From Chitinophagaceae bacterium (GTDB taxonomy: Bacteria > Bacteroidota > Bacteroidia > Chitinophagales > Chitinophagaceae): 64,000 nucleotides of DNA. Where the stretch lies: NCBI GenBank assembly GCA_025449935.1, contig JANWIJ010000029.1, positions 1 through 64,000 of the forward strand, read 5' to 3'. Shown here one piece after another: positions 1 to 64,000 of this stretch. The notes under the pieces are model-generated. The model worked only from the letters and a program-made list of their open reading frames with translations. It did not search any database and was not told where the DNA came from. A program made the position numbers and the translations under genes. Each line of letters opens with the position of its first letter. Position 1 is the stretch's first letter.

Positions 1-59
1 GGCGGGATACTTCGTTCGGGACGAAGGGGTCGCTGGTTCGAATCCAGTCATCCCGACCA
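1..59 (+). tRNA. tRNA-Pro(CGG), 3' portion (5' end lies before the window)
   Basis: Anticodon stem-loop CTTCG-TTCGGGA-CGAAG (anticodon CGG), T arm GCTGG-TTCGAAT-CCAGT, acceptor CATCCCG-A plus encoded CCA. Confidence 0.85.
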
Positions 60-63
60 TTTG

Positions 64-93
64 AAAGACTCTTGAGAAATCAGGGGTCTTTTG
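64..93 (+). terminator. Rho-independent terminator after tRNA-Pro
   Basis: AAAGACTCTTGA-GAAA-TCAGGGGTCTTTT hairpin followed by T-rich tract. Confidence 0.6.
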
Positions 94-137
94 TTTTTGC
101 ACTTAAGGTTAGTTGAGTTTTAAGCACTATAAATTTT

Positions 138-213
138 CAGGATGTAGTCACGCCAGCGAGGGGATACTTCGTTCGGGACGAAGGGGTCGCTTGTTCGAAT
201 CCAGTCGTCCCGA
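138..213 (+). tRNA. Second tRNA-Pro(CGG)-like copy, probably degenerate
   Basis: Full cloverleaf length (76 nt) with the same CGG anticodon arm; acceptor CAGGATG/CGTCCCG has an A.C mismatch, T stem GCTTG/CCAGT has a mismatch, no encoded CCA. Confidence 0.6.
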
Positions 214-218
214 TAACA

Positions 219-251
219 GAAAAGACCCCTGAATTATTTCAGGGGTCTTTT
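219..251 (+). terminator. Rho-independent terminator after second tRNA-Pro copy
   Basis: AAAAGACCCCTGAATTATTTCAGGGGTCTTTT, near-perfect hairpin. Confidence 0.7.
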
Positions 252-281
252 ACTAGCTCCAGGTTGGCTTATAGCGATAAT

Positions 282-1565
282 TTATTCTCTTACACTTACG
301 GATACATGCCTGTCCTTTACCCTGTCGGATTCCGGAGCATCGGCCGCAAATTTTGCAAAAGCTGAACCATATCCTTCCGCACCATCTACCTGGCCGCTGA
401 GACCAGCTTTCGTTAAGGCAGTCTTCACTGCTTCGGCCCTTGAGGCAGATAGTTTTTTGTTTGTTTCCTCGTTTCCGGTTTTATCGGTGTATCCGCCTAT
501 TTTAATTTTGGCTTTTGGAAATGCTTTCAATATGGCGATAATATTGTTCAGCTGTCGCTGGCTTTCATCAGTAATGTCAGCGCTGCCGGTTTTAAAATTG
601 AGATCATCGAAATCAAACCACACTTTTTTTAGCGAGTCTGCACCCAATCTCGCCCAATTGGTGCCAAGAAAATTAACCAGCTGGTCTTCAATCCCACCTT
701 TGTAAGCATCCAGTTCACTGCCGTTGGGTAATCTAACTTTCATGAATTCTCTAGAACTGGTCGTTGTGGTGACCGTGGTGGCTGTATCCGCCGGGATTGT
801 GGTCATTACTGTTGTATCTGAAGTGGCCGGTTTTGAATTACTGCAACCACTTTTACCTCCAAAAAGAAAATACCAGGCCGCGAGTGCTGCAAGGGCCAGC
901 AACAAGAGCCATAACAACCATTTCATTCCGCCTGTCTTTTCTTCAACTCTGTCACTCACATAATTTGCAGTTGATGTAGCGGATTGCCTGGCGTTGCTGG
1001 TCACAGAGGAGATGCCATCAGATATTTTGCCGAGTCCTAACAAGGATGTAATTCCGGATAAGCCGGCAGGAAGCATGTTCATCACATTTGCTTTTTGGCT
1101 GGCGAGGAATGAGGAGAGTCCGCCTGCATTCAGGTTGTTTTCCACAGCATATTTTCCTACCGTCGCTGTAGCAACCGGTGCCGCCATGCTGAAAAGTGAA
1201 CTGGCGGAAGAATTTTTGATTCCTGCAAAAGAAGCTATGCTGCTTATTATTCCATTAAGCTTATCTCCGAATAGTCCCTGGAGTAAACCAGCCCCTTTAT
1301 TCAGGAGCCCTCCATCGCTGAAAATATTTCCAATATTACCTAACAACCCGCTGCTATGACTATCTTTTGCCATGTTCAAAATATCATTGGCGCCACTCGT
1401 TCCTCCGGAAGAGGCCTTTGATATTAACCCACTGAAGACGGACGGAACCACTCCGGACAATGCTTTGCTCACAGCTGTTTCATTTTCTCCCAGCATGGAG
1501 CTTGCTTTTGTGATAAGATCGGGAGTAAGATACTGTTTTACGGTATCAAGAATGTTGATTGACAT
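282..1565 (-). CDS. DUF937-like N-terminal domain / OmpA C-terminal domain protein
   Basis: 427 aa; C-terminal FDDLNFKTGSADITDESQRQLNNI...GGYTDKTGNEETNKKLSASRAEAV is OmpA-like; TM helix and Thr-rich linker before it. Confidence 0.85.
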   Translation of the reverse strand: MSINILDTVKQYLTPDLITKASSMLGENETAVSKALSGVVPSVFSGLISKASSGGTSGANDILNMAKDSHSSGLLGNIGNIFSDGGLLNKGAGLLQGLFGDKLNGIISSIASFAGIKNSSASSLFSMAAPVATATVGKYAVENNLNAGGLSSFLASQKANVMNMLPAGLSGITSLLGLGKISDGISSVTSNARQSATSTANYVSDRVEEKTGGMKWLLWLLLLALAALAAWYFLFGGKSGCSNSKPATSDTTVMTTIPADTATTVTTTTSSREFMKVRLPNGSELDAYKGGIEDQLVNFLGTNWARLGADSLKKVWFDFDDLNFKTGSADITDESQRQLNNIIAILKAFPKAKIKIGGYTDKTGNEETNKKLSASRAEAVKTALTKAGLSGQVDGAEGYGSAFAKFAADAPESDRVKDRHVSVSVRE

Positions 1566-1857
1566 TGTCTATTGATTTAGGTTTAAAGAATAGAAAGAAG
1601 AATGCTCTGAAAGGTATGAAAACTAGGAGCATATAAATAGCATGTTTTGGTGATTTAAATCATATGCAAACTCCAGCTCAATAATTAGGCCATCAATGGA
1701 AATGGTCAGCATTCTGCTGTATCAGGGGGGAACTCAAGGGCCGCCAGTTGTTAGATCATAAATTGCAATGAACCGCAAATCAGGTATTTGCATTTTCTTA
1801 TTTCCTGCCTTGTTTAAAAGGCTATTGAGAAATCAAGGGGCTTTTTTATTTTTGTTA

Positions 1858-1911
1858 CGGGATACTTCGTTCTCGACGAAGGGGTCGCTGGTTCGAATCC
1901 ACTCATCCCGA
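1858..1911 (+). pseudogene. D-arm-less/truncated tRNA-Pro-like remnant (anticodon loop TTCTCGA)
   Basis: CGGGAT-A-CTTCG-TTCTCGA-CGAAG-GGGTC-GCTGG-TTCGAAT-CCACT-CATCCCG-A; 54 nt, no D arm, mutated anticodon and T stem. Confidence 0.7.
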
Positions 1912-1913
1912 CT

Positions 1914-1944
1914 AAAAACGGCTTCCAGTTCAGAAGCTGTTTTC
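1914..1944. terminator. Hairpin terminator between tRNA remnant and AsmA gene
   Basis: AAAACGGCTTC-CAGTTCA-GAAGCTGTTTT. Confidence 0.6.
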
Positions 1945-1947
1945 TTA

Positions 1948-4900
1948 TTACGGTTTGATGGTATCCTTCGCTGGTTTCTTGGGCTTGATGAAAATATCTT
2001 TTATTGTTTTCTTGATGTTGGGAGCAGGCTTTTTTTGAGAAGTATCCGGTGGATTATTATTTTGGGTGCTGGTATCCTTGCCGAATATCTGATCTTTTAA
2101 TTTGTCTTTTATCTTATCGGTAAGTTGTTTTTTTACCGCCGCTAACGAATCCTTCACCTTTTGTTTGGCGCTGTCAATTTTCGCCTGCACAAAGTCTTTG
2201 GCCTGTTCTTTTATCCCCTCAAGGGCGTCACCCGCCATTTCTTTCAGGTCAATTCCAATCGAAGGATTGGAAATGCTGCCAGTCATTTTAATATTCAGGT
2301 TGATGGTTTCACTGGGTTTAACAGGTATTCCTTTGCTGAGCGCTTTTGCAGTAAGGCTGTTGACAAGCTCATTGCCTTTGGAACCCATTACACTCCTGGG
2401 CAACTTCATTTGTATTCCATAATCGATTGATTGATCAAATCCATGGAACCCGCCGATCTGCATTTCAATATTGTCGATTTTGATCGTAAAAGGTTTTACC
2501 AATACCCTGCCGTTTGCAAATTCAATATAGTTCTTAATGTCTTTTACACTGATAGACTTCAGGCGGTCAATCTGCAATACGGTTGCGAGCTTTTCCAATG
2601 GTGCAAATTTTTGTAACACCCCCTTCAGGAGCAGCAGGTTGCCTTTACCACTCAGGCTATTGAGCTTTGGCATCATGCTTCCGTAGAGGTTGCCAGTCAG
2701 CGAAAGTTGCGAATTAAGTTTTCCTGACAGGAATTTCCCAATTGGCATCAAGGCCTGTATGGTATTGTACGACAGGAATGCTTTCTGTACATCCATATCT
2801 TTTATGTCATAACTCAGGCCGATGTCCGGTTCTTTTTTATTCAACAGGGTTGAGTAAGAACCGTTCAGTACCACGTCTCCATCCAATACATTGGTTTTTA
2901 TATTCTGCAAGGTCACTTTCTCTTCATTTATGACCATCGTGCCATTGACATTGTTATAATCTACCTTATCATATTTTACCTGCCCGGCAGAAGCTTTAAT
3001 GGTAAAGTTTACGTTAGCTGGCACCAAAAATGGTTCGCCGGCTGTACTGTTTGGCGACGCGGTGGAGGAAGTCCCCATCCATTCATTCAGGTTTACCTTA
3101 TCTGCGTTCACAGACAGGTTACCCGCGAGGGCCTGGTCCTGCATGGCAAAACCGACCAGGTTATTCAAAACTCCGGTAGCCGTAAAATTGGTATTCAGGT
3201 AATTGCCATGGAGGTTACTTAAGGTAACCGTTTTTTGATTGAACAGCAGCTGGGTTCCTGAAACGGTTACTCCCGACGGGTATTCGCTAGACTGGTATTT
3301 GAGGTTGTTCAAACCCGCGGTTCCGTTCAACAGTATCTTGTCATATTGTTTCTGATCGATCGCGGTTTTATTACCGGAAAAATCCAGGTCAGCATTTAAT
3401 ACACCGCTGATACTGGTACCGGGTTCTAATTTTGTAAACTGCTTGATGTGCTCTAACGTAAACCGGCCCTTTGCATGACCGGCCACATCAACCGTGGAAA
3501 CGGGATGGCTGAGACGCAGCGAAAAGTCAACCGGGTCATTGCCTACTTCCGCATGACCCGACGAAATATTCACGACGGTGTTATCGGCTATACCACCGCT
3601 ATTTTCCAGGGTGGCTTTTATGTTCCCGTTCTTTATGGGTTGTAGAAAGCTGTTATCAGAATAAAAAAGATCGCGGATATCGAAAAACCCCCCGGCCGTA
3701 AAGGATCCTGATTGTTGCTGAATAGCTTTCATGGGTCCTTTTATAAATGCATCCGCCCAAACAAGACCACCTAACCTGGTGCCATTTTGCAATTTAATGA
3801 ACCGCGAAACCTGTGATAAGTCCAGTTTGCCTTTGGCTGCAGCGTCAATCAACCGGACTGTTTCCGGGTTTTTATAGATAAACCGGAAATCAAATGGTTC
3901 ATTATCTATTTCCAGGTGACCATTGGAAATATCTATTACCGCGTTATCAGGTTGACCGTCTTTATTGCTGGCCCTGAGCGATAATTGTATATTCTTTACA
4001 GGTTTTGGCAGATCTGGGTATTGAAAGAAGCCATCCTTGACTTCCAGGTTTACATCATAGGCCGGCATTTGCCGCGGGGCATACGTGCCCCTGACAAATC
4101 CATTAAATACAGCTTTACCACTCGTTTTGATTTTTTCAAAATCCTTTTTATAGATATCAGGTATCATCGACAGGATATCGCGGAAATCATTGGAAGGAGA
4201 TTTGAAGGCAAAATCCATATTGAAGGTGCTGTCATTAACCAGTTGAATAAATCCTTCGGCAGCCAGTGTCAGGTTATTCAATACAATGTCATCTGTTTTA
4301 AGCGTATAGGTATTGGTCCTGTTATCAATTTTTATATCTGTCTTTATATCAGTTTTTGTATTGACCAGGTAAGGGATGGCGTCCTGTGTGAAGGTGGCGG
4401 ACTCCGCATGCGTCACGGTAGAAAGTGTAAAAACATCCGCGGTCAGATTGCCGCTTCCGGCATGGTCCAACCCGTGCAGTTCTATAAAGGTATTTGCCTT
4501 TTCATCGCGGAACAACAGGTAACCATTATTGATCTCATATTTTTTCAGGGTCATTTTAAAAGCGGAAGCAGCCGTATCCGGGTTATCCGTGCTGTCAATA
4601 CTTTCTCTTGCAATCTCCCAGTTGGCCTTCCCTTCTTTATTGACCAGCGCATGTATACGCGGGGATTCAAAATAAAGCCCGGTTACCTTTATATCCTTTC
4701 CCTTTAATACACTGAAAAGCCCAGCTGAACCATCTACTTTTTTTGCGGCAATCAGGGTATCTCCCGCAAATTCATTTAACCCGACAACCGTCAGATCTTC
4801 CACGACGATACCTACTCTGGGAAAATGCCGGAACAGGGAGAGACTGGCATCAGAAAAATCAACGGTTGCATCCAGGCTTTTATTGATTTCCTTTTTTACA

Positions 4901-4998
4901 AGAGCCTTGATTTGCTTTTTAAATACTACCGGGATAAGAAAAGATAATGCGATCAGCGCAAGAAGGGTAATCCCGGTAATCTTTAATATTTGTTTCAT
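1948..4998 (-). CDS. AsmA family protein
   Basis: Long beta-repeat AsmA-like protein with N-terminal TM; start MKQILKITG preferred over upstream in-frame Met. Confidence 0.85.
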   Translation of the reverse strand: MKQILKITGITLLALIALSFLIPVVFKKQIKALVKKEINKSLDATVDFSDASLSLFRHFPRVGIVVEDLTVVGLNEFAGDTLIAAKKVDGSAGLFSVLKGKDIKVTGLYFESPRIHALVNKEGKANWEIARESIDSTDNPDTAASAFKMTLKKYEINNGYLLFRDEKANTFIELHGLDHAGSGNLTADVFTLSTVTHAESATFTQDAIPYLVNTKTDIKTDIKIDNRTNTYTLKTDDIVLNNLTLAAEGFIQLVNDSTFNMDFAFKSPSNDFRDILSMIPDIYKKDFEKIKTSGKAVFNGFVRGTYAPRQMPAYDVNLEVKDGFFQYPDLPKPVKNIQLSLRASNKDGQPDNAVIDISNGHLEIDNEPFDFRFIYKNPETVRLIDAAAKGKLDLSQVSRFIKLQNGTRLGGLVWADAFIKGPMKAIQQQSGSFTAGGFFDIRDLFYSDNSFLQPIKNGNIKATLENSGGIADNTVVNISSGHAEVGNDPVDFSLRLSHPVSTVDVAGHAKGRFTLEHIKQFTKLEPGTSISGVLNADLDFSGNKTAIDQKQYDKILLNGTAGLNNLKYQSSEYPSGVTVSGTQLLFNQKTVTLSNLHGNYLNTNFTATGVLNNLVGFAMQDQALAGNLSVNADKVNLNEWMGTSSTASPNSTAGEPFLVPANVNFTIKASAGQVKYDKVDYNNVNGTMVINEEKVTLQNIKTNVLDGDVVLNGSYSTLLNKKEPDIGLSYDIKDMDVQKAFLSYNTIQALMPIGKFLSGKLNSQLSLTGNLYGSMMPKLNSLSGKGNLLLLKGVLQKFAPLEKLATVLQIDRLKSISVKDIKNYIEFANGRVLVKPFTIKIDNIEMQIGGFHGFDQSIDYGIQMKLPRSVMGSKGNELVNSLTAKALSKGIPVKPSETINLNIKMTGSISNPSIGIDLKEMAGDALEGIKEQAKDFVQAKIDSAKQKVKDSLAAVKKQLTDKIKDKLKDQIFGKDTSTQNNNPPDTSQKKPAPNIKKTIKDIFIKPKKPAKDTIKP

Positions 4999-5155
4999 AA
5001 TAAGTTGACTTATAATGCAAGTGGTCAAAGGACAAAAATAGAGCCAAAGGGCGCTCACTCTCAGCTCAGCATCAATTGATATTTTAACTTATTTCGTATT
5101 AACAAGTTTACAAAATAAGATCAGGGCGGAAATTTTTTTCTAACGTCCCTGCAGG

Positions 5156-5995
5156 TCAATGGTCGTGGCTATCATCTAAATCGATGATCTTCCCGCAATG
5201 CGGGCATTTTGTATTGGGATGCTTTTTATTTTTTCTGAATTCTTCCAGGAAACCTGCGGTAATGATACCCGCAGGTAAGGCAAAAAAAGCCACGCCGGTA
5301 AGCATAATCACACCAGCCATGGATTTCCCAAAGGTGGTCATGGGGTACATGTCCCCATAACCCGTGGTGGTGAGTGTTACAACTGACCACCAGATAGTCG
5401 CTGGTATACTGGTGAATTTATATTGGTTCACCGGGTGATCATGCTCGGCAAAGTAAATGGCGGATGAAGAAAGAATAATTAAGAAAATTACAAGTATCAG
5501 GCTTAGCAATAATTCGTTTTTTCTTGTTTTAAACACATTGATAATAACATGAGTCGATTTCATGTAGGCAGTAAGCCTGAATAACCTGAAGAAACGCATC
5601 AGCCGGAGGATACGCAGTATTCTCAAGTCAAGACCGATAATAGCATGGAGGTAAAAAGGAAGTATAGCAATCAGGTCTATAAGCGCCCCGGGTGAGACCA
5701 TGTATTTTAAACGTCCTTTGATACTGTGCCGGTATTTTAATTCATGGTTACTGCTCCATACCCTCAGGACGTATTCAACGGTAAAGATGATCACCGAAAC
5801 CAGGTCAAAATAGCGGAAGAATTTCTTCTCATGAGGCTCATCGTGAAAGCCAGGCACTGTTTCCATCATTACGGCAATCACATTCAGGATGATCAGTACG
5901 ATAATGAAAACATTAATGACCTTATCCCAATTTTTATTACCCACTATTTCCGGGTGCAGCAACCCGTGAACTTTCTCTTTGGTTTTGTGATACAT
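5156..5995 (-). CDS. Voltage-gated potassium channel-like ion transporter with C-terminal zinc ribbon
   Basis: Selectivity filter TLTTTGYGDMYP, S4 LRILRILRLMRFFRLFRL, C-terminal CPHCGKI. Confidence 0.9.
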   Translation of the reverse strand: MYHKTKEKVHGLLHPEIVGNKNWDKVINVFIIVLIILNVIAVMMETVPGFHDEPHEKKFFRYFDLVSVIIFTVEYVLRVWSSNHELKYRHSIKGRLKYMVSPGALIDLIAILPFYLHAIIGLDLRILRILRLMRFFRLFRLTAYMKSTHVIINVFKTRKNELLLSLILVIFLIILSSSAIYFAEHDHPVNQYKFTSIPATIWWSVVTLTTTGYGDMYPMTTFGKSMAGVIMLTGVAFFALPAGIITAGFLEEFRKNKKHPNTKCPHCGKIIDLDDSHDH

Positions 5996-6180
5996 GGGGC
6001 GGTCAAGCGTTTGGTAGTTCTAAAGTTATAAAAAATACGGGGGAATAAATGAATCAGCTTAACCCAGGGGACCACTCACGTAATTGTATTGAAACGGGTC
6101 TCAAAAACAAACAGTATTCAATTGGAAAAGCACTATTCGGGGTACAGGCTAAAAACAACAGCCGGAGAAAAAAGGAACTA

Positions 6181-7449
6181 TCAATGATCATTTAAAGGCA
6201 GACCCCTTTTCTGCCACTCGATCCAGTTGATATACTCGGGAGCTACGCGATGCTCCACCATGGTGATACAATCTTCAACAGGGCAAATCAGCTGGCATAA
6301 ATTACAGCCCACGCATTCCTCCTCTTTTATTGTATAGGTATTATAGGGTTTGCCGTATTCCAGGTTGATGGACTGGTGAGAAGTGTCTTCACAGGCAATA
6401 TAGCAAAGCCCGCAATGAATGCATTTATCCTGGTTGATATTTGCAATATGATGGTAATTGATATCCAGTTCCTCCCAATGGGTGAGGGTGTTGACCGATT
6501 TACCGATAAGATCATCCAGGGTCTTAAATCCTTTTTCATCCATCCAGTTGTTCAACCCTTCACACATATCCTCTATAATCCGGAAGCCATGCTTCATCGC
6601 TGCCGTGCAGACCTGTACATTGCTGGCCCCCAGGAGCATAAATTCGACGGCATCTTTCCATGTGCTGATGCCGCCAATGCCGGATATGGGAACTGTCCTT
6701 GTCAGTTCATCCTGCGCAATTGTTGCAAGCATCTTCAGCGCAATAGGCTTTACGGCCGGCCCGCAATAACCTCCAAATACCGATTTGCCGGCAACATAGG
6801 GATTCGGTACCAGTGTATCGAGGTCAATACCAGTGACTGATTGTATAGTATTGATTAATGACAATGCATGTGTGCCGGCTTTCACCACCGAGCGGCCCGT
6901 TGGCACCACCGAGTGGACATTCGGGGTCAGCTTTGTGATAACGGGGATGGTAGCTGCTTCCATCACCCATTCCACTACCATGCAGGCAATCTCCGGATCC
7001 TGTCCCACGGCCGCGCCCATACCGCGTTCCGTCATGCCATGCGGGCACCCAAAATTCAGTTCGAATCCATGGGCACCTGTATCTTCTACTTTTTTGATTA
7101 ATTCATGCCAGCTTTTTCTATCGTTGTCCGCCATCAGCGAAACAACCATTGCCCGGTCGGGAAATAATTTCACACACTCTTCAATCTCTTTCAGGTTAAT
7201 CTCCAGCGGACGGTCAGAAATAAGTTCAATATTATTAAAACCCATTACCCGGCCGCCATTGAAATCAACCGCCGAATACCTTGATGATACGTTTTTTACC
7301 TGCGAGCCCAGTGTTTTCCATACTACACCACCCCAGCCGGCTTCAAATGCCCGCAATACATTGTATTTTTTATCAGTAGGAGGGGCACTCGCCAACCAGA
7401 ATGGATTGGGAGACTTAATGCCTAAAAAATTTGATGAAATGTCTGCCAT
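6181..7449 (-). CDS. preA: NAD-dependent dihydropyrimidine dehydrogenase subunit PreA
   Basis: Dihydroorotate-dehydrogenase-like domain plus two 4Fe-4S motifs (CIHCGLCYIAC, CVGCNLCQLICPV). Confidence 0.9.
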   Translation of the reverse strand: MADISSNFLGIKSPNPFWLASAPPTDKKYNVLRAFEAGWGGVVWKTLGSQVKNVSSRYSAVDFNGGRVMGFNNIELISDRPLEINLKEIEECVKLFPDRAMVVSLMADNDRKSWHELIKKVEDTGAHGFELNFGCPHGMTERGMGAAVGQDPEIACMVVEWVMEAATIPVITKLTPNVHSVVPTGRSVVKAGTHALSLINTIQSVTGIDLDTLVPNPYVAGKSVFGGYCGPAVKPIALKMLATIAQDELTRTVPISGIGGISTWKDAVEFMLLGASNVQVCTAAMKHGFRIIEDMCEGLNNWMDEKGFKTLDDLIGKSVNTLTHWEELDINYHHIANINQDKCIHCGLCYIACEDTSHQSINLEYGKPYNTYTIKEEECVGCNLCQLICPVEDCITMVEHRVAPEYINWIEWQKRGLPLNDH

Positions 7450-7550
7450 AATTTTTTTTTATATTACCAACTCCAGTGAATACTCCTTTGGGAATATGAA
7501 TGGACAAAAACAACTCCCCGTAAAAAAGTTAAACGAGTGTTTTCTTATGT

Positions 7551-8906
7551 TTAAGTCGTTGGTTCGTAAACCAGCCCCAGAAATCCAAGTATTGCTTTTG
7601 CTCCATCTTTTCCTGCCTGTACGGCATCCACCACTTCTTTACCGCCATTGACGGCGTCTCCGCCAGCAAATACTCCTTTTATATTTGTCGCACCATTTTT
7701 ACCTGCCACGATCCTTCCGTTGTTATTATTAAGCCCGCTGCCGCTAACCAGTTCTTCAAAAGGAACCTGTCCTGCAGCCTTGATCACCATATCCACTTCC
7801 AGCGAAAATGTTTTTCCTGTATCAACAGGGGAGCGACGACCACTGGCATCCGGTTCCCCCAATTCCATGACACTGCAAAGGATTTGCTCAACCTTACCAT
7901 TCCCCTTTATTTCTTTTGGCGCTGCCAGCCAGATAATTTTACAACCATCGAGCCGGGCAATATCCAGTTCAACCTGGGTGCAGGGTTTTTCAGCTTCGGT
8001 TCTCCGGTAAACCATGGTGACTTCTTTTGCTCCCAAACGTTTTGCCTGTGTTGCGGCATCGATCGCCGTCATGCCCATACCAATAACCGCCACCTTATCC
8101 CCGACGGGTACAGCCGGGTAACCATTTGCCCTGATGTTGTAAATAAAACTGATCGCGTCTTCCACGCCAGGCAAATCTTCTCCGGGAATATCCAGTTGCC
8201 TCGCTACGCCAACACCGATCCCCAGGTAAACCGCATCATAATTCTTCCGGAGATCATCCAGCGAGATAGTTGAACCCAGCTCCTGGTTGTATTTAACTTC
8301 TATTCCACCAATCGATAAAATATAATTTACTTCCTCCTCGCAAAACTGCGGGGTCACCTTATAGGCTGCGATGCCATAGGTCATCAGCCCGCCTCCGCGA
8401 TTTTCTTTTTCATAGATCGTTACAGCAATCCCTTCTCTTGATAATATATGTGCACAGCTAAGCCCCGCCGGCCCGGCGCCAACAATCGCCACTTTCTTTC
8501 CGGCAGGCGCTTTGCGTTGAAAAAGCTGCCAGTTCTTCTCCATGGCTTTTTCGGTGGAGTAACGTTGCAGTCTTGCTATTTGAATCGGTTCCTCTTCCAG
8601 CAAATTGTAAACACAGGCTCCTTCGCATAATTTTTCAACAGGACAAACCTTGCTGCATCCCGCACCCATGATGTTAGCCGTGAAAATAGTATGCGCGGAC
8701 CCTTTGATATTATCGGTTGCGATCTGTTTAATAAATTTCGGGACATTGATGCTGGTAGGGCAGCTCTTGGTGCAGGGCGCATCATAACAGAACAGGCAAC
8801 GGTTGGCTTCCACCTGCGCAGCGGTAATGTTTTCAAACGGTGGGTGAATGTCAGCGAAGTTTGCCTCGTATTGCTGGTTTGAAAGCCTGTTATTAACTAT
8901 TGCCAT
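7551..8906 (-). CDS. preT: NAD(P)-dependent oxidoreductase, dihydropyrimidine dehydrogenase subunit PreT-like
   Basis: CLFCYDAPCTKSCPTSINVPKFI and VAIVGAGPAGLSCA FAD-binding motif; start MAIVNNRL preferred. Confidence 0.88.
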   Translation of the reverse strand: MAIVNNRLSNQQYEANFADIHPPFENITAAQVEANRCLFCYDAPCTKSCPTSINVPKFIKQIATDNIKGSAHTIFTANIMGAGCSKVCPVEKLCEGACVYNLLEEEPIQIARLQRYSTEKAMEKNWQLFQRKAPAGKKVAIVGAGPAGLSCAHILSREGIAVTIYEKENRGGGLMTYGIAAYKVTPQFCEEEVNYILSIGGIEVKYNQELGSTISLDDLRKNYDAVYLGIGVGVARQLDIPGEDLPGVEDAISFIYNIRANGYPAVPVGDKVAVIGMGMTAIDAATQAKRLGAKEVTMVYRRTEAEKPCTQVELDIARLDGCKIIWLAAPKEIKGNGKVEQILCSVMELGEPDASGRRSPVDTGKTFSLEVDMVIKAAGQVPFEELVSGSGLNNNNGRIVAGKNGATNIKGVFAGGDAVNGGKEVVDAVQAGKDGAKAILGFLGLVYEPTT

Positions 8907-9010
8907 AGTATTAATAATGGAAATGTGATGAATTTGGAAGTGTGGAAATAAGATGTGGGACTGGCTTTGATTTTTTCGCAGGCTCACATCTCCACATTTT
9001 CACTCTCTTA

Positions 9011-9877
9011 TTATAGCTCAACCAATTTGCCATAGGTCTCCGGTCTCCTGTCCCTGAAAAACTGCCAGGTTGCCCGCACTTCTTCTATCATGTCCAGGTC
9101 AAAGTCCGCTACCAGCAATTCATCTTTGTCTTCGGAAGCCTGCGCAAAAATTTGTCCCCGGGGGTCCACGAAATAAGATGTCCCGTAAAATTTTCCCAGG
9201 TTCCAGGGTTTTTCTTCACCAACCCGGTTAATACAACCCATAAAATAACCATTGGCAGCGGCATGGGCAGGTTGTTCCAGCTTCCATAAGTATTGTGAAA
9301 GCCCAGCCACGGTTGCAGAAGGATTATAAACGATCTCCGCGCCATTCAATCCCAGGCACCTGGCGCCATCAGGGAAATGACGGTCATAGCAGATATATAC
9401 TCCCACTTTTGCATACTTCGTTTGGAAAACCGGGTAGCCGAGGTTGCCGGGTTTAAAGAAAAATTTTTCCCAGAAACCTGATGTATGAGGGATATGATTT
9501 TTCCGGTACTTTCCCAGGTACGTTCCGTCGGCATCGATCACCGCGGCGGTATTGTATAATACACCGGCCTGTTCTTTTTCATACACCGGTACAATGATCA
9601 CCATATTATATTTCCTGGCATACTCCTGCATCCGTTCAATGGTTGGTCCCGGAACCGTTTCAGCACTCTCATACCAGGCCTTATCCTGGCCGGGACAGAA
9701 ATAAGGCGTATTGAATATTTCCTGGAAACAAAGAATCTGTACGCTTTTCTTTCCCGCTTCTTCTATGTAGGGAATATGCTTCTGCACCATGGCTTCTTTT
9801 ATTTCCGCAATCGATCCTTCACCTTCCGTTTTGGGCAGGCTGAGCTGGATCAGTCCTGATTTTATAATTCTGGGCAT
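9011..9877 (-). CDS. Nitrilase-superfamily beta-ureidopropionase-like amidohydrolase
   Basis: Glu-Lys-Cys catalytic context (CFQEIFNTPY, YRKNHIPH, VGVYICYDRHFPDGARCLG); located in pyrimidine catabolism cluster. Confidence 0.85.
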   Translation of the reverse strand: MPRIIKSGLIQLSLPKTEGEGSIAEIKEAMVQKHIPYIEEAGKKSVQILCFQEIFNTPYFCPGQDKAWYESAETVPGPTIERMQEYARKYNMVIIVPVYEKEQAGVLYNTAAVIDADGTYLGKYRKNHIPHTSGFWEKFFFKPGNLGYPVFQTKYAKVGVYICYDRHFPDGARCLGLNGAEIVYNPSATVAGLSQYLWKLEQPAHAAANGYFMGCINRVGEEKPWNLGKFYGTSYFVDPRGQIFAQASEDKDELLVADFDLDMIEEVRATWQFFRDRRPETYGKLVEL

Positions 9878-9893
9878 TGCTGGTAATTATAAG

Positions 9894-9915
9894 TTAAGAA
9901 TTATGAGTTATGAGT
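9894..9915 (+). repeat. Left arm of 22-nt perfect inverted repeat flanking four-helix-bundle pseudogene
   Basis: ttaagaattatgagttatgagt. Confidence 0.9.
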
Positions 9916-9921
9916 TGTAAT

Positions 9922-10238
9922 TTAATTAGTAGCATTTTTCTTAAAGTATTTTTCTTTTGTGGTCAGGATGATACTGCTTAATATTTTTATTTTTTCATCG
10001 CAGGTAACCGACAGCCCTGTAAATTCTTTCCTGTTTAATGTACAAAATCTCTCTTTGATTGGCCTGATACTGCCTCACTTACATTCGCCCCGATAGAAGT
10101 TCCTGATCTGAGTAACTGTTTTGAAAGTACAAATTCTTTTTTTTCGGTGCTAAGGTGTTTATACAGGTTGATAATTTCCAAAGCAAATGAATAGGCCTTC
10201 TTTGAGATGACACTTTCCGTTTTGTGATCTGGACTCAT
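9922..10238 (-). pseudogene. Four-helix bundle (S23/IVS-type) protein, internally deleted
   Basis: N-part MSPDHKTESVISKKAYSFALEIINLYKHLSTEKKEFVLSKQLLRSGTSIGANVSEAVSGQSKRDFVH then stop; C-part NRKEFTGLSVTCDEKIKILSSIILTTKEKYFKKNATN in another frame; third helix missing. Confidence 0.8.
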
Positions 10239-10254
10239 AACTCATAATTCTTAA
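10233..10254 (+). repeat. Right arm of 22-nt perfect inverted repeat
   Basis: actcataactcataattcttaa, exact reverse complement of 9894-9915. Confidence 0.9.
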
Positions 10255-10256
10255 TC

Positions 10257-11639
10257 CTAAATCGTTTGTGAAACTTTACTTCTTCTTATAAATTTACCAT
10301 ATCCTTTATCGACCAGGCAATGATTATTGTCTATCGCTATTTTGCCCCTTAATAAAACCGTTTTCACTCTCCCCGTCAGTGTCCATCCTTCATAGCCTGA
10401 ATAATCCACGTTCATGTGATGTGTTTTAGCCGAAACCGTGTGCTTTTCTTCCGGATCAAAAATAACTATGTCCGCATCGCTTCCAACTGCGATGGTTCCT
10501 TTCCGCGGGAACATGCCAAAAATTTTTGCAGGGTTCGTGCACGTTACTTCCACGTATTTATTTAGCGTGATCTTTCCCTTATTAACCCCCTCGCTGAATA
10601 ATAATTCCATCCGGTTTTCAATAGCCGGGTGTCCGTTGGGTATTTTTGAAAAATCTTCTCTCCCCATCAGTTTTTGTTCCCAGTTGAACGGACAGTGGTC
10701 AGTGGCTACCACCTGCACTAATCCCTGGTTAATGCCGGCCCATAAAGTTTCCTGGTCCTTTTTTTCTCTCAATGGCGGGCTCATGACCCATTTAGCGCCT
10801 TCGAAATTTTTTTCGTAAAGCGATGCATCAAGAATCAGGTATTGAATACAGGTTTCTACAAACACCTTCTGGTTTCTTTTTGTAGCATTCCGAACAGCAT
10901 TTAGTGCACCCTCACATGTCAGGTGAACGATGTACCCCGGGCAACCGGTATAGTTGGCCATATCAGCAAAACGGCCGCTTGCTTCTGCTTCTGTTACTTC
11001 CGGTTGTGACAAATAATGATAGAGCGGTGAGAGTTTTCCTTCCGCCCTGTGCCGGGCAATCAGGAAATCGATCATGTCGCCATTGGTGGCATGCACATTA
11101 ATCAGCCCCCCTTGTTTTTTTACCTCCTGCATCAGGCCCACCATCTGGCGGTCATCGATCATCAGCGCACCTTTATAAGCCATAAATGTTTTGAATGATG
11201 TGATGCCTTCCTGCTCAATCATTTCCCGTATTTCCTTTTTCGTATCCTCGTTAAAGTCTGTCACCGCCATATGAAAGCTGTAATCACCAACGCAATTATT
11301 ATCGCTCCTTCCTTTCCATTCTTCCAGGGCAGCACGCAAACTATTGCCCTGTTTTTGTAAAATAAAGTCAATGACCATAGTCGTTCCACCGAATAAGGCT
11401 GCCCGGGTGCCGGTTTCATAATTGTCAGAAGAAAATGTCCCCATAAAGGGCATGTCAAGGTGGACATGGGGATCAATTCCGCCTGGGAAAACAAGCTTGC
11501 CCGTGGCATCCATTTCTTTATCAGCCTTCACGGGTAAATTTTTGCCAATTGCTTTCACGGTTTCGCCTTCAATGAAAATATCTGCCACATAATCATCCGT
11601 AGCAGTAATCACTCTCCCGTTTTTAATCAGCAGCGACAT
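10257..11639 (-). CDS. hydA: Dihydropyrimidinase (D-hydantoinase)
   Basis: GGIDPHVHLDMPF metal site, ATDHCPF, DADIVIFDP; amidohydrolase family. Confidence 0.92.
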   Translation of the reverse strand: MSLLIKNGRVITATDDYVADIFIEGETVKAIGKNLPVKADKEMDATGKLVFPGGIDPHVHLDMPFMGTFSSDNYETGTRAALFGGTTMVIDFILQKQGNSLRAALEEWKGRSDNNCVGDYSFHMAVTDFNEDTKKEIREMIEQEGITSFKTFMAYKGALMIDDRQMVGLMQEVKKQGGLINVHATNGDMIDFLIARHRAEGKLSPLYHYLSQPEVTEAEASGRFADMANYTGCPGYIVHLTCEGALNAVRNATKRNQKVFVETCIQYLILDASLYEKNFEGAKWVMSPPLREKKDQETLWAGINQGLVQVVATDHCPFNWEQKLMGREDFSKIPNGHPAIENRMELLFSEGVNKGKITLNKYVEVTCTNPAKIFGMFPRKGTIAVGSDADIVIFDPEEKHTVSAKTHHMNVDYSGYEGWTLTGRVKTVLLRGKIAIDNNHCLVDKGYGKFIRRSKVSQTI

Positions 11640-13110
11640 AAGATGGTTGGGTGTTTTGAATGGATGTTTTAGAAGAACGCATCAGTAATATATAAAGAAT
11701 ACCGCTTACAAAAAAGCCAACAAACCAGGCATAATGATAAAGGCCGGCGATCCAGCCGGGCACCGCACCGGGTGCCATCAGTTTTATGTTGATCAGGAAG
11801 CCCGGGACATTGGGTAATATGCCTGCCAGCAATGCAATAATAGCCAGAGAATTGAAACCACCGGTGAAACCATACCTTCCCTTGTGCTGGTATAATTCGT
11901 CAGGAAACAGGACTTTCTTTCTTATAAAATAATAATCGGCAATCATGATTCCCCCGATTGGTCCCAGCAGGCTTGAATAGGCAATCAACCAGGTAAAAAT
12001 ATAGCCATTAGGATCCGCCATCAGTTTCCAGGGAAATATCAATACGCCGATAATGCCGGTAATATATCCACCCAGCTTGAAATTTATTTTACTGGGGGAC
12101 AGGTTGGAGAAATCGTTAGCCGGGCTGACTATATTCGCAGCGATATTAGTGGCCAGTGTGGAAATGATAATTCCGATCATCGCAAACGTTACCATCATTT
12201 TGCTATCGAATCTTCCGGCAAGTTTTACCGGGTCCCATTCAGGACTCCCATAAATAATGGCTGATGCGGATGTAACGACCACGCCAACAAAGGCAAACAG
12301 GGTCATGGAGGGTGGCAACCCAATGGCCTGTCCTTTTATATGTGCATTCTGGCTTTTTGAATACCTGGTAAAATCAGGAATATTAAGTGACAGCGTGGCC
12401 CAAAAGCCAACTACGGCCGTCAGCGCCGGAAAAAAAAAGGAAAAAAAAGATGCAGTATCTGAAAATTTTGACGGTTCCTTTAATATGGGTCCCAGTCCCT
12501 TTGCGGCAATCACCGCCCAGCAGAAGAGTGCTATGGCAGCAATCGGTAAGAAAATGGCTTTAAAAACAAGGAGTTTCCGGATACTTTCAACGCCTTTGTA
12601 AATGATAAACATATTCAACAGCCAGAAAAGGGCAAAACATACCAGAGGTAGTGGCTGGGGAAAGAGTGATGTGGTATTGATTTCTTCCAGAGATGGGGTC
12701 CAAGCCCTTATTAAATGATAAAGTGATTCACCGCCAATCCATGTCTGGATGCCAAACCATCCACAGGCCACAATGGCCCTGAGCATTGCCGGGATATTTG
12801 CACCCTTTGTTCCAAAACTTGCTCTTGCAAAAACAGGAAATGGTATCCCGTATTTTGCTCCCGCATGGCCATTTAACAGCATGGGTATTAATACAATCGC
12901 ATTACCAAGAAAGATGGTAAGTACCGCCTGCCACCAGCTCATTCCGTTATTGATCATGGAACTGGCCATGGTATAAGTAGGAATACAGAGGCTCATGCTG
13001 ATCCATAGTGCTGCATAGTTCCAGGTACCCCAGGTTCGCCTGGATACAGGCACCGGGGCAAGGTCTTCGTTGATGAGGGAAGAGTCGGGTATGTTTTGGT
13101 TTTCGCTCAA
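11623..13110 (-). CDS. NCS1 family nucleobase:cation symporter
   Basis: 12-TM, NCS1 signatures RRTWGTWNYAALWISM, NIPDFTRYSKSQ, PIGGIMIADYYFIRK. Confidence 0.9.
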   Translation of the reverse strand: MSENQNIPDSSLINEDLAPVPVSRRTWGTWNYAALWISMSLCIPTYTMASSMINNGMSWWQAVLTIFLGNAIVLIPMLLNGHAGAKYGIPFPVFARASFGTKGANIPAMLRAIVACGWFGIQTWIGGESLYHLIRAWTPSLEEINTTSLFPQPLPLVCFALFWLLNMFIIYKGVESIRKLLVFKAIFLPIAAIALFCWAVIAAKGLGPILKEPSKFSDTASFFSFFFPALTAVVGFWATLSLNIPDFTRYSKSQNAHIKGQAIGLPPSMTLFAFVGVVVTSASAIIYGSPEWDPVKLAGRFDSKMMVTFAMIGIIISTLATNIAANIVSPANDFSNLSPSKINFKLGGYITGIIGVLIFPWKLMADPNGYIFTWLIAYSSLLGPIGGIMIADYYFIRKKVLFPDELYQHKGRYGFTGGFNSLAIIALLAGILPNVPGFLINIKLMAPGAVPGWIAGLYHYAWFVGFFVSGILYILLMRSSKTSIQNTQPSYVAAD

Positions 13111-13130
13111 TGCAATAATAATAAGTTATG

Positions 13131-13180
13131 AATTAAGAATTCGTTGTCGCCCTGAAATCCAGGTGACCGCATTCTTAATT
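13131..13180. repeat. Inverted-repeat stem-loop overlapping the aminotransferase stop codon
   Basis: AATTAAGAAT (13131-13140) ... ATTCTTAATT (13171-13180). Confidence 0.6.
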
Positions 13181-14521
13181 AACAGCTTCGTCAGCGATCT
13201 TTATCGCCTCGCTGATGATCGCCAACCCTTCATCCACCTGTTCTTTTGTTACAATCAGCGGTGGGGCAATAAAAATATAGCTCCAGCGCACGAAGGTATA
13301 CATGCCCAGGTCTTTGATCTTTGCGGCCACTTTATTCATCACGGCCATTTCATCAGGCTTCGCGTTGAATGGGGCCATGGGTTCTTTGGTGGCCCGGTTC
13401 TTCACCAGTTCAATACAACCCAGCAAACCCGTATTCCTGAAATCTCCGATACTTGGATGTTTTTGTTTTAATTTTTCTACCTGTACATTCACATATTGCC
13501 CCATGGCGGCGGCATTTTCAATCAAGCCATCATCTTCATAGATTTTCAAGGTTTCCAGTGCAGCGGCACAACTAACGGGATGGGCTGAGTAGGTGAGGCC
13601 GAGGGCCAGCATGTTGTCATCGTACTTCGATGCTATTTTATCGGATACCATCAGGCATCCAAACGGAAGGTAACCACAGGTCAGTCCTTTGGCCATCGCA
13701 ATCATATCCGGAACGATGCCGTGATTTTCGAAGCCAAACCATTTACCTGTTCTTCCAAAACCACTCATTACTTCATCCATGATCAGCAGGATACCATACT
13801 TATTACATAGTTCCCTAACCACTTTCAGGTATCCAGCCGGGTATTTCAAGCACCCCGATGAACCCGACTCACCCTCCAGTAAAACAGCAGCTATATTAGC
13901 GGGTCCTTCATAAGCCATCACTCTTTCCAGCGATGCTACAGATTCCTTCAGTAAATTTTCTTCCCCATATTCCCAGCGGTATAAATAAGGCAGATCAAAA
14001 TGAACAAAATTGGGAGATTGCTGTGCATCCATTGGCAGGCGCCGGGGATCGCCACTGGCCGACATGGCACCATAGGAAGCTCCATGATAGGATTGATAAC
14101 GGGCCAGGATTTTGTGCCGGCCGGTATATAATCTTGCCAGCTTTATCCCGTTCTCGACCGATGTAGCGCCACAGAGGGTAAAAAAAGCGCGGTTCAAATC
14201 GCCCGGGCAGATTGAGGCGAGTTTTTTTCCCAGGTCACCTCTCACTTTCGTTACACAACTGGGTGTCACATATGCTACTTCCTGCATTTGTTTTACTACC
14301 GCTTCGGTCACCCGCTGGTTACCATGTCCAATATTCACATTCATCAGCCCCGATGAAAAATCAATATACCTTTTAGCATCATAGTCATAGAGGTATACAC
14401 CTTCCGCATGTTTCACGGCAATGGGTGCAATTCCTTTCTGCTTGCTCCAGGAAAATAAAGTGTAATCGAGATTGTCCGTAATTATTTCCTGGGCTGCCGA
14501 TATGGTCCGGGTTGTTGACAT
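13175..14521 (-). CDS. Class III aminotransferase (beta-alanine/omega-amino acid transaminase-like)
   Basis: PLP fold type I, LIMDEVMSGFGRTGKWF and MAKGLTCGYLPFG; cluster context. Confidence 0.88.
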   Translation of the reverse strand: MSTTRTISAAQEIITDNLDYTLFSWSKQKGIAPIAVKHAEGVYLYDYDAKRYIDFSSGLMNVNIGHGNQRVTEAVVKQMQEVAYVTPSCVTKVRGDLGKKLASICPGDLNRAFFTLCGATSVENGIKLARLYTGRHKILARYQSYHGASYGAMSASGDPRRLPMDAQQSPNFVHFDLPYLYRWEYGEENLLKESVASLERVMAYEGPANIAAVLLEGESGSSGCLKYPAGYLKVVRELCNKYGILLIMDEVMSGFGRTGKWFGFENHGIVPDMIAMAKGLTCGYLPFGCLMVSDKIASKYDDNMLALGLTYSAHPVSCAAALETLKIYEDDGLIENAAAMGQYVNVQVEKLKQKHPSIGDFRNTGLLGCIELVKNRATKEPMAPFNAKPDEMAVMNKVAAKIKDLGMYTFVRWSYIFIAPPLIVTKEQVDEGLAIISEAIKIADEAVN

Positions 14522-14535
14522 AAAATTCTTTGTTA

Positions 14536-15549
14536 TTAATTTTTCAGATACATTTCATTTTTTTGTTTAATCAGCATCCTTTTAACAGGCTTTGTTTCCA
14601 GTGCTTCATTTAATTGTACGGCCGTTATTTTAACGGTCACGGTTACCGCATCGGCGGGGTTATCATTGGCGAAGCAGAAATAGAGGCTTCCTTTACGCGG
14701 CTCCATCCTCGAATAATCATTGACCGCTTTCCCCTTTTTAATATAACGAAACTGGGCACCTTTTAAAAACAAGTCCTCATTTTCGCCCTCCATGATCCAG
14801 TAGGCAATGTCTTCACCTGCCTGGAGTTTATTTATTGAAACGGGTCGGTTCAGCGCCAGTGCCGACAGTACATTATAGGTGGGAAATTTGGTGATTGCGG
14901 GCCTTGAATCCGCCGCGGTTTGTTTATTCGCTTCATCATATGCTTGCTGCCCGGCCTGGTTTACATGGATATAATAACTCCAGGCGATGACATTTTCATT
15001 CAGCACAAAATTAAATGTCGATTTATTACCTCCCGGGGCACCGACGGCATTAACTTTTACCGTGCGGTCCTGGAAATTGGTAAATACCGTATCGGTTTTT
15101 GACAGTAAAGTCTCTTCGACTGTTGTATAGCTGGTGTCATTGACCAGGTGCGTAAAGACCGTGGAATTAAAGTGCTGGGTAGCTGCGCTTGCCGGGATGC
15201 GTTGTATCCTGTATTTACAGAGCCGGGCGCCGATGGCCCCATTCATGAACCGGAATTTATAGATGCCCGTTTTCGGGATGCTAAGCTGTTTATTGGTGAT
15301 GCTGCTGGTTTTATAAACAATAAACCTGGAGGAGGAGGGCATTTCCACAATTTCAATCTCTTTTAATTCTTTGCCGTTAGCTTCTTCAAAATTGAAAATG
15401 AGTTTATCGCCTTCCGCAAAACCAAAATAGAAAATTTCTTCTCCAAGAATACCCACTTTCAGCGAGCTTTCCGCAACATCAACGGGTGCTTGTCCAAAGC
15501 CCCCGAAAGCTGTGAAGAGCCCGATGAAAAAAATAATTATTTTGGTCAT
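14536..15549 (-). CDS. Secreted hypothetical protein within pyrimidine cluster
   Basis: 337 aa with signal peptide MTKIIIFFIGLFTAFGGFGQAP; no family recognised. Confidence 0.75.
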   Translation of the reverse strand: MTKIIIFFIGLFTAFGGFGQAPVDVAESSLKVGILGEEIFYFGFAEGDKLIFNFEEANGKELKEIEIVEMPSSSRFIVYKTSSITNKQLSIPKTGIYKFRFMNGAIGARLCKYRIQRIPASAATQHFNSTVFTHLVNDTSYTTVEETLLSKTDTVFTNFQDRTVKVNAVGAPGGNKSTFNFVLNENVIAWSYYIHVNQAGQQAYDEANKQTAADSRPAITKFPTYNVLSALALNRPVSINKLQAGEDIAYWIMEGENEDLFLKGAQFRYIKKGKAVNDYSRMEPRKGSLYFCFANDNPADAVTVTVKITAVQLNEALETKPVKRMLIKQKNEMYLKN

Positions 15550-15592
15550 GATTGAAAGTTCCCGGTTTTTTATTTTATCCGATAACAGACTA

Positions 15593-17050
15593 TCAACTCA
15601 TCCAGTTAACCCCAGCTTCTGCATTCCATTTTGTTGTGCTTTTCTTCAGCTTTGTCCAAAACTCGATCGAACTCTTGCCGGTAATATCACCGACACCAAA
15701 TTTGCTTTCGTTCCAGCCCCCGAAGGAGAACGGTTCCCTGGGCACGGGTACACCCACGTTCACACCGATCATACCCGCGCTGGCACGGTCTATAATATAA
15801 CGGGCCATCCCGCCATTCTGCGTGAACACGGAGGCTGCATTACCGTACGGGTTGGCATTTTCAATAGCCAATGCTTCATCCACCGTATTGGTGCGCATGA
15901 TAGAGATCACCGGACCGAAGATCTCTTCGGTGGCCACACTCATGCCTGGTTTTACATAATCAATCACGGTTGGACCAACATATGTACCCTTTTCCTTGCC
16001 TTTTACGGTTGCATTGCGACCGTCCACTAAAATCTTGGCGCCATCCCTTTCTGCTTCGCCGATATATCTTTCAATTCTTTCTTTGCTTTCTTTGCTGATA
16101 ACGGCCCCGAGATTTTCCCCGGGAACAATCTTCCGGGCTTCCTCGCATATTTTGTCAACAATGCTGTCCACATTGCCAACACCAATCATTGCTGAGGCAG
16201 CCATACAGCGTTGCCCAGCGCAACCGCTCATGGAAGCAGCCACATTCTGCGCTGTCATTCCGGGAATCGCATCCGGTAATACCATCAGGTGATTTTTGGC
16301 CCCACCGAGCGCCAATGCCCTTTTATAACTTTTGGTAGCCCGCTGGTAAACTATTTTGGCCACTTTGGTTGACCCAACAAAGGAGACAGCTTCAATCCCG
16401 GGATGATCACAAATTGCTTCCACAATTTCCACATCCCCATGAATAATATTGAAAACGCCATCGGGCAAACCCGCGGCTTTTAAAAGTTCTGCAAGTCTGC
16501 CACAACATAAAGGAACTTTTTCAGATGGCTTCATGATCATACAATTGCCCAGGGCAATGGCGTTAGGTAATGTCCAGTTGGGTACCATCGCCGGGAAATT
16601 AAAGGGAACAATGGAGGCCACCACACCGAGGGGCACATGCTCAGTTCTGCATTCCACACCTTTACTTACTTCCAGTATTTCACCCGTAACCAGTTGCGGC
16701 AGGGAAGTGGCAAATTCTGTTAATTCAATGCATTTTTCAATTTCAGCCACTGATTCCCCATAGGTTTTTCCATTTTCTTCACTGCATAATTCAGCCAGTT
16801 CTTTCAAATGTTTTTCGAGCAACGTTTTATAGCGGAAAAAAACCTGTACCCGTTCCTTAATTGGCGTTTTACTCCAGGCAGGGAAAGCCGCTTTGGCCGC
16901 TTTGACCGCCATATCCAGGTCTTTGGAAGATGACATCGGCATTTTGGAAAGAAGATTCCCATCCAGCGGCGAAACTACATCCAGTGTCCGTTGTGACGTG
17001 GAGTTTGTAAATTTTCCGCTGATATAATTCTGAACAGGGGCGTATTTCAT
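15593..17050 (-). CDS. mmsA: CoA-acylating methylmalonate/malonate-semialdehyde dehydrogenase
   Basis: ALDH fold with SGCAGQRCMAASAMIGVG catalytic Cys region; MmsA-like IVPFNFPAMVPNW. Confidence 0.92.
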   Translation of the reverse strand: MKYAPVQNYISGKFTNSTSQRTLDVVSPLDGNLLSKMPMSSSKDLDMAVKAAKAAFPAWSKTPIKERVQVFFRYKTLLEKHLKELAELCSEENGKTYGESVAEIEKCIELTEFATSLPQLVTGEILEVSKGVECRTEHVPLGVVASIVPFNFPAMVPNWTLPNAIALGNCMIMKPSEKVPLCCGRLAELLKAAGLPDGVFNIIHGDVEIVEAICDHPGIEAVSFVGSTKVAKIVYQRATKSYKRALALGGAKNHLMVLPDAIPGMTAQNVAASMSGCAGQRCMAASAMIGVGNVDSIVDKICEEARKIVPGENLGAVISKESKERIERYIGEAERDGAKILVDGRNATVKGKEKGTYVGPTVIDYVKPGMSVATEEIFGPVISIMRTNTVDEALAIENANPYGNAASVFTQNGGMARYIIDRASAGMIGVNVGVPVPREPFSFGGWNESKFGVGDITGKSSIEFWTKLKKSTTKWNAEAGVNWMS

Positions 17051-17128
17051 AAAATTTGTTTATTTAAAATCACCAATTATAAATATACTTAATTTGCCGT
17101 TTATTGCAAGCTAACAACTTCCTATTCA

Positions 17129-17722
17129 ATGACCCCGGAAAGAAAACAACGACTCACTTCAGTTTTAAATAAAAGACAGGGCGACATAACGATTGTTCTG
17201 GAAAATGTCACCGACCCACATAATATTTCTGCCGTCATGAGAACTTGTGATGCAGTGGGAGTGCAGGAGATCTATATCCTGAATACCAAAATCCCCCCGC
17301 ATAAGAAATGGGGGGTCAAAAGCTCCTCGAGCGCGGCTAAATGGCTGACTGTTTACCAATTCGAAAATGCTGCTGACTGTTTTTCATCCCTGAGAAACCG
17401 GTATTCAACCATTTTAACTACCCATCTCAGCAGTGATGCTGTAAGTTTACACAGTATTGATTTAACAAAAAGTATTGCGCTGGTATTTGGAAACGAGCAC
17501 AGCGGTGTGAGTGAAGAGATCAGGGTATTGGCAGACGGAAATTTTATCATCCCGCAGGTTGGCATAATCCGGTCACTCAATATAAGCGTTGCCTGCGCGG
17601 TCACTTTGTATGAAGCCTACCGCCAGAAGACCAACGCAGGACAATACAACCAGCAAAGTTTGGACGACGTCAGGTATAACGGGTTATTGGAGGAGTGGGG
17701 TTTTAAAGATGAAGAAATTTGA
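17129..17722 (+). CDS. TrmH family tRNA/rRNA 2'-O-methyltransferase
   Basis: SpoU motifs ENVTDPHNISAVMRTCDAVGV, ALVFGNEHSGVSEE, SLNISVACAVTLYE. Confidence 0.92.
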   Translation: MTPERKQRLTSVLNKRQGDITIVLENVTDPHNISAVMRTCDAVGVQEIYILNTKIPPHKKWGVKSSSSAAKWLTVYQFENAADCFSSLRNRYSTILTTHLSSDAVSLHSIDLTKSIALVFGNEHSGVSEEIRVLADGNFIIPQVGIIRSLNISVACAVTLYEAYRQKTNAGQYNQQSLDDVRYNGLLEEWGFKDEEI

Positions 17723-17767
17723 GTCCTGCCATCCGGCAGGCGGGTTTGAAGTTAAATTTCCAGGTTT

Positions 17768-18259
17768 ATGAAAAAGATGAAGTCTTTATTGGTGTTTGTT
17801 TTTCTGAGCCTTGGCGTAACCGGTTTTGCGCAGGTAATTAAGAGCGTGAAAGCTGTTGATCTTGAAAGAATCATCGCAGAAACCAAGACGCCACTGATTA
17901 TTAATATGTGGGCCACCTGGTGCAAGCCCTGTATTGAGGAAATACCCTATTTCCTTGGGGAAATAAAAGATCATAAAAAGGACAGTCTTACCATTTTACT
18001 GGTCAGCCTTGATTTTAAGGAGGCCTTCCCGGGCGATATATCTTCCTTTGCGAAGAAAAGGAAGATCAATGCACCTATTGTTTGGCTGGATGAGACCAAC
18101 GCTGATTATTTCTGCCCGAAAGTGGATGCGAAATGGTCAGGAGCCATCCCGGCAACCCTTTTTATTAATAACCAGACGGGTTACCGGAAATTCATTGAAG
18201 AACAAATTTCCCATGATAAGTTAAAGCAGGAGATCCGGGCTTTACTCGAAAAGAACTAA
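17768..18259 (+). CDS. TlpA-like disulfide reductase / thioredoxin-fold protein
   Basis: Signal peptide, MWATWCKPCIEEIPYF. Confidence 0.9.
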   Translation: MKKMKSLLVFVFLSLGVTGFAQVIKSVKAVDLERIIAETKTPLIINMWATWCKPCIEEIPYFLGEIKDHKKDSLTILLVSLDFKEAFPGDISSFAKKRKINAPIVWLDETNADYFCPKVDAKWSGAIPATLFINNQTGYRKFIEEQISHDKLKQEIRALLEKN

Positions 18260-18462
18260 CCGTGCTTTCAAAAGCATTATTTCCCCCTGCCGCTAATCAG
18301 TTCACCATGGAAAGAATTACCCGATGGCTTGCCTGTTACAGGGTTGCGTGTCCGTTGCGCCGTTGCTTTATTGCTGCCGGTTGTTATCAATAGGAGTTTA
18401 TATTTCCTGCGCAGCGGTTTAGTTCCGGCCCCGGAAAAAAATCATGGCTATACCCGGTACCA

Positions 18463-18660
18463 TCAAATTGTTTCCTCTCTTTCCATGGCTTCCCTGCCTT
18501 TTACCAGCAGGTAGAGGAAATAAACACCGGCCCCCAGGCTTGTCAGCGCCAGTGTTATACCCATAAAACTTCCATTATATATGGCTTTAGCAAGACAAAA
18601 TCCAACCAGTACCATAAAGCCTATAATGATAAACCGGTTAAGTGTGGATCTGGAAAGCAT
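18463..18660 (-). CDS. Small two-TM hypothetical membrane protein
   Basis: 65 aa, two hydrophobic segments, no overlapping better CDS. Confidence 0.5.
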   Translation of the reverse strand: MLSRSTLNRFIIIGFMVLVGFCLAKAIYNGSFMGITLALTSLGAGVYFLYLLVKGREAMEREETI

Positions 18661-18746
18661 AAGCGCTGATTTTCGGTTATAAGATTTGAAGCCCCCGACT
18701 GCTTAGATGCCTCCATAAAAACATTCCATAAAATTTGCATAAAAAA

Positions 18747-18772
18747 ATCCCCGGGCGGCAAGTCCGGGGATT
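18747..18772 (-). terminator. Rho-independent terminator
   Basis: AATCCCCGG...CCGGGGATT with A-tract on + strand (U-tract on minus transcript). Confidence 0.75.
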
Positions 18773-18790
18773 AAGAACATGTTTTTTTAT

Positions 18791-19393
18791 TTACAGTCTT
18801 TTAATGGTACAGCCTACTGACCTTGATTCTTTCACGGAAATCTCTTTTCCCGCTTTCATTTCATCGATGGCATTGATAAGGTGTTTGCGGCTGACGGCAC
18901 CGGCATCGGAGGGATTATCATCAATTGCGCCATGGTAAACCAGTTTCCCGTTCCCGTCAAAAAGAAAACACTCCGGCGTACGGTTGGCGCCAAAAGCATC
19001 TGCCAGGGCTGAATTATTATCCACCAGGTAGTACCAGTTGTATCCCTGTTCTTTGGCATAGGCCTTCATATCTTCGAAGGAATCATCGTCATTTCTTTTT
19101 GCTTCATTGGAGTTCAGGATAGCCACCCCAATATCATTACCCTGGGCATATTTACAAACCTCGAAAGCCCGGCCCTGGTTTTTGATCACATAAGGGCAGG
19201 TATTGCAACTAAACATCACCAGCAGCCCTTTATTGGTTTTTGCATCCTTCAGTGAGACCTCTTTCCCCGAAACATCCTTCATTTTTACTTCAGGTTTTGG
19301 GATCGGAGAGCCCAAAGGAAGCGGGTCATTCACCACCAGTGCCAGAAGGCTTACGGCAACTACGGGGAACGCTGTGAACAGTATTTTTTTCAT
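18791..19393 (-). CDS. AhpC/TSA-redoxin family thioredoxin-like protein
   Basis: CNTCPYV motif, redoxin fold, signal peptide MKKILFTAFPVVAVSLLALV. Confidence 0.88.
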   Translation of the reverse strand: MKKILFTAFPVVAVSLLALVVNDPLPLGSPIPKPEVKMKDVSGKEVSLKDAKTNKGLLVMFSCNTCPYVIKNQGRAFEVCKYAQGNDIGVAILNSNEAKRNDDDSFEDMKAYAKEQGYNWYYLVDNNSALADAFGANRTPECFLFDGNGKLVYHGAIDDNPSDAGAVSRKHLINAIDEMKAGKEISVKESRSVGCTIKRL

Positions 19394-19426
19394 GGTAATA
19401 ATTTTTACTTTACCGAAGTTCGGCAA

Positions 19427-20395
19427 TTATGCGGATTTGACGCTGCCGTCTGCGGGATTATCTTTCCGTTCATCTGCAATTTTTTTTAACGAGGAGATGC
19501 TCACATTTAATTCGAAGCCAATCAACAGCACCAGGGAATTAATAAAAATCAGGAGCATCAGGATCAACACGGTTCCGATAGAACCGTAAAGCTGGTTGTA
19601 GTTCCCAAAGTGGGCTACCCACCAGGAAAACAGCACGGTCAACAGGAGCATGAGAAAGGTGGCCAGGATAGAACCGGGGTTGATCAAATGCCATTTTTTA
19701 TGAACAGCGGGAGCATGCCGGTAGATATAAGAAATGCAGGCAAAAAAAAGCAAAACTATGACCAGCCAGCGGGCATTAATGATAATGTTTCTCAGGAGCT
19801 GGCTCTCGATACCCAGCCATTTTAAAACGGCCCCGCGCCCTATCAGCAGCATGATGCAGGCAAAAACAATCACAAAGAGCATCAGGGTTATTTTCAGGGC
19901 GGTTCCCCGTTTTTGAAGATCAGTTCTTTTTCTAAAGCCCAGGTAATTCTTATCAAATGAACGCATGATGCCCATCACGGCATTGGAAGAGAAAAATAGT
20001 GACAGGATAAAACCCAGCGAAAGCAGGCCGCTGCGTGGAGTATTAATAAAGTCCCTTAAAAACCCGATTAGTACGGCATGGTCTTTTTCGCCGGGAACCA
20101 CATCGCGGATCAGCCCGTATAATTCTTCTTCGAATTGTTTGGGGATGGGTAAGAAGGGAAGCAATGTAAAAAGAAAAATAATTGCGGGTGGGATAGCCAT
20201 GAAAAAGTTGTACGCAATGGATGAGGCTCTTTCTGTCATCCCGATGGTTCTTACCTGGCCAAAAAAAAACTTCACAACGTCATACAGGGGTATTCCCCGG
20301 AACCCGGGTAGCGAATTGGCTTTGCTCTTATTTACAATTATCCTTGCCGGTGGTAATGCCGCAAGTTTATCTCCTATTTTGTTCAGAATGGACAT
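19427..20395 (-). CDS. YihY/BrkB family inner membrane protein
   Basis: Multi-TM with ERASSIAYNFFMAIPPAIIFLFTLLPF and SWWVAHFGNYNQLYGSIGTVLILMLLIF. Confidence 0.9.
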   Translation of the reverse strand: MSILNKIGDKLAALPPARIIVNKSKANSLPGFRGIPLYDVVKFFFGQVRTIGMTERASSIAYNFFMAIPPAIIFLFTLLPFLPIPKQFEEELYGLIRDVVPGEKDHAVLIGFLRDFINTPRSGLLSLGFILSLFFSSNAVMGIMRSFDKNYLGFRKRTDLQKRGTALKITLMLFVIVFACIMLLIGRGAVLKWLGIESQLLRNIIINARWLVIVLLFFACISYIYRHAPAVHKKWHLINPGSILATFLMLLLTVLFSWWVAHFGNYNQLYGSIGTVLILMLLIFINSLVLLIGFELNVSISSLKKIADERKDNPADGSVKSA

Positions 20396-21432
20396 TACCT
20401 GCTGGCCTTAAGTTTTTTTAGTGAATCGGCTCTCCGGGTTTGTTCGGCATGAAACAATTTCACATATTTCAGGTGATCATCGTAATTCGTCGTGAAGATT
20501 GTGCTCCCGTCAAATTTATGGCTGGCCACAAAAAATATATATTCGGTTGACGGGGCATCCAGCACCGCATCAAGGGATTCAATAGAAGGAGTACAGATAG
20601 GGCCGGGAGGAAGTCCTTTATTCAGGTATGTATTGTAAGGCGATTCCAGCCGGAGATGGGAACCCTGAATTCTTCCCAGCTGGAAGTTCCGGGTGATGAA
20701 TTTTACGGTGGGATCGGCTTCCAGCCGCATATCCTTTTTTAGCCGGTTAAGATAGGTGCTGGCAATATTATAGCGGTCTGCTTTTCTGGTCGTTTCTTCT
20801 TCAACGATGGAAGCCAGCACGGAAACTTCCAGGGGCGTGAGATGAAGAGTATCGGCTTTGGTTCTTCTTTCTTTTGTCCAGAATTGTTCATAGGCATTGT
20901 AAAATTGCTGAAAGATCTTACCCGCAGTGCTGGTCCATTTCAGTTCATACGTATAGGGCATCACAATTGCCATCACGGTATTGGAGTCAACCCCAAACCT
21001 TTTTAATGAATCATTATTGTTTAGGAAACTGATCATTTGAAGCGAATCACATTCAAGATCAAATTTTTTCCCCAGCTTTCCTGCAAAGAGTTCTTTAGTC
21101 CGTTCCTTCACGATCACCATTTTTACCGGTTCCTGTTTACCTGACCGCAGCATCTTTACCAGCTTAAAAAGACTCATCCCGTCCGTTAATTTATAACGAC
21201 CGGGTTTCGCCTGCTTATATTTCAGCAATCGGCTGACAAGATCAAAGTCACGGCCACTGATGGATTTCTGGCTGATCAGCTGATCCTTTACTGAAGCCAC
21301 ATTGTCCCGGGTGTGGATATAGAAGTAATTGTTGTTGGCATTGTCTACAGCGGGTCCGAAAAATTTCCACGCAAAAAAGCCACCGGCCACGAGCAGCACG
21401 AGGAGAATGGCAAAAACGATCTTTCTTATCAT
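20395..21432 (-). CDS. mltG: Endolytic transglycosylase MltG
   Basis: ASIVEEETTRKADRYNIASTYLNRL...MRLEADPTVKF...YNTYLNKGLPPGPICTPS. Confidence 0.93.
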   Translation of the reverse strand: MIRKIVFAILLVLLVAGGFFAWKFFGPAVDNANNNYFYIHTRDNVASVKDQLISQKSISGRDFDLVSRLLKYKQAKPGRYKLTDGMSLFKLVKMLRSGKQEPVKMVIVKERTKELFAGKLGKKFDLECDSLQMISFLNNNDSLKRFGVDSNTVMAIVMPYTYELKWTSTAGKIFQQFYNAYEQFWTKERRTKADTLHLTPLEVSVLASIVEEETTRKADRYNIASTYLNRLKKDMRLEADPTVKFITRNFQLGRIQGSHLRLESPYNTYLNKGLPPGPICTPSIESLDAVLDAPSTEYIFFVASHKFDGSTIFTTNYDDHLKYVKLFHAEQTRRADSLKKLKASR

Positions 21433-21456
21433 AGGAAAAACAAATTAAATAAAAAA

Positions 21457-21485
21457 CCCCGATCCCGTTTATAACGGGACCGGGG
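21457..21485 (-). terminator. Rho-independent terminator
   Basis: CCCCGATCCCGTTTATAACGGGACCGGGG flanked by A6. Confidence 0.7.
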
Positions 21486-21507
21486 GTGGAATAATATTGG
21501 TCAACTT

Positions 21508-21873
21508 TTATTTTTTAGTCGAATCACCCGCAGTTACAGGATTTAATTGGAGTGTGCCCGGGCCGCCAGGTTGCTGTTGCTGCGTAGCGGGAACCGAAGC
21601 GCCGGTAGCATCTTTCGACCTGTCTGGACCAGATGTGGAAGAAGAGGCAGTGCCAATAAAAAGGGCAGATGCCAGGCATAATGCCGCAATAACTCCCCCA
21701 AAGATCCAGGTACCTTTTTCCAGCACATCGGTGGTTTGCTTAACACCCATAAATTGAGTGCTGAAGCCGGCAATATTACCGGCGAGTCCGCCACCTTTTG
21801 GGTTCTGAACCAACACAATAAGACCCAGTATCACTGAGGCCAGCACAATCAGTATCACAAATAAAATCGTCAT
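21508..21873 (-). CDS. secG: Preprotein translocase subunit SecG
   Basis: VLIVLASVILGLIVLVQNPKGGGLAGN...GFSTQFMGVKQTTDVLEKGTW. Confidence 0.93.
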   Translation of the reverse strand: MTILFVILIVLASVILGLIVLVQNPKGGGLAGNIAGFSTQFMGVKQTTDVLEKGTWIFGGVIAALCLASALFIGTASSSTSGPDRSKDATGASVPATQQQQPGGPGTLQLNPVTAGDSTKK

Positions 21874-21874
21874 A

Positions 21875-22798
21875 TCAGTTTAATTTCTTTAAATCTTCAA
21901 TTTTCGCTGCAAAATAAGCACTTTTAGAGGGATCAAGCAAACTTAATTTGCGGTATATCTCTATGGCTTTTAGCGGATTTTCCTGTTTTTCCCACACTTC
22001 TGCCATTGCTTCGGTTAACACCTCCCTGTCCTCTATGGAATGTTCTGCCAATTTTTCAACTTTAGTCTCACTCCGGGTATCAATATTTTTTGTGACCTCT
22101 GTCACCGGTAACCGTTTCATGATTTTCAGCCAATCGGTAAAACTTTTTAATTGCTGACCGAATTTGTCCGTGGGTTTTTCTTCTTCCCTGAATTTGATGC
22201 CCTGTGAGGCGAAATAATCTACAGTATGATAGGGCTGAAATAACATCTCAGCCTTCCCCGGGTCAACAGGTCCGATCTTCAGTTGTGGAATATTGAATGC
22301 CCGGGATCCGGTTCGGGGAGCCTGCTCCTCTATTTTAGGGCCAGGACCTGCTGCCTCCGCCAGCACAATCTTTTCTTCTTCTATACTTGCCAGGGTTTCC
22401 GCCGGTGTTCTTTCAGCCCTTTCAGTTTGTACTGGTTCTGGCGTAACAGGTATGTCAGTTATGGGGTCACTTTCGGTTTGTACCGTTTCAGGTATAACCG
22501 GTATTTCAGTTTTGGGGGTGCTTTCGGCCGGCTTTGCAGCAAAGATTGTTGCCTCTCCCGTATTATTCAGCAAATGTTCCACCCAAAGCGGGTTATGGAA
22601 GAACAAAAAAGTTTTTTGCAGTTGTTCCTCGTAGAGATCCGGCTTTTCTGTCTGTAATTTTTTTGTAAGCAGCAACTGGGCCGCGCCAAAATAAGGATGC
22701 CGGTCAGCATATTGCTGGAGTTCCTGCAGACTGCATTGTTCAAGCGAGTCTTTTTGCAGCAGTGATTTTACCAGTTGATCGATCTGAACGTTCATCAT
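21875..22798 (-). CDS. Hypothetical protein of conserved SecG/LptE neighbourhood
   Basis: 307 aa, C-terminal TPR-like EVWEKQENPLKAIEIYRKLSLLDPSKSAYFAAKIEDLKK. Confidence 0.75.
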   Translation of the reverse strand: MMNVQIDQLVKSLLQKDSLEQCSLQELQQYADRHPYFGAAQLLLTKKLQTEKPDLYEEQLQKTFLFFHNPLWVEHLLNNTGEATIFAAKPAESTPKTEIPVIPETVQTESDPITDIPVTPEPVQTERAERTPAETLASIEEEKIVLAEAAGPGPKIEEQAPRTGSRAFNIPQLKIGPVDPGKAEMLFQPYHTVDYFASQGIKFREEEKPTDKFGQQLKSFTDWLKIMKRLPVTEVTKNIDTRSETKVEKLAEHSIEDREVLTEAMAEVWEKQENPLKAIEIYRKLSLLDPSKSAYFAAKIEDLKKLN

Positions 22799-22842
22799 TG
22801 ATACCAGGAAATTTTTTGGGGGATTAGCAATATAAGGCTAAC

Positions 22843-23415
22843 TCACCAGTTAGAAAATAACTTATTGAATATTTCATCGGTCAATGTTCTTATCATTTCA
22901 TCTCCCAGTGCATTTTCAGCCTGCTGGAAAGATTGATTGCCTTTAAATTCAAAACTCCTGCTTACATCATAATCCTGCGTTTTTTCTGCTTTCCGGTCAT
23001 ATAAAGTGATATGCACGGCTACCGTGAGCCTGTTATTCACTACCTGCTGGCCCGAAATGGCAGAGGTCGTGAATGAATAATCAATAATCTGGCCACTGAT
23101 CTCCCAGTCGGGGCTGTCACTGTTGGTTTGAGACAGTTTGGTTTGGCCAGTGATCTTCTGTCTTATTTTATCGGTAAGTCTCGGGCTCAGCTGGGGGTTG
23201 ATATACCGGGCCCGGTTCTCTATGAAATTTACTTTGACGGTTTTGATACTGTCGGGAACTGTGGCTTCATTAAATTTATAAATGTTACAGCTGCTGAACG
23301 ACGTTGCCAGGAACAGCGAACAGGCTGCAAACACGGCTGCGACAAGACAGGTGAAGACATTCTTACCGGTGCCTGCCGGGGAGAATCTTTTTTTTATCTT
23401 ATTCTTCAATGTCAT
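22843..23415 (-). CDS. LptE family LPS-assembly lipoprotein
   Basis: TSFSSCNIYKFNEATVPDSIKTVKVNFIENRARYINPQLSPRLTDKIRQKI is typical of Bacteroidota LptE. Confidence 0.85.
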   Translation of the reverse strand: MTLKNKIKKRFSPAGTGKNVFTCLVAAVFAACSLFLATSFSSCNIYKFNEATVPDSIKTVKVNFIENRARYINPQLSPRLTDKIRQKITGQTKLSQTNSDSPDWEISGQIIDYSFTTSAISGQQVVNNRLTVAVHITLYDRKAEKTQDYDVSRSFEFKGNQSFQQAENALGDEMIRTLTDEIFNKLFSNW

Positions 23416-24628
23416 ATTCTTTCAGTTTCCGGTACAAGGTTCTTTCACTGATGCCGAGGTCCAGGGCTGCATCTTTTCTTTTTCCGCGGTGTTTTTTCAG
23501 GGCTTTGATAATAAGTTCTTTTTCCTTGTCTACAATATTCAGGCTTTCTTCTACTTCTTCATGCTCATGAATATCGTTGTTCATGATAACCGGTTGTGCG
23601 GATGCTACCGATGGTTGCACAAGCATCGGCTGTACAGCTTCATGTGTTTTTGCTTCTTTTAGTTCATTGATGAAGGCCTGGTTTTGCGTGGCCATACCGG
23701 GGTTTTGCAACACATCAAGAAACATTCTTTTTAATTCTGTCACATCCCGCTTCATGTCAAAGAAGAGCTTGTAAAGAATTTCTCTTTCGTTGGAAAATTC
23801 ATGTGTATTGCCATTGGCAGATGCCAGGACGGGCAACCGGTTGTTGGAGTAGGGCTGTAAAAATTTACTCAGGTCTTTTGCCCCTATCTGTTTATCCTGT
23901 GAAAGAACTGAAATCTGTTCTGCAATATTCTTTAATTCCCGCACATTGCCGGGCCATGGATAGTTTATTAACAGTTGTTTTGCTTCATCATCTAATTGTA
24001 CCGGGGATGTTTTGTATTTATTCGCAAAATCAGCAGCAAATTTTCTGAAAAGCAGGTGAATGTCTTCGGGCCGGTCGTGCAGGGAGGGTACCCGGATAGG
24101 CACCGTGCTGAGCCGGTAATAAAGGTCTTCCCGGAATTTTCCAATTTGTACCAGTTGTAAAAGATCCTTATTGGTGGCAGCTATCACCCGCACATCAGTC
24201 TTCTGTACTTTGGATGAACCAACACGAATGTATTCACCTGTTTCGAGCACACGGAGCAATCTTGCCTGGGTTCCCAGGGGCAATTCACCGATCTCATCGA
24301 GGAAGATGGTCCCCCCGTTCACGGTTTCAAAATACCCTTTCCTGGCATCGGCAGCTCCTGTAAACGAACCTTTTTCATGCCCGAATAATTCCGAATCGAT
24401 GGTGCCTTCGGGGATGGCACCGCAGTTTACTGCAATAAACGGGTTGTGTTTCCGCGGAGAAAGTGAATGGATGATTTGTGAAAAAACTTCCTTACCCACA
24501 CCGCTTTCACCGTTAATCAGCACGGTCAGATCGGTATTGGCCACCTGTACGGCTACCTGCAACGCGTAATTTAATGCCGGGGCATTACCAATAATACCAA
24601 AACGATTTTTTATTACTTGAATATCCAT
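23399..24628 (-). CDS. Sigma-54-dependent transcriptional activator (AAA+ and Fis-type HTH)
   Basis: GESGVGKEVFSQIIH, GSFTGAADARKGYFE, C-terminal HTH KDAALDLGISERTLYRKLKEY. Confidence 0.93.
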   Translation of the reverse strand: MDIQVIKNRFGIIGNAPALNYALQVAVQVANTDLTVLINGESGVGKEVFSQIIHSLSPRKHNPFIAVNCGAIPEGTIDSELFGHEKGSFTGAADARKGYFETVNGGTIFLDEIGELPLGTQARLLRVLETGEYIRVGSSKVQKTDVRVIAATNKDLLQLVQIGKFREDLYYRLSTVPIRVPSLHDRPEDIHLLFRKFAADFANKYKTSPVQLDDEAKQLLINYPWPGNVRELKNIAEQISVLSQDKQIGAKDLSKFLQPYSNNRLPVLASANGNTHEFSNEREILYKLFFDMKRDVTELKRMFLDVLQNPGMATQNQAFINELKEAKTHEAVQPMLVQPSVASAQPVIMNNDIHEHEEVEESLNIVDKEKELIIKALKKHRGKRKDAALDLGISERTLYRKLKEYDIEE

Positions 24629-24652
24629 GTATTAATCTCCGGTCCGGTTTGA

Positions 24653-26074
24653 TCACTCAATAATTTTTCCCAGCAATGTTGCCTGTGTGCAGTGCGTAGC
24701 CTTCACCATCACGTAGTCTCCTTTTTCCAGCTGATGATTTTCTTTCGGGAACACCATGACTTTATTCTGACTGCTCCTTCCTTTCCAGGCAGTTGGATCC
24801 TTTTTACTATCTCCTTCAATCAGGACTTTAAATATTTTGCCAATGTCTTTTTGATTGCTTTCCAGCGACAACCTGTTTTGCAGGTCAACAATTTCCTGCA
24901 GCCTTTTTTTCTTTATCTCTTCCGGGACATCGTCCCGGTACCTTCTTTGTGCCAGCGTGCCCGGTCGTTCGCTGTAAAAGAACATGTAACTGAAATCGTA
25001 GCGACTGTGTTCCATAATGTCCAGCGTATCCTGGTGGTCTTGTTCTTCTTCGGTGCAAAACCCGGCAATGACATCTGAACTGAGCCCACAATCAGGAATA
25101 ATCTCGCGTATCCGCTTTACTTTGGCCATGTACCATTCCCTCGTGTAGGTCCGGTTCATTAACTGGAGAACGCGGGTAGAACCGCTTTGAACAGGCAAAT
25201 GAATGTAGTTACAGATATTTTCATACTTCGCCATGGTATGAAGAACATCGTCAGTTATATCTTTTGGATGCGAGGTGGAAAAGCGTACACGCAGAAGGGG
25301 AGAGACCCGGGCAACTTTCTCCAGCAATTTTGCAAACGTAATCGTCTCGTCATTTTTTTCCTGAACGAAATAATAGCTGTCCACATTTTGGCCAAGGAGT
25401 GTTATTTCTTTATAGCCTTTTTCAAACAGGTCGGTACATTCTGCAAGTATACTTTCGGTATCACGGCTTCTTTCCCGGCCACGGGTAAAAGGAACTACAC
25501 AGAAGGAACACATATTATTGCAACCCCGCATAATGCTGACAAATGCACTAACCCCATTACTGTCCAGGCGTACAGGGGAAATATCCGCATAAGTTTCATC
25601 CCGGCTTAATAACACATTGACGGCTTTTTGACCGCCTTCGGCTTCTTCCACTAATCCGGGCAGGGACCGGTAAGCATCCGGGCCCACCACTATATCCACC
25701 AGGTTTTCTTCTTCGAGGAATTTAGATTTCAACCGCTCTGCCATGCAGCCCAACACCCCCACGAGCATGCCTTTCTTCTCTTTCTTAAGTTTCTTAAATT
25801 CTGTGAGGCGTTTGCGAACCGTTTGTTCTGCTTTTTCCCGTATGGAGCAGGTATTAATGAATACCAGGTCGGCTTCTTCCAGGTTCCCGGTGGCACCAAA
25901 GCCTTCCTTATTTAAAATCGATGCCACAATTTCACTATCCGCAAAATTCATCTGGCAGCCATAGCTCTCAATATAAAACCGCTTTTTATATTGATTAGGG
26001 TCATTGACAAAAGGAGAAAAAGCCTCTCCCTGCCTTTTTTCATCCTGCACTTTATCTGTCACGTAGTCAAGCAT
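24653..26074 (-). CDS. miaB: tRNA-2-methylthio-N6-isopentenyladenosine synthase MiaB
   Basis: [13 protein letters not shown], radical [30 protein letters not shown] domain. Confidence 0.95.
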
Positions 26075-26169
26075 TCAACTTTAGATTTCCGGTTAAAAAT
26101 ATCGGGAGGCAAATATACCCAAATCCCGCGACATTGTGACAGGATGTCAGCATAGCATGAAATGCTGAT

Positions 26170-26185
26170 AGACAAACGTTTGTCT
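26170..26185. promoter_or_regulatory. 16-nt perfect palindrome, candidate operator
   Basis: AGACAAACGTTTGTCT, 70 bp upstream of the 26256 start codon. Confidence 0.5.
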
Positions 26186-26255
26186 TTACCGTTCCACTAA
26201 ATTATCGCCTGTTATACAGCAGGTTCAGGGTATCTTTGGGAGTCTAAATGTTTCG

Positions 26256-28670
26256 ATGAGAAAAAGTATATTTTTTTTTGCTGCCATCCTTTTCGTTTTT
26301 ACAGCTGTGGCCCAGGATAAATCGATCCAGGGCATACTGGCGGGGAATGTGATGGATGATAAAAAGAAGGCCCTGGAAGGAGCTACTGTTCAACTCGTTT
26401 CCCTGGCGGATAGTATTAATAAGCAATCCATTCAAACTGACAAGACCGGTCAATTCGGGTTTACAGGGATCCATTTTGGTTATTATAAGCTTACCATCAG
26501 TTATATCGGGTTACAAACACTGACACTTGACAGCATTTATTTCAGGACGGAGCGGTATGATTTTAACCTGACGGATATTACCCTGGAACCCCGTTTAACC
26601 GACAAACTTGAAACGGTAGTGATCTATGCCGAGAAACCGTTAATACAGTCCAAGGATGGTAACATTACTTTTAATGCTGGTGAATCGGCACTGGCAGCGG
26701 GAAGTAACGCGAGTGACCTGCTGACAAATGTTCCATTGGTCGCAAAAGATCCGGATGGCAAAATAACGGTGAGGGGTAAAGAACCAAAAATTTTGATTGA
26801 TGATAAACCAGTGGAGTTGAACCTGCAGCAGTTGCAGGATTTATTAGAATCATTACCGGGCAGTTCTATTGAGAAAATAGAAGTGATGACCAACCCGCCG
26901 CCCCAGTATGCCAATGAGCAGGGAGGCGTAATCAATATTATTACCAAAAAAGGAAAAGTAGGTGTCAACGGGAGAATTTCAGTGACGGCTGGTACACGGG
27001 GTGAAGCTACTTTTAATGGAAGCTTTACTTACCGGAAGCAGGGGTTGGCGATCAATATTAATGCAGGAGGGGGGTATAACAGGTATGAAGGAAACGGTTA
27101 TACGGTCCGGAATAACCATTATGCGGACTCTTCCAATTTTTTTAATACCACGAATGATTACACGAATAAAAGTTTCAGACCGAATTTCCGGGTAAATATT
27201 GACTACGACATCAATAAGAACAACCTGCTGAACTTCACCTTCAATTATAACCAGAACAGCTACGACAATACCAGTCAGACAGAATACAGGAATGTCAACC
27301 GGTTTGATGAATTATGGCGGCTTAGCCAGCGTTTTGTCCGCAGCCAGGGTGATAATTACAGCCCCAACCTTAGCCTTAGCTATACCTGGAAAGGCAAACC
27401 AGGAGAAACATTAAAGATCATCACGGGGTTCAGCTATTCGTCGAATCAAAGCGACCGTGATTTTTACCAGGAATTTTTTAACCCCGACCATACTCCAAAC
27501 GGGATTGATTCGACACAGGAGCAGTTAAATGACACGAAGATCAACGGAAATAATATAAGGGTCAACTATGATAAAATGCTGGCTAACAAAAAGACATTCC
27601 TGTCGCTGGGAACAGCTTACAGCAGGAATAATAACCACGTGATTGTGGAGGCCAGCTACAAAAAGAAACCCGAGGGCGTTATGGAGAAACTCGAGCTGCT
27701 CAGCAACGATTTCTGGTTTCACCAGACGGTCAGCAACCTGCGTGGATCTGTAAAACAAATACTCGGTGAGAATTTCAGCTTTACTGCCGGAACCGCTGTT
27801 GAAAAAACCGCAATCTGGTTTGAATTATTAAAAGATGGAAAAGATGTCAGGAATAATTACTGGACCTGGCTGCCCTTTGCCAATATTAATAAAACGTGGA
27901 AGGAAAAACTAAACCTGACAGTTGCCTACCGCCGGAGCATCAACCGGCCCGGTATTGGTCACCTGAACCCCACTATTGATTTTTCAGATCCATACAATAT
28001 CCGTTTTGGTAATGAGAAATTAGAAGCTTCGACCGCACATAATTTTGATTTTATTATCGGGAGAACGAAACAAAAATATTATGTGAACCTTGGAACAGGG
28101 TATAATATTGTCCAGGATGTTTTCAGCCAGGTGAGAACCCTGTTGCCGGAGGGTAAAACGCAGATCACCTGGGAAAATATCAGCGGGCGGAAAGAATACG
28201 AAGTAAGCAGCTGGAACGGGGTTACCCTTACAAAAAAATTGAAAGTCAATGCCAGTGCCAGTTACACTTACAGCAAGTACAGTGCGTTTGATATAGCCGT
28301 GCGAAAATTCCGCAATGGCGGTTCTTTTACCTCCAATATCAACAGCAGCTTTACTCCCACCGACCTGTGGAGCATAACGGGTGGTTTTAATGTAAACAGG
28401 TTTGGTAACCCGCAGGGTTTTGCCCGCTGGAATACGAGTATGAATATGGGCGTACAGAAAAAATTCCTTAATAAACGCCTGGTCGCCACGGTCAATATCA
28501 TTGACCCGTTTGTGAACCAGCAACGGAGGATATTTACCTATGGAACTAATTTCAACCTGGAAAGTTATAGTGTAACCAATACGCGGAATTTCCGGCTGAG
28601 CCTTGCTTACAATTTTACCAAACAGCAAAAGAAGAAACCCGTATTACTGAAAACTATAAAACCATCCTGA
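26256..28670 (+). CDS. Outer membrane beta-barrel / TonB-dependent receptor-like protein
   Basis: Signal peptide, CarboxypepD_reg-like domain, plug-like PLVAKDPDGKITVRGKEPKILIDDKPV and beta-barrel C-terminus. Confidence 0.88.
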   Translation: MRKSIFFFAAILFVFTAVAQDKSIQGILAGNVMDDKKKALEGATVQLVSLADSINKQSIQTDKTGQFGFTGIHFGYYKLTISYIGLQTLTLDSIYFRTERYDFNLTDITLEPRLTDKLETVVIYAEKPLIQSKDGNITFNAGESALAAGSNASDLLTNVPLVAKDPDGKITVRGKEPKILIDDKPVELNLQQLQDLLESLPGSSIEKIEVMTNPPPQYANEQGGVINIITKKGKVGVNGRISVTAGTRGEATFNGSFTYRKQGLAININAGGGYNRYEGNGYTVRNNHYADSSNFFNTTNDYTNKSFRPNFRVNIDYDINKNNLLNFTFNYNQNSYDNTSQTEYRNVNRFDELWRLSQRFVRSQGDNYSPNLSLSYTWKGKPGETLKIITGFSYSSNQSDRDFYQEFFNPDHTPNGIDSTQEQLNDTKINGNNIRVNYDKMLANKKTFLSLGTAYSRNNNHVIVEASYKKKPEGVMEKLELLSNDFWFHQTVSNLRGSVKQILGENFSFTAGTAVEKTAIWFELLKDGKDVRNNYWTWLPFANINKTWKEKLNLTVAYRRSINRPGIGHLNPTIDFSDPYNIRFGNEKLEASTAHNFDFIIGRTKQKYYVNLGTGYNIVQDVFSQVRTLLPEGKTQITWENISGRKEYEVSSWNGVTLTKKLKVNASASYTYSKYSAFDIAVRKFRNGGSFTSNINSSFTPTDLWSITGGFNVNRFGNPQGFARWNTSMNMGVQKKFLNKRLVATVNIIDPFVNQQRRIFTYGTNFNLESYSVTNTRNFRLSLAYNFTKQQKKKPVLLKTIKPS

Positions 28671-28682
28671 TGGATGGTTGCA

Positions 28683-28703
28683 GAGCGGAAGACCGGACTC
28701 GAA
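28683..28703 (-). repeat. Copy of tRNA-Gly 3' end (T arm to acceptor)
   Basis: gagcggaagaccggactcgaa, identical to 29007-29027. Confidence 0.95.
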
Positions 28704-28704
28704 T

Positions 28705-28750
28705 GCCGGCGCTAAAGGCCGGCACCGGGACCGGCAGAGCCGCGTCCCGG
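28705..28750. repeat. GC-rich inverted repeats / hairpins
   Basis: GCCGGC-gctaaag-GCCGGC (28705-28723) and CCGGGAC-CGGC-aga-GCCG-c-GTCCCGG (28725-28750). Confidence 0.8.
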
Positions 28751-29001
28751 CCGGGCGTCACTTTGTTTTTCAATGAAGCGCCTTAGCTTTTCTCTATTCA
28801 TATTTTTTAATTTTCGCTCCACCGCATAGCCTCACTTCTGGTTGGCTTTTGAATGCTGCAGATGATATCCCAGGGGAGATAGGATGAAGTAAATTTCTCA
28901 TAACCCTTGTTATGACGTTCGATTCGTAGCGTTAAATCCGAAGTCTGCCCGATATAAAAAATATCATGCGAATGGCTATACAGAATGTAGACCAGGAACA
29001 T
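28712..29001 (-). pseudogene. GIY-YIG nuclease-like gene with 1-nt frameshift
   Basis: MFLVYILYSHSHDIFYIGQTSDLTLRIERHNKGYEKFTSSYLPWDIICSIQKPTRSEA then, after a one-base shift at ATGCGGTGG, AVERKLKNMNREKLRRFIEKQSDARPGRGSAGPGAGL*. Confidence 0.75.
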
Positions 29002-29004
29002 TGT

Positions 29005-29080
29005 TGGAGCGGAAGACCGGACTCGAACCGGCTACCTACAGCTTGGGAAGCTGTCGCTCTACCAGGTGAGCTACTTCCGC
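29005..29080 (-). tRNA. tRNA-Gly(CCC) with encoded CCA
   Basis: GCGGAAG-TA-GCTC...GAGC-G-ACAGC-TTCCCAA-GCTGT...GCCGG-TTCGAGT-CCGGT-CTTCCGC-T-CCA; perfect cloverleaf. Confidence 0.95.
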
Positions 29081-29106
29081 TTGTTTTAATTTCCCCGGTT
29101 CCTAAT

Positions 29107-29625
29107 TTACGAAACAGATTTCTGAAATGAAATTTTCTTTGCGAGCCAGCTGTCTTTCACAGGCACCAGCCATGTATTTTCCAGTTCTTCTTTTGTCTGC
29201 ACAAGATTATTAAAGTATAAAGTGTCCGCATCAATAAACCCATTATCAAAAGCATATTGTATCTGCGCCAGGGGCAAAAGCTGGATCTTATCATTGAGCC
29301 AGAAAGCCAGCGTGGTTCTGTCAAACAGGTTGACCTTAAACCGTTGTTCAATATCTTTTATCAGCCTCACGGAACTATCGGTACTGCACCCGCTGACCCC
29401 GGTAGCTGTCTCGTCGGCCAGCAAAACGATAAACTGCCCGAAGAACAAGTGTGCCTCTCCTTTTACAGGTGTGCCATGACTTTTCCACTGACTCGAAAAT
29501 TCTTTCAGCAGTTCTTCCATTTCAAGCGCTTCGTTCAGGGTAAACAACCGGTTACACTGGTAGATCCACACTCTTGATCCGGGATGAAAATTACCGTCCA
29601 GCAGGTATTTATAGTCGGGTTTCAT
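29107..29625 (-). CDS. Conserved hypothetical protein
   Basis: 172 aa ORF, soluble, MKPDYKYLLDGNFHPGSRVWIYQCNRLFTLNEA. Confidence 0.75.
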   Translation of the reverse strand: MKPDYKYLLDGNFHPGSRVWIYQCNRLFTLNEALEMEELLKEFSSQWKSHGTPVKGEAHLFFGQFIVLLADETATGVSGCSTDSSVRLIKDIEQRFKVNLFDRTTLAFWLNDKIQLLPLAQIQYAFDNGFIDADTLYFNNLVQTKEELENTWLVPVKDSWLAKKISFQKSVS

Positions 29626-29654
29626 ACCGCTAAATTACAACCAAATAAATACCC

Positions 29655-30068
29655 TTGAAATATTTGCCAAAACCGGAGAATAAGATACTGGTCCATTGGA
29701 CCTACAGCCCCGGAGAATGGAGCAATTTCCTCCGTTGCAGCTTCAAACAAAAAGGATTTCTTTTATACATAATTCATTTGGCCATATCCCCATTTTCGAA
29801 AAGTATAACGGAAGTAAAAATTACGCGTCATGCAGTCTCCATCGGAAATGCACTGTATCATTTCAGTACGGATAGTCACCTGCTGAGAAAAATTGATCTG
29901 CGGGATGAAGACCGGCAGAATATACTGGCCATCACCTATGACCGGCTTTATGGCAACAGAACATCGCGTAATGAAATCCGGGTTCCCATCCCCCGGGGAA
30001 AATTGAAAGAAGCGGTACAAATTCAGGAAAGTCTGTCCCCTGCGTTAATAAACCCTCAACTGGTATAA
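29655..30068 (+). CDS. Conserved hypothetical protein
   Basis: 137 aa ORF MKYLPKPENKILVHWTYSPGEWSNFL; overlaps 3' end of the convergent gene by 24 nt. Confidence 0.65.
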   Translation: MKYLPKPENKILVHWTYSPGEWSNFLRCSFKQKGFLLYIIHLAISPFSKSITEVKITRHAVSIGNALYHFSTDSHLLRKIDLRDEDRQNILAITYDRLYGNRTSRNEIRVPIPRGKLKEAVQIQESLSPALINPQLV

Positions 30069-30509
30069 AAAATCAAATTCCTCCCTGTCATCTTCGTTAA
30101 GAACAAATCCCAATGAGGCCATCTGTTCACCTTTCGAAGCCAGGTTCCCTGATGAATCATACACGGGCCAATGATCGGTCCGGGATAAAAACTCCCAGTT
30201 TCCGGGTCCGTTCTTTTTCTTGTAAATAACTAGCCCCAGCACGATATGAGGTGTGTTCTGCAGGTGGCTCTGCAATACCTCTACCTGTATCCCAATGTTG
30301 TAATCGTTGATCCTGGCGATTGCTGTAACCGGGCTGAGCGGATTGGCAGTTAATTGAATGGTTTTGGGCGTAATAAGGTTGCTGGTGTCCGGCTCATAAG
30401 TCTCCTTATCTATTTTTGTGATGGATTTAAGCCGGAATTCAATTTTTGTTTGTGCAGCTCCGCTGAAGATGTTGAGGAGGAACAGGAAAGTGACAAAATG
30501 TTTTTTCAT
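30045..30509 (-). CDS. Secreted hypothetical protein
   Basis: Signal peptide MKKHFVTFLFLLNIFSGAAQ. Confidence 0.7.
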   Translation of the reverse strand: MKKHFVTFLFLLNIFSGAAQTKIEFRLKSITKIDKETYEPDTSNLITPKTIQLTANPLSPVTAIARINDYNIGIQVEVLQSHLQNTPHIVLGLVIYKKKNGPGNWEFLSRTDHWPVYDSSGNLASKGEQMASLGFVLNEDDREEFDFLYQLRVY

Positions 30510-30511
30510 AT

Positions 30512-31291
30512 TCAGGCGAGGCTTGCAGCGATTAATTCAGCGATATCCATCACTTTCACGGTTTCTTCTTTCTCCGCCAGTTTCACACCGTCGGTCATCA
30601 TGGTATTGCAAAAGGGGCAGGCTGATGCAATGATAGAAGCGCCCGTGCCGATGGCTTCGTGACTGCGTTCAATATTTATTCTTGTAATCCCTTTTTCTTC
30701 TTCTTTCCACATTTGTGCTCCTCCAGCACCGCAACAAAGGCCGTTACTTTTACAGCGTTTCATTTCTACCAGTTCTGCATCCAGTGCTTCAAGCACTTTT
30801 CTGGGCGCTTCATAAATGTTATTGGCCCGGCCAAGGTAGCAACTGTCGTGGTAGGTTATTTTTTTACCGGTAAAAGAGCCGCCTTCCTTCAGTTTAATTT
30901 TTCCATTGTTTATGAGCTCCTGTAAAAACACGGTATGATGGATGACCTCATAGTTGCCGCCCAGTTCGGGGTATTCATTCTTTATAGTATTGAAGCAATG
31001 CGGGCAGGCCGTTACTATTTTTTTAATACCATAATTATTCAACACCTGGATATTCTGGTAGGCCATCACCTGGAACATAAACTCATTACCGGCACGCCTG
31101 ACCGGGTCTCCGGTGCACATTTCTTCTTTGCCTAAAATCGCATAGTTGATGCCGATCTTATCCAGGATAGTAACAAAAGCCCTGGTGATCTTCTGCGCCC
31201 GCTGGTCAAAACTGCCGGCACAACCCACCCAGAAAAGAACTTCGGGGGACTGGCCGTTGGCAAACATTTCTGCGACAGTGCGGATCTGCAT
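30512..31291 (-). CDS. (Fe-S)-binding protein, HdrB-like CCG-domain
   Basis: Two CCG motifs: FWVGCAGSFDQRA...CPHCFNTIKNEYPELGG and CYLGRANN...GLCCGAGGAQMW...CPFCNTMM. Confidence 0.9.
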   Translation of the reverse strand: MQIRTVAEMFANGQSPEVLFWVGCAGSFDQRAQKITRAFVTILDKIGINYAILGKEEMCTGDPVRRAGNEFMFQVMAYQNIQVLNNYGIKKIVTACPHCFNTIKNEYPELGGNYEVIHHTVFLQELINNGKIKLKEGGSFTGKKITYHDSCYLGRANNIYEAPRKVLEALDAELVEMKRCKSNGLCCGAGGAQMWKEEEKGITRINIERSHEAIGTGASIIASACPFCNTMMTDGVKLAEKEETVKVMDIAELIAASLA

Positions 31292-31335
31292 ATTATTGGT
31301 TTGGATCAATGCAATATTAATACAATTCACCTTAT

Positions 31336-31860
31336 TTAATTCCACCACGAGATCGTGCTCAGTACTGCTATCACTATAACTATTCCCAGCAGGACCAGGC
31401 CCGCTGTGATCCAGCCCAGGATGATACCGGCTTTTGCTTTAGCATCGTTTGGATTTTCTTTCCTGGCTTCATATCCAAGCACCAATGCAAATACGGTGGC
31501 GGCCACACAGGGAATGATAAAAAGGCCAACAGGGATAAATAGACAGGCAAGGCCAATAATTCCAAGTATCATGGCTGTCTTGCCCTTATTTTTCATACCC
31601 GCGGCGCGTTGTGGATTCCCGGCCTTCCTGATCTTCCATTGCAGGACTTTCCATGCAATTTTTTCTTTAAGCGTTAGTTTCCTGCCGATCAGTTTCTGTA
31701 CATTTTTTATACTGAGGGCGGTCTTGCCCGGAAAGATGTTACCAGGATTCAGCGATGTTGCGGCTGCTGTATTTTGGGTACTGATGGAATGAGGCATATT
31801 TGCCGCAACAGCTTTGAAAGAGAAAAGAATGACAAAGCCGATGATAAAAATTCTTTTCAT
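31336..31860 (-). CDS. DUF4190-like membrane protein
   Basis: Signal peptide MKRIFIIGFVILFSFKAVA; C-terminal two-TM AMILGIIGLACLFIPVGLFIIPCVAATVFALVLGYEA. Confidence 0.75.
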   Translation of the reverse strand: MKRIFIIGFVILFSFKAVAANMPHSISTQNTAAATSLNPGNIFPGKTALSIKNVQKLIGRKLTLKEKIAWKVLQWKIRKAGNPQRAAGMKNKGKTAMILGIIGLACLFIPVGLFIIPCVAATVFALVLGYEARKENPNDAKAKAGIILGWITAGLVLLGIVIVIAVLSTISWWN

Positions 31861-31950
31861 GAAAGTTGAATTGGTTGAGGATAAATAAAAATAGGACAAT
31901 AAAATGGAGTACTGTGTTGCCGTGTGACTTATTTTTGTTACCTGCAACGG

Positions 31951-32988
31951 ATGAATAAATTCTTTCAAAAAATAACCAACTGGGAGCGCTGGAATTTTTA
32001 TGTGCTTTATTTTCCCATTGGACCGGTATGGCTCTGGTACTGCCTGCGGAGCTGGTCTTTCTGGTTTTTCAGTTCCTCTAATCCTACGATAACATTTGGT
32101 GGTTTTGAAGGTGAGGGGAAAAAAGAAATGTATGACCAGTTGCCTCCCCACCTTGTTCCCCGCACGATTTATATTATGCATGACTGGCCGTTCCCCGAGG
32201 TAAAAAAGAAAATCGCTGCAGCCGGATTCACGTTCCCCTTTATTGTAAAGCCGGATATAGGTATGAAAGGCATCCTATTCAGGAAGATCGACAACGAAGA
32301 ACAGTTGAAAAAATACCATGATAGAATTCCGGTTGAATATATTGTCCAGGACCTGGTGGAACTGCCGGTGGAGGTCAGCGTTTTTTATTTCCGTTTTCCG
32401 TGGGAGCAAAAAGGAGTGGTTAGCGGTTTTATCGACAAAGAATTGCTGCAGGTGAAAGGGGATGGCCGGGCTACCCTGAAAGAATTAATCCAAAAGCATC
32501 CGCGGGCAGGGTTCCGGATGGAAGAAATGGAGCACCGGCATGGCCATCGTTTTAACCGGGTCATCCCGGAGGGGGAAACTTTTTATTTATCCTATGCGGG
32601 CAACCATAACCGGGGTGCTCATTTTACCAACCTGCACAAAGAAATCGATGAAGACCTGCACCGGGTGTTTGACGGGCTAAGCCATTATACTGATAAGTTT
32701 TATTATGGGCGGTATGATATTAAAACTACTTCCGTGGAGGACCTGAAGAAAGGGAAGAATTTTCTTATTCTTGAATTCAATGGCTGTGGAGCCGAGCCCA
32801 ACCATATCTATGATTGTGATATGAGTATTGGTAAGGCTTATGCAACCATTCTATTACACTGGAAAACCCTTTATAAGATCAGCCGGTACAATCACCGGAA
32901 CGGAACGCCTTACTGGTCTTTTACAAAAGGGTGGAATTACCTGCGTGATGCCCGAAAGCATTTTAACATGCTGGAAAAATATGATTGA
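31951..32988 (+). CDS. ATP-grasp (D-Ala-D-Ala-ligase-like) protein with N-terminal hydrophobic segment
   Basis: FPFIVKPDIGMKGILFRKI, EYIVQDLVELPVEVSVFY, FYYGRYDIKT...LILEFNGCGAEPNHIYD. Confidence 0.75.
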   Translation: MNKFFQKITNWERWNFYVLYFPIGPVWLWYCLRSWSFWFFSSSNPTITFGGFEGEGKKEMYDQLPPHLVPRTIYIMHDWPFPEVKKKIAAAGFTFPFIVKPDIGMKGILFRKIDNEEQLKKYHDRIPVEYIVQDLVELPVEVSVFYFRFPWEQKGVVSGFIDKELLQVKGDGRATLKELIQKHPRAGFRMEEMEHRHGHRFNRVIPEGETFYLSYAGNHNRGAHFTNLHKEIDEDLHRVFDGLSHYTDKFYYGRYDIKTTSVEDLKKGKNFLILEFNGCGAEPNHIYDCDMSIGKAYATILLHWKTLYKISRYNHRNGTPYWSFTKGWNYLRDARKHFNMLEKYD

Positions 32989-33023
32989 ACTTTTCCTAAC
33001 TTGTTCAGCAAAATCGCCCGTGC

Positions 33024-33725
33024 ATGAATCGTGATGATAAAATGCTGTTGCTGCGCAACTATGATCTCTGGTGTCATTTAGATGACCGGGAATATGAAGA
33101 ACTGAACGTCGCCCATCATTTCATAGAAGCGAAGAAGGGCGACTATATTTATTTTGATTCACATCACCTCAATAAACTCTACTTTGTAAAGGACGGCTAT
33201 ATCAAGATCGGGTACGTGGATGAGGCCGGGAACGAAATCATCAAGGAGATCATCAAACAGGGGGAAATATTCGGTCAGTTCTCCCTTGAACGAAATAACC
33301 TGAACGGAGAATTTGCCCGGGCTTATAAGGGGAACGTCAGCCTCTGCGCCTTTAATATCGATGATTTTGAAAAATTATTGAAGAGCAGGCCGGAACTCGC
33401 CGTCAAATACAGCAAACAAATGGGGGAGAAGCTCCGCCGGGCTGAGTTCCGGCTGATCAACATGCTCAACAAGGATGTCAGATCGCGGGTGCTGGCTTTT
33501 TTTTATCATCTGGCGGTCATGGATGGTTATGATGGCAGCAGCCCGTCCTATACCATGAGTAATTTCCTGACGCATGATGATATTGCCAAATTAATCGGCA
33601 GTGCCCGGCAAACTGTTACCACGATGATCAACCAGCTGGAAGGCGAAGGGCTCCTTAAAATCTCCCGGAAAAAAATCATCATTACGGATGCCGCAAAATT
33701 AAAACAGCTGGTGGTTGTTACCTGA
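33024..33725 (+). CDS. Crp/Fnr family transcriptional regulator
   Basis: cNMP-binding domain plus HTH LTHDDIAKLIGSARQTVTTMINQLEGEGLL. Confidence 0.93.
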   Translation: MNRDDKMLLLRNYDLWCHLDDREYEELNVAHHFIEAKKGDYIYFDSHHLNKLYFVKDGYIKIGYVDEAGNEIIKEIIKQGEIFGQFSLERNNLNGEFARAYKGNVSLCAFNIDDFEKLLKSRPELAVKYSKQMGEKLRRAEFRLINMLNKDVRSRVLAFFYHLAVMDGYDGSSPSYTMSNFLTHDDIAKLIGSARQTVTTMINQLEGEGLLKISRKKIIITDAAKLKQLVVVT

Positions 33726-33765
33726 TCCTTCAACTATTTCCTGACTTACTTCGTATTTTCGCCGC

Positions 33766-34518
33766 ATGCATCCCCTGTTAAAGATTTTTTTTACCGGTAT
33801 GCTTGTCAGTTTCCTGGGTTCATTACCATTGGGCACACTGAATATTGCCGCCATGCAGATATCTGTATCAGATGGGGTAGCGGCCGCCATGCTTTTTTCA
33901 GCAGGATCATTACTGGTAGAGATTATTTATGTACGTATATCCCTCGTCGCGATGGACTGGATACGAAAGCAGGAAAGGATTTTGAAAGCACTGGAATGGG
34001 TTACCCTGCTGATCGTTGTGGCCCTTGCCGTCTCCAGCTTTTACGCGGCTACTCACCCTACTACTAAAGAGAATGTAATATTGAGCAGCACCCTGCCCAA
34101 ATTCCTGCTGGGGGTTATTATGAGCGCTGTAAACCCCGTGCAGATCCCTTTCTGGTTCGGATGGAGCACTGTTCTGTTTACAAAGAAAGTGTTACTCCCG
34201 CGGCAGGATCATTACAATTCATATATTTTCGGTATCGGGATCGGTACGTTTATCGGGAATTGTCTTTTTATTTTCGGAGGATTACTGATCGCCAGCAGGA
34301 TCAGCAATAACCAACATATACTGAACTGGGTTATCGGTGGCATTTTTGCCATTACCGCCCTGATCCAGCTCTGGCGGATACTGAAAAAGAAAGACGCCGT
34401 GCATAAAATGGAACACCCCGAGGAAATGACGGAAAAGATCGAAGAACAAATGGAAAGGATTGAAGAAGGGATCGACAAGATCACTCATTCCGAAAAAGAT
34501 AAAGACCAGCCGGGTTAA
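33766..34518 (+). CDS. LysE family transporter
   Basis: MLVSFLGSLPLGTLNIAAMQISVSDGVAAAM; multi-TM. Confidence 0.85.
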   Translation: MHPLLKIFFTGMLVSFLGSLPLGTLNIAAMQISVSDGVAAAMLFSAGSLLVEIIYVRISLVAMDWIRKQERILKALEWVTLLIVVALAVSSFYAATHPTTKENVILSSTLPKFLLGVIMSAVNPVQIPFWFGWSTVLFTKKVLLPRQDHYNSYIFGIGIGTFIGNCLFIFGGLLIASRISNNQHILNWVIGGIFAITALIQLWRILKKKDAVHKMEHPEEMTEKIEEQMERIEEGIDKITHSEKDKDQPG

Positions 34519-34844
34519 TCGACGATAAAAAGCCTGCAGCCTGTTTTAGTGGAGCTACGGTGCGCTTCGCAATTATCCCCGACAAAATAAGTCATGCCTT
34601 TTGTGAGTTTCATCGTACGTCCATCTTCCAGTTCCGTATCCATTTCTCCTTCGAGGCAATGCAGCACATGACCCTTTTTACACCAGTGATCGGCTTTATA
34701 ACCCGGCAAATATTCTACCAGCCGGACCCGGATATCATTCATCGTCTTTACCCGGCGGTATGCCACACCGGTGTCTCCCCGCTGTTCCGCCGGGGAAACA
34801 GAAGACCAGTCCAGGGTTTGAAAAGGAAAAGAAGAAATATTCAT
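34515..34844 (-). CDS. Cupin-fold protein
   Basis: ADHWCKKGHVLHCLEGEMDTELEDGR; start MNISSFPFQTLDW. Confidence 0.85.
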   Translation of the reverse strand: MNISSFPFQTLDWSSVSPAEQRGDTGVAYRRVKTMNDIRVRLVEYLPGYKADHWCKKGHVLHCLEGEMDTELEDGRTMKLTKGMTYFVGDNCEAHRSSTKTGCRLFIVD

Positions 34845-34860
34845 GTTGAAAGATTTTGAG

Positions 34861-36189
34861 TCAGACTTCTTCGGTCCATTTATCCCGCTCATCCGGGCTG
34901 AATTTCCAGGGAGCAAAATTGTTTTCGACATTGCTGAACATCGCATTCCATTCCTGGGGAGCATTACTTTCTTCCATGACCAGGTAGCGCCGTAATTGCA
35001 GGATAATATCCAGCGGACTTATACTGACCGGGCATTCCTGCACACAGGCATTGCAGGTGGTACAGGCACGGAGTTCTTCCGTGGAAATATAATCATGCAA
35101 TAAACTCCGGCCGTCGTCTTTATGTTCTTTGTTCTTATTGATGTTTTTCCCGACTTCTTCCATGCGGTCACGGGTATCCATCATTATTTTTCGGGGGGAC
35201 AGTAATTTACCTGTTTGCGTGGCAGGGCAGGCCGCCGAACACCTTCCGCATTCCGTGCAACTATATGCATCCATCAGGTTCTTCCAGCTGAGGTCCATTA
35301 TATCTTTTGCCCCGAATTTCGCGGGAGCTGCTGTTTCACCTGCCGGGATATTCTCAGGTTGCATTGCATATAATACCTCCTTTTGAACAGCAGGCATATT
35401 CGTCATTTCACCCATCGGTTCCAGCCTGGCATAATACGCATTGGGAAAGGCAAGAATAATATGCAGGTGTTTTGAATAGGGCAGGTAGTTCAGGAAAGCA
35501 AAAATTCCAACTATATGCAGCCACCAGCAAGCCCTTTCCGTTATTTGCAGGCTGTCATTATCCATCCCATTCAGGAGCGGGTGCAGGTATTGGGACAATA
35601 CAAAATTTCCCGTTGGATAGGCAGCATAATGTTCAACGCTCCTTGCCTGCAATAAGGTATCACTGGCATTGAGAAAAAGAAAAAGCGACATTAGTATAAC
35701 CTCAGTGATCAGTATATAATTTGCATCACTCCGCGGCCAGCCATCAAGATCCTTGCTGATAAAGCGTTTTAATTTGATAATGTTCCGGCGAACAAGGAAG
35801 ATCAGGCAGGAGACTAAAACCAGCAGGGCCAGTATTTCAAAAGAATTGATGAGAAAACGGTACAAACCGGCCAACGGAGCTGCAAATAACCGGTGAGTAC
35901 CTACAATCCCATCCAATACAATCTCCAGCACTTCAATATTGATGATAATAAATCCCGCATAAACAAAAAAGTGCATCACAGCTACCAGCGGGTTTCGAAA
36001 CATTTTCTTTTGACCAAAAGCCAGTAACAACACATTGCGCCAGCGTTGACCCGGATTATCACTGAAATCCTCATCCCGGCCCATTTTAATATTACGGCTG
36101 ATCTCTTTTACTTTCCGGCCAAAAAGCCAGATAGACACAATGCTGAGAAGAATGAAAAATACCTGTTGGGCAATTTGCATAGCAGTCAA
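34861..36189 (-). CDS. Membrane (Fe-S)-binding protein, HdrC/NarI-like fusion
   Basis: N-terminal multi-TM; CTECGRCSAACPATQTGKLLSP and CTTCNACVQECPVSISP. Confidence 0.9.
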   Translation of the reverse strand: MTAMQIAQQVFFILLSIVSIWLFGRKVKEISRNIKMGRDEDFSDNPGQRWRNVLLLAFGQKKMFRNPLVAVMHFFVYAGFIIINIEVLEIVLDGIVGTHRLFAAPLAGLYRFLINSFEILALLVLVSCLIFLVRRNIIKLKRFISKDLDGWPRSDANYILITEVILMSLFLFLNASDTLLQARSVEHYAAYPTGNFVLSQYLHPLLNGMDNDSLQITERACWWLHIVGIFAFLNYLPYSKHLHIILAFPNAYYARLEPMGEMTNMPAVQKEVLYAMQPENIPAGETAAPAKFGAKDIMDLSWKNLMDAYSCTECGRCSAACPATQTGKLLSPRKIMMDTRDRMEEVGKNINKNKEHKDDGRSLLHDYISTEELRACTTCNACVQECPVSISPLDIILQLRRYLVMEESNAPQEWNAMFSNVENNFAPWKFSPDERDKWTEEV

Positions 36190-36259
36190 TTACAGCTGCT
36201 AATTTACGGGTTGTAAACGAAGAGTTTCAAGTTCTGCTCCTTTATATTACAGGTTCAGA

Positions 36260-36661
36260 TTAGAGATCAAGCTGGACATCTACCTCTTTTATCACCTCAT
36301 TGGAGAGCTTATCTTTTGCCGTGACTTTAACCGTAGCCGTAAAGGGGGCAGTTACACCGGACACTGTCCAGTTCCAGAGAAAACGGTAAAACCCGACATT
36401 GCCGGTTGTGGAGGACTGCTGAAATAGTATTGCGCCCGTTGATTTATTCCTGATTTCCACCCTCGCTGAGGATAAAACATTATTATCCGCCATTTCCCCT
36501 TCTACGCGCAAAGTAGTTCCGTTAATGTAAAGGGTCATGGCAACGGGAGAAGTAATGGTTACCGTGGAGGGAACATCGGGTTCACTGCCACCTCCATCTT
36601 TATTACAACTAACCGAAAAGAGGATAACGGGTAAAAATATGAAGAGGAGATATTGTCTCAT
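36260..36661 (-). CDS. Lipoprotein, Ig-like fold
   Basis: MRQYLLFIFLPVILFSVSCNKDGGG lipobox. Confidence 0.75.
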   Translation of the reverse strand: MRQYLLFIFLPVILFSVSCNKDGGGSEPDVPSTVTITSPVAMTLYINGTTLRVEGEMADNNVLSSARVEIRNKSTGAILFQQSSTTGNVGFYRFLWNWTVSGVTAPFTATVKVTAKDKLSNEVIKEVDVQLDL

Positions 36662-36673
36662 GTTTGATTTTGA

Positions 36674-37717
36674 TTAAAAGTACAAAAAATGTGCCTTCAA
36701 TTTGCCATTCGACAATTCCAGGGTGGGAGCCGGGAATTTAAAAGCACTCAAAACAGTAAAAAAGAATTTCAGGGCTTTACTGCGGGTCTTTATTTTACTC
36801 AGGTCAATATCCGGGGCGATATACCATTGCCTGTATCTTTTTATATCAGGCCGGTTAAACGTGATATTACCATCATCGTCTTTCGCGATATTCTGGGTAC
36901 CCCCGAATAATCCTTCGGCCCCATATCCAAAAGAAACCGACAGCCAGGGCGGCAAAGTTGAATTTTTAAAAAAAGGCAGGAGGTTGACACTCGCCCAGTA
37001 GGTTTGCCCGTTATAATCTTTTAATAAACGCTCCCCCGAACTTTTTCCAAACAACAGATCGCTGCGTTGATCCAGCGAAGGATCCGCATAATTTTTCCGG
37101 TTAAACGAAAATTTAAGTTTGATGCGCTGATCATCCCAGGCCAGTTCCTGCGCCACCAGGGCACCGCTGCCAAGGATATTCGCGCCAAAGTCTCCCCAAC
37201 TCCATCCCCAGCCTTCACTAAAACCATCCAGCACTTCAATAACGGTTTGATAGACTGCCCCGCTCATTCCACCGATCCATATCCTTTTTTTCCGATCCAT
37301 CCCTGTCCATCGCCACATTTCCATACTGCCACGGCTTTCAATATAAGCACCGTAAAGATGACCAACTTTGTCAACCTGCTTCCATTCCGGCCAGTCGTTG
37401 AATGTATGAAACGAGGTTTGTTCATATTGGCTGTACCAGGCCGAAGACAGGGCAATCATGGCAGTACCATATCCTACCACATTGGCGCCCGCCACCAGCC
37501 AGGTTCGTTTTTTCTTTTGCCCGGGCGTGAGCGTAGTTGAATATTGACCTGATTGCAGGTCTGCCCCGGGGAGTAACCTGGCAGTATCGGGATGGACTTC
37601 ACCGGGAGTTTCTCGCAGGTAATTAATTTTTGGAGCAACCGCCGGCGAGTCTGTTTGTGCAGCCGTAAAATGATAACTGTAGATGAAAAAAAATAGTATG
37701 GGGAAATTCTTTATCAC
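36674..37717 (-). CDS. DUF2279-like outer envelope protein
   Basis: Signal peptide; FNDWPEWKQVDKVGHLYGAYIESRGSMEMWRW. Confidence 0.8.
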   Translation of the reverse strand: MIKNFPILFFFIYSYHFTAAQTDSPAVAPKINYLRETPGEVHPDTARLLPGADLQSGQYSTTLTPGQKKKRTWLVAGANVVGYGTAMIALSSAWYSQYEQTSFHTFNDWPEWKQVDKVGHLYGAYIESRGSMEMWRWTGMDRKKRIWIGGMSGAVYQTVIEVLDGFSEGWGWSWGDFGANILGSGALVAQELAWDDQRIKLKFSFNRKNYADPSLDQRSDLLFGKSSGERLLKDYNGQTYWASVNLLPFFKNSTLPPWLSVSFGYGAEGLFGGTQNIAKDDDGNITFNRPDIKRYRQWYIAPDIDLSKIKTRSKALKFFFTVLSAFKFPAPTLELSNGKLKAHFLYF

Positions 37718-37857
37718 TAATTTAATTACACGAACCGGGTAAGCACCGGGAAATTGAGGCGTATAAAAATCAAATTTACGTCACTTGCCTCTTTTCAGTT
37801 TCAAAAAGGTAAAATTCAATAACTTTCACGCTGAAACATACATTTTAAACAATAACC

Positions 37858-39576
37858 ATGGACGCTGCAATACAACTGAAAATTGATACATGGCTCAGGG
37901 GGAATTTTGACCAGGCGACTAAAGATGAAATTCTGCTGTTACAAAAAGAAAACCCCTGTGAACTGGCAGATGCCTTTTACAGGAACCTTGAATTCGGTAC
38001 GGGGGGATTGAGAGGAATTATGGGTGTAGGCACGAACCGGATGAACAAATATACCGTAGGGATGGCCACCCAGGGATATGCGAATTATCTTAAACAGTGT
38101 TTTCCGGGTGAAGTGAAAGTGGCGATTGCACATGATAGCCGTAATAACAGCCGCTTTTTCGCAGAAACAACGGCGAATGTGTTTGCGGCGAATGGTATTA
38201 AAGTGTATTTGTTTGAAGATTTGCGCCCGACACCTGAGTTGTCTTTTGCTATCCGCACATTAAAATGCCAGGGTGGGGTAGTTTGCACGGCTTCCCATAA
38301 CCCAAAAGAGTATAACGGGTATAAAGCTTACTGGGATGATGGCTCGCAACTGGTTCCCCCGCATGATAAAAACGTGATCAGGGAAGTAGATAAGATCGCT
38401 TCGGTGGATGATGTGAAATGGAACGGTGGTGAAGCTATTACACTGATCGGAAAGGACCTGGATGAAAAATACATGGACATGGTGAAAGGGTTAAGTGTAT
38501 ACCCGGAGATAATCCAGAAGCACAAGGATTTAAAGATCGTGTATACATCCATTCACGGTACGGGTATAACGATGGTCCCGCCCGTGCTGGAGAAATTTGG
38601 TTTCAGGAATGTTCATATTGTGAAAGAACAAAGTATACCGGATGGTAATTTCCCGACAGTAGCCTATCCTAACCCGGAAGAAAGCGAAGCCATGAGCCTG
38701 GGGTTACAACTGGCGGAGAAATTGGATGCCGATATCCTGGCCGGTACTGACCCGGATGCTGACCGTATCGCGATAGGCGTGAAGGATTCCGGCGGCAACT
38801 GGATGCTCATGAATGGCAATCAAACTGCCGTGCTTGCTTTTAATTACCTGATAGAAGCACGAAAGGCAAAAGGGATTGCCAAACCGAATGACATGGTGAT
38901 CACAACTATTGTCACTACGCCAATGATCGATGGAATTGCGGCAAAATACGCTGTGGCTTGTTACCGCGTACTTACCGGTTTCAAATGGATCGCTGAAATG
39001 ATCCGCCAGAAGGAAGGCAAGGAAAATTACATCATAGGCGGAGAAGAAAGCTTCGGACTAATGATCGGTGATAAGATCAGGGATAAAGACGGCATCAGTG
39101 CTGTGGCCCTGCTTTGCGAAATGGCTGCTTACGAAAAGGAAAAAGGGCGGAGCCTGTATGAGAAAATGATTGACCTGTATGTTGAGTATGGTTTTTACAA
39201 AGAACACCTGATCTCCATTACAAAAAAAGGAATGGATGGACAGCAGCAGATAGCCGCGATGATGGAAAGTTACCGCAACCATCCCCCGGAATCTATCAAT
39301 GGTTCAGCCGTTGAGCAACTGCTGGACTACGAATTGCAAAAAGGGATCAACTTGCAAACCGGGGAGAAATGGAAAATAGAGATGCCTAAATCCAATGTAT
39401 TACAGTTCATCCTGGCGGACGGCAGCAGCATATCAGCAAGACCAAGCGGAACCGAGCCCAAGATCAAATTTTATTTTAGTGTGAACACAGAGTTAAACAG
39501 CGCAACCGAGTATGAGGCGGTGAATAAAGAGCTGGATAATAAGATCAAAGCCATCATTGCGGACATGAAACTTTAA
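37858..39576 (+). CDS. Phospho-sugar mutase (phosphoglucomutase/phosphomannomutase)
   Basis: GTGGLRGIMGVGTNRMN, VVCTASHNPKEYNGYK, GTDPDADRIAIGV, GGEESFG, RPSGTEPKIKFY. Confidence 0.95.
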   Translation: MDAAIQLKIDTWLRGNFDQATKDEILLLQKENPCELADAFYRNLEFGTGGLRGIMGVGTNRMNKYTVGMATQGYANYLKQCFPGEVKVAIAHDSRNNSRFFAETTANVFAANGIKVYLFEDLRPTPELSFAIRTLKCQGGVVCTASHNPKEYNGYKAYWDDGSQLVPPHDKNVIREVDKIASVDDVKWNGGEAITLIGKDLDEKYMDMVKGLSVYPEIIQKHKDLKIVYTSIHGTGITMVPPVLEKFGFRNVHIVKEQSIPDGNFPTVAYPNPEESEAMSLGLQLAEKLDADILAGTDPDADRIAIGVKDSGGNWMLMNGNQTAVLAFNYLIEARKAKGIAKPNDMVITTIVTTPMIDGIAAKYAVACYRVLTGFKWIAEMIRQKEGKENYIIGGEESFGLMIGDKIRDKDGISAVALLCEMAAYEKEKGRSLYEKMIDLYVEYGFYKEHLISITKKGMDGQQQIAAMMESYRNHPPESINGSAVEQLLDYELQKGINLQTGEKWKIEMPKSNVLQFILADGSSISARPSGTEPKIKFYFSVNTELNSATEYEAVNKELDNKIKAIIADMKL

Positions 39577-39578
39577 AT

Positions 39579-39989
39579 ATGCCGGAAATACTTCAACCTT
39601 CCCTGTCAATTGCTATCCTGCGGATACTGATGGGACTTGTTTTTATGGCACATGCAGTGGCCCGGCTGGTTGATTATTCACTGCCGGGTTTTGGCGATTT
39701 TTTAGACGGTAAAGGGTTCCCTGGCGGATTTTACCTGGCATGGACCATCACGCTCTTTGAACTGGTGGGTGGGTTGCTGATGGTTTTCCGGAAATTTGTA
39801 AAATTGTTCTGCATTGGCGAGATCATCATACTGGCAACCGGCATCATCATTGTTCATGCATCCAGCGGATGGTTTGTGGTTGGAAAAACCCTGGGTGGTA
39901 TGGAGTACAGCGTAGTGCTGATCGTTGTGCTGGCTTCCATTTTTATCGCGGAAAGAAAGGAAGAAAGGAATATCAGGCCGGTACTCTAA
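39579..39989 (+). CDS. DoxX family protein
   Basis: Four-TM, LRILMGLVFMAHAVARL...WTITLFELVGGLLMVF. Confidence 0.85.
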   Translation: MPEILQPSLSIAILRILMGLVFMAHAVARLVDYSLPGFGDFLDGKGFPGGFYLAWTITLFELVGGLLMVFRKFVKLFCIGEIIILATGIIIVHASSGWFVVGKTLGGMEYSVVLIVVLASIFIAERKEERNIRPVL

Positions 39990-40220
39990 CAGCGGATTTA
40001 TAAATCCCGGAGATATTACTTGTAAAGTTTATTAGCCCAAAACTTTTTAAACCCGCACGAAGGTTCCCGTTTTTATCAAAATAGTACACGAGCCTTCCAG
40101 CCTGACCCACTTTACTGTTTGTTTACGGCTACCAGTAACAGGAGTAATATATAACGGTATATTTTTATATGCGATTGCCTCAAATCTGAAAAAACAATTT
40201 AACTATCTTGCACGTTGCTT

Positions 40221-40877
40221 ATGAGACCCGTTGAAGATACTTACCGGCATAAAGGCCTTCGAAAGAAACTGGTACAGGGCATACAGGCAAAGGGCATATC
40301 CGATGAAAGAGTGCTGGATGCTGTGCTGGAAGTTCCCCGCCATTTTTTCCTGGATTCGGCTTTTGATGAAAAAGCGTATGAAGACAAGGCTTTTCCTATC
40401 GGGGAAGGCCAAACCATTTCACAACCTTATACGGTGGCATATCAATCCCAGTTACTGGAAGTAAAACCGTTTTTGAAAGTATTGGAAATCGGAACCGGCA
40501 GTGCCTACCAGGCCGTGGTGCTGGCTGAAATGGGCGCACAGGTTTATACCATCGAACGACAAAAAAAGCTGTTTGAATCCAACAAGTCCTTTGCTTTTCT
40601 TAAAAAATATGGCTCCATCAAATTCTTTTACGGGGATGGATATGAAGGTCTGCCCACTTTTGCGCCTTTTGACCGCGTTATTATTACAGCAGCAGCCCCG
40701 GAAATTCCTCAAAAACTCATTGAACAATTAAGACCCGGCGGCATGATGGTGATTCCCCTGGGTGCGGGTGATGTACAGCGGATGATGCGGATTACTAAAC
40801 TGGAAAATGGTGCGTTAAAGGAAGAAGTGTTTGATCATTTTTCTTTTGTACCCATGATTGAAGGGAGGAAGGGTTAG
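40221..40877 (+). CDS. pcm: Protein-L-isoaspartate O-methyltransferase
   Basis: QTISQPYTVAYQSQLL, VLEIGTGSAYQAVVLAEMG, VIITAAAPEIPQKLIEQLRPGGMMVIPLG. Confidence 0.95.
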   Translation: MRPVEDTYRHKGLRKKLVQGIQAKGISDERVLDAVLEVPRHFFLDSAFDEKAYEDKAFPIGEGQTISQPYTVAYQSQLLEVKPFLKVLEIGTGSAYQAVVLAEMGAQVYTIERQKKLFESNKSFAFLKKYGSIKFFYGDGYEGLPTFAPFDRVIITAAAPEIPQKLIEQLRPGGMMVIPLGAGDVQRMMRITKLENGALKEEVFDHFSFVPMIEGRKG

Positions 40878-40887
40878 GGGTTTTTTA

Positions 40888-41034
40888 AAGTTTAATGTTT
40901 AAGGTTTAAAGTTTAAAATTTAGAGTTTAGAGTTGCCATCAACCTTAGACATTCAACCTTAAACCTTAAACCTGCAACCTTAGACCTTAAACCTGCAACC
41001 TTAGACCTTAAACCTGCAACCTTAGACCTTAAAC
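40888..41034. repeat. Intergenic low-complexity inverted and tandem repeat
   Basis: gtttaatgtttaaggtttaaagtttaaaatttagagtttagag on the left; 21-nt unit ccttaaacctgcaaccttaga repeated about 3.4 times at 40964-41034. Confidence 0.9.
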
Positions 41035-41044
41035 TCCCAACATT

Positions 41045-41980
41045 TCAAACAAACTGTTCCAGCAACTCAATTCTCTTTTCGATTGGTGGATGCGTGGCAA
41101 ACATATTGTCCCAGGAGGCCGATTTATGAACAGATGGTTTGGGGTTGTCAATAAACAATTGGGCCACGTCACGGCTTTCCACCGCTTCTATCAGCGGATC
41201 CCCGGATATTTTTCTTAAAGCATTTGCCAGCGCATAGGGCTTTTTCGTTATTTCCGCACTCCCCGCATCCGCTAAATATTCTCTTTTGCGGCTGATGCCA
41301 AAGCGAAGTAAAATTGAAATCAGGTAAGCTACCGCCGTAACGACAATGGCAATTAATATGATTCCACCCGAACCCTTACTGTCCTTACTTTTCCTGCCTG
41401 AACCGGCAAAGCGAAGACTGCGAAATGCCATTTCGGCGAGGAAAGCAAAAATGCCGACAAAAATGATCGAAACGATCAATAAACGGACGTCCCTGTTCCG
41501 GATATGCGTGAGTTCATGAGCAAGCACTCCCTCAAGTTCATCATCATCAAGTTTCTCAATAATTCCTTTTGATAATGAAATGGAATAGGACCTTTCATTG
41601 ATACCGCTCGCAAACGCATTCAGGGAATCATCGTCAATGATATAAAGCTTTGGCATTTTCATGCCCTGCGAGATGCAAAGATTTTCGAGCAGGTTATAGA
41701 CCCGCTTATTTTCTATCCTTTCCAGCGGCTTGCTGCCGGTTGCCATCCTGATCATCGCGGTATTACCGGCCCAGGCGATCAGGAACCAGGTGCCGACTCC
41801 CGCGAGTACAAAAGGCATGTACTGGAGAAACAGGTTGTTGGGTTCCTGCTGGTGCTCATTTTGTGTAAAGAAAACAAGTGCGTAAAGCATGCCCAGCAAT
41901 AACGCGGGGAATGCGATCAGTAAAAGAAGTGAATTGAAATTATTCTTCCGGATCTGTTTATCAAGTCCAATGTATCGCAT
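41045..41980 (-). CDS. htpX: M48 family metalloprotease, HtpX-like
   Basis: GVLAHELTHIRNRDVRL zinc site; SRKREYLADAGSAEIT. Confidence 0.93.
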   Translation of the reverse strand: MRYIGLDKQIRKNNFNSLLLLIAFPALLLGMLYALVFFTQNEHQQEPNNLFLQYMPFVLAGVGTWFLIAWAGNTAMIRMATGSKPLERIENKRVYNLLENLCISQGMKMPKLYIIDDDSLNAFASGINERSYSISLSKGIIEKLDDDELEGVLAHELTHIRNRDVRLLIVSIIFVGIFAFLAEMAFRSLRFAGSGRKSKDSKGSGGIILIAIVVTAVAYLISILLRFGISRKREYLADAGSAEITKKPYALANALRKISGDPLIEAVESRDVAQLFIDNPKPSVHKSASWDNMFATHPPIEKRIELLEQFV

Positions 41981-42018
41981 GGTGTTTATGCCGGCTAAAC
42001 TTCTGGCTGGAAGTCATT

Positions 42019-42579
42019 CTAAAATTGAATTTTTGGAGGCTCCTCCATTTGTTTACGGCTGTCAGTTCCCAGGTCAAACATGATCTCCCGGCTGAATCCA
42101 AAGTTCCTTGCGATTAAATTACCGGGGAATGATTCCACGGCATTGTTGTACTCGGTGGTAGCTCCGTTGAAGAAACGTCTTGATGCAGCCAGTTTATTTT
42201 CAATATCGCTCAGCTCTTCCTGCAGTTGCAAAAAGTTCTGGTTAGCTTTCAGATCGGGATAAGCCTCCACCTGTACTTTTAATCCCTGCAAGGCAGCAGT
42301 CAGTTGCTGCTCTGCCACGATCTTGCCGTCAATACTGGTAGCAGCCATTGCCGCCGTACGGGCTTCGGTTACTTTCAGTAACAATTCTTTTTCGTGCGAT
42401 GCGTAGCCTTTTACCGTTTCTACCAGTTGGGGAACAAGGTCATGCCGCTGACGTAGTTGCACGTCAATGTCTGCAAAGGCATTTTGTCGCCTGTTTCTTA
42501 ACCGTACCAGGCTATTATATAGACTGACTACCCAAAGAACAAGAATAACCAGAATGCCGACAACAATAAGTACTGCCAT
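42019..42579 (-). CDS. lemA: LemA family protein
   Basis: LYNSLVRLRNRRQNAFADIDVQLRQRHDLVPQLVETVKGYASHEKELL. Confidence 0.94.
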   Translation of the reverse strand: MAVLIVVGILVILVLWVVSLYNSLVRLRNRRQNAFADIDVQLRQRHDLVPQLVETVKGYASHEKELLLKVTEARTAAMAATSIDGKIVAEQQLTAALQGLKVQVEAYPDLKANQNFLQLQEELSDIENKLAASRRFFNGATTEYNNAVESFPGNLIARNFGFSREIMFDLGTDSRKQMEEPPKIQF

Positions 42580-42688
42580 AGTTAGATAGTTTAAGTTCGG
42601 TATGAAATTACTGAAAAACAGGATGCAGCCCGGGTTCATTGTTAATTTCCTCTACTTATTCTTATCTTTCACCATCATTTTACCGCCT

Positions 42689-45127
42689 ATGCGTATTGTA
42701 CCTTTTTTGATTTCAGCAGTCGTTACTGCCGGAGTGGTTTTTGTGCTGGATAAGCAATGGGGGAAAATTCCCCCGATGGGAAAATTCCTGAGCCCCCAGC
42801 ATGGACTCTGGCAAAATGCAGAACCAGCCTCACAACGTTTTGATGCTGACCTGAGTTTCCCCGATCTCCGGGGCAAAGCTGAAGTGTATTTTGATGAACG
42901 CCTGGTACCGCATGTATTCGCTGAGAATGATGAAGATCTTTATTTTATCCAGGGATATTTGCATGCAAAGTTCAGGCTGTTCCAGATGGACCTCCAGACA
43001 AAAGCGGCGGAAGGAAGAGCCAGTGAGATTGCAGGTGCAAAAGCCATAAATTATGACAAGGAACAAAGAAGGTTGGGAATGAAGTTTGCCGCTGAGAATG
43101 CCCTGAAGGAAATTGAAAAGGACCCTGCAGGAAAAATATTGTTTGATGCCTATACTAAAGGTGTCAATGCCTATATCGGGTCGCTAAAAGCATCTGCTCT
43201 CCCCATTGAATACAAGATCCTGAATTTTAAACCCGAGAAATGGACCAACCTCCGGACAGCGCTTTTGCTGAAAATGATGGCGAAGACCTTATCATCAGGT
43301 ACAGAAGCGGACCTCGCCAATACCAATGCCAAATCTGTTTTTTTACCGGAGGAGCTGAAACTACTTTATCCACAGGTTCCCGATTCGCTCGTGCCCATTG
43401 TTCCGAAAGGAACCATGTTTGACCCCCCGGGTATCGTTCCGGTTCAACCGGCCACTGCCGATTCTTTATACTTTGGCAACAAACAAACGGTCACAGCAAA
43501 GGAAATTTCCAAACCGGATATTCATAATGGAAGTAATAACTGGGTAGTTGCCGGCAGCAAAACGCTGAGTGGTTCCCCCATTCTTTGTAATGATCCTCAC
43601 CTGGATTTATCGCTGCCTTCCATCTGGTATGAAATGCAGTTACAAAGTCCGTCGGGCAATGCCTACGGTGTCTCCTTGCCCGGCAGCCCTTTTATTATTA
43701 TCGGCTTCAATGACAGTATTGCGTGGGGCGTGACAAATGCGCAGCGGGATGTGAAAGACTATTTCGAAATAAAATTCAGAGACAATACAAAAAAAGAGTA
43801 CTGGTTTGACGGAAAATGGCAGCCCACCACGCAACGGGTAGAAGAAATAAAAGTGAAAGGCAGTACGACGGTACTTGACACCGTGGCCTATACCATTTTT
43901 GGGCCGGTACTGTTCGATGAAAGTTTTTCAACGGAATTATCAACAAAGCGTAACCTCGCTGTCCGGTGGACAGCGCATGACCCAAGTAATGAAGGGATGA
44001 CTTTCTATAAATTAAACAGGGCGAAGAATTATGCAGAATATGAAGAGGCAATCAAAACATTTGAATGCCCGGGCCAGAATTTTGTATTTGCTTCAAAGGC
44101 AGGTGATATAGCTATCTGGCAGCAGGGAAAATTTCCTGCGAGGTGGATTGACCAGGGATTATATATCATGCCGGGGGAAGACAGCAGTTATATGTGGCAG
44201 GGGTTTATTCCTCAGGCAGAAAACCCGCACAGCAAGAACCCTGAACGGGGATTCCTGGAAAGTGCCAACCAGCGGCCTGTCGATTCCACTTATCCATATT
44301 TTATCCCGGGCAGTTACATTACGCCGAGAGGTGCCACGATTGAAAAATACCTTTCATCGATGAATGGCATTACCCCGGAGGACATGATGAAACTGCAGAA
44401 TAACTATTTCAACCTGCTGGCGGAAGATGCCCGGGGTATACTGCTCCAATTTATCAGGGAAGGCGACCTGAATGCAACTGAAAAGAAATACCTGGACATT
44501 TATAAGAAATGGGACCTGATGGCTTCCCCTGAGTCGAAAGGACAAACCGTATATCAATTGTGGTACGAAAGTGCCGAGCGGGAAATATGGTTAGATGACC
44601 TGCAGCGTGTGAATCCGCAGGCCCCGTGGCCGGGCGGACAAATTTCCATGGAAGTACTGAAAAGGGATACAGCTTTTAAGTTTATTGATAACATCAATAC
44701 ACCGCAGGTAGAAACATTGTATGACGCGGTCACGACCGGGTTAAAAAAAGCATCCGTTGAATTGGCAAAGCTGGAAGCGGAAGGGAAACTGGAATGGACA
44801 AAGTTTAAAGACCCGACTGTTCTTCACCTCCTGGAAGCATTACCGGCATTTGCCCGGAAAGGATTGCATGTAGGCGGCGGCTGGGATATTATTAATGCCA
44901 TGAAGCATACCCATGGTCCCAGTTGGCGGATGGTTGTTCAGCTCAGTACTCCCACCGAGGCCTACGGGGTTTACCCCGGCGGACAAAGTGGTAACCCGGG
45001 CAGTAAATTCTACGATGATTATATTGATACCTGGGCCGAAGGTAAATACAATAAACTCTGGTTTATGCGGGAAGGGGACCGGGCCGACAAAAACATAAAG
45101 TGGACGATGAAATTCAGTAAAGAATAA
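42689..45127 (+). CDS. Penicillin acylase family protein
   Basis: HNGSNNWVVAGSKTLSGSPILCNDPHL nucleophile region, RVVVQLS-like and GGQSGNPGS C-terminus. Confidence 0.92.
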   Translation: MRIVPFLISAVVTAGVVFVLDKQWGKIPPMGKFLSPQHGLWQNAEPASQRFDADLSFPDLRGKAEVYFDERLVPHVFAENDEDLYFIQGYLHAKFRLFQMDLQTKAAEGRASEIAGAKAINYDKEQRRLGMKFAAENALKEIEKDPAGKILFDAYTKGVNAYIGSLKASALPIEYKILNFKPEKWTNLRTALLLKMMAKTLSSGTEADLANTNAKSVFLPEELKLLYPQVPDSLVPIVPKGTMFDPPGIVPVQPATADSLYFGNKQTVTAKEISKPDIHNGSNNWVVAGSKTLSGSPILCNDPHLDLSLPSIWYEMQLQSPSGNAYGVSLPGSPFIIIGFNDSIAWGVTNAQRDVKDYFEIKFRDNTKKEYWFDGKWQPTTQRVEEIKVKGSTTVLDTVAYTIFGPVLFDESFSTELSTKRNLAVRWTAHDPSNEGMTFYKLNRAKNYAEYEEAIKTFECPGQNFVFASKAGDIAIWQQGKFPARWIDQGLYIMPGEDSSYMWQGFIPQAENPHSKNPERGFLESANQRPVDSTYPYFIPGSYITPRGATIEKYLSSMNGITPEDMMKLQNNYFNLLAEDARGILLQFIREGDLNATEKKYLDIYKKWDLMASPESKGQTVYQLWYESAEREIWLDDLQRVNPQAPWPGGQISMEVLKRDTAFKFIDNINTPQVETLYDAVTTGLKKASVELAKLEAEGKLEWTKFKDPTVLHLLEALPAFARKGLHVGGGWDIINAMKHTHGPSWRMVVQLSTPTEAYGVYPGGQSGNPGSKFYDDYIDTWAEGKYNKLWFMREGDRADKNIKWTMKFSKE

Positions 45128-45154
45128 AATACTAAAATCATTTAATTCCCGGTT

Positions 45155-45508
45155 ATGAAATTTTTAGTTGCAATAATTTTAACGTCACTGCTGGCTTTTA
45201 TCAGCGGGTTATTTTTGCCCTGGTGGGGAATAGCCATAGCATCCCTGCTTGTAGCAGTCCTGGTTCACCAGAAAGCGGGGAAGGCATTTTTTTCAGGTTT
45301 GCTTGGCGTACTGTTCTTATGGGCAGGACTGGCATGGTGGATCGATATGAAGAATAATGGTGTCCTGTCCAAAAAAATCGCGGCTGTACTTCCGTTGGGA
45401 GGTAACGGGATGTTGCTGGTATTGGTGACAGGTCTTGTCGGCGGTATCGTAGCCGGACTGGCGGCGATGAGCGGAAGCTTCCTGCGGTCTAAGGAGAGCG
45501 TTCGTTAA
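45155..45508 (+). CDS. Hypothetical membrane protein
   Basis: 117 aa, four hydrophobic segments. Confidence 0.7.
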   Translation: MKFLVAIILTSLLAFISGLFLPWWGIAIASLLVAVLVHQKAGKAFFSGLLGVLFLWAGLAWWIDMKNNGVLSKKIAAVLPLGGNGMLLVLVTGLVGGIVAGLAAMSGSFLRSKESVR

Positions 45509-45563
45509 ATCTTTCCCAACAAAACATAAATTAAATAATAAAACCTCGTTTGCTTTTATCTTA

Positions 45564-48059
45564 ATGGACCACACTGTAATGAGGTATTTATTATTATTCG
45601 TTATTGCCGGTTTCCTGGCCTTCCCTTCCATTGCTGGAAGGGTTTCCGGCACCATTACAGATACTGAGGGGAAAATATTACCCTACGCTTCGCTGTTTAT
45701 CAAAGGAACTAATAAAGGCACCAACGCAAACAGCGAAGGGAAGTATGCGTTCCAGTTGGCTCCCGGGGAGTATACCCTGGTGTGCCAGTATGTAGGCTAC
45801 AAGAAGGAAGAAAAGCTTATCACGGTTTCCGAAACGGATATAGTGCTTGATTTCCGGCTTGTATTGCTGGAAATGATGCTGGGAGAAGTGGTGTTGAAGA
45901 ACGGGGAAGATCCCGCCTATGCGATTATCCGGAATGCCATTAAGAAAAGAACCTATCACCAGAAACAATCTGACAGGTTCCAATGCGAAGTATACACAAA
46001 AGGCCAGTTGAGACTCAGGGATTATCCCAAAAAGTTTTTTGGGCAGAAGGTGGATTTTGAGGATGGCGATACCAGTAAGAAGAAAATCATTTACCTCGCA
46101 GAAACGATTTCGAACTATTATGTTGACAAACCCAACAAAGAAAAAGTAGAAGTCATTTCTTCGAAAGTCAGCGGGCAAAGTGATGGGCTGGGTCTTGCCG
46201 TACCACGCATTTTTTCTTTGTATGATAATAACATACAGATCGGCAGTAACCTTAATCCAAGGGGATTTATTTCGCCCATTTCCGATAACGCGTTGAATTA
46301 TTACCGGTATAAACTGGAAGGAACATTTCTGGAGGACGGCAAACAGGTGAGCCGAATTAAGATAATTCCGAAAAGAAAGTATGAGCCCTTATTCAGTGGT
46401 TATATCAATATCGTGGAGGATGACTGGCGTATACACAGTTCCGACCTGCTCCTTACGCGGCAATCACAAATGGAACAACTGGATACCTTGCGTATTGTAC
46501 AAATGTTCCGGCCGTTAAACCAGGATGAATGGTTCATCTTCAGCCAGGTCATTTATCCTGCCATCCGGATGTTTGGCTTTGATGCCTATGGAAGTTTTGT
46601 TAACATCTATTCCAACGTAAATACCGCGCCGGTGTTTGACAAGAAGACTTTTGACCGGACTGTTCTGAAATATACGGACAGCTCCAATAAAAAATCTACA
46701 GCGTATTGGGAAAAGTCGAGACCGGTATCCCTGATGGAGGAAGAAGTGATGGATTATAAACGAAAAGACAGTCTTGAACAGGCGAGAAAGGATCCCCGTT
46801 ACCTCGATTCACTCAGTAAGGCCCGCAATAAAGTCACACTTATGAATGTGATTTTACTGGGCCAGACCTTCCAGTCACAACGCAAAAGAACCACACTGGG
46901 TTTTAATTCTTTGATGGAACAGGTGAATTTCAATCCTGCGGAAGGGCTGGTGCTGAACCCGGTGGTTACCTGGACAAAACGCCTTGACAGCAGCACATTC
47001 AGCCGCAGGAATATTTTTGTTTCCCCCGCAGTGCGATATGGTTTTTCCAATGGACACTTGAACGGACACCTCACGCTGGGTTACACCTATGGAAAGAAAT
47101 ACGTCAGTTCTATCAGCTTGTCAGGGGGAAAAAGGGTTTTCCAGTTCAACAACAACAGTCCTATCAGCGAACGCGGCAATACCATAAGTTGCCTGATCAG
47201 CGAAGAAAACCGGATCAAAAGTTATGAAGCTGTTTATTTCAGGGGAAGTTATCGACAGGGTTTGGGAAGTGGTTTTTCCTGGGTAGCGGCATTTCAATAC
47301 CAGGATCGTATGCCCCTGGAAAATACAACAGATTATACCTGGAGGGATAAAACTGATAAAGCCTATACACCCAATTTTCCCGACGAGATTGTTAGTGAAA
47401 ATATAAAACGTCATCAGGCATTTACGGCACTCGTCGGTATCAGGTGGCAACCGGGGGCCAGGTATATTGAATTGCCAGACAGGAAGATCAGTATCGGTTC
47501 TAAAAACCCTGTGTTTTCATTACAATATATCCAGGGTTTAAAAGGGTTTTGGGGTAGTGATGCGGAGTTTAGCAAATGGAAATTCAATATATCAGGTAAT
47601 GTCAATTTAAAACTGCGCGGGTTGGTCCGGTATCGTATTGGAAGTGGCGGTTTTATTGACAGAAGCAATGTTGAGTTGCCGGATTTTAATCATTTCAATG
47701 GAAATATTTCAACGCTGGCAACCGAGTACCTGAATAGTTTCCAGTTATTACCTATTTACCAGTTCAGCAATACCTCCCGGTTTTACAGCCTTGCACACGT
47801 GGAGTATAACCTGAAAGGTTTCCTGACCAACAAAATCCCCGGGATAAGAAAGCTGAACGTATACCTGGTAACCGGGGCCAATGCTTTTTATATTAAAAAT
47901 GCGACTAACTATTTGGAATACTTTATCGGGGTGGATAATATCTTTAAACGGATCCGTGTTGATTTTGTGCAGTCTTACCTGGATGGGAAGTCCTGGTCGA
48001 ATGGATTCCGGATTGGCCTGACAGGGTTTGGTGGCCGGAGAGAGGATGATTGGCCATAA
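45564..48059 (+). CDS. DUF5686 / carboxypeptidase-like regulatory domain protein
   Basis: GRVSGTITDTEGKILPYASLFIKGTNKGTNANSEGKYAFQL followed by DUF5686-like region and barrel. Confidence 0.87.
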   Translation: MDHTVMRYLLLFVIAGFLAFPSIAGRVSGTITDTEGKILPYASLFIKGTNKGTNANSEGKYAFQLAPGEYTLVCQYVGYKKEEKLITVSETDIVLDFRLVLLEMMLGEVVLKNGEDPAYAIIRNAIKKRTYHQKQSDRFQCEVYTKGQLRLRDYPKKFFGQKVDFEDGDTSKKKIIYLAETISNYYVDKPNKEKVEVISSKVSGQSDGLGLAVPRIFSLYDNNIQIGSNLNPRGFISPISDNALNYYRYKLEGTFLEDGKQVSRIKIIPKRKYEPLFSGYINIVEDDWRIHSSDLLLTRQSQMEQLDTLRIVQMFRPLNQDEWFIFSQVIYPAIRMFGFDAYGSFVNIYSNVNTAPVFDKKTFDRTVLKYTDSSNKKSTAYWEKSRPVSLMEEEVMDYKRKDSLEQARKDPRYLDSLSKARNKVTLMNVILLGQTFQSQRKRTTLGFNSLMEQVNFNPAEGLVLNPVVTWTKRLDSSTFSRRNIFVSPAVRYGFSNGHLNGHLTLGYTYGKKYVSSISLSGGKRVFQFNNNSPISERGNTISCLISEENRIKSYEAVYFRGSYRQGLGSGFSWVAAFQYQDRMPLENTTDYTWRDKTDKAYTPNFPDEIVSENIKRHQAFTALVGIRWQPGARYIELPDRKISIGSKNPVFSLQYIQGLKGFWGSDAEFSKWKFNISGNVNLKLRGLVRYRIGSGGFIDRSNVELPDFNHFNGNISTLATEYLNSFQLLPIYQFSNTSRFYSLAHVEYNLKGFLTNKIPGIRKLNVYLVTGANAFYIKNATNYLEYFIGVDNIFKRIRVDFVQSYLDGKSWSNGFRIGLTGFGGRREDDWP

Positions 48060-48201
48060 TATAAATAAGTAAAGTAAACACCCTGCGATCATCACATCTT
48101 TCCCGCCTTTTCTTTTTCTGCCCGCTGCCGTATCTTTGCCTGCTTTAAGAATTTTGCCCAACCTGCAATTGGGTCCTGTTCAAGGATAAAATTCAACCAA
48201 T

Positions 48202-49239
48202 ATGGCGCTACTACATAACCGTATTTCCCGTAAGGAGCTAAAGGAACGCATACTGAACGATCCAACTCCCAGAATGACCCTTTCTTTTTATTGTTATTTT
48301 AAAATTGATGACCCACAGGGTTTCCGGGATGAATTATACAAACAATTGAAGGAATTGAATGTCCTGGGCCGGATATACCTTGCGCAGGAAGGAATCAATG
48401 CGCAGGTAAGCCTGCCAACCGCCAATTTCCATACGTTTAAGGAGTACCTGTATTCCATCGAACCGTTAAAAGGCTTGCGGATAAACGTTGCCGTTGACGA
48501 TGATGGTAAAAGTTTCTATGTGCTGGATGTAAAAATCCGGGGTAAAATTGTCGCTGACGGAATTAATGACCCGGCTTTTGACATGGCTAACCGGGGCCGG
48601 TATGTGAATGCTGAGCAGTTTAACCAGTTGACCAATGACCCGGGTACAGTGGTGGTTGATATGCGAAATCATTACGAATATGAAGTGGGCCATTTTGAAG
48701 CTGCGATCGAAGTACCCAGCGACACCTTCCGTGACCAGTTGCCGATGGTGGCAGCTATGATGAAAGAAGACAAGGACAAAAACATCATCATGTATTGCAC
48801 CGGGGGTATCCGGTGTGAGAAAGCCTCCGCGTACCTGCTCCACAAAGGATTTAAGAATGTATTTCACCTGGAAGGCGGTATTATTAATTATGTCAACCAA
48901 ATAAGGGAGAAGGGCCTGCCCAATAAATTTCATGGTAAAAATTTTGTGTTTGACCAGCGGTTAGGGGAGCGGGTAACAGATGAAATAATTGCTCGCTGTC
49001 ACCAGTGCGGGAAACCGGCAGACACGCATGTCAATTGCGTAAATGATGCCTGTCACCTTTTATTTATACAGTGCGGGGAATGTAAAGCCAGCATGGAAGG
49101 AACCTGCAGCAAAGCCTGTCTTGATTTTATTCATTTGCCGGCGGATGAACAGAAGAAATTACGCAGTGGTATCGATAAAGGGAGAAATGTGTTCAATAAA
49201 GCGAAATCAAGATTATCAAAACTGGGAGATTATAAATGA
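48202..49239 (+). CDS. trhO: Rhodanese-type tRNA uridine(34) hydroxylase
   Basis: [53 protein letters not shown]-terminal Cys cluster. Confidence 0.92.
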
Positions 49240-49241
49240 TA

Positions 49242-50192
49242 TCATGTAAACCATCCTGCCAATTTCCCCAGGTCCACATTGCCGCCGCTGAAAATGATTC
49301 CAACTTTCTTTTGCCGGAATTTTTCTTTATGTTTTAATAATGCCGCAAGGGGAACAGCACAACTGGGCTCTATGATTAATTTCATCCGTTCATACACTAA
49401 CCTGAGAGAGGCGATGATTTCCTCATCACTTATGGTATAGATATCTTTTACAAACTGCTTAATAATTGGAAACGTCTTATCTCCCAATTTTGTTAGCAAC
49501 CCGTCGGCAATCGTATTTACATAGGGGGCCGTTTCTATTTTATTGCTTTTGATGGACAGCACCGCGTCAGCAGCACCTTCCGGCTCACCGGCATATACCA
49601 TAGTTCCCGGGGAAAAATAATGTGCGCTCAGCAGGGTGCCGCTCAGCAGGCCACCACCCCCCACAGGGGCAAAAAGGCAATCCAGCCCGGGAATCTCTTC
49701 TATCAGTTCCTTCGCGGCGGTTGCCTGTCCCGTCATTACCCGGTAATCATTGTATGGATGAATAAACTCTGCACCGGTACGGCTAACGATTTCCTGGAGG
49801 GTATTTTCCCTGGCCTGCTGGTTTGGCTCGCAGAAAGTAATCTCGGCGCCGTAACCTCTTACCGCATCCACTTTTACGGCCGGTGAATTATCCGGCATGA
49901 CGATAAAGGCTTTTGTTCCGGAATGCCTGGCTGAATAAGCGATAGCCTGTGCATGATTACCGGAAGAATGAGTGGCAATGCCGCTACCCAGTTTATCTTT
50001 TGGCAGGGATAATACAGCATTCATGGCACCACGGATCTTAAAAGCTCCAATCTTCTGGAAGTTCTCACACTTGAAAAAAAGTTCAGCCCCCGAGATAGCA
50101 TTGAGCGTTCGGGAGGTCAGTACAGGTGTCCGGTGGATGAAAGGTTTTATTCTTTCATGGGCTTCTTCTATTTGTTCCCGGGAGATATTCAT
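49242..50192 (-). CDS. Threonine dehydratase/serine racemase-like PLP enzyme
   Basis: FFKCENFQKIGAFKIRGAMNAV (PLP lysine), SSGNHAQAIA, PVGGGGLLSG. Confidence 0.9.
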   Translation of the reverse strand: MNISREQIEEAHERIKPFIHRTPVLTSRTLNAISGAELFFKCENFQKIGAFKIRGAMNAVLSLPKDKLGSGIATHSSGNHAQAIAYSARHSGTKAFIVMPDNSPAVKVDAVRGYGAEITFCEPNQQARENTLQEIVSRTGAEFIHPYNDYRVMTGQATAAKELIEEIPGLDCLFAPVGGGGLLSGTLLSAHYFSPGTMVYAGEPEGAADAVLSIKSNKIETAPYVNTIADGLLTKLGDKTFPIIKQFVKDIYTISDEEIIASLRLVYERMKLIIEPSCAVPLAALLKHKEKFRQKKVGIIFSGGNVDLGKLAGWFT

Positions 50193-50581
50193 TTCATAAA
50201 TTCTGGTAGTGCAGCAATACAATCAATTTCAATCCCGCACCCCCGGTTCAGCAGGTTACAGGGTACAACGATCCTGGCGGGGCGGTGATCTCCCATGATG
50301 GCAGCAAATGTTTCATTGAATTTCGCCCAGTTGCCGATGTCGGCAATAAATACACTGACTTTTAAAATATGTTTGAGGTCACTGCCGCTGGCTTCCAGGA
50401 TCGTTTCAATGTTTTTCATACACAGCGTGGTCTGTTCTTCAATGGTTCCCAACTGTGCTTCGCCATCAGCACCGAGGGGCAATTGCCCGCTTACATATAC
50501 AAGACCATTATGAACAATACCGGGTGAATAATGACCTTTGGGCTTTTGCATGGCTCCCGGGTAAATTGAATTTATTTCCAT
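50189..50581 (-). CDS. RidA family protein
   Basis: KPKGHYSPGIVHNGLVYVSGQLP; VPCNLLNRGCGIEIDCIAAL; stop overlaps next start (ATGA). Confidence 0.93.
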   Translation of the reverse strand: MEINSIYPGAMQKPKGHYSPGIVHNGLVYVSGQLPLGADGEAQLGTIEEQTTLCMKNIETILEASGSDLKHILKVSVFIADIGNWAKFNETFAAIMGDHRPARIVVPCNLLNRGCGIEIDCIAALPEFMK

Positions 50582-50586
50582 AAAAT

Positions 50587-51705
50587 TTATTTAGTTGAGA
50601 TCCACTTAATACAAACGGGTTTGCCTACTGAAATCCGCTGGCCGGAATCTGACAGCAATCCGGTGGTTGTATTTCTTGTAAAAATCACTATTTCATCACT
50701 GTTCTGGTTCCCGGCCAGCAAAAATTTCCCGGAGGGATCAAAATTAAAGTTTCGTGGGGTTTTTCCCAGCGTGGACTGGTGCCCGGCTAACCTGAGTGTT
50801 CCATCTTTTCGAATACGGTATATAGCAATTGTATTGGCATCGCCCCGGTTGCTGGCATACAGGAACTTTCCATCCGGGGATACATGAATATCCGCGCTGC
50901 CGGCAAACCCCGTATCCCCCGCCGGCATAGTACTTATTTTTTGTTTTCTGGTAAGCACTCCTTTTTTATATTTATAAAACACCACGGTACCACTTAGCTC
51001 TTCGATGAGATATGCAAATTTGTGATTTGGATGAAAGGTGAAATGCCTGGGGCCGGATCCGGGATCTGATGCGGCGAATTGCTGTATCGTCGGCTCCAGT
51101 TCGCCATTAGCAGCATCAAATGTATAAATCATCACCCTGTCAACACCGAGATCAGGAACAAAGAGCCACTTGTTATCGGCAGACAGGATAGCGCTATGGA
51201 CATGTGGTCCCTTTTGCCGTTGCGGGTCTTTACCAGACCCAAGATGCTGATGGGTTGATCTTGATGTTCCCAAACTTCCATCAGCAAGTACCGGTAGCAC
51301 GGACAAGTTTCCGCTGGTGTAATTGCCAGCAAATACCCATTTACCGGTTTTGTCAATTTCCACATGACAGGGGTGATCGCCTTCCGTGAGTTGTTGATTA
51401 AGAAACGTCAGCGTTCCCGTTGATTTGTTAAATGAAAAAGCGGCTATTTCTCCGCCCATGCCGTTATTGCCCTTTTCATGCACAGCGTAAACAAATTTTT
51501 CATCAGGAGAAACAGTGATAAAAGATGGATTGGACGTTTTTATATGACTTACTGCCTTCGCTGATCCATCGCTGCTGTTGAATTTGTATACATAAACGCC
51601 TTCGCTCTTGGGGGAGTCGTAGGTTCCAACCAGCAGGTAATACTCCTGCGCGTGCACCGGGTGAAACCCGGTGGCAATAAGGAAAGAAAGAAACAGGAAT
51701 TTCAT
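50587..51705 (-). CDS. Lactonase family (6-phosphogluconolactonase-like) beta-propeller
   Basis: Signal peptide; YYLLVGTYDSPKSEGVYVYKFN; GPRHFTFHPNHKFAYLIEEL. Confidence 0.9.
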   Translation of the reverse strand: MKFLFLSFLIATGFHPVHAQEYYLLVGTYDSPKSEGVYVYKFNSSDGSAKAVSHIKTSNPSFITVSPDEKFVYAVHEKGNNGMGGEIAAFSFNKSTGTLTFLNQQLTEGDHPCHVEIDKTGKWVFAGNYTSGNLSVLPVLADGSLGTSRSTHQHLGSGKDPQRQKGPHVHSAILSADNKWLFVPDLGVDRVMIYTFDAANGELEPTIQQFAASDPGSGPRHFTFHPNHKFAYLIEELSGTVVFYKYKKGVLTRKQKISTMPAGDTGFAGSADIHVSPDGKFLYASNRGDANTIAIYRIRKDGTLRLAGHQSTLGKTPRNFNFDPSGKFLLAGNQNSDEIVIFTRNTTTGLLSDSGQRISVGKPVCIKWISTK

Positions 51706-51842
51706 AAATGATTTTAACAAATGGTGAATATCTTTTTTTCAAATGAATTTAACAAACCGGGAATCAACTGTTTGATGGTTTGGCACACTCTTATCATTGT
51801 ATTACCGGCAACTTAACATTTTAAAACATAAAAACAAATGCC

Positions 51843-52268
51843 ATGAAAAGAATATTTACTCTATCAGCTATCGTTCTTGTTTTTGCATCGTTACTCGGGG
51901 GCTGCGTGAAAGACAGCTTTAATAATGGTGGACACGGTGAAAGCTACTGGCTTTCAAAAGAACAGGGAGAAGTCGTGTACAGCGACAGTTACTGCAACTA
52001 TTTTGTAGTGGAAACATATTATGGTTACACCGTTATACAGGCCTACGGTAGTTACAAGCCTTATGAGGGCAGCATTGTTTATGGTAACTTCAGTAATGCC
52101 GGAACCAGGGATATGTATAATTATTCCTCCCGCACGGTTTTTACCGGAACAGTAACAGACTACTGGCTGAGTTATACCGAAGCACAGGATGCGCTTGATT
52201 ATTATTGCCCGATGTACGGCAAAAACCAGGCAAGGGTATTCAAAAAGTCTACGGTCATCAAAAAATAA
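51843..52268 (+). CDS. Small Tyr-rich lipoprotein, hypothetical
   Basis: MKRIFTLSAIVLVFASLLGGCVKD lipobox; unusually Tyr-rich mature part. Confidence 0.75.
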   Translation: MKRIFTLSAIVLVFASLLGGCVKDSFNNGGHGESYWLSKEQGEVVYSDSYCNYFVVETYYGYTVIQAYGSYKPYEGSIVYGNFSNAGTRDMYNYSSRTVFTGTVTDYWLSYTEAQDALDYYCPMYGKNQARVFKKSTVIKK

Positions 52269-52279
52269 TCCCGTTATTC

Positions 52280-52325
52280 AAAGGCCATAGCACCCTTACA
52301 AAATTAAGGTGCTGTGGCTTTTTTA
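52280..52325 (+). terminator. Rho-independent terminator
   Basis: AAGGCCATAGCACC...GGTGCTGTGGCTTTTTT. Confidence 0.75.
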
Positions 52326-52336
52326 TTGCTGTGCTT

Positions 52337-53098
52337 TCAGGACACAAAAGGCATTCCCCGGAGCGCATTCACCAGCAGGAAAATTATAATAACTGCATAG
52401 GCACAGGAAAAAAGAATAATGCCTGCCGGTTTTTTGAATACATAATACCCGGCCAATGGAAGTATTTGTAAAGAATGAATGCCAAAAAAATGCGCAATCC
52501 TCAGGTCACCATAATCCCTGCTCCAGTTTACCAGGGGTAAGCCGGCTCCGCCATCCGGGCCGCCCACCGTATGCTTCATCATCGAAAGCATCAGGCCGCC
52601 TTCCAGGGAAAAAACAATAAAAAGCAGGATCCCGAGGCGTATACCCCAGGCATAGGAGGCCGGAATAACAAATTGTTTTTGCCGGAAAAAAGAGATGGAG
52701 ATTTTAATGCAGGTGACAGTAAAAATGACAATAAATATTCCCATCAGGTTAAAAACCATGCCGTCAAACGTGCTGCTGATATTATAATGCGAAGTGGTGC
52801 CCCGGATCGCCTGCAACAGGATAAGACCATTTTCAAAAAACATGGAAAAGACCAGCAAGTAGGAATATCTTTTGATCTTTTTAAAATTATCCAGGTAATG
52901 CAGCAGCCAGCCCATCGTCAGGATCATGATACCAACGGAAAAATAAAATTTCATGGGTTTGAGCCAACGGCTTACTCCAAGCAGCTGCGTTTTATCCGTA
53001 AGCAAGAAAACAAGACAAGCGAACCCTACAAACAGGTTAAACAGGCCAAACCAGAAAAGAAGCGCATTCCGCTGTTTTAACCGTGAGAAGAAATTCAT
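52337..53098 (-). CDS. Hypothetical multi-TM membrane protein
   Basis: 253 aa, about seven TM segments. Confidence 0.75.
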   Translation of the reverse strand: MNFFSRLKQRNALLFWFGLFNLFVGFACLVFLLTDKTQLLGVSRWLKPMKFYFSVGIMILTMGWLLHYLDNFKKIKRYSYLLVFSMFFENGLILLQAIRGTTSHYNISSTFDGMVFNLMGIFIVIFTVTCIKISISFFRQKQFVIPASYAWGIRLGILLFIVFSLEGGLMLSMMKHTVGGPDGGAGLPLVNWSRDYGDLRIAHFFGIHSLQILPLAGYYVFKKPAGIILFSCAYAVIIIFLLVNALRGMPFVS

Positions 53099-53103
53099 AA
53101 AAA

Positions 53104-53544
53104 CTAATTGTAATTGGCAGCAAAATAGTTCCTGCTCTTGATAAAACGAATCAGGAGGTATAACAGCAAACCCACCGGCCCGAGCAGGAAGGTAAAAATG
53201 AGGCAGGGGAGGACGAGCCAGTGACTGATACCGTATTTGAGTGAATTTCTTTTTATCCAGATTCCGGTCACGAGGTCAAAAGCCAGGTAATGCACCCAAC
53301 CTGCCGTTAACAATAATTTATTTTGAAACAAGCCCATCACGCCGTCCAGGCTTCCGAATTTTTTTATATCTGCGGGATTAAATGAGCTGGTAATCAGCCA
53401 GGCGTATACAATGGCCAGTAAGGTGATGATTACAGCAACCAGGAACTTGTCTATGTCAACAATTACCGGCGAACCGATGATCAGTAACAGCCAGCCCACC
53501 GCGGCAATGCTGCTGCATAGCTGGAAAATTAAATCAGGAGTCAT
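53104..53544 (-). CDS. ABA4-like (DUF4281) membrane protein
   Basis: WVHYLAFDLVTGIWIKRNSLKYGISHWLVLPCLIFTFLLGPVGLLLYLLIR. Confidence 0.82.
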   Translation of the reverse strand: MTPDLIFQLCSSIAAVGWLLLIIGSPVIVDIDKFLVAVIITLLAIVYAWLITSSFNPADIKKFGSLDGVMGLFQNKLLLTAGWVHYLAFDLVTGIWIKRNSLKYGISHWLVLPCLIFTFLLGPVGLLLYLLIRFIKSRNYFAANYN

Positions 53545-53578
53545 AACAAGAACTGTTTAACTCCTTAAAGCTAGTCAT

Positions 53579-54538
53579 TCACAGAACCCGGGAAGAAATT
53601 TTTTCCAGGGCATTTGTGATCCTTGCAAATGTTTCGTCCTCGTCAAGCTCCTGCGGGATGAATAATTTCCCGGTTAACTTTTCGTAAAGCTCAATGTATC
53701 TTTTTGAAATGGTATCCACCCAGTCATCTTCCATGGGGGGAACTGTTTGTCCTTCCTTTCCCATGAAGTGATTGGCAATAAGCCATTCCCGGACGAATTC
53801 TTTACTTAATTGTTTTTGCCGCCCGCCTTTTTTTTGTCTTTCTTCAAATCCATCCGCATAAAAGTACCTGGAACTATCCGGTGTGTGAATTTCGTCCATG
53901 AGACAGATCTCATTTCCAATTTTTCCAAATTCATACTTTGTATCCACCAGGATCAGTCCCCTCTTAGCGGCAATTTCTTTTCCCCTCGCAAATAATTTTA
54001 AAGCGTAGTCGCTGAGTGTCTCCCATTCCTCTGCGGAAGCCAGGCCACTTTTTATTATTTCGGCTGCGCTGATGTCTTCATCATGACCTGCTGAAGATTT
54101 CGTGCTGGGGGTAATAAGGGGGATTGGGAATGGATCATTTTCCTTCATGCCGCCGGGCATTTCCACTCCACAGAGCATTTTTTTTGTTTTCGGACCCGCC
54201 TGTTCAGCAGTTTGGTAGGTCCGCCAGGCATGCCCGGTGAGATTTCCCCTGACAACCATTTCAATTTTGAAGGGAATACATTTTTTGCCGACCGACACAT
54301 GCGGGGCCGGAACAGAAAGGAGCCAGTTCGGACAGATATCCGAGGTAGCTTCCAGCATGCAGGCCGCAACCTGGTTCAGCACCTGTCCCTTAAAAGGAAT
54401 CGGGCGGGGTAAAATGACATCAAAAGCGGAGATCCGGTTGGACGCAATCATCACAAGATATTCATCACCGATAAAATAAACATCCCTGACCTTGCCGCTG
54501 TAAAAACCCGTTTGTTTTGGGAAGGAAAATGGAGCCAT
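53579..54538 (-). CDS. purC: Phosphoribosylaminoimidazole-succinocarboxamide synthase
   Basis: GKVRDVYFIGDEYLVMIASNRISAFDVILP; IPFKIEMVVRGNLTGHAWRTY; LVDTKYEFG. Confidence 0.94.
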   Translation of the reverse strand: MAPFSFPKQTGFYSGKVRDVYFIGDEYLVMIASNRISAFDVILPRPIPFKGQVLNQVAACMLEATSDICPNWLLSVPAPHVSVGKKCIPFKIEMVVRGNLTGHAWRTYQTAEQAGPKTKKMLCGVEMPGGMKENDPFPIPLITPSTKSSAGHDEDISAAEIIKSGLASAEEWETLSDYALKLFARGKEIAAKRGLILVDTKYEFGKIGNEICLMDEIHTPDSSRYFYADGFEERQKKGGRQKQLSKEFVREWLIANHFMGKEGQTVPPMEDDWVDTISKRYIELYEKLTGKLFIPQELDEDETFARITNALEKISSRVL

Positions 54539-54688
54539 ATTCCGAAAGTAAGAAGAGGTCAAAAACCAGCCAATCCGGGGTGATTCAAGATTTCAACAAC
54601 TTATCCTTTTCCCTTAAAAATTAAATTTTTAGATAAAGTTTACAATGCTTATTTTTCCGTCAAATTCCAAAACTAAAATTCCCTATTT

Positions 54689-57640
54689 ATGAGAAAAAGC
54701 TACTGCTATTTAGCTGCCTGGCTTATGGCTGTCCTGTTTTCGTTGGCTGCTTATGCACAGACAGTTACTATCTCAGGTACTGTCCGTAACGAATCATCCA
54801 AAGAAAATGTTCCGGCCGTTTCAATCCGTGTTAAAGGAACCAACCAGGGTACGTATACAAACTCCGATGGAGCGTTTACCTTAAAAGTCAGTAAACTCCC
54901 CGTTGTGCTGGTTTTTACTTCCATTGGATATTCTGACCAGGAGTTAACCGTATCAGACGCCTCTCAACCAATCAGTATCGATTTTAAAGTAAATAATGCA
55001 CTTGGACAGGAAGTGGTGATTGCCGCAACCCGTACTCCCACCCGTTTACTGGAATCACCCGTAACCGTGGAGAGAATGAGCAGCAATACACTCCGGAATG
55101 TCGCGGCGCCCAATTATTATGAAGCCATCGCCAACCTGAAAGGGGTGGATGTCCATACAGCCAGTTTGACCTTTCGTACGGTTACAACCCGTGGATTTGT
55201 CAGCAGCGGTAATACCCGGTTAAACCAGTTGATCGATGGTATGGACAACCAGGCCCCCGGGTTGAATTTTGCAGTGGGCAGCGTGATCGGACCTTCAGAC
55301 CTGGACGTTGACAACGTGGAAATATTGTCGGGTGCTTCATCGGCCTTGTATGGCTCCGGTGGAATGAACGGAACCGTGCTGATCACGACTAAAAATCCTT
55401 TCAAATACCAGGATCTCAGTTATAATATCAAACAGGGTATTATGCACGTTGACGGAAAGCAGCGGAACGCGGCCCCTTATTATGACTGGTCATTTCGCTG
55501 GGCAAAAAGCATTAAGAACAGGATCGGTATTAAACTCGCAGCCCAGCTGGTAAAAGGTAGTGACTGGGAAGCGGAAGATTACAGGAATAAACAACAGATA
55601 GGTATCCTGAGCAAAGTGGTTGGCGGAAACCGCAGCAATGACCCCAATTTCAACGGCATCAATATGTACGGGGATGAGACCAGTGCAGACATGAATGGGT
55701 TTTCATATTTCGTACAGGACCAGACAAGGAGAAGTATACTGGCAGCTACGGCTCCAATTATTCCCGGCGGTTTTGATGTGGTGAATGCAGCCAACGCGTA
55801 TTTTACGGCAATCGGAAACCCGCAATACCCCACAAATGCGCAGATCGCAACTTTTATTACCAGCCTTGCGCCTTTCGGACCTTCAGCCCAGGCCGCTGTA
55901 CAGCAAATGATGCCCTTCTATATTGGATTAAGAAATGGTTATTTCAACAAAGCGAGTATTTCAAGGACCGGTTATGAAGAACAGGTTCTTGTGGATTATA
56001 ATACGATCAACGTAAAGCTAACCGGTGGACTGCATTACAAAATAAATGAAAGACTGGAAGCTTCCTTTAACTCTTATTTCGGAACCGGTACTACTGTGTA
56101 CACCGGGGCTGACAGGTATTCATTAAGAAACCTGAAAATGGCCCAGCATAAACTGGAATTCAGAACGCCAAACTGGTTTTTGCGTGGTTACACGACCCAG
56201 GAAAATGCCGGGGATTCATATAACGCCTCAGCGTTGGGAGCATTCCTGAATGAAGCTTACCGGCCCAGTTCTGCGTGGTTCCCGTTATATATTGGAACCT
56301 TCTCTGAAGGCCGCCGTCAAAATGGTGCAGCCGGAGTTTTCCCAAGCGATTTCACCTTGCATTCATCCGCCCGGGCCTCTGCGGACGTAGGAAGATTTAT
56401 TCCCGGTACGCCCCGTTATGATAGTGTAGCGAGGGTCATAAAAAGCACTGCCATCCGGAAAGGGGGAGCGCTGTTCCTGGATAAATCTGACCTGTATGCT
56501 GCAGAAACACAATTCAACCTTTCCCAGTTGGGTGGATTCCATGAGAAAGTTGAAGTATTGGTTGGCGCAAACTGGAAGCAATGGGTAATGAACTCACAGG
56601 GAACTATTTTTGCTGATACTTCTTCCAGGATCAGGATTAATGAATATGGCGGATATATCCAGTTAAAGAAAAGTTTATTGAATGATGTGCTGACATTAAC
56701 AGCCTCCGGCAGGTATGATAAGCAAACCAACTTTGAAGGTAAATTCACCCCAAGGGTCACAGCGACTTTTAAAGTAGCCAATGAAAATTATGTACGGGCT
56801 TCATACCAGACAGCTTACCGTTTCCCGACCAACCAGAACCAATACATCAGTCTTGTTACAGGTTCCGGCGTGCTGATGGGTTGTTTACCTGAATTCCAGG
56901 ATTATTATAAGCTGAATTCAACATTGCCCGGTTATACGGCGGCAAGTGTACTTGCTTACCGTTCGGGAAACCTGGGGGATTCCGGCAGGCTGGTGGTTGC
57001 ACAATACAAGGAAGTGAAACCTGAAACGGTGAAATCCTATGAACTCGGGTATAAAGGTGTTATCGCCAAAAGACTGTTGCTGGATGCTTATGTTTATTAC
57101 AGCCAGTACGAGGACTTCCTGGTCAGTACAGCGGTAGTTCAATCAAGAGCAGGAAATAAATTCGAACTCTATTCCCCGTTCAGCAGCACCAACCTGTCTT
57201 ACGTACAAAATTCAGCGCAGGAAGTGAAAGCGCTCGGATGGGGTGTTGGCCTGGAGTACAAGGCATATAAAAATTTCTTTGTTTACGGTAACGTATTCTC
57301 CGACCAGTTAAGGGATGTAGCGTCGGATGTAGTTACTTTCTTCAATGCACCCAAATACCGTTATAATATTGGTTTAAGAAATGAGAACGTTTGCCATAAT
57401 ATCGGTTTTAACGTGGTATTCAAATGGCAGGATAACAATTATTACGAAGGAACTTTTGTAACCGGCACACTGCCTTATTTTGGCTGGTGGGATGCACAGG
57501 TTACCTATCGTCCTGCAGGCACCAAGAGCACTTTCCGCGTAGGGGGCACCAACCTGGGCAACCAATACCAGCGGACTGGTTTTGGCAGCCCGTCAGTAGG
57601 AGGTCTCTACTATGTCAGCTACGGATTTAATTTGTTCTGA
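54689..57640 (+). CDS. TonB-dependent receptor
   Basis: CarboxypepD_reg-like ISGTVRNESSKENVPAVSIRVKGTNQGTYTNSDGAF; plug NVEILSGASSALYGSGGMNGTVLITTKNP; barrel terminus YYVSYGFNLF. Confidence 0.93.
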   Translation: MRKSYCYLAAWLMAVLFSLAAYAQTVTISGTVRNESSKENVPAVSIRVKGTNQGTYTNSDGAFTLKVSKLPVVLVFTSIGYSDQELTVSDASQPISIDFKVNNALGQEVVIAATRTPTRLLESPVTVERMSSNTLRNVAAPNYYEAIANLKGVDVHTASLTFRTVTTRGFVSSGNTRLNQLIDGMDNQAPGLNFAVGSVIGPSDLDVDNVEILSGASSALYGSGGMNGTVLITTKNPFKYQDLSYNIKQGIMHVDGKQRNAAPYYDWSFRWAKSIKNRIGIKLAAQLVKGSDWEAEDYRNKQQIGILSKVVGGNRSNDPNFNGINMYGDETSADMNGFSYFVQDQTRRSILAATAPIIPGGFDVVNAANAYFTAIGNPQYPTNAQIATFITSLAPFGPSAQAAVQQMMPFYIGLRNGYFNKASISRTGYEEQVLVDYNTINVKLTGGLHYKINERLEASFNSYFGTGTTVYTGADRYSLRNLKMAQHKLEFRTPNWFLRGYTTQENAGDSYNASALGAFLNEAYRPSSAWFPLYIGTFSEGRRQNGAAGVFPSDFTLHSSARASADVGRFIPGTPRYDSVARVIKSTAIRKGGALFLDKSDLYAAETQFNLSQLGGFHEKVEVLVGANWKQWVMNSQGTIFADTSSRIRINEYGGYIQLKKSLLNDVLTLTASGRYDKQTNFEGKFTPRVTATFKVANENYVRASYQTAYRFPTNQNQYISLVTGSGVLMGCLPEFQDYYKLNSTLPGYTAASVLAYRSGNLGDSGRLVVAQYKEVKPETVKSYELGYKGVIAKRLLLDAYVYYSQYEDFLVSTAVVQSRAGNKFELYSPFSSTNLSYVQNSAQEVKALGWGVGLEYKAYKNFFVYGNVFSDQLRDVASDVVTFFNAPKYRYNIGLRNENVCHNIGFNVVFKWQDNNYYEGTFVTGTLPYFGWWDAQVTYRPAGTKSTFRVGGTNLGNQYQRTGFGSPSVGGLYYVSYGFNLF

Positions 57641-57662
57641 TAAAAATAACTGGGTTTTAAGT

Positions 57663-57695
57663 AAAAGGTCCCCCGCTGATTGCGGGGGACCTTTT
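57663..57695. terminator. Strong bidirectional terminator
   Basis: AAAAGGTCCCCCGC-TGATT-GCGGGGGACCTTTT, perfect 14-nt arms. Confidence 0.9.
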
Positions 57696-57861
57696 TTATT
57701 GCACCAATGCGAACAGCGGTAGTTACTAAATACTCAAAAGTTAAATGGCGCTATTGTTATTAGCTGCAGCAGCATTCAATTGAGTACTTGTCTCGTGGTT
57801 CTAACATGCAGGCTCAGTTGGAGCTGCTGCCTGACGGGAATTCAAAAAGAAGGGTCTGCAA

Positions 57862-58791
57862 TCAAACGAGGGTCTTCATGACCTGGCCGATCATATAACC
57901 GTTGTGATAGATCTGTAAGGTATAAGTGCCTTTCAGGTATTCATCGGCGTTAATCGAAAACAACAGTTTCTTGCTTTCTCCTTTGGGGTATTCAAATCTC
58001 ACTTTCCGGGTAAAAGGTATTTTTCCCCCGGCATGAAGTGTCATGGTGGAAGAAGCTTCCCAAACGTCATCATTTTTGAGGATGCTGCCATCTGGCTGTG
58101 TGATCACGATAAAGATATCGGCGTTGTCATACTGGGTTATATTATTCTGCACAGTAAAAGATATAACCAGCTTGCTGATCTTTTTTGCCTGGTTGCTTTC
58201 CTGTTCTTTTTCACTTTTTAGGGTAACCGGGGAGAACTGAATTTCTGAAGCTACAAAGACAGCGGCCAGGTTAACTTTCTCGGACAGTGCTTTGTTTTCA
58301 TCACCAAGCCGTTTCATGTTTTCCTGCAACCCGGTAATTTCTCCGGATAAGAGGGACATCACATTCGTTAGTCGCTGCTGTTCACTCTCCATAGATTCTT
58401 TCTGTGTTTTCAGGTCGTCTACCAGCGTCTGTAGTTCACCTATTTTTTGCTGCGCGACAGAAAGTTCTTCGGGAGAGGCGACCCGGTTTTTTAGTATGCC
58501 ATCAATTTCAGTTTTCAATTTATAGATGACCGCCAGCTTTGCATTTAGCTGGGACTTCAGCGAGTCGGCGTTCAGTCGGGTAGAATCGAGCTTCGAATCA
58601 AGCGTGCTGATGGTGGAGGAATACATTTTCTGCAGGGAATCCCGGACGCCCTGGGCTACCGCAATAGAATCTTTTACAAAAACCTCCGTTCTTTTTTTAC
58701 CGTATTGTGTTTTATCATACAAATGATAAATCCATGTGCCGATAAGTCCCACAGAGAGGAGAGCGAGCAGTAAGGTTCGTATGTCTTTCAT
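57862..58791 (-). CDS. Membrane-anchored coiled-coil protein (paralogue A)
   Basis: N-terminal TM LLLALLSVGLIGTWIYHLYDK, coiled coil, C-terminal YTLQIYHNGYMIG. Confidence 0.8.
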   Translation of the reverse strand: MKDIRTLLLALLSVGLIGTWIYHLYDKTQYGKKRTEVFVKDSIAVAQGVRDSLQKMYSSTISTLDSKLDSTRLNADSLKSQLNAKLAVIYKLKTEIDGILKNRVASPEELSVAQQKIGELQTLVDDLKTQKESMESEQQRLTNVMSLLSGEITGLQENMKRLGDENKALSEKVNLAAVFVASEIQFSPVTLKSEKEQESNQAKKISKLVISFTVQNNITQYDNADIFIVITQPDGSILKNDDVWEASSTMTLHAGGKIPFTRKVRFEYPKGESKKLLFSINADEYLKGTYTLQIYHNGYMIGQVMKTLV

Positions 58792-58845
58792 GTGTTCAGG
58801 ATAAAATGGACAGATGACCGGTAAATTCCAGTTGGGTGTATTGGG

Positions 58846-59988
58846 CTAATCTGAAATAACCTGGTCAACATAAGCAGAAACCCATCCTACCTGGCCATTT
58901 TTTATCAGGTAAAATTGCTTGGTTTCAAATGCAGAAACAAATTGGCGCATAATTTTTAACAGGAGACCGGTGCCCGACATCAGTGCTTTCTGATCAAACA
59001 CTTTGTGAACAGCGGCTGTTGTTTTCCTGACAGCCTCTTTCTCTTCATTCCTGTTCACATTTGCGGCCAGGAAATCGGGCGACAATGCTCCAAAGTTGCT
59101 GTAAATCTTTTCGCTGAATTTCACTACCTCATCGTAATGCACGGATATGACGGTATTGTCCACCAGTTCGGGGTGAATCAGCGTGGCAATGGCCCAGGCA
59201 ATACCTCCGCTGACAGCGATATTATCACTCAGCGGGTAAGCGCCGCTGGAATTTACCGCGTAAATAATTTCGGGGTTTTCGGCGGAATAAAGAACCCGCT
59301 GTAACTGTTTGCTGAAGTTAACAAGACTGTTATCGCCCTCGCATCTTTTCTCGGTCGCATTGGCGGTACTTTTGGTGCCCCAGTTAATTTCAAAGAGTTT
59401 AAAGTTGTCCTTATTACCCCCGGGGAAGAACCCTCCCTTTGTATTCCCGCTTCCAATATCAAGCAGGAAGGTCGTGTATCGTCTTGGTTCAGGAACAATA
59501 CCCAGGTGAGATAACCGGGCTTCATTGGCTACATCAACTACCTCCACAATGCGGCCCGGCTCGTTTATTTTTATCCGGAAGGAATCAATCAGGCTTTTGA
59601 CCCAGGCTGTTTTCTGGTCTTTTTCTGCCTGCATTTTTACACCGCTGCTGATTACCGTGAAAATGCGCTTAGGGGGTATTTTGTATTCTTTGGTTGCCCG
59701 CGTATACAAGCCATAGAGGCTGTTCAGGGTTGCTGAAAAAGTGGGCTCGGTAAAGGAAATGAAATCCGTGTTGAAAGAAGTGTCCTTAATGATATTAAAA
59801 GCACCGGTGCTTTGCGCATTCTTCCCGATTTCTATGATGCTCATCTTCACGCCCTTGGATCCTACTTCGATACCTGTATAAACGGAAGAATTATTGTATT
59901 TGGGGACGGCATTGCTTTGGGCCGGTACTGTAGAGTTTATTAACAATGCAACAAAGGCCAGAGCAACCTGCAAAAAAGTATATTTCAT
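58846..59988 (-). CDS. Signal-peptide-bearing Ppx/GppA-like (ASKHA fold) protein
   Basis: MKYTFLQVALAFVALLINSTVPAQ; YTGIEVGSKGVKMSIIEIG; VVDVANEARLSHLGIV; FLLDIGSGNTKGGFFPGG. Confidence 0.7.
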   Translation of the reverse strand: MKYTFLQVALAFVALLINSTVPAQSNAVPKYNNSSVYTGIEVGSKGVKMSIIEIGKNAQSTGAFNIIKDTSFNTDFISFTEPTFSATLNSLYGLYTRATKEYKIPPKRIFTVISSGVKMQAEKDQKTAWVKSLIDSFRIKINEPGRIVEVVDVANEARLSHLGIVPEPRRYTTFLLDIGSGNTKGGFFPGGNKDNFKLFEINWGTKSTANATEKRCEGDNSLVNFSKQLQRVLYSAENPEIIYAVNSSGAYPLSDNIAVSGGIAWAIATLIHPELVDNTVISVHYDEVVKFSEKIYSNFGALSPDFLAANVNRNEEKEAVRKTTAAVHKVFDQKALMSGTGLLLKIMRQFVSAFETKQFYLIKNGQVGWVSAYVDQVISD

Positions 59989-60085
59989 GTGGGTGATTTT
60001 CTACGGATAAAAATACTACAATGCGGTTCAGCTTTTGCGATCAAATACGCCGCTTACCTATTATGTGAAAAAAATGTGTTTAAAA

Positions 60086-60120
60086 TAAAAAACCGCCCCG
60101 TTTGAAACGGGACGGCTTTT
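60086..60120 (-). terminator. Rho-independent terminator
   Basis: CCGCCCCGTTT-G-AAACGGGACGG flanked by A-rich/T-rich tracts. Confidence 0.75.
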
Positions 60121-60140
60121 GTCGCAGGAGTTAACTGCTT

Positions 60141-61115
60141 TTAACCGAATAAACCACCTTTTTTAAGGCTTCTTACACCTTCACCGATTTTGAAGCCATT
60201 ATGATAAATTTCAATTTTATAGTTACCTGTCTGGAATCCTTCCTGGTGGATCGGGAACTGCACTGGTTTGCGGGTTCCTTGCTCATAATTCACCGGGATT
60301 TTCGCTGTAAAGCTCTTGTCTCCATCTGCACGGGTATTTAATACATTACCATTCTCTGAAATAACCTTTCCGTCAGGAGCCGTTACGATCAGGTACATAT
60401 CAGCAGCACCTGATTTTGCAATGCGGTTCTCCACATCAAATGATACAACCAGTTTGTCAACTCTCTTAGCGGTGGTAGTGCTTTTCTCTTTACCGCTTTT
60501 CTTTTCATCTACAGGTACAACCTGGATGTTGGACGCACTGAAAGTAGAAGCTACATCAACCGTTTTTTCAAGGTCTGCCTTTTCCGTACTGATAGTCTGG
60601 ATATTTGTTTCCAGGTCAGTTTTTTCCTGGGTCAATGTAGTATTGGCCACATTCAGTTCCTGGTTTTCACCGGTCAGGCGGGTCACTTCTGCTTCCAAAC
60701 CACTGATCTGTGTGTTCAGTTCGGCGATCATGGTTCTTGCTTTAGCCAGTTGAGCCTGGGTAGCATTCTTATCATTCAATATTTTCTTGATCTCAGCTTT
60801 CTTAGCATCGATTTCTTTTTGCAAGGCGCTTTTATCGCCCTGTAAGCTGTTATTAGAACCTGTTATTGAATCAAGGCGGATTTCTGCTTCGTCATACATC
60901 ATCCTGATAGAGTCACGCTGTGACATATAGGAAGTTGCCTGCGTCTGTGAAATTTCGAGTTTTTCTCCAGACTTGTTTTTATCCCACAACAAATAACCCC
61001 AGGTACCCAAAAGACCGGCAGCCAGCAAACCTATTACAAGGTTCTTATTGCCCCGGCTCTTTGGCGGTTGACTTTGGGGAGTGTTAGTGGCGGAAGGATA
61101 ATTAGTGTTTGTCAT
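60141..61115 (-). CDS. Membrane-anchored coiled-coil protein (paralogue B)
   Basis: KNLVIGLLAAGLLGTWGYLLWDKNKSG TM, long coiled coil, C-terminal YKIEIYHNGFKIGEGVRSL matching paralogue A. Confidence 0.8.
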   Translation of the reverse strand: MTNTNYPSATNTPQSQPPKSRGNKNLVIGLLAAGLLGTWGYLLWDKNKSGEKLEISQTQATSYMSQRDSIRMMYDEAEIRLDSITGSNNSLQGDKSALQKEIDAKKAEIKKILNDKNATQAQLAKARTMIAELNTQISGLEAEVTRLTGENQELNVANTTLTQEKTDLETNIQTISTEKADLEKTVDVASTFSASNIQVVPVDEKKSGKEKSTTTAKRVDKLVVSFDVENRIAKSGAADMYLIVTAPDGKVISENGNVLNTRADGDKSFTAKIPVNYEQGTRKPVQFPIHQEGFQTGNYKIEIYHNGFKIGEGVRSLKKGGLFG

Positions 61116-61341
61116 ACAAAAGGATTTAATGATTTTGAGGTTTATATATTTAATTTCTCGGTTAGAAACCTGTTCATGGCCAGAGTAGAATGCCGGTTGC
61201 ATCCTGGCTGGCTGAAAGCTGTTAAAGTTCCTGTTCCGCAGCACAAAATTTCGAAAACCATGCCAGAAACCGGAAAAGGGTTTTCAACAGGTGTGATTTT
61301 TTTGGCATATTTGAATCTGAAACCTTGTATCTTAGCGCTTT

Positions 61342-62340
61342 ATGAGTGTGGAGAAGATCATTTCAGATTGGAAAAAGAAGGTCTTCCAGCCCGTCTACTG
61401 GCTGGAGGGAGAGGAGGACTTTTTTATCAATAAAGCCGTGAATTTTGCAGAACATCATATTTTGCCGGAGAGCGAAGCCTCCTTTAACCTGACTATTTTT
61501 TATGGAAAGGATGCAAATTGGGCAGATATCATTAATGCCTGCCGGCGCTATCCCATGTTTGCCGAAAGACAGGTAGTCCTCTTAAAGGAGGCACAGCAAA
61601 TGCGGGATGTGGAAAAGCTGGAATCATATATTGAGAATCCCCTTGCTTCTACGGTGTTTGTTGTTTCCTACAAAGAAAAGAAACTCGATGCCCGGAAGAA
61701 ATTTGCCAAACTGGTCAAAGAAAAAGGTGTTTTACTTACCACGAAAAAAATCTATGACAAGGAACTACCGGAATGGACGCAGCAACTTATTCAATCAAAA
61801 GGGCTCACCATAAACCCCAGGGCCCTGGCATTACTGGTGGATCATATCGGAAACGATCTTACACGGATTGAAAACGAGATCGATAAATTATCGGTTAACC
61901 TTGGCAACAGAACAGTTATATCAGAAGATGATATTGAGCAGTATATAGGTGTCAGCAAAGATTACAATGTTTTCGAATTACAATCCGCGCTTGCTGCAAA
62001 AGACCTGGCCCGTGCCATCACGATCGTTCAGTATTTTGAAGCCAATCCGAAAGCAGCACCGATACAACTGGTATTGCCTTCCCTTTACAGTTTTTTCAGT
62101 AAGGTGTTTATGGTGTTCGGCGCAAATACCAGTGATGAAAAAACGATTGCCACCAGCATTGGGGTCAATCCCTATTTCATTAAGGATTATGTTCAGGCTG
62201 CGAAGTTATATACGTACCCGGGGGTGGAAAATGTATTACTCCTGTTACATGCTTACAACCTGAAAAGTGTGGGTGTGGGAAATGCCGGTACAGAGGATGC
62301 TTCCTTATTGAAGGAAATGTTGGTAAAAATGATGACCTGA
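61342..62340 (+). CDS. holA: DNA polymerase III subunit delta
   Basis: PVYWLEGEEDFFINKAVNFAE...VVLLKEAQQM...ALLVDHIGNDLTRIENEIDKL. Confidence 0.92.
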   Translation: MSVEKIISDWKKKVFQPVYWLEGEEDFFINKAVNFAEHHILPESEASFNLTIFYGKDANWADIINACRRYPMFAERQVVLLKEAQQMRDVEKLESYIENPLASTVFVVSYKEKKLDARKKFAKLVKEKGVLLTTKKIYDKELPEWTQQLIQSKGLTINPRALALLVDHIGNDLTRIENEIDKLSVNLGNRTVISEDDIEQYIGVSKDYNVFELQSALAAKDLARAITIVQYFEANPKAAPIQLVLPSLYSFFSKVFMVFGANTSDEKTIATSIGVNPYFIKDYVQAAKLYTYPGVENVLLLLHAYNLKSVGVGNAGTEDASLLKEMLVKMMT

Positions 62341-62448
62341 ACAATTAACGGGGGATTCCCGCAAATCCCTTTTCTTTGTGCCCGAAAAAGCACCTCGGTG
62401 CAACTTATCCACTTTAATCATCATCAATTGTTCTCAACTTTTAAATCT

Positions 62449-63204
62449 ATGCGTAAATTATTCTATTCTCTTATTGCTGTAAGTGCAATGGTGTTAACAG
62501 GATGCCTGGAAACGGTGCAGGAAATTACCCTGAAAAACGACGGTAGCGGCACGGTGAGCAATACCAATGATATGAGTGCCCTGATCGGGCTGGTTAAGCA
62601 AATGGGCGGCGGGGCAGAACTGGAAAAAGCTGGTGACAAGAATATAGATTCAACCGTCTTACTGGTGAACCAGGCAGACAGCATCCCTAATCTCAGCACG
62701 GATGAAAAGGAGCTTGCCAGGAAAGGGACCTTACGGATTAATGCCAACCTCAAGGAAGAGAAGTTTTTGACTAATCTTTTCTTTCCCTTCTCATCTCCTT
62801 CCCAGATCCCTGCTTTTAATAAACTGTCCGGCAAAATAATGGCGGAAGTGATGAAGGATAAACTGGCGGAAGGATCGCCGATGAGTTCTGACCAGATGCC
62901 GGAACCCAGTTCATTTGATGATTATTATAAAATGGAATTCTCGGATGGAGAACTCACAAAAAAAGTTGACAAGGATAAATATGCCGGCGTGGAAAGTGAT
63001 GAATATCTGAAGGGCATCCGGGAATCTGCCTCCATGGGATTGGTTATGAAAGCAAATTACATCATCAATCTGCCGCGTCCTGCGACTAAAGCTGAAGGGA
63101 AAAATGTAAAGTTGTCTGATGATAAAATGAAGGTGACTATCTCTGCATCGATCGAAGATTTTTTTGAAGATCCTTCTGCCCTCGAATTCAAAATAAAATA
63201 TTAA
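62449..63204 (+). CDS. Lipoprotein, hypothetical
   Basis: MRKLFYSLIAVSAMVLTGCLETVQEITLKNDGSG lipobox. Confidence 0.8.
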   Translation: MRKLFYSLIAVSAMVLTGCLETVQEITLKNDGSGTVSNTNDMSALIGLVKQMGGGAELEKAGDKNIDSTVLLVNQADSIPNLSTDEKELARKGTLRINANLKEEKFLTNLFFPFSSPSQIPAFNKLSGKIMAEVMKDKLAEGSPMSSDQMPEPSSFDDYYKMEFSDGELTKKVDKDKYAGVESDEYLKGIRESASMGLVMKANYIINLPRPATKAEGKNVKLSDDKMKVTISASIEDFFEDPSALEFKIKY

Positions 63205-63209
63205 AAGCC

Positions 63210-63244
63210 TTATAAGCTATCAGCTAACCGCTGATAGCTTATAA
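63210..63244. terminator. Perfect palindrome between convergent genes, overlapping the ribF stop
   Basis: TTATAAGCTATCAGC-taacc-GCTGATAGCTTATAA (15-nt arms). Confidence 0.6.
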
Positions 63245-64000
63245 TATTTTCAGGCTTTCCACTTTATCCTGGTCAATCTGTTTTACCAGTGCTTCCAGGC
63301 TCTCGAATTTCCTTTCTTCGCGGAGGTATTTTTTCACAAACACTTTTAGTTTTTGACCGTAGATCTCTTTGTTGAAGTCAAACAGGTTCACTTCGATCAC
63401 TCTTTTTTTGCCATCCACCGTAGGACGGAACCCGATACTCATCATCCCGTTCATGCGCCCCGTATATCCTTCCGGTTGGGCGTGTACAGCATAGATACCA
63501 TCCCCGGGTGTAATTTTTTCTTCATCTGTTATTTTTAAGTTGGCTGTCGGGTATCCCAGTTTCCGTCCCAGTTTATCTCCATGAACCACGACACCCGAGA
63601 AGAAAAATTCATAACCCAGTAGTTTGTCTGCCGTGGCAATGTCATGATGGAGAATGGCTTCGCGGATATTGGTCGAACTGATTGAAATGTTTTCCAGTAC
63701 ATGTTTGGGAATTTCCTTCAATTGGTAATTGTATTCAATGGCCTTGTTTTCCAGCAGGCGGTAATCGCCCGAACGATCCCGTCCAAAGCGGTGATCATAA
63801 CCGATAATAATGGTATGCGGCCTGAATTTTTCAACCAGGAAATTTTTCACATACTCTTCGGCAGGCTGGTTGGCAAAGGCATCTGTAAAAGGAACCACGA
63901 CCAGGTGGTCAATTCCCATTTCCCGGAGTAAGGCAATTCTTTCCTCCAGGGTATTGATCAGCCGGATCCCTAATATGGCGGAAGAAACCACTTTGCGGGG
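63239..64000 (-). CDS. ribF: Bifunctional riboflavin kinase/FAD synthetase (5' end outside window)
   Basis: IIIGYDHRFGRDRSGDYRLL; ISISSTNIREAI; VVHGDKLGRKLGYPTANL; reading frame continues upstream as PRKVVSSAI. Confidence 0.93.
   Translation of the reverse strand, partial: PRKVVSSAILGIRLINTLEERIALLREMGIDHLVVVPFTDAFANQPAEEYVKNFLVEKFRPHTIIIGYDHRFGRDRSGDYRLLENKAIEYNYQLKEIPKHVLENISISSTNIREAILHHDIATADKLLGYEFFFSGVVVHGDKLGRKLGYPTANLKITDEEKITPGDGIYAVHAQPEGYTGRMNGMMSIGFRPTVDGKKRVIEVNLFDFNKEIYGQKLKVFVKKYLREERKFESLEALVKQIDQDKVESLKIL

Follow-up and report, generated by a model that had tools for sequence, protein, structure and literature searches.

The window (the whole stretch of 64,000 nucleotides that was analysed) carries on its minus strand a tRNA-Gly(CCC) gene followed by an ORF for a small GIY-YIG nuclease, as the earlier note on this DNA had proposed (Table 1). 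The tRNA is recognised by ARAGORN, and the ORF matches Pfam PF01541 with an E-value of 6.5e-11. The CCA that the note had read as encoded at the end of this tRNA is indeed there, but it looks coincidental, as the tRNA-Gly(CCC) genes of relatives end in ..CTC without CCA. The element as a whole measures about 320 bases and sits on the end of the tRNA-Gly gene.

Table 1. Features at and around the tRNA-Gly(CCC) locus of the window.
Feature	Position	Strand	Remarks
Upstream flanking gene, 172 aa	29107..29625	-	Also directly before the empty-site tRNA-Gly in L068-L071
Intact tRNA-Gly(CCC)	29005..29080	-	The functional copy; precedes the nuclease gene
GIY-YIG nuclease ORF as read, 64 aa	28807..29001	-	Starts 3 nt after the tRNA; frameshifted ahead of the catalytic Glu
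Remainder of the nuclease coding region, shifted frame	28712..28822	-	Ends within hairpin 2; matches ..EKKLKNLNRIKLLQFIEK.. of L027
Hairpin 1 (NNNNGAC..inner stem..GTCNNNN)	28725..28750	-	Compensatory changes, 12 sequences
Hairpin 2 (consensus TGCNGAC..GTCNGCA; window TGCCGGC..GCCGGCA)	28704..28724	-	Borders directly on the tRNA copy, at its T-loop end
Displaced 3' end of the original tRNA gene (positions 54-74, from T-loop to acceptor; exact copy)	28683..28703	-	Identical to 29007-29027
Terminator hairpin and T tail 3' of the displaced tRNA end	28658..28679	-	Read from the sequence; probably the original tRNA-Gly terminator
Downstream flanking gene, outer-membrane beta-barrel	26256..28670	+	Also after the empty-site tRNA-Gly in L066

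In its first frame the nuclease ORF stops at 28807, and the conserved continuation (VERKLKNMNREKLRRFIEKQSDA...) is read in a shifted frame from 28822. This shifted frame, which includes ..VERKLKNMNREKLRRFIEKQ.., runs to a stop at 28712-28714, inside hairpin 2 and 8 nt before the tRNA copy; this is the restored stop of which the earlier note spoke. Since the frameshift removes E63, a Glu that is invariant among intact relatives, the nuclease copy in the window is decayed and probably inactive. No terminator lies between tRNA-Gly and the ORF in the window, and most relatives have one at this place.

Both the exact 21-nt duplicate of the tRNA 3' end and the GC-rich hairpins just inside it were found as described before. 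The duplicate was the sole such copy in a search of the genome, and the chance recurrence of a 21-mer within 400 bp is not expected. The hairpins are two in number and fold with a predicted energy of -21.4 kcal/mol (z -2.9).

Small GIY-YIG genes and their tRNA neighbours

The genome that contains the window has eight matches to PF01541, of which two are long (UvrC- or DnaQ-like in length), one is a fragment and five are small. Each of the five small, near-full-length genes immediately follows a tRNA of the same orientation (Leu-CAA, Phe-GAA, Val-TAC, Pro-TGG and Gly-CCC). The survey was extended to loci from 149 genomes of the order and from close relatives, and an intact tRNA was found within 250 nt of 72 of 140 small GIY-YIG ORFs, which were chosen as the best-scoring PF01541 matches and are thus no random sample of GIY-YIG genes. 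The tRNA lay upstream in 54 cases and downstream in 18, never on the opposite strand, and more than 20 anticodons were represented. Control loci of long UvrC/DnaQ-type GIY-YIG proteins included none with an intact tRNA. The enrichment of small GIY-YIG genes beside tRNAs, for which the earlier note had proposed a survey, is massive, and the tRNA parts found with them are duplicated and broken.

The proteins are about 80 aa long and consist of a single domain. Y5, Y16, R26, H30 and E63 are invariant in the intact members of the alignment, which places them in the GIY-YIG superfamily. A tree of 135 of these proteins separates a clade of 45 without tRNA from some 90 that are nearly all tRNA-linked; 10 members of the latter group have no tRNA recognised by ARAGORN, and most of these retain tRNA fragments. 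We also considered whether the loci without tRNA are hosted by other non-coding RNA genes, and rejected this candidate, as 20 such loci gave no Rfam match.

The choice of tRNA follows the protein tree: tRNA isotype requires 25 changes on it, against a mean of 46 and a minimum of 40 after shuffling, a signal that may combine vertical inheritance with repeated homing within isoacceptor clades. One of these clades was followed further with 79 loci, fetched from a named collection by means of the Met-clade alignment (Pedobacter, Cyclobacterium, Niastella, Balneola, Alkaliflexus, KSB1 and others). A tRNA was present within 250 nt in 63 of them, none on the opposite strand, and all 62 typed tRNAs were Met(CAT). 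Three Niabella ginsengisoli loci (L240, L241 and L247), whose contigs are identical over more than 4 kb and appear to be assembly duplicates in the public record, were left out as three copies. A phage origin was rejected, as the same alignment found 493 relatives in genome contigs and, among 2.9 million viral contigs, no more than 3 weak matches.

Broken tRNA copies and their hairpins

In homologous units the downstream copy of the tRNA is interrupted by one or more hairpins, while an uninterrupted copy stays in the unit. Where the copy is in two pieces (46 loci), the break holds a hairpin in 43 cases; random segments of equal length contain one in 85 of 920 (9%). Its type and the site of the break co-vary with the nuclease clade. 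At many loci of the Arg/Leu group, CCTGCC..GGCAGG is cleanly inserted between adjacent tRNA bases; at Met and Phe loci, positions 37-48 or the D-arm are mostly replaced by TCCGCC..GGCGGA; and Val, Asp, Asn and Ala loci have TCCCG..CGGGA or a close variant. In the Met clade the break falls near the anticodon (mostly 36-38|47-51). In the clade of the window it falls right before the T-loop sequence TTCGA, which is common to nearly all tRNAs, and members of this clade, L027 among them, stand beside tRNA genes for Gly, Lys, Leu, Asp, Val and Pro. A break at the anticodon thus goes with a single isoacceptor and a break at the T-loop with many, so that break site and target range agree, as would be expected if the break marks the recognition site of the nuclease. 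No other observation argues as strongly for homing, although the argument is an indirect one.

The hairpins themselves are conserved as structures. Across 12 sequences of the window clade, every cell in the arms of both hairpins is paired (100%), and both partners have changed in 33 cells, compared with 10 in shuffles; the arms were picked by hand and concatenated, so that these numbers demonstrate complementarity and are not an independent discovery of structure. Changes on both sides occur at 7 of 14 pairs, and all slid controls collapse. Likewise, 99 instances of the Met-clade palindrome from 62 loci keep their complementarity through paired changes from C-G to T-A. The Met-type palindrome was also considered as a high-copy REP in the genome of the window, a candidate that was dropped because only 4 exact sites were found. 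The hairpins are an integral, conserved part of the element, which refines the description given in the earlier note; the break of the second tRNA copy with a hairpin at the break, the compensatory changes, and the dependence of break site and hairpin type on the clade are new with respect to it.

Broken 5' copies of the tRNA also occur upstream at many loci, some of them in tandem. Hairpin-broken 5' parts precede the intact tRNA five times at L004 (tRNA-Pro, with a period of 47 bp), three times at L044 (tRNA-Met) and four times at L152 (tRNA-Asn), and these arrays do not fit a simple one-step insertion. Two solitary fragments were also observed. In G169 (C3:23830-23850), an exact fragment of tRNA-Lys, positions 54-74, broken at the T-loop like the copy in the window, lies far from the tRNA-Lys gene at C3:78475. 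At L195, a palindrome-broken 5' fragment of tRNA-Leu, perhaps a scar, lies next to an intact tRNA-Leu(GAG), and no nuclease gene accompanies them.

Filled and empty sites and a candidate homing mechanism

Empty alleles, for which the earlier note had proposed a search, were found. In L068-L071 the orthologous tRNA-Gly(CCC) gene is preceded by the upstream gene of the window, and both the nuclease and the second tRNA copy are absent. In G004 (L066) a tRNA identical to that of the window over 74 nt is shortly followed by the downstream gene of the window. The comparison is most complete at a tRNA-Lys(TTT) locus of five congeners, where both flanks are shared (a gene of 312 aa upstream and a dehydrogenase-like gene of 271 aa downstream). 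This site is filled in L291 and L298 and empty in L286, L293 and L294. As the two filled sites carry GIY-YIG genes of different clades, this locus has gained an element on two separate occasions. Filled and empty alleles at a homologous site, as looked for in a homing element, are therefore seen at both tRNA-Lys and tRNA-Gly, and reveal gain and loss. Further, L009, L015, L018 and L030 have unlike terminators in the two places, ahead of the nuclease gene and after the displaced tRNA end, a hint that the former is supplied by the element itself.

We think it likely, from the sequences compared here, that the window contains a decayed copy of a minimal, chromosomal selfish element of homing type that lives in tRNA genes, and that its nuclease recognises the segment now holding the hairpin. 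The unit would comprise the 3' part of a tRNA, which keeps the tRNA functional, a terminator (absent in the window), the single-domain GIY-YIG gene and one or more clade-specific hairpins; after it would come the end of the original tRNA gene, now displaced, and the terminator of that gene. The nuclease would recognise and cut a tRNA gene where the hairpin later sits, and repair from an element-bearing template, by way of tRNA homology on both sides, would copy the element in. The intact tRNA within the unit would keep the host alive. Since an intact tRNA with the presumed target persists in the same genome, self-cutting must somehow be avoided. The hairpin-broken copy may lack the recognition sequence or may be recognised as the element's own end, the hairpin serving to mark or protect it. 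Spread between species would have occurred by horizontal transfer, and many copies of the element, that of the window included, have decayed. The proposal of a mobile or homing unit made in the earlier note is thereby supported as to mobility, but the target would not be the tRNA 3' end as such: it would be a clade-specific spot, the T-loop here and the D-arm or anticodon arm elsewhere.

Other origins can be proposed for the same features. Integrative islands in tRNA genes use tyrosine integrases, restore the 3' end of the tRNA and leave the displaced end as a direct repeat, and the elements described here share with them the tRNA gene as site, the restored tRNA and a duplicated 3' end resembling attL and attR. 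That the window holds a remnant of such an element, with the 21-nt repeat as its att sites, is nevertheless very improbable: no integrase family was found in the scanned ORFs of the window, the tRNA copies are typically only a few hundred bp apart with GIY-YIG as the only shared gene and, in a typical unit, the only coding frame between them, hairpins sit at the junction, and the break falls in the D-, anticodon or T-arm according to the nuclease clade. We also give little credence to a domesticated enzyme that serves the host at tRNA genes, in tRNA processing, in surveillance or as an addiction pair with its tRNA. The tight placement of the genes behind tRNAs of the same strand, where they are often perhaps co-transcribed, would suit such a role, but their patchy presence in close relatives, the tandem and decayed copies, the broken tRNA copies and the many isoacceptors would not.

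More weight has to be given to the dispersal of the palindromes. The Arg/Leu-clade palindrome, CCTGCCTG-N4-CAGGCAGG, has 32 sites with at most 2 mismatches in the genome of the window, against none in the control; two of them lie in the tRNA-Leu element, and others in frame in coding genes or in the solo broken tRNA-Leu remnant of L195. The hairpins could be REP-like palindromes of the ordinary kind that owe their insertion to another enzyme (a RAYT/Y1 transposase) or to repair errors, with the tRNA duplication arising independently and the GIY-YIG gene hitchhiking. Y1 transposases are present in 8 of 10 genomes checked, but none (PF01797; HUH, RAYT-type) was found in the genome of the window or in G008, both rated 100% complete and both carrying elements. 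Moreover, hairpin type, break site and nuclease clade travel together, and among 149 genomes the presence of the Arg/Leu palindrome tracks the Arg/Leu-type nuclease (9/22 against 7/127, p = 4e-5; 12/54 against 4/95, p = 0.001, at a looser cut-off), with p values that ignore phylogeny and a threshold picked after the list had been viewed. We therefore regard an origin of the hairpins as unrelated REP-like insertions as unlikely.

Known systems and the repeats of a tRNA-free sister clade

The system nearest to the homing-type element proposed here is SegB, which, as other free-standing GIY-YIG homing endonucleases of T-even and other phages, is often found beside tRNA genes of many isoacceptors (PMC13096335). 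SegB is phage-borne and promotes phage tRNA regions; it has been implicated in cutting within tRNA-containing sequence and drives the tandem amplification of tRNA and nuclease, and no isotype preference has been reported for it (PMC13096335). The GIY-YIG gene beside tRNAs and the tandem units are common to both, but the elements in Bacteroidota are chromosomal, encode about 80 aa, are bound to isoacceptors by clade and are tied to a hairpin-broken tRNA copy.

REP and REPIN sequences go with RAYT (Y1) transposases (PMC2817692, PMC3116915), and palindromes tagged with CGTC or GTAG are also known (PMC3733652). Small palindromes accompanying a single nuclease gene, and dispersed copies, are seen in our elements as well, with a GIY-YIG enzyme in place of the HUH/Y1 enzyme and, in the tRNA-linked class, with the palindrome placed in a tRNA copy. 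The likeness extends to the tRNA-free sister clade, whose GIY-YIG genes lie between repeats as RAYT genes do. Upstream and downstream flanks share 13-mers in 35 of 44 of these loci, compared to 0 of 16 controls and 37 of 500 cross-locus pairs. At L046, L047, L064, L014, L016, L037, L040 and others, the gene has dispersed REP-like repeats on both sides, which often begin with GTCATNC. In G152, the palindrome CCCCGAGCGAAGCCGAGGGG has 40 matches with at most 2 mismatches, and 6 of the 10 best lie within 1 kb of a GIY-YIG gene of this clade. By analogy, GIY-YIG may play for these repeats the role that RAYT plays for REPs. A broader reading of the sequences, which we put forward only tentatively, is that the small GIY-YIG nucleases of Bacteroidota could be a second, HUH-independent machinery spreading REP-like palindromes. 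The tRNA-linked sub-clades would each have their own hairpin and tRNA arm, the sister clade would act between GTCATNC-tagged repeats, and both would insert or copy their cognate hairpins.

The family is apparently undescribed, and very widespread in Bacteroidota. In the literature covered, which lies outside most subscription journals, we found no paper joining GIY-YIG with REP palindromes or with tRNA-gene homing in Bacteroidetes, and the 2006 survey of GIY-YIG proteins (PMC1564403) has no mention of YhbQ, Bacteroid- or palindrom-. If the proposed mechanism is right, hundreds of species would carry unnoticed selfish elements of a few hundred bp that prey on essential tRNA genes, the host being spared by the intact copy. 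They would also amount to a natural collection of nucleases, each about 80 aa long, in which the preference for a tRNA and an arm could be read from the break site, making their specificity directly testable. Further, they would be a candidate answer to the question of what moves REP-like palindromes in genomes without RAYT, and may lie behind many of the strange annotations that small GIY-YIG proteins and pseudo-tRNAs have received in Bacteroidota.

In Rickettsia palindromic elements and mitochondrial double-hairpin elements, too, hairpins have entered genes, among them those for RNA, or stand in frame within coding genes, and no nuclease is known to be linked to them. The PAGRQ-type frames of L193 and L194 are comparable: in these coding genes the dispersed palindrome CCTGCCTG..CAGGCAGG is read in frame as ..LPAGRQ..; the frame of L194 goes on with VVMSGIRPTGFLHLG, which looks like tryptophanyl-tRNA synthetase. 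Finally, upstream of tRNA-Gly in L066 and L067, CCTGCC..GGCAGG is inserted into the loop of a second hairpin, itself dispersed (CTTCGCTAAA..GCTACGGAG), so that the palindromes are nested.
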